12,323 bases of DNA from Stephanodiscus triporus (taxonomy: Eukaryota; Bacillariophyta; Thalassiosirophyceae; Thalassiosirales; Thalassiosiraceae). Both the position numbers and the translations under genes were made by a program. Where the stretch lies: NCBI GenBank assembly GCA_036939755.1, contig JALLAZ010000851.1, forward strand, positions 1 to 12,323. The letters are read 5' to 3'. This document shows positions 1 to 12,323 of the stretch, one piece after another. The notes beneath the pieces were generated by a model. The model searched no databases. It was not told the origin of the DNA and worked only from the letters and a program-made list of their open reading frames with translations. Every line of letters begins with the position of its first letter. Positions within the stretch are counted from its first letter, which is position 1.

Positions 1-228
1 TACTGAGCATCCCGTTTGCATGCCAGCCGGCCTTAAGTTGTCGTAGAAAATAGGTGCAAGTCTACGCACTGCAACACAGTGTACCACGCTGGATGAAAAC
101 CAGTCAATTTTAATTGGACTGACAGCTCTAGTAGGCACATATGGGCGCCTAGTAAACATCCAACTGATGGTGGGATTGTTTGCAATACTCCCTCTGTTCA
201 GTAACAAGGGATGACTTCTTCGAATTGG
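1..228 (-). CDS. Unknown protein, downstream frame, open to window edge (partial)
   Basis: On the minus strand this frame is open for 76 codons, from a TGA at 229-231 to the left edge of the window, so it is incomplete at its 3' end. The residues include the stretches LLLNRGSIANNP, TISWMFTRRPYVP and APIFYDNLRPAGM, which read like ordinary protein rather than low-complexity noise. It overlaps the end of the 198-680 frame by about 30 bases in a different register, so a single shift around 200-228 would join the two into one longer protein. I do not recognise the family. It could be the continuation of a gene broken by one indel, a second exon, or chance. Coding status is moderately uncertain. 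Confidence 0.35.
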
Positions 229-680
229 TCAGTCAAAGCTGTTACAATAAGCTTGGGCTTGGTGGTAGATTCGAAGAAGGGTTTGTCGGTAGGTAAAATA
301 TGGGCCGTTTTGAGACGCAGGAATTTCGAACCGTTTTTTGAGTCAGTGGGACTGAAAAACAGGGAGGTATGGTACGTACGCATACGGTACTGAGTAGGTT
401 GGACATACTCAACAGCCTTCATCAGGATGTCTTGGAAAACCACGTCCTCTTGCCCCATTGCTGCCATGGCAAGCTCAGGGTTCATAGTGAAGTCCCTATG
501 CCCAAACCCACCTTCATCTTTGTCTGTGTCATAATCTGATGCAGCACCAGACGAAGAAGCAGCCAGCAATGGAGGAGGCTTCTTTCCATCACCACAAGAT
601 GAATAGATATTACGGCGACTGCGGGGATCCCTCGACTTTTTCACCGCTGTGGTTGCCATAACCTCCACCATGGAGGTCAA
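198..680 (-). CDS. Unknown protein, upstream frame (160 aa)
   Basis: A 160-codon ATG-initiated minus-strand frame. The first ~60 residues are basic and then Ser/Ala/Asp-rich and look disordered (AASSSGAASDYDTDKDEGG). Residues from about 65 onward look globular, with alternating hydrophobic and charged residues (VVFQDILMKAVEYVQP, KTAHILPTDKPFF, KPKLIVTALTDQFEEVIP). It stops at TGA 198-200, where an overlapping frame continues to the window edge, suggesting that the protein continues and has been cut by a frame change. A second ATG lies three codons after the first, so the exact start is open. A C-rich tract lies just upstream (about 733-780). No family is recognised and no transposase motif is seen. 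It could be a host gene or a remnant of another mobile element. Confidence 0.4.
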   Translation of the reverse strand: MTSMVEVMATTAVKKSRDPRSRRNIYSSCGDGKKPPPLLAASSSGAASDYDTDKDEGGFGHRDFTMNPELAMAAMGQEDVVFQDILMKAVEYVQPTQYRMRTYHTSLFFSPTDSKNGSKFLRLKTAHILPTDKPFFESTTKPKLIVTALTDQFEEVIPCY

Positions 681-732
681 GAGTACCCGTCCGCCCTAGT
701 CCCCCCCATGAATTGTTGTCACCCTCATGCAG

Positions 733-780
733 CTCCCTCCCCCGCTCCCCCCTTCCCCTCTCCTCCAACCCCCCCTCCTC
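733..780. other. C-rich tract with G-quadruplex potential on the minus strand
   Basis: Runs of 5, 6, 4 and 6-7 cytosines separated by short pyrimidine spacers. Read on the minus strand these are four or more G-runs within 48 bases, matching the pattern for a G-quadruplex. It lies 50-100 bases upstream of the minus-strand ATG at 680, so it could be in that gene's 5' UTR or promoter. That is inferred from position only. Confidence 0.4.
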
Positions 781-934
781 TGCCTCCCTCAAACAACGCT
801 CATTTGCTGCCTTGCATATATGGGAGGGGGATCGCTAATCCGCCAGAGGTACTCATCCCGATCCTTGTTGTCTTGTTGGCGGTTCCATTGCTTGAGGAGA
901 TGGTGATCACCTCTTGATGCCATTTGATGACAGG

Positions 935-1215
935 TAATGGTGGCGGTGGTGGCGACGGTGACAGTACAACAGCGGCGGCGGCAGTCAATGGCAGCGGCGA
1001 CGGCGGCAGAGGCAGTCGACGGCGGCGGCGGCAGTATACAGTGGCGGCAATGGATGGTGGTGGCTGCAGTCGGTGGCGATCTATGGCGGCGGCGACGGCG
1101 GCAGGCCGGCAGGCGGCGGGAGCGGTCGATGACAGCAGTCAGGGATGGCTGGCGACAGCAGCCAGGTGGGGGGAGTGGCAGCCGGCTGCAGTCGATGGGG
1201 GCGGCAGCGAAGATT
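935..1215. repeat. Degenerate GGC/GCA trinucleotide-rich region
   Basis: About 280 bases built mainly from GGC, GCA, GAC and GGT triplets, with recurring short words such as ggcggcggcggcagt, gcagtcgacgg and gcagtcgatggg. The period is three but impure, as in an old expanded trinucleotide tract. It gives long open frames on the plus strand (for example 924-1421) whose predicted protein is Ala/Gly/Arg-rich and low complexity. I do not call those genes. Confidence 0.55.
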
Positions 1216-1346
1216 CGGTGATTGCGGACGATGATAATGACAGCCAGAGAATTGTCATAAAGCAGACTCTATGTGGTAAAGCCTCCTTTCTATGCACTCC
1301 ACCGCAGCTTCTGAACAGTAAAAAAACGAGTGGGAGATCCCCCCCC
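1216..1346. other. No gene seen; ends in a C homopolymer
   Basis: Unique-looking sequence between the trinucleotide region and the palindromic element. It ends in a homopolymer of about 11 cytosines (1339-1349) that runs into the left terminal repeat of that element. No coding or RNA signal is recognised. Confidence 0.3.
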
Positions 1347-1490
1347 CCCACCCATATCTGCATACAAGGCCAGCGACTGTACTGTAACTACCTATCGGTA
1401 GGTACCGTACAGGTGTGGTAGTTTCCTGTCACCTACCTACCGCTAGGTAGTTAGGTGACAGTAACTAGCTGGTATGCAGATATGGGTGGG
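1347..1490. mobile_element. MITE-like palindromic element, 144 bp, 19-bp perfect TIRs
   Basis: The left end CCCACCCATATCTGCATAC (1347-1365) is the exact reverse complement of 1472-1490. The interior holds further self-complementary segments: one around ctacctatcggtaggta (about 1388-1404), and a second hairpin with arms near ctgtcacctacctacc and taggtagttaggtgacag (about 1425-1461). The whole segment could fold into a multi-branched stem. I cannot define a target-site duplication, partly because the left flank is a C run. It has no coding capacity. It is best read as a small non-autonomous or fold-back element. Confidence 0.55.
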
Positions 1491-1674
1491 CCTGGCCGTC
1501 GTTTAGGATTCTGAATTGCTTAGGAATGTTGCAGCACAGCATATTGGAGTTGAGAGTTGAATACTTAGCCTGCATCTGGTATCGAATCATGAGCGTCGTA
1601 ATAAGAGGTGAATGCAGATGTAGGATAGCATAATGGTGACAACCGCTAAGTAACATTCTTCCTTGGTGATGGTG

Positions 1675-1682
1675 CCACTAAC
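1675..1682. repeat. Left 8-bp target-site duplication
   Basis: CCACTAAC directly abuts the left TIR of the 938-bp element and is repeated exactly at 2621-2628 next to the right TIR. Confidence 0.75.
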
Positions 1683-1701
1683 CTTGGTTGGTAATCTCGG
1701 C

Positions 1702-1734
1702 GTCGTGTTGGGGATTTTTTCCCCAAAACACGAC
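1702..1734. repeat. Hairpin near left TIR
   Basis: gtcgtgtt (1702-1709) pairs with aacacgac (1727-1734). An inner gggg/cccc stem is separated by a two-base bulge and a T-rich loop. It lies just inside the left TIR of the 938-bp element. Confidence 0.5.
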
Positions 1735-1879
1735 AGACATGCCGACATGTCACCGTGACATATTGGCGCAAACACAGACCATGTCAGCGACATTGAGCTG
1801 TGTCAGCTCCTTAGATGCCGTGTCGATGTTGTGTCGGCATGACGATTACCCGACATGTTCCAATAGTACTACGATATTA

Positions 1880-2350
1880 TGCAACAATCAAATAATCATG
1901 GCGATGCAGCGGTGGCTTTGGGAGATGGCGGTGGCGAAATGGCATTTGGGGAGGTGTTGTTGCGATCACGATGCTACAGGATGCAACGCGACCACTACGA
2001 GATGCTACGCGATGACACAATGACGCGACGAGAGGGACGGCAAGACAGAATGATGCCGTGATGACAAGATGCAACGCAATGATGCAACAATCGAACAAAG
2101 CGGGCATGACGAGTTTCTTCAGGGGGCACGATACAATGACGAGGGGAGACAAGACGCAGCAACGCAATGACTTGATGACACAAGACGAGAGGGACGACAA
2201 GAGATGAGATGCAGCGGACGACGTGGCATGTCGACGCGATGGGACGCGACACAATGACAAGGGGCAGCAGAGAGATGATGCAACAACCAACCAGGCAAAC
2301 AAACAAATGGACAAACACCAACCAAAGCGGGTGCGTGAGGTGATGACATG
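1880..2350. repeat. Degenerate internal direct repeats of the 938-bp element
   Basis: Purine-rich sequence in which related blocks recur. The clearest pair starts gatgacacaa at 2011 and 2174, each followed by cgacgagagggacg-like sequence. A second pair near 2129 and 2246 contains atacaatgacgagggg and acacaatgacaagggg. Spacing is irregular, roughly 75-160 bases. Shorter gatgcaacg words also recur. The open frames here on both strands are by-products of the repeats. Confidence 0.5.
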
Positions 2351-2620
2351 GCAAGAGGTGAAGATGTGATGCGAGGGGGTGGAGGGCGGATGATTTTTGT
2401 GTGTATTTGTTGGGGGGCGGTTATGTAGATCAACATTTCACCTAGGAATTAGTTCTTCCTACATACAAATATCATCTGTTCGTGGTACCTCAATGTCGGA
2501 AAATCACGACACAAAAGTGTGCGGACACACAAGAAACATGTCGCTGAAATTGGCCTGTCGGGGCAAAAATTGGCGGCATTGTCACTTGTCGCCAACATGT
2601 CACCGACATTACCAGCCAAG

Positions 2621-2628
2621 CCACTAAC
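2621..2628. repeat. Right 8-bp target-site duplication
   Basis: Exact copy of CCACTAAC found at 1675-1682, directly following the right TIR end at 2620. Confidence 0.75.
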
Positions 2629-2788
2629 AATGACAGGCATTTTGTTTGTGTCCGAATTGTAGAGTACAGTGGCCCACCCTCTGTTAATAATCTCACATCT
2701 GCAATGCATTACTAGTGGCCACCCACAAAACTGGGCACCACTGGTGAATAATCAGCATTCACAGGCACAGGGGATAGTTAGGGGATTG
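2629..2788. other. Spacer between two mobile elements, no gene seen
   Basis: About 160 bases of apparently unique sequence between the 938-bp element and Harbinger-like copy 1. It ends in TTG, which corresponds to the target triplet on the left side of copy 1. No coding or RNA signal is recognised. Confidence 0.35.
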
Positions 2789-2807
2789 GGCTGTGATTTT
2801 GTTAGCC

Positions 2808-2907
2808 AAAAAACAGTACGCAAATACACAAAAGAACAGGTGGGAACAATATTTTTGAAGATTTTTAAGACAGTGTCTTTTGTGCATTAGTGTATCTGTC
2901 AGTTTTT
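2808..2907. repeat. Left subterminal hairpin of copy 1
   Basis: The arm at 2808-2835 (aaaaaacagtacgcaaatac...) is inverted at 2876-2907 (..agtgtatctgtcagttttt), around a spacer of about 40 bases. The same arrangement occurs at 8116-8205 in copy 2. Repeated tacacaaa motifs could be binding sites for the transposase or the zinc-finger partner (inference). Confidence 0.55.
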
Positions 2908-3081
2908 GTCTTGTGTTTTTGTTGCCACGTCGGCCGCAAATGCACAGATGTGCAGTTTCCGGACCATGCCCACCTCACATTTTTTGAGGTCACCCTTGCT
3001 GCTGACGGCTCTGATCTGTTGTTGATGAAGGTTCCCAAGCTCTCTAGGCAATATAGTTGTCTCAATAAAAAAATATCCACC

Positions 3082-4702
3082 ATGGCTGATCCAGCGCCTG
3101 ATGCGTGGGCATGTTCTGCCTGCAGTTACGCCGAGAAATACAATTGCTCTTGCTGCGCCATGTGCGACACGCTGCGACCCAAGGGTAGTTGCTCCATTTT
3201 GCTCATCATTAAAAATTTGACTCACCCTGTCACTGTTGCAGTGCGCGGACGTAAACCTCCAAAGGATAGGTCGACTCAGGGGGGGGTTCTACTGCTCCTT
3301 GTGAGTCTCCCCCACGAAGTGCCAAGAATAAGGCAAATCAGAGAATCGCTGCCCAGTTGATTGGCTTGTCCTGCTCACGTGCCTGTGGCTCAGGTGGTGC
3401 ATAGAGCCCGATTCTTCCCCTGATGGCCCATTGGTCCCCCCTCCTGGTGTTGCCCATGCTGGCCCGGGCCTCGTTGGTGTTGCTGGGGAGGAAGAATCGG
3501 AGTAGTCTGAGGGCAGTTCCCCCTCTCCCTCTTTGGGCGATGTTGGGCGCAAAACAACGGGTTTGGACAGTAGTCCAATTGATCCGCTTATGATCGATTA
3601 CAGTGACAGCTACCATCCTGGCAAAGATTACCCAACCAATGGAGAGGTCAGTAAGTATTCTCTTTTTCAGCATTTCACTCATTACATGACCAAAATTGCA
3701 AGGCCGTTGAGCTTGCCATTTTGGTTGAAGCAGGCACCGTCGTCTGTGATATGGACCCAATGAAGAAGGCTAATCACGAGCAGTTGTTGCTGCGTAAGTA
3801 TATTGAAATCATTCATGAGATTGAAGATAGCTGTTTTGAGGATGCGACAATCCATCGTGATATGTTAGCAGGGTATAAGGGCTACAAGGCCAAGCAGGGA
3901 CTTTACTGGTTTGAACTTGCTCCGCAAGCTAGAACAAGAGATGATGGACGTGCACAAGTTCGTGGTGAGGTTCCGTTTTAACATCCCAGCGGGGCTGCCC
4001 AGCGGTCTAACCCAGCTGCGAGACATGAAGGTGCCTGTGGTGGCTAAGTTGTGGAAGTTGAAATACCTGGTATTGTGTTGTTGATTGTTGTTTTCTTTTT
4101 GCAATCTCATCCAAGCATCCGAGCGTGCACCCTTTTTTTCGCAGAATGAACCTGCTGTCGATTACAACGACATCCAATCCGTCATGGAGCATGTTTCTCA
4201 GAGTTGGTGGCTCAAGCACGAGGTATGCAAATATCGTATTCTTTCGATCTTTGTCCACAAGGACAACAAGGACATCTTGTCCACTCCAACAAGACTTCCT
4301 CCGGGTGATAGTCGTAAGGATGCAAGGAAGAAGACGGCAAGCATGTTGGTCGGTAAACAGGCAGCTGCCAAGGCCAAATGCCCCGTTGAGAAGTACAGCG
4401 ACGTCGACCATCAAATGAAGAAGGTGCAAGTGGATGAGATGCGCTCTCAGGTAGAATCGCCGAGTAAAATTGTGTCACAGATCAATGTCATGTGCAACAA
4501 CGTGGAGATCTACATTGCAATGTTTGGCGAGGATAAATATCATCAAAAAATTGGACAGCTCATGAATAAACTGCCTGGATTGGGCAAAAAAGTTGGCAAT
4601 GGTGTGAATGCTGGGGTGCAGGAGGTCAATTTGACTTTGTCAGCTGGTGATGATGATGATGAAGACAACATTGATGACTACAGAACTGATGGAACTGATT
4701 AG
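3082..4702 (+). pseudogene. RanBP2-like zinc-finger accessory protein of copy 1, exon 1 broken
   Basis: This is the homologue of the copy 2 gene at 8381-10046. The ATG at 3082 sits in an ACCATGG context, and the first 25 residues contain W-x-C-x2-C-x10-C-x2-C (W9, C11, C14, C25, C28). Compared with copy 2, exon 1 is disrupted at an 8-G run (3279-3286), by indels and a stop around 3360-3412, by a deletion near 3690-3700 and by a frame change near 3905-3925. A 75-nt intron, 4070-4144 (gtattg...ttcgcag), sits at the same codon position as in copy 2. Exon 2, 4145-4702, is fully open (185 codons) and ends in a Gly/Asn segment and a very acidic tail (DDDDEDNIDDY). A full-length product cannot be made from this copy. 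Its intact exon 2 confirms the reading frame in copy 2. Confidence 0.75.
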
Positions 4703-4732
4703 TAAAGCATTTGATTTTGTTTCATTTGTTTC

Positions 4733-4904
4733 CCCCGGGCATGGGAGAGGACCCAAAGGAAGGGTGGTAGGGGTGTTCTCATATATTAATTATTTCATTA
4801 AAATATACTTTAAATCATCTAATAAAAATTACCTATTGAATGAACAAATTATAATATGAGGACCCCCTACCACCCTTCCTTTGGGTCCTCTCCCATGCCC
4901 GGGG
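4733..4904. terminator. Long inverted repeat between convergent genes of copy 1
   Basis: A perfect 41-bp inverted repeat (4733-4773 and 4864-4904) extends imperfectly inward for about 12 more bases and encloses an AT-rich loop of about 70 bases. It begins 31 bases after the stop of the zinc-finger gene and ends 62 bases beyond the transposase stop. Transcripts from both sides would therefore carry a strong stem in their 3' UTR or intergenic region. A role as a bidirectional terminator or 3'-end signal is inferred from position. The corresponding repeat in copy 2 is at 10067-10254. Confidence 0.6.
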
Positions 4905-4965
4905 CACAAAGTGATCTGTAAAATAAAAACAACCTATGCTGCGATTGGTCCATTCTGGCAAAATC

Positions 4966-6354
4966 TTACCAACAGTGCCCTAGCCATATGTCGCCCAATT
5001 GAATCGCAACAAATTTCTCCGTCTGATTTACATCAACTGTTGTATGCCCGCTTAGCCACAATCCATCATCACCAATGGGATACCCCCTCCCAACACGAAC
5101 ATCCATCTGCTCCATTTGGTCAAGAAGGAAGTTGTGTAGGCAAGCGCATGCCACGAATATTTTTCGCACTTCCCAATGTCCCGATAATTTAGTCCATGGT
5201 TCAGTATTCTCCACCTCTTCTTCAATATCCCAAAAGTACACTCAACATCCTTCCGGACACTCTCGAGATTAGGGAGAAGTAACCCTCCAGTGTGGCCTTA
5301 TTCACACTCTCGTATGGACGAATCGATTGAGGCCAACACAAATAACTGTTATCACAAATCAAATACATACCCCTCTCTTCCCTGACTTCCCCCCCAGCCA
5401 TGTAGTAACACCACACAACGTCCTTCATCCACACCTTATGAATGTCCCGTACATTTGTGTTGATCTTGACAATATGCTTGTCGTTGAAGGTGCCAAACTG
5501 TGGCCCATAAACACCGAGAATGCACCAATTGAAATCATTGATGGTAGCCCTTCTTCCCCTTTGCTTGATTAAGGTTGCCTGTCCGACAAGCAAACCATTT
5601 TATATGGACAACGTCCTTTGAACCACATGCCCCCGGCAACAATGTGTGATGCGATTCAACTTGGCTATATTCTCCGGAAGTGCAATGTACTCACCCCTCA
5701 TATCCATGAATGCGTTGAGAAACACACAAAGAAAAACTTATGAATATCGGATGTGCAGATAGGAGTCAATGCCCTCAACAAGCAAAATGCAGCGCCGTGA
5801 CCCAAAATGTAAGGTGCAGACATCACCAACAGCTCCGCCCTCTGCACTCCAACGGCCTTGGACGTGTCAGTTCCTCGACCTTTGCAAGGCACATCCAAAA
5901 CCAATGGCAAAACTTGCCAAATCTATCGGACGAAGAGCTTGTAGGTCATATCACGCATCTGCCCGGGCTTCAGGAAGTTGATGTACCAGCACGAAGTCAC
6001 AACACTTTCAAAACAATAGTGTTGGTTTGCCCGACGTCGTCGGCATTGTCATTGGCGCCTACGATGTTGGCCCGCCACATAGTCCTCAACAGAAAAATCA
6101 CAAGAAATGCTGTCAAATTCATATGAACCTGACGCTGACAAATCATCACCACTCTTGTCGAAGCAGGAAAATTCAGCACCAAAATCAAAGCCAAAGTCGA
6201 TGTCCATCAAAACTTCCGAGGAAAAATCAACAAGAAGACCAAAGAAATTGGGGGGGAGGGGGAAAGTCATGGCGGATAGGGTAGGGATAGCAATAGTGCT
6301 GGTGGCAAAGAAATTGGCCAAAGAGGATGGCAGGAGGGAGACGGAAGTAAGCAA
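4966..6354 (-). pseudogene. PIF/Harbinger (Plant_tran-type) DDE transposase of copy 1, multiply frameshifted
   Basis: Frames on the minus strand together match the Plant_tran/DDE_Tnp_4 layout. There is an acidic N-terminus (GDDLSASGSYEFDS), then HKFFFV, a GS-x-DVVHIKW block with the first Asp at 5613-5615, NDKHIVKIN, ICDNSYLCWP with the second Asp at 5351-5353, and a DVECTFxILKKRW block with the Glu at 5241-5243. It ends with ACLHNFLLDQMEQMD and a tail stopping at 4966. The gene is broken by several indels. One lies near 5719 in the HKFFF region, a deletion precedes the first Asp, and about 19 bases are missing near 5548 relative to copy 2. Further single-base shifts lie near 5266 and around 5150-5210. 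The three catalytic positions survive but in different frames. The start is uncertain; ATGs at 6354 and 6270 are candidates. Confidence 0.8.
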
Positions 6355-6589
6355 GGCAGGTGGAAGAGTAGTGTCGACTGGGCAGAAGTGAATCCTCTTG
6401 GAGGAAGATGGCCTTCCCGCCAGAGAACGAATCCTATTCGTCTATATGTACACATGACACATAGACACTCCACACGTCGAGGAATAATTTGTGTGAAAAA
6501 GCCAAACAAAACAAATTCACAAATAGGGCTAGTCAGTTTGTAATGTGTATTTGCATAACCGCACAACAAAAATGCCTTTTGGGCCCTTC

Positions 6590-6676
6590 CCGACATAACA
6601 ATTACACAAAAGAACAGTAACAAACAAAAAAACACCTTCGCACCGTCTTTCGTGTATTTGTGTATTTGTGTATCTG
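6590..6676. repeat. Right subterminal repeats of copy 1
   Basis: Tandem gtgtatttgtgtatttgtgtatctg just inside the right TIR is partly inverted by ataacaattacacaaaagaa about 40 bases inward, mirroring the left-end hairpin. Confidence 0.45.
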
Positions 6677-6785
6677 GCTAAAAAAATCACAGCCTTATTC
6701 ACCCATTCTAAAAGTTTGGATTTGGGAGTTCAGCAGTTTCAGTTAGACAAGGGCATCATTTTGGTGTGAGAATAAGCATCAAAAA

Positions 6786-6996
6786 TGTATTACCCTTTTC
6801 TTGGGGCCATGGCCACCCCCGGGGTTTCTTTTTCAATTTTTTTTAACGTGCACGCCACACAAAACACACGAGAAAGCAGGGTTTGTTGTGAGTTGATCGT
6901 GTGTTTTGTCTAGTGTTTTGTGTGGCATGCCCGTTAAAAAAAAGTCAAAAAAAGAAACCCTGGGGGTGGCCATAGTCCTGAGAAAAGGGTAATACA
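6786..6996. mobile_element. Fold-back MITE, 211 bp
   Basis: The outer ten bases TGTATTACCC are perfectly inverted at 6987-6996. The arms 6786-6868 and 6913-6996 are complementary over about 83 bases with a handful of mismatches, sharing words such as ggccaccccc, gggtttctttt and gccacacaaaacac. They surround a loop of about 45 bases. The ends can be read as TA flanking TACCCTTTTCT-type TIRs, which would suit a Tc1/mariner-type TA duplication, but that is inference. There are no genes. It lies 92 bases beyond the right end of Harbinger-like copy 1. Confidence 0.7.
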
Positions 6997-6999
6997 ATA

Positions 7000-7212
7000 G
7001 GGAAATAAACACTAATACACAAAAACAGTTGAAAACTATCATCCCACCATCTTCCTGCAAAAAATTTCCATAGTACATGATTTTTTCTGAAAATACCACC
7101 AGCCACCAACCACTCGCCTGGCACATGAGATGATGGTAAGCATTACCACTTGCATTCATCTCTCTTGCTACCTTCACCTTCATTGCCCTGTTGCCTCTTC
7201 TTTCTCAGTGTT
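7000..7212. other. Intergenic, no gene seen
   Basis: Sequence between the fold-back MITE and the microsatellite. Open frames here are short and show no recognisable domain. Confidence 0.3.

Positions 7213-7267
<55 letters not shown>
7213..7267. repeat. (GCA)18 microsatellite
   Basis: An uninterrupted run of 18 GCA units plus a final G. It falls in open frames that would give poly-Ala on the minus strand (frame 7143-7466), but the surrounding predicted protein is compositionally biased and unconvincing as a gene. Confidence 0.9.
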
Positions 7268-7268
<1 letters not shown>

Positions 7269-8096
7269 GCTGGGCATTAAGTTAAGTTGACTGCCATGTG
7301 TTGCCTGATCCTTCCTTCTGTCCCTCTTCTCTGTCATTGTCAGCTTTCTGTCTTCTGTTGTTGGCCATGCAGTTGCCATCCCCATCCCTCTCATCACTGC
7401 CATTGCTATTGCCATCTCCATCTCTGATAGCAGTCCTGCTTCAGCTGCCTCCCTCCACCTTGTCATTGTTGAGTTAACTTTTTGTTGTCATATTGTCCTT
7501 GTTATTATCCTTGACAATGTCATCATCGTCATTGTCGTTGTCCTGCCGGTGGTAGCAGACCACCCTGGATTGCTGCCGCCTTCACTGGCACCTGACACTG
7601 TGTAAGTGTGCACACACCTCCCTGCTCACTGCCCTGACATCATCTATCCTCCTCATCTCCTCACTGCTATTACCACCATGCTGGACCATGCTCTTGGTTG
7701 CAGCCTCATACTACACCGGTGCATTGGTGATGCAACTCCATCCCATCCCTGATTGCAAGAGATGCTCAACATTGCAGTGCTGCTCTGGGTCAATGCCGCT
7801 GGGTAGAGGGAGGAGGGACTGGGACACCATCAGGATATTGACATTGATGAATGGGATCCCTCCCACACTCCACGCCATTGCTGCTGACGTTGCCACTCCC
7901 CCAATCTCCTCTCCAAACAGACGACGGCCGAGTCAATGGCAACGTGTTTCCTTCAACAAATCTTGCTGAAGTGAGCTCATTGCCTGGGTGCCTTCGTCTG
8001 TTTGCTCGGTCGAGAAGGCTGGAGGATTTATCGGTGCTTTCGAAGTGTGGAATTCCCTCGTGGGCTTGCTATCTTTCATGGGCCAACACTATCTCA
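7268..8096. other. Inter-element spacer, CT-rich, no gene supported
   Basis: About 830 bases rich in CATTGCC/CATTGTC/CATCTCC-like words around 7330-7560, suggesting decayed simple sequence. Short open frames exist (for example 7688-7969), but they show no domain, no conserved start context and no partner copy in the window. The region ends in TCA at the left end of Harbinger-like copy 2. Confidence 0.35.
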
Positions 8097-8115
8097 GGCT
8101 TTGTTTTTTTAGCTC

Positions 8116-8205
8116 AAAAACAGATACACAGATACACAAAAGAATAGTTGGGAACAATTTTTTTCGGATGGCATCTTTTGTGTATTTGTGTATTTGTCTG
8201 TTTTT
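8116..8205. repeat. Left subterminal hairpin of copy 2
   Basis: The arm 8116-8143 (aaaaacagatacacagatac...) is inverted at 8174-8205 (...gtatttgtctgttttt), with one 4-base difference in length and two substitutions. It is a clearer version of the structure at 2808-2907. Confidence 0.65.
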
Positions 8206-8380
8206 GCCCCGTGTTTTTGTTGCCACGTCGCCCGCAGATGCGCAGATGGCAGCTTCTGGGCCATGCCCACCTCCCATTTATTTGAGGTCACCCTTGCTGC
8301 CGACGGTACCGAGTTGACGTCCGCGAAGGTTCCGAAGCTCTCGGGGCACTATCAACGCCTCAGGAAAAAACCTTGACACC

Positions 8381-10046
8381 ATGGCTGAACCACCCCCCGA
8401 CGTGTGGACATGTCCCGACTGCAGCTACAGCGAGAACGTCGATAGCACTGTCTGCCAAATGTGCCAATCGGCACAACCCAAGGGTAGTCGCTCCGTTTTG
8501 CTCGTCAATAAGAATTCGACCCACCCTGCCGCCATTGCCACACGGTGGGGGCATCCACCTTCGGCAGCAACCAAGGCAAGGTCGACTTGTTTGGCTGCTC
8601 GTCCTGTTGCACCCCGTGAGTCTCCCCCACGAGGTGCTAAGGATACAGCGAATCAGAGGATCGCCGCCCAGTTGGCCCAGTACACCCCCGTGCCTGTGGC
8701 AAAGGTGGTGGTGCATTCCCCTGTGACTTCCCCTGATGGCCCCTTGGTCCCCCCTCCTGCTGTTGCACGAGCTGACGAGGGCGCGGGGCTAGGGGATGAT
8801 GAGGATTCGTCATCTGACAGCAACGGTTCCCCACCTCGCCCTTCTCGCAATGTTGGGAGGAAGACGGCGGGTTTGGATGCCTGTCCAGATGATTCTGATT
8901 ATGGTCTGGACGGTGATGTCGTTGACGATGATCTCCCGACCGATGGAGAGGTCAGTAAGTACTCTTTTTTTCAGCGTTTGATTCATTACATGGACGGGGC
9001 GGTGATCGATCAGCAAAACCGCAAGGCAGTTGAGCTTGCAATTTTGGTTGAAGCGGGCACGAAGGTGCGCGATACGGACCCGATGAAAAAGGCAATGCGT
9101 GAGCAGGTTTTGCATTGTAAATATGTTGAAATTATAAACAAGCTCGAGGACAACTGCTTCGGGGACTCGACGGTTCGTCTCGATATGGTGACGATGTTTA
9201 AGGGTGGTAAGGCTAGGCAGGGGCTTAGCGGTGCAAACTTGCTCCGCAAGCTTGAACGGGAGATGATGGAGGTTCGAAAGTTTGCTGTTAAGTTTCCCGG
9301 TTTCAACAACCCCGCTGGGCTGCCCAGTGGTCTCACTCAGCTGCGAGACATGAAGGCGCCTGTGGTGGCGAAGCTGTGGAAGTCAAAATACCCGGTAATG
9401 TGTTTTCAATTGTTACTTTGCATTCTCTTCAGAGGCTGCATTGACTGTGTCCTTTTTATTGCAGAATGAACCAAGTGTCGATTATGACGACATTCAATCC
9501 ATCATGCAACATGTTCCGAAGCAGTGGTGGCTGGAGCACAAATTGTGTAAGTATATTCTTACAATCCTCGTCCACAAGGACAACAAGGACATCTCGACAA
9601 GTCCCACGTGACTTCCAGCAGGTGATACTCGCAGAGATGCGAGTGAGAAGAAGGCGAAGGAGTTGGCTGATGCTCGTAGGGCTGCGAAAGCGGAGCGCCC
9701 AGTGGAGACGTATGGTGATGTCAATCATCATATGAAGAAGGTGCGTGTCAATGGCATGTGCTTGCAGGTAGAGAAAAATATCATCAAATCGATCGTGTCA
9801 CAGATCAATGTCATGCGTGACAACGCAGAGATATACAAATCTATGTTCGGTGAGGAGAAATATCTCGAAAAAATTGCACAGCTCATGAATAAACTGCCGG
9901 GCTTGGGTGAGAACAATGTTGGCGATGGTGACAACAATGTTGGCAATGGTGAGACTGTGGTTGTGCCGGAGGTGGATTTGACTTTGACTTCGTCGGTGGG
10001 CGAGGATGACAATGAAGACAACTATGGAACTGACGGAACTTATTAG
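8381..10046 (+). CDS. RanBP2-like zinc-finger accessory protein of a Harbinger-like element (one in-frame TGA)
   Basis: Exon 1 is 8381-9394 (338 codons, ACCATGG start), the intron is 9395-9464 (70 nt, gtaatg...ttgcag, phase 0), and exon 2 is 9465-10046. The intron is placed by homology to copy 1, where the next exon also begins Asn-Glu-Pro. Residues 9-28 form W-x-C-x2-C-x10-C-x2-C, the spacing of RanBP2-type zinc fingers, although the usual Asn is shifted by one. Residues ~40-125 are Pro/Ala/Arg-rich and ~125-165 are Asp/Ser-rich. Residues ~191-338 and the start of exon 2 are predicted globular and largely helical (FFQRLIHYM, VELAILVEAG, PMKKAMREQ, LRKLEREMMEVRKF). The C-terminus has INVM..AEIY..MFGEEKY..LMNKLPGLG and an acidic tail. 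A TGA at 9609-9611 (codon 387) replaces the AGA of copy 1. No Myb/SANT repeat is seen. Its role as a DNA-binding or targeting partner of the transposase is inferred from co-location. Confidence 0.7.
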
Positions 10047-10066
10047 GTTGTTATGTGTGACTTATT

Positions 10067-10254
10067 GTTTCCCTGGGCATGGGTGAGGACCCAATTGAAG
10101 GGTGGTAGGGGGGTCCTCATTTTTTATTAGTTACTTAATGTAATCTTTTACATCAATGCATTCAGTACGACTTATTATCGAATTAACTACTAATTTAAAA
10201 ATGAGGACCCCCCTACCACCCTTCAATTGGATCCTCACCCATGCCCGGGGAAAC
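10067..10254. terminator. Long inverted repeat between convergent genes of copy 2
   Basis: The arms 10067-10124 and 10197-10254 (58 bases each) are complementary at 56 positions around a 72-base AT-rich loop. It starts 21 bases after the zinc-finger stop and ends 90 bases beyond the inferred transposase stop. It is the positional equivalent of 4733-4904, and three base pairs differ between the copies with pairing retained. A bidirectional 3'-end or terminator role is inferred. Confidence 0.65.
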
Positions 10255-10343
10255 AAAGTAATTTGACCAATAACAACAAGCTAGGCTGCAACTGGTCCGT
10301 TCTGATAGAATACGTGCAGATGCCTCGCCAACAGTGCCCTACG

Positions 10344-11803
10344 TCACCCAAATTGTGTTGCTAGAAACTTCTCCGTCCTCTTGTGAACATCAACTGCTGT
10401 ATGCCCACTCAGCCACAAACCTTCATCACCGATGGGATATACCCCCTCCCAATCCAAACATCCATCAGCTCCATTTGGTCATGAAGGAAGTTGTGTAGGC
10501 ATGCACACGCCTTGAATATTTTTTTGCACTTCACAATGTCCCGATAAAACAGACCGTTGTTGAGTATTCGCCACCTCTTCTTCAATATCCTAAAAGTACA
10601 CTCAACATCCTTCCGCACGCTCTCGAGATTAGTGGAGAAGTAACCCTCCAGCGTGGTCTTGTCCACACTCTCGTATGGAGAATTCAATTCAGGCCAACGC
10701 AAATAACCGTTATCACAAATGAGATACATATCCCTTTCTTCCCTGACTCCCCCCCCAGCCATGTAATAATGCCATACAACGTCCTTCTTCCACCCCAAAC
10801 AAATTTTCTGTACACAAATTTTCTGTACATTTGTGTCGACCTTGACGATATGCTTGTCATTGAAGGTGCTGGACAGTGGCCCGTAAACACCGAGAATGCA
10901 CCAATTGAAATCGGTGATGCATTGGAAGCAAGCATTGGGTATCCCTCCTTTCCCTTTGCTCAATTAAGGTCGCCTGTTGGACAAGCGGACCATCTCACAT
11001 GGATGACATCCATGGATCCACAAGCACCCAGAAGACCAACATCTTCATAGAAATGCGTGACACGCTTCAACTCGGTGATATTTTCAGAAAGCGCAATATA
11101 CTCACCTCTCATATCCATGAATGCATCAAGAAACACAAAGAAAAACTTGTGAACCTTCGACATGGGTGCTGATATGAGTCAATGCCCTCAATAAGCGGAA
11201 ATGTGCACCATGGCCCAAAATGTACAACGCAGTCATCACCAACAACTTCGCCCTCTCAAAGAATTTGGCTCTGCACATCAACAACCTCGGACGCCATATG
11301 TATCCACATGCGATAAGTCTGCAGGTTGGTTCCTCGACCTTTGCAAGGGACATCCGGAACCAATGGTGAAATTTGCCAAATCTATCGGATGAAGAAAGGT
11401 CGTGGGTCATATCGCATATTTGCCCCAGCTCCAAGAAGTTGACGTACCAGCACGACGTCAAAACAGATTGAATACGAATATGATGGTGTCGGTTCAGCCG
11501 ACAAGGATGCCGGCGTTGGCGCCTACAACGACGGCCAGCCGTAAAGCCCTCAACAGAAAACCCACAAGAAACGCCATCATATTCATACGAACCTGACAAA
11601 TCATCACCACTCTCATCAAAGCGGGAGAAATCAGCACAAAAGGGGATGGCAGGAGGGAGACGGAGGAAGCAAGGGAGGCGGAAGAGTTGTGTCATCTCGG
11701 GGGAAGTGGATCCTCTTGGAGGAAGATGGCCTTCCCGCCAGAGGGAAAATCCTGAACGAATCCAGATTTGTGTATTTGTACAGGTGCCAAATAGCCATTC
11801 CAT
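10344..11803 (-). pseudogene. PIF/Harbinger (Plant_tran-type) DDE transposase of copy 2, frameshifted
   Basis: On the minus strand the order is an acidic N-terminal region (SRFDESGDDLSGSYEYD), a helical block (SSSDRFGKFHHWFRMSLAKVEE), LLVMTALYILGHG and HKFFFVFLDAFMDMRGEYIAL. GSMDVIHVRWSACPTGD follows, with the first catalytic Asp at 11008-11010. Next come GVYGP..FNDKHIVKVD, LICDNGYLRWP (second Asp 10712-10714) and RKDVECTFRILKKRWRIL (Glu 10601-10603), then ACLHNFLHDQMELMD. These are the landmarks of the Plant_tran/DDE_Tnp_4 family, which cuts and pastes Harbinger elements at TWA sites. Breaks are a 4-base insertion near 11160-11175, a TGA at about 10963-10965, a single-base loss near 10928 and a 2-base insertion near 10438. 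About 135 bases of the N-terminal coding region present in copy 1 are absent near 11640. A 15-base tandem duplication (10799-10828) adds five in-frame residues. The start is uncertain. Confidence 0.85.
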
Positions 11804-11924
11804 GTGGAGGGATTATTCGTGCAAAAAAGCGGAACAAAACAAATACACAAATAGCTCTGGTCATTTTGTAGAGTTTATTGGTGTATCTGTTCAAAAAAAT
11901 ACCTTTTTGGCCATTCCCGACAGA

Positions 11925-11997
11925 ACAAATAAACAAGAGAACAGTAGCAAACAAAAAAACTTCGCACCATCTTCTGTGTATTTGCGTATCTGCGTAC
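11925..11997. repeat. Right subterminal repeats of copy 2
   Basis: tgtgtatttgcgtatctgcg near the right TIR is partly inverted by cagaacaaataaacaagaga about 35 bases inward. This is a weaker version of the left-end hairpin. Confidence 0.4.
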
Positions 11998-12018
11998 CGG
12001 TCTAAAAAAATCACAGCC

Positions 12019-12323
12019 TTAATCCCCAAATTTACCATTGCCAAGTTTACGTGTAGCGATCTTTCATGTGAGACTCACCAGTCATGGATGACTCTCGTTT
12101 TTTACCATGAGTGAAGCTAGCAATGTGAGACGACGTGTTCCCAACAGCGCTACGCCACAAATAACACATCAGCATGTTCGCCACCTCGTCCCGATATCAG
12201 GGAACTGTCCGGACCCAGGGTGCACCCATAATTGCATGATTGCATGCGCTACAGCATTTTTGAATTATTATTTTTAGGGGGAGAGGGGGGGGAGGGGGTG
12301 ATTTGCAATAGGCGAACAAACAC
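12019..12323. other. Flank of copy 2, no gene seen; G-rich tail
   Basis: It begins with TTA, the target triplet of copy 2. The sequence shows no convincing coding frame. Near the right edge (12277-12298) there are G-runs of 5, 8 and 5 split by single A or AGA, a purine tract with possible G-quadruplex potential on the plus strand. Confidence 0.35.

Follow-up and report, generated by a model that had tools for sequence, protein, structure and literature searches.

The long hairpins between the convergent genes of two transposon copies in the diatom Stephanodiscus triporus are real, and each is made of two facing copies of a short conserved motif. The window analysed here is a stretch of 12,323 nucleotides (positions 1 to 12,323 of contig JALLAZ010000851.1) and contains both copies. 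Read together with their relatives, these elements suggest that the unit is probably a single stop-proximal 3'-UTR motif, and that the long hairpin would have come from its inverted doubling.

Hairpins at the convergent-gene junction

The features of the window, with coordinates from its first letter, are as follows.

2789..6694, no strand: Harbinger-like element, copy 1; termini GGCTGTGATTTT..AAAATCACAGCC read from sequence; broken reading frames
3082..4702, plus strand: decayed ORF1 of copy 1, ending with TAG at 4700-4702
4733..4773, plus strand: left arm of copy 1, a motif copy in the ORF1 3' UTR; core GGGCATGGG..CTCA at 4737-4781
4782..4856, no strand: loop of copy 1, AT-rich, separating its two motifs
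4864..4904, minus strand: right arm of copy 1, a motif copy in the transposase 3' UTR; core 4857-4900
5055..5593, minus strand: DDE transposase of copy 1, C-terminal part, in pieces in several frames
8097..12018, no strand: Harbinger-like element, copy 2; terminal repeats read from sequence
8381..10046, plus strand: ORF1 of copy 2, ending with TAG at 10044-10046; a GT-AG intron was placed by eye at about 9396-9465
10067..10124, plus strand: left arm of copy 2, which is the motif of the ORF1 3' UTR (core 10075-10119)
10125..10196, no strand: loop of copy 2, AT-rich, separating its two motifs
10197..10254, minus strand: right arm of copy 2, which is the motif of the transposase 3' UTR (core 10202-10246)
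10281..10283, minus strand: TAG at the site of the transposase stop in the relative C433, 34 nt before the motif; the decayed transposase frame of copy 2 itself now stops earlier
10409..10963, minus strand: DDE_Tnp_4 / Plant_tran part of the copy 2 transposase (Pfam match)

The transposase matches the Pfam models DDE_Tnp_4 and Plant_tran (E 4e-11 and 6e-10, both over the gathering score), and the terminal inverted repeats read GGCTGTGATTTTKTTAG at both ends of copy 1 and GGCTTTGTTTTTTTAG against GGCTGTGATTTTTTTAG in copy 2. PIF/Harbinger elements duplicate a 3-bp target, TTA/TAA or alike; the flanks seen by eye here are imperfect, TTG/TTA for copy 1 and TCA/TTA for copy 2. A Myb/SANT domain is usual, if not strictly defining, in the companion protein of plant and animal elements, whereas the ORF1 pieces gave no Myb/SANT match in Pfam, their sole match being Zn_ribbon_RanBP at 15 bits (cut-off 27), and for this reason the elements are called Harbinger-like. 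They share with PIF/Harbinger a DDE transposase, terminal inverted repeats and a second gene, but differ in that this second gene has only a sub-threshold RanBP-type zinc ribbon, and in having convergent genes with a conserved stop-proximal motif, doubled in one subclade.

An earlier note on this DNA had placed a long inverted repeat between the two convergent genes of each copy, and it does lie there, between the ORF1 (plus) and DDE transposase (minus) frames. The pairing that the note had counted is also borne out, with Watson-Crick pairs at 41/41 positions in copy 1 (4733-4773 with 4864-4904) and 56/58 in copy 2 (10067-10124 with 10197-10254). The predicted RNA folds, at -120.2 kcal/mol (z -16.3) for copy 1 and -129.6 kcal/mol (z -18.3) for copy 2, are beyond chance, as 0 of 200 shuffles were as good. 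In copy 2, pairing falls off just past the motif edge, with six mismatches in the next 15 pairs.

The note had further reported that the shared arms of the two copies differ at three sites, each on both arms and with pairing kept. These three changes are present at exactly the bases given, with pairing intact, but two more sites are one-sided: C4736/T10074 on the left arm only and G4885/A10231 on the right arm only, which are the two stem mismatches of copy 2. Over the 41-nt arm, the copies therefore differ at four positions on the left and four on the right, three of them common. The hypergeometric probability that at least three of four differences coincide is 0.0015 (about 5e-5 when identical new pairs are required), so the co-change of the arms is not chance. 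In the three hairpin copies (copies 1 and 2 and C433), the left and right motifs differ at only 1/44, 1/45 and 1/45 aligned bases, against 5.6, 12.9 and 10.6 substitutions expected at the rate of the coding sequence (P 0.024, 4e-5 and 3e-4). Moreover, the arms of the hairpin clade evolve more slowly than its coding sequence, with 11 substitutions against about 29 expected, which may reflect selection on the motif or on the stem.

One arm or two among the relatives

The history of the arms can be followed in six Harbinger-like copies that bear the motif and whose junctions are fully visible. Both arms are present in copy 1, copy 2 and C433, whereas C1309, C234 and C1294 have no left arm; the arm that these single-arm relatives share is the right arm of copy 1 (4864..4904). 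Eight further DDE loci (C484, C972, C1324, C450, C104, C674, C859 and C61) were covered by an inverted-repeat scan and stand outside this count. With the left arm missing from three of the six copies, the long stem is not a conserved family feature. The earlier note had held that mismatched arms in other copies would speak against a selected structure, and the relatives go further than this, the arm being wholly absent. In a tree rooted at its midpoint, a branch supported at 97/97 sets the hairpin copies apart, and C1309 adjoins them. Most simply, the left arm would be an inverted duplicate of the right one, although two losses of the left arm in place of one gain are possible.

One may argue that selection acts on the long hairpin as such, whether it serves for bidirectional termination, as a source of small RNA or as a DNA cruciform, and that compensatory changes maintain it. 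The stems are indeed very stable, the hairpin occurs in three copies, its arms are closer than free evolution predicts, and the three two-sided changes have the low probability given above. Nevertheless, the copies without a left arm include C234 and C1294, whose transposase matches contain no stop (the C234 ORF1 match crosses one TAG), whereas all three hairpin copies have broken frames, though so does the single-arm C1309. In addition, the arms tolerate one-sided changes and, in C433, a 4-nt insertion in one of them, while the changes made on both sides are located in the short motif's loop or spacer. The Rfam matches of the long hairpins to microRNA families stay far below their gathering scores, with MIR2630 at 56.4 bits against 144. 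Selection for the long hairpin is thus improbable. Of the two causes that the earlier note had weighed, selected structure and homogenisation of the arms, the second fits better, the stem not being family-wide, and homogenisation combined with constraint on the motif is quite likely the explanation, as against selection for the long stem.

Another conceivable origin is a nested MITE-like insertion whose terminal inverted repeats became the two arms, with the single-arm copies as deletion products. Such palindromic elements do exist in this genome, one of them at 6786-6996 of the window. Against this origin, no target-site duplication is seen by eye at the outer edges, no free-standing two-armed copy occurs among the matches, the block common to a second kind of element (below) begins inside the arm, and two losses would be required on the midpoint-rooted tree; we regard it as very improbable.

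In one subclade, the motif with its edges recurs in inverted orientation where the facing gene ends; both convergent genes thus finish with the motif, and the two copies face each other as a long hairpin. Under the favoured explanation of inverted doubling, a single inverted duplication would have brought this about. Constraint on each motif, together with homogenisation through gene conversion or template switching, would then keep the arms alike. Template switching is able both to generate hairpins and to make their arms uniform (PMC8794818, PMC8604942). As far as the parts of these studies drawn on here go, the cases are alike in that one event gives a reverse-complement copy or pairwise arm changes, and unlike in that here the sequence concerned is a conserved motif lying where two convergent transposon genes end. 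Spacer inversion, a further trace of template switching, was not found: the loops of copy 1 and C433, and of copy 2 and C433, align best forward.

The single-arm motif

Beyond what could be seen in the earlier note, each arm alone is a strongly conserved stop-proximal motif, far above the adjoining coding sequence. The motif is about 45 nt long (GGGCATGGGNGAGGACCC..GGGTCCTCA). Across the deepest split its identity is 0.90, a value reached by 0 of 713 coding windows of 48 columns at the same split (mean 0.63, maximum 0.81), and C1294 and C1309 agree at 43/44 motif positions. All 12 arms are in sense orientation, and 11 of the 12 lie close after a stop codon. The distance from the stop is 18-34 nt (21-31 nt past the transposase stop in C1309, C234 and C1294), but 123 nt in one copy that carries an insertion. 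There is one motif per gene end, and the motifs are not tandem repeats.

The first 20 bases of the motif, with 0-1 mismatch, occur at 12 sites in the 21.65-Mb assembly, all within these elements, and three mismatches add seven further sites against five for a reversed control. The stem pattern has eight sites, again all in these elements (control 0). The 3' half is little above its control at up to three mismatches (23 places against 18); at up to two, its 12 places are nine arms, the tail of C61, one place in C869 and C145:7167-7186. Outside the assembly, the palindromic stem alone is unspecific, with at least 120 stretches in viral_contigs, whereas a longer exact motif pattern has 0 matches there; in genome_contigs the motif pattern has one match, in a bacterial MAG, where arithmetic predicts about two. 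Transposase relatives were not confirmed in viral_contigs, and phage records gave no match. Rfam returned only sub-gathering matches, among them one unrelated weak match on five loci with a single arm or from the second kind of element. Literature searches on Harbinger hairpins or convergent genes, and on diatom transposons with a UTR, motif or hairpin, found nothing, and among the papers listed by looser searches, judged by title and start of abstract, none concerns a 3'-UTR motif common to transposons.

The motif can form an 8-bp stem, GAGGACCC/GGGTCCTC, round a G-rich loop, GGARGGWGGWRGGGGGG, followed by AT-rich sequence. In this short stem 97.9% of cells are paired, three one-sided changes each keep a G-U pair in the sense strand, and at least five pairs are kept in 12/12 sense folds and 9/12 antisense folds. 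However, 0 of its 8 pairs changed on both sides, and sense folds are not better than shuffles (z -1.37 to +0.85). Thus, conservation of sequence is established and RNA structure is not. Antisense z-scores are better, down to -3.34 (C145) and -3.04 (C1227), a point against a sense-strand RNA element.

Could the motif encode a short peptide (ATG GGN GAG GAC CCA NNN GAR GG)? By hand count in alignment A1, five of eight substitutions from ATG to GGG fall on third codon positions, but the numbers are tiny, the motif lies downstream of the main stop, and the end of the frame varies, being TAG in most Harbinger arms and open in C234, the C433 transposase arm and the copies in the second kind of element. 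There is little to commend this reading.

A second carrier and the role of the motif

The same motif stands past the stop of an unrelated gene, in the same place and orientation as in the Harbinger-like genes; this sharing rests on two full copies, in C1227 and C145, and a truncated third with half a copy. R225, K252, H348, R351, W377 and Y386, which we take to be the residues of tyrosine-recombinase function, are invariant in 23 relatives of this gene. The C1227 contig starts inside the gene. Of the six residues, the C145 frame has all but the first R, which lies upstream of its start as called. Searches against Pfam and solved-structure profiles gave no confirming match; by its residue pattern the gene encodes a putative tyrosine recombinase. 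CryptonS, which are tyrosine-recombinase transposons, occur in oomycetes and in a diatom (PMC3212892), and the relatives of the second carrier show an invariant R-K-H-R-W-Y pattern, two of those listed being from diatoms by name. In contrast to the carrier here, the part of that account consulted does not mention a 3'-UTR motif.

What the motif does is a matter of two readings. It would tentatively be an RNA element of the 3' UTR, acting on each mRNA in 3'-end formation, stability or export via a host factor, and such an element would account for the presence of the motif in the tyrosine-recombinase element in the same place and orientation. Nearly as likely, if itself somewhat doubtful, is that the motif works as DNA, for instance as the binding site of a protein of the element or of the host, serving in anti-silencing, as an insulator or in G-rich pausing or termination. 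Sequence and not structure is conserved, sense folds do not beat shuffles, and the loop is G-rich, all of which would suit a DNA site; the available part of one study reports guanines enriched between closely spaced tandem human genes (PMC8972054), and that of another describes VANDAL transposons whose own proteins have noncoding targets within the elements (PMC10398659). The VANC targets are alike in being noncoding element sequence that serves the element itself, but are, as described there, tandem and fast-diverging, whereas the motif here is single or paired, conserved and in two kinds of element (PMC10398659). A DNA site is at odds with the uniform sense orientation of the arms, their nearness to stops and the single motif per gene end, and it needs either two unrelated recombinases sharing a binding site or a host protein that binds.

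A more specific history is doubtful but conceivable: a stop-proximal 3'-UTR element passed between DNA transposons of one alga that are mechanistically unrelated, Harbinger-like DDE and Crypton-like tyrosine-recombinase elements, kept in both because their mRNAs would gain a host factor for 3'-end formation or RNA handling, and doubled by an inverted copy in one lineage.

When a perfect hairpin shows changes that look compensatory, they are usually read as proof of a selected structure; here the relatives suggest that the structure arose as a side effect when a conserved single-arm motif was doubled. Of more interest is the motif, which is noncoding, better conserved than the adjoining transposase and common to an element that, by its residues, has a different chemistry. 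If the RNA element is true, it would point to a host pathway exploited by unrelated transposons through their 3' UTRs.

The long hairpin and its distribution

The hairpin proposed in the earlier note between ORF1 (+) and the DDE transposase gene (-) is present in both Harbinger-like copies of the window, and the pairing given for it, 41/41 in cp1 and 56/58 in cp2, was reproduced, with folding energies of -120.2 and -129.6 kcal/mol (z -16.3 and -18.3). The features are as follows, the left arm being on the ORF1 side and the right arm on the transposase side.

1347-1490: imperfect inverted repeat of ~145 bp, CCCACCCATATCTGCATAC..GTATGCAGATATGGGTGGG, possibly a further element of palindromic type
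2789..6694: Harbinger-like copy cp1
4733-4773 with 4864-4904: hairpin arms of cp1
6786-6996: 211-bp near-palindrome TGTATTACCC..GGGTAATACA just beyond cp1, a MITE-like repeat with more copies at contigs C1066 and C829 and a partial one at C1227; at C760, two arms lie ~2.5 kb apart
8097..12018: Harbinger-like copy cp2
8120-8197 and 6657-6676: GTGTATTTGTGTATTTG-like subterminal repeats near the ends of cp2 and cp1, in inverted orientation, perhaps candidate transposase binding sites
8381-9469: Harbinger-like ORF1, with a RanBP2-type zinc-ribbon match under the Pfam cut-off; one of its 42 listed relatives (P0159) has a zinc-ribbon Pfam label
10067-10124 with 10197-10254: hairpin arms of cp2

The claim that three sites separate the copies, all differing on both arms, stood in part: the 41-nt arm has four left and four right differences, of which three coincide as described, whereas two do not. 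The cp2 transposase matches DDE_Tnp_4 and Plant_tran (Pfam).

The window is the entire contig C841 of a 21.65-Mb assembly, and family members were collected from it by queries with the junction and the transposase, in which only the best candidates were scored, so that their counts are lower bounds. The full hairpin was also found in C433. C1309, C234, and C1294 carry no left arm: AT-rich sequence extends from the ORF1 stop to the right arm, the only one present. In C468 the right arm is present and the contig ends 18 nt further, leaving the left side outside it. Neither arm occurs at the junctions of three more distant members (C1222, C366, C107). Hence, among motif-bearing copies with the whole junction visible, three of six have two arms and three of six have one. 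In a midpoint-rooted tree of transposase DNA (six rows, with the motif and C468, which aligns at its end only, excluded), the two-armed copies form one side of a branch with support of 97/97, C1309 adjoins them, and C234 and C1294 are farthest. In the simplest history, the left arm was gained once, as an inverted duplicate; alternatively, it was lost twice. Frames are broken in all three hairpin-bearing copies and in the single-armed C1309, while C234 and C1294 have no stops within their transposase matches, though one TAG interrupts the ORF1 match of C234. Neither the one-armed nor the two-armed group has clean frames throughout.

A conserved motif beside stop codons

Each single arm consists of a conserved stretch of ~45 nt, the motif, which can form a short 8-bp stem around a G-rich loop. 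Motif identity between {C234, C1294} and {C1309, C433, cp1, cp2} is 90% (352 cells compared), whereas 713 transposase windows of the same width, the final few extending slightly into the 3' UTR, have a mean identity of 63% and a maximum of 81%. C1294 and C1309 agree at 43 of 44 motif positions, as against ~50% of the flanking 3' UTR (17/32 and 27/59), and the motif edges are sharp: ...TTTGTTTCCCC|GGGCATGGGAGAGGACCC-AAAGGAAGGGAGGTAGGGGG-GTCCTCA|AT-rich. The motif core lies 34 (cp1), 28 (cp2), and 28 nt (C433) from the ORF1 stop codon, and 34 (C433), 21 (C234), 21 (C1294), 31 (C1309), and 24 nt (C468) from the transposase stop. In three decayed frames, those of the cp1 transposase, the cp2 transposase, and the different gene of C1227 described below, a stop codon now comes sooner; by manual count, the stop common to relatives sits 33, 34, and 18 nt upstream of the motif, respectively. 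Each of the 12 arms runs in gene-sense orientation.

Motif sites were located by pattern search, which diverged copies may escape. With up to three mismatches, GGGCATGGGNGAGGACCCAA occurs at 19 places in the assembly (reversed control, 5): 12 at 0-1 mismatch, all inside Harbinger-like or YR elements, and 7 at three mismatches. The pattern GAGGACCCN{6,30}GGGTCCTC occurs at 8 places, all in motif-carrying elements (control, 0). Searched on its own, the 3' half of the motif is not specific (23 places; control, 18). A degraded look-alike lies at about C869:1483-1528 on the minus strand (L194); visual inspection of the surrounding stretch revealed no transposon gene.

A second carrier

Used as a DNA query, the C1294 arm also matched C1227 and C145, where the motif stands, in sense, after the stop of a different gene, termed YR. 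Among its 120 listed relatives, most of which are unlabelled, three are named: Discostella pseudostelligera, Skeletonema menzelii, and a bacterial MAG (P0234); the first two point to a centric diatom as the probable host. R225, K252, H348, R351, W377, and Y386 are kept in 23 relatives, a set that corresponds to the residue pattern of tyrosine recombinases. The C145 frame (529 aa) ends in FAVDL at the same point as relative P0163 and has five of the six residues, the first (R) lying upstream of the frame start. The gene matched no Pfam or solved-structure profile; by its residue pattern, the second carrier would be a Crypton-like tyrosine recombinase.

Identity between C1227 and C145 is 92% over 655 bp ending just beyond the stop and 80% over 230 bp starting with the motif, yet the motif core is the same in both. 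The stop-to-motif distance of 123 nt in C145 is due to an insertion, a small inverted repeat (L072, the C145 locus, 4257-4333) absent from C1227. A third tail of this type (C61) begins within the motif, and four more (C1287, C366, C264, C1120) start directly after it and lack it. Another short and almost perfect hairpin, CTACGTGACTGGA..TCCAGTCACGTAG, lies 3' of the motif (YR locus L071, 773-810; L072, 4091-4122), and the tail holding it is found at several other genome places. The YR motif shares the state AATGG with C433 (ATTG in cp2) and, given the gap placement of alignment A1, GGGTGG with the hairpin copies and C468; these two sites suggest that the YR element may have acquired the motif from an arm resembling that of C433.

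Paired changes and the nature of the motif

Left and right motifs differ at 1/44, 1/45, and 1/45 aligned bases (besides 1, 0, and 4 gap columns), whereas 5.6, 12.9, and 10.6 differences would be expected had the arms diverged freely from the clade root onward at the CDS rate. Counted per arm against the inferred clade state, 11 substitutions are observed and ~29 expected, so constraint accounts for part of the likeness and co-change for the remainder. Of the three two-sided changes, outgroup comparison assigns two to the branch leading to cp2 and the third to the cp2+C433 stem; each lies in the spacer/loop of the short motif and has no effect on the short stem. Template switching between inverted repeats produces such paired changes, according to two papers (PMC8794818, PMC8604942). 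A search for spacer inversion between the copies' loops found none.

In the short stem, 97.9% of cells are paired; four of eight pairs are invariant, three change on one side with pairing kept, and none changes on both sides. All three one-sided changes give G-U in sense and A-C in antisense, and at least five stem pairs are kept by 12/12 sense folds, whereas 3/12 antisense folds lose the stem. These features argue for an RNA element and against the main functional rival, a DNA site. The latter is favored by comparison with shuffles: none of the sense folds, with z from -1.37 to +0.85, is clearly better than its shuffles, and a number of antisense folds outdo the sense ones (z down to -3.34). 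For this reason, we rate an RNA element as only moderately likely.

The long hairpin is real but secondary. What stands out is a conserved, sense-oriented, stop-proximal motif, putatively functional, that is carried by two kinds of element and doubled in one. We rate this reading as fairly probable, slightly less so in view of the antisense z-scores and the first catalytic residue missing from the C145 frame.
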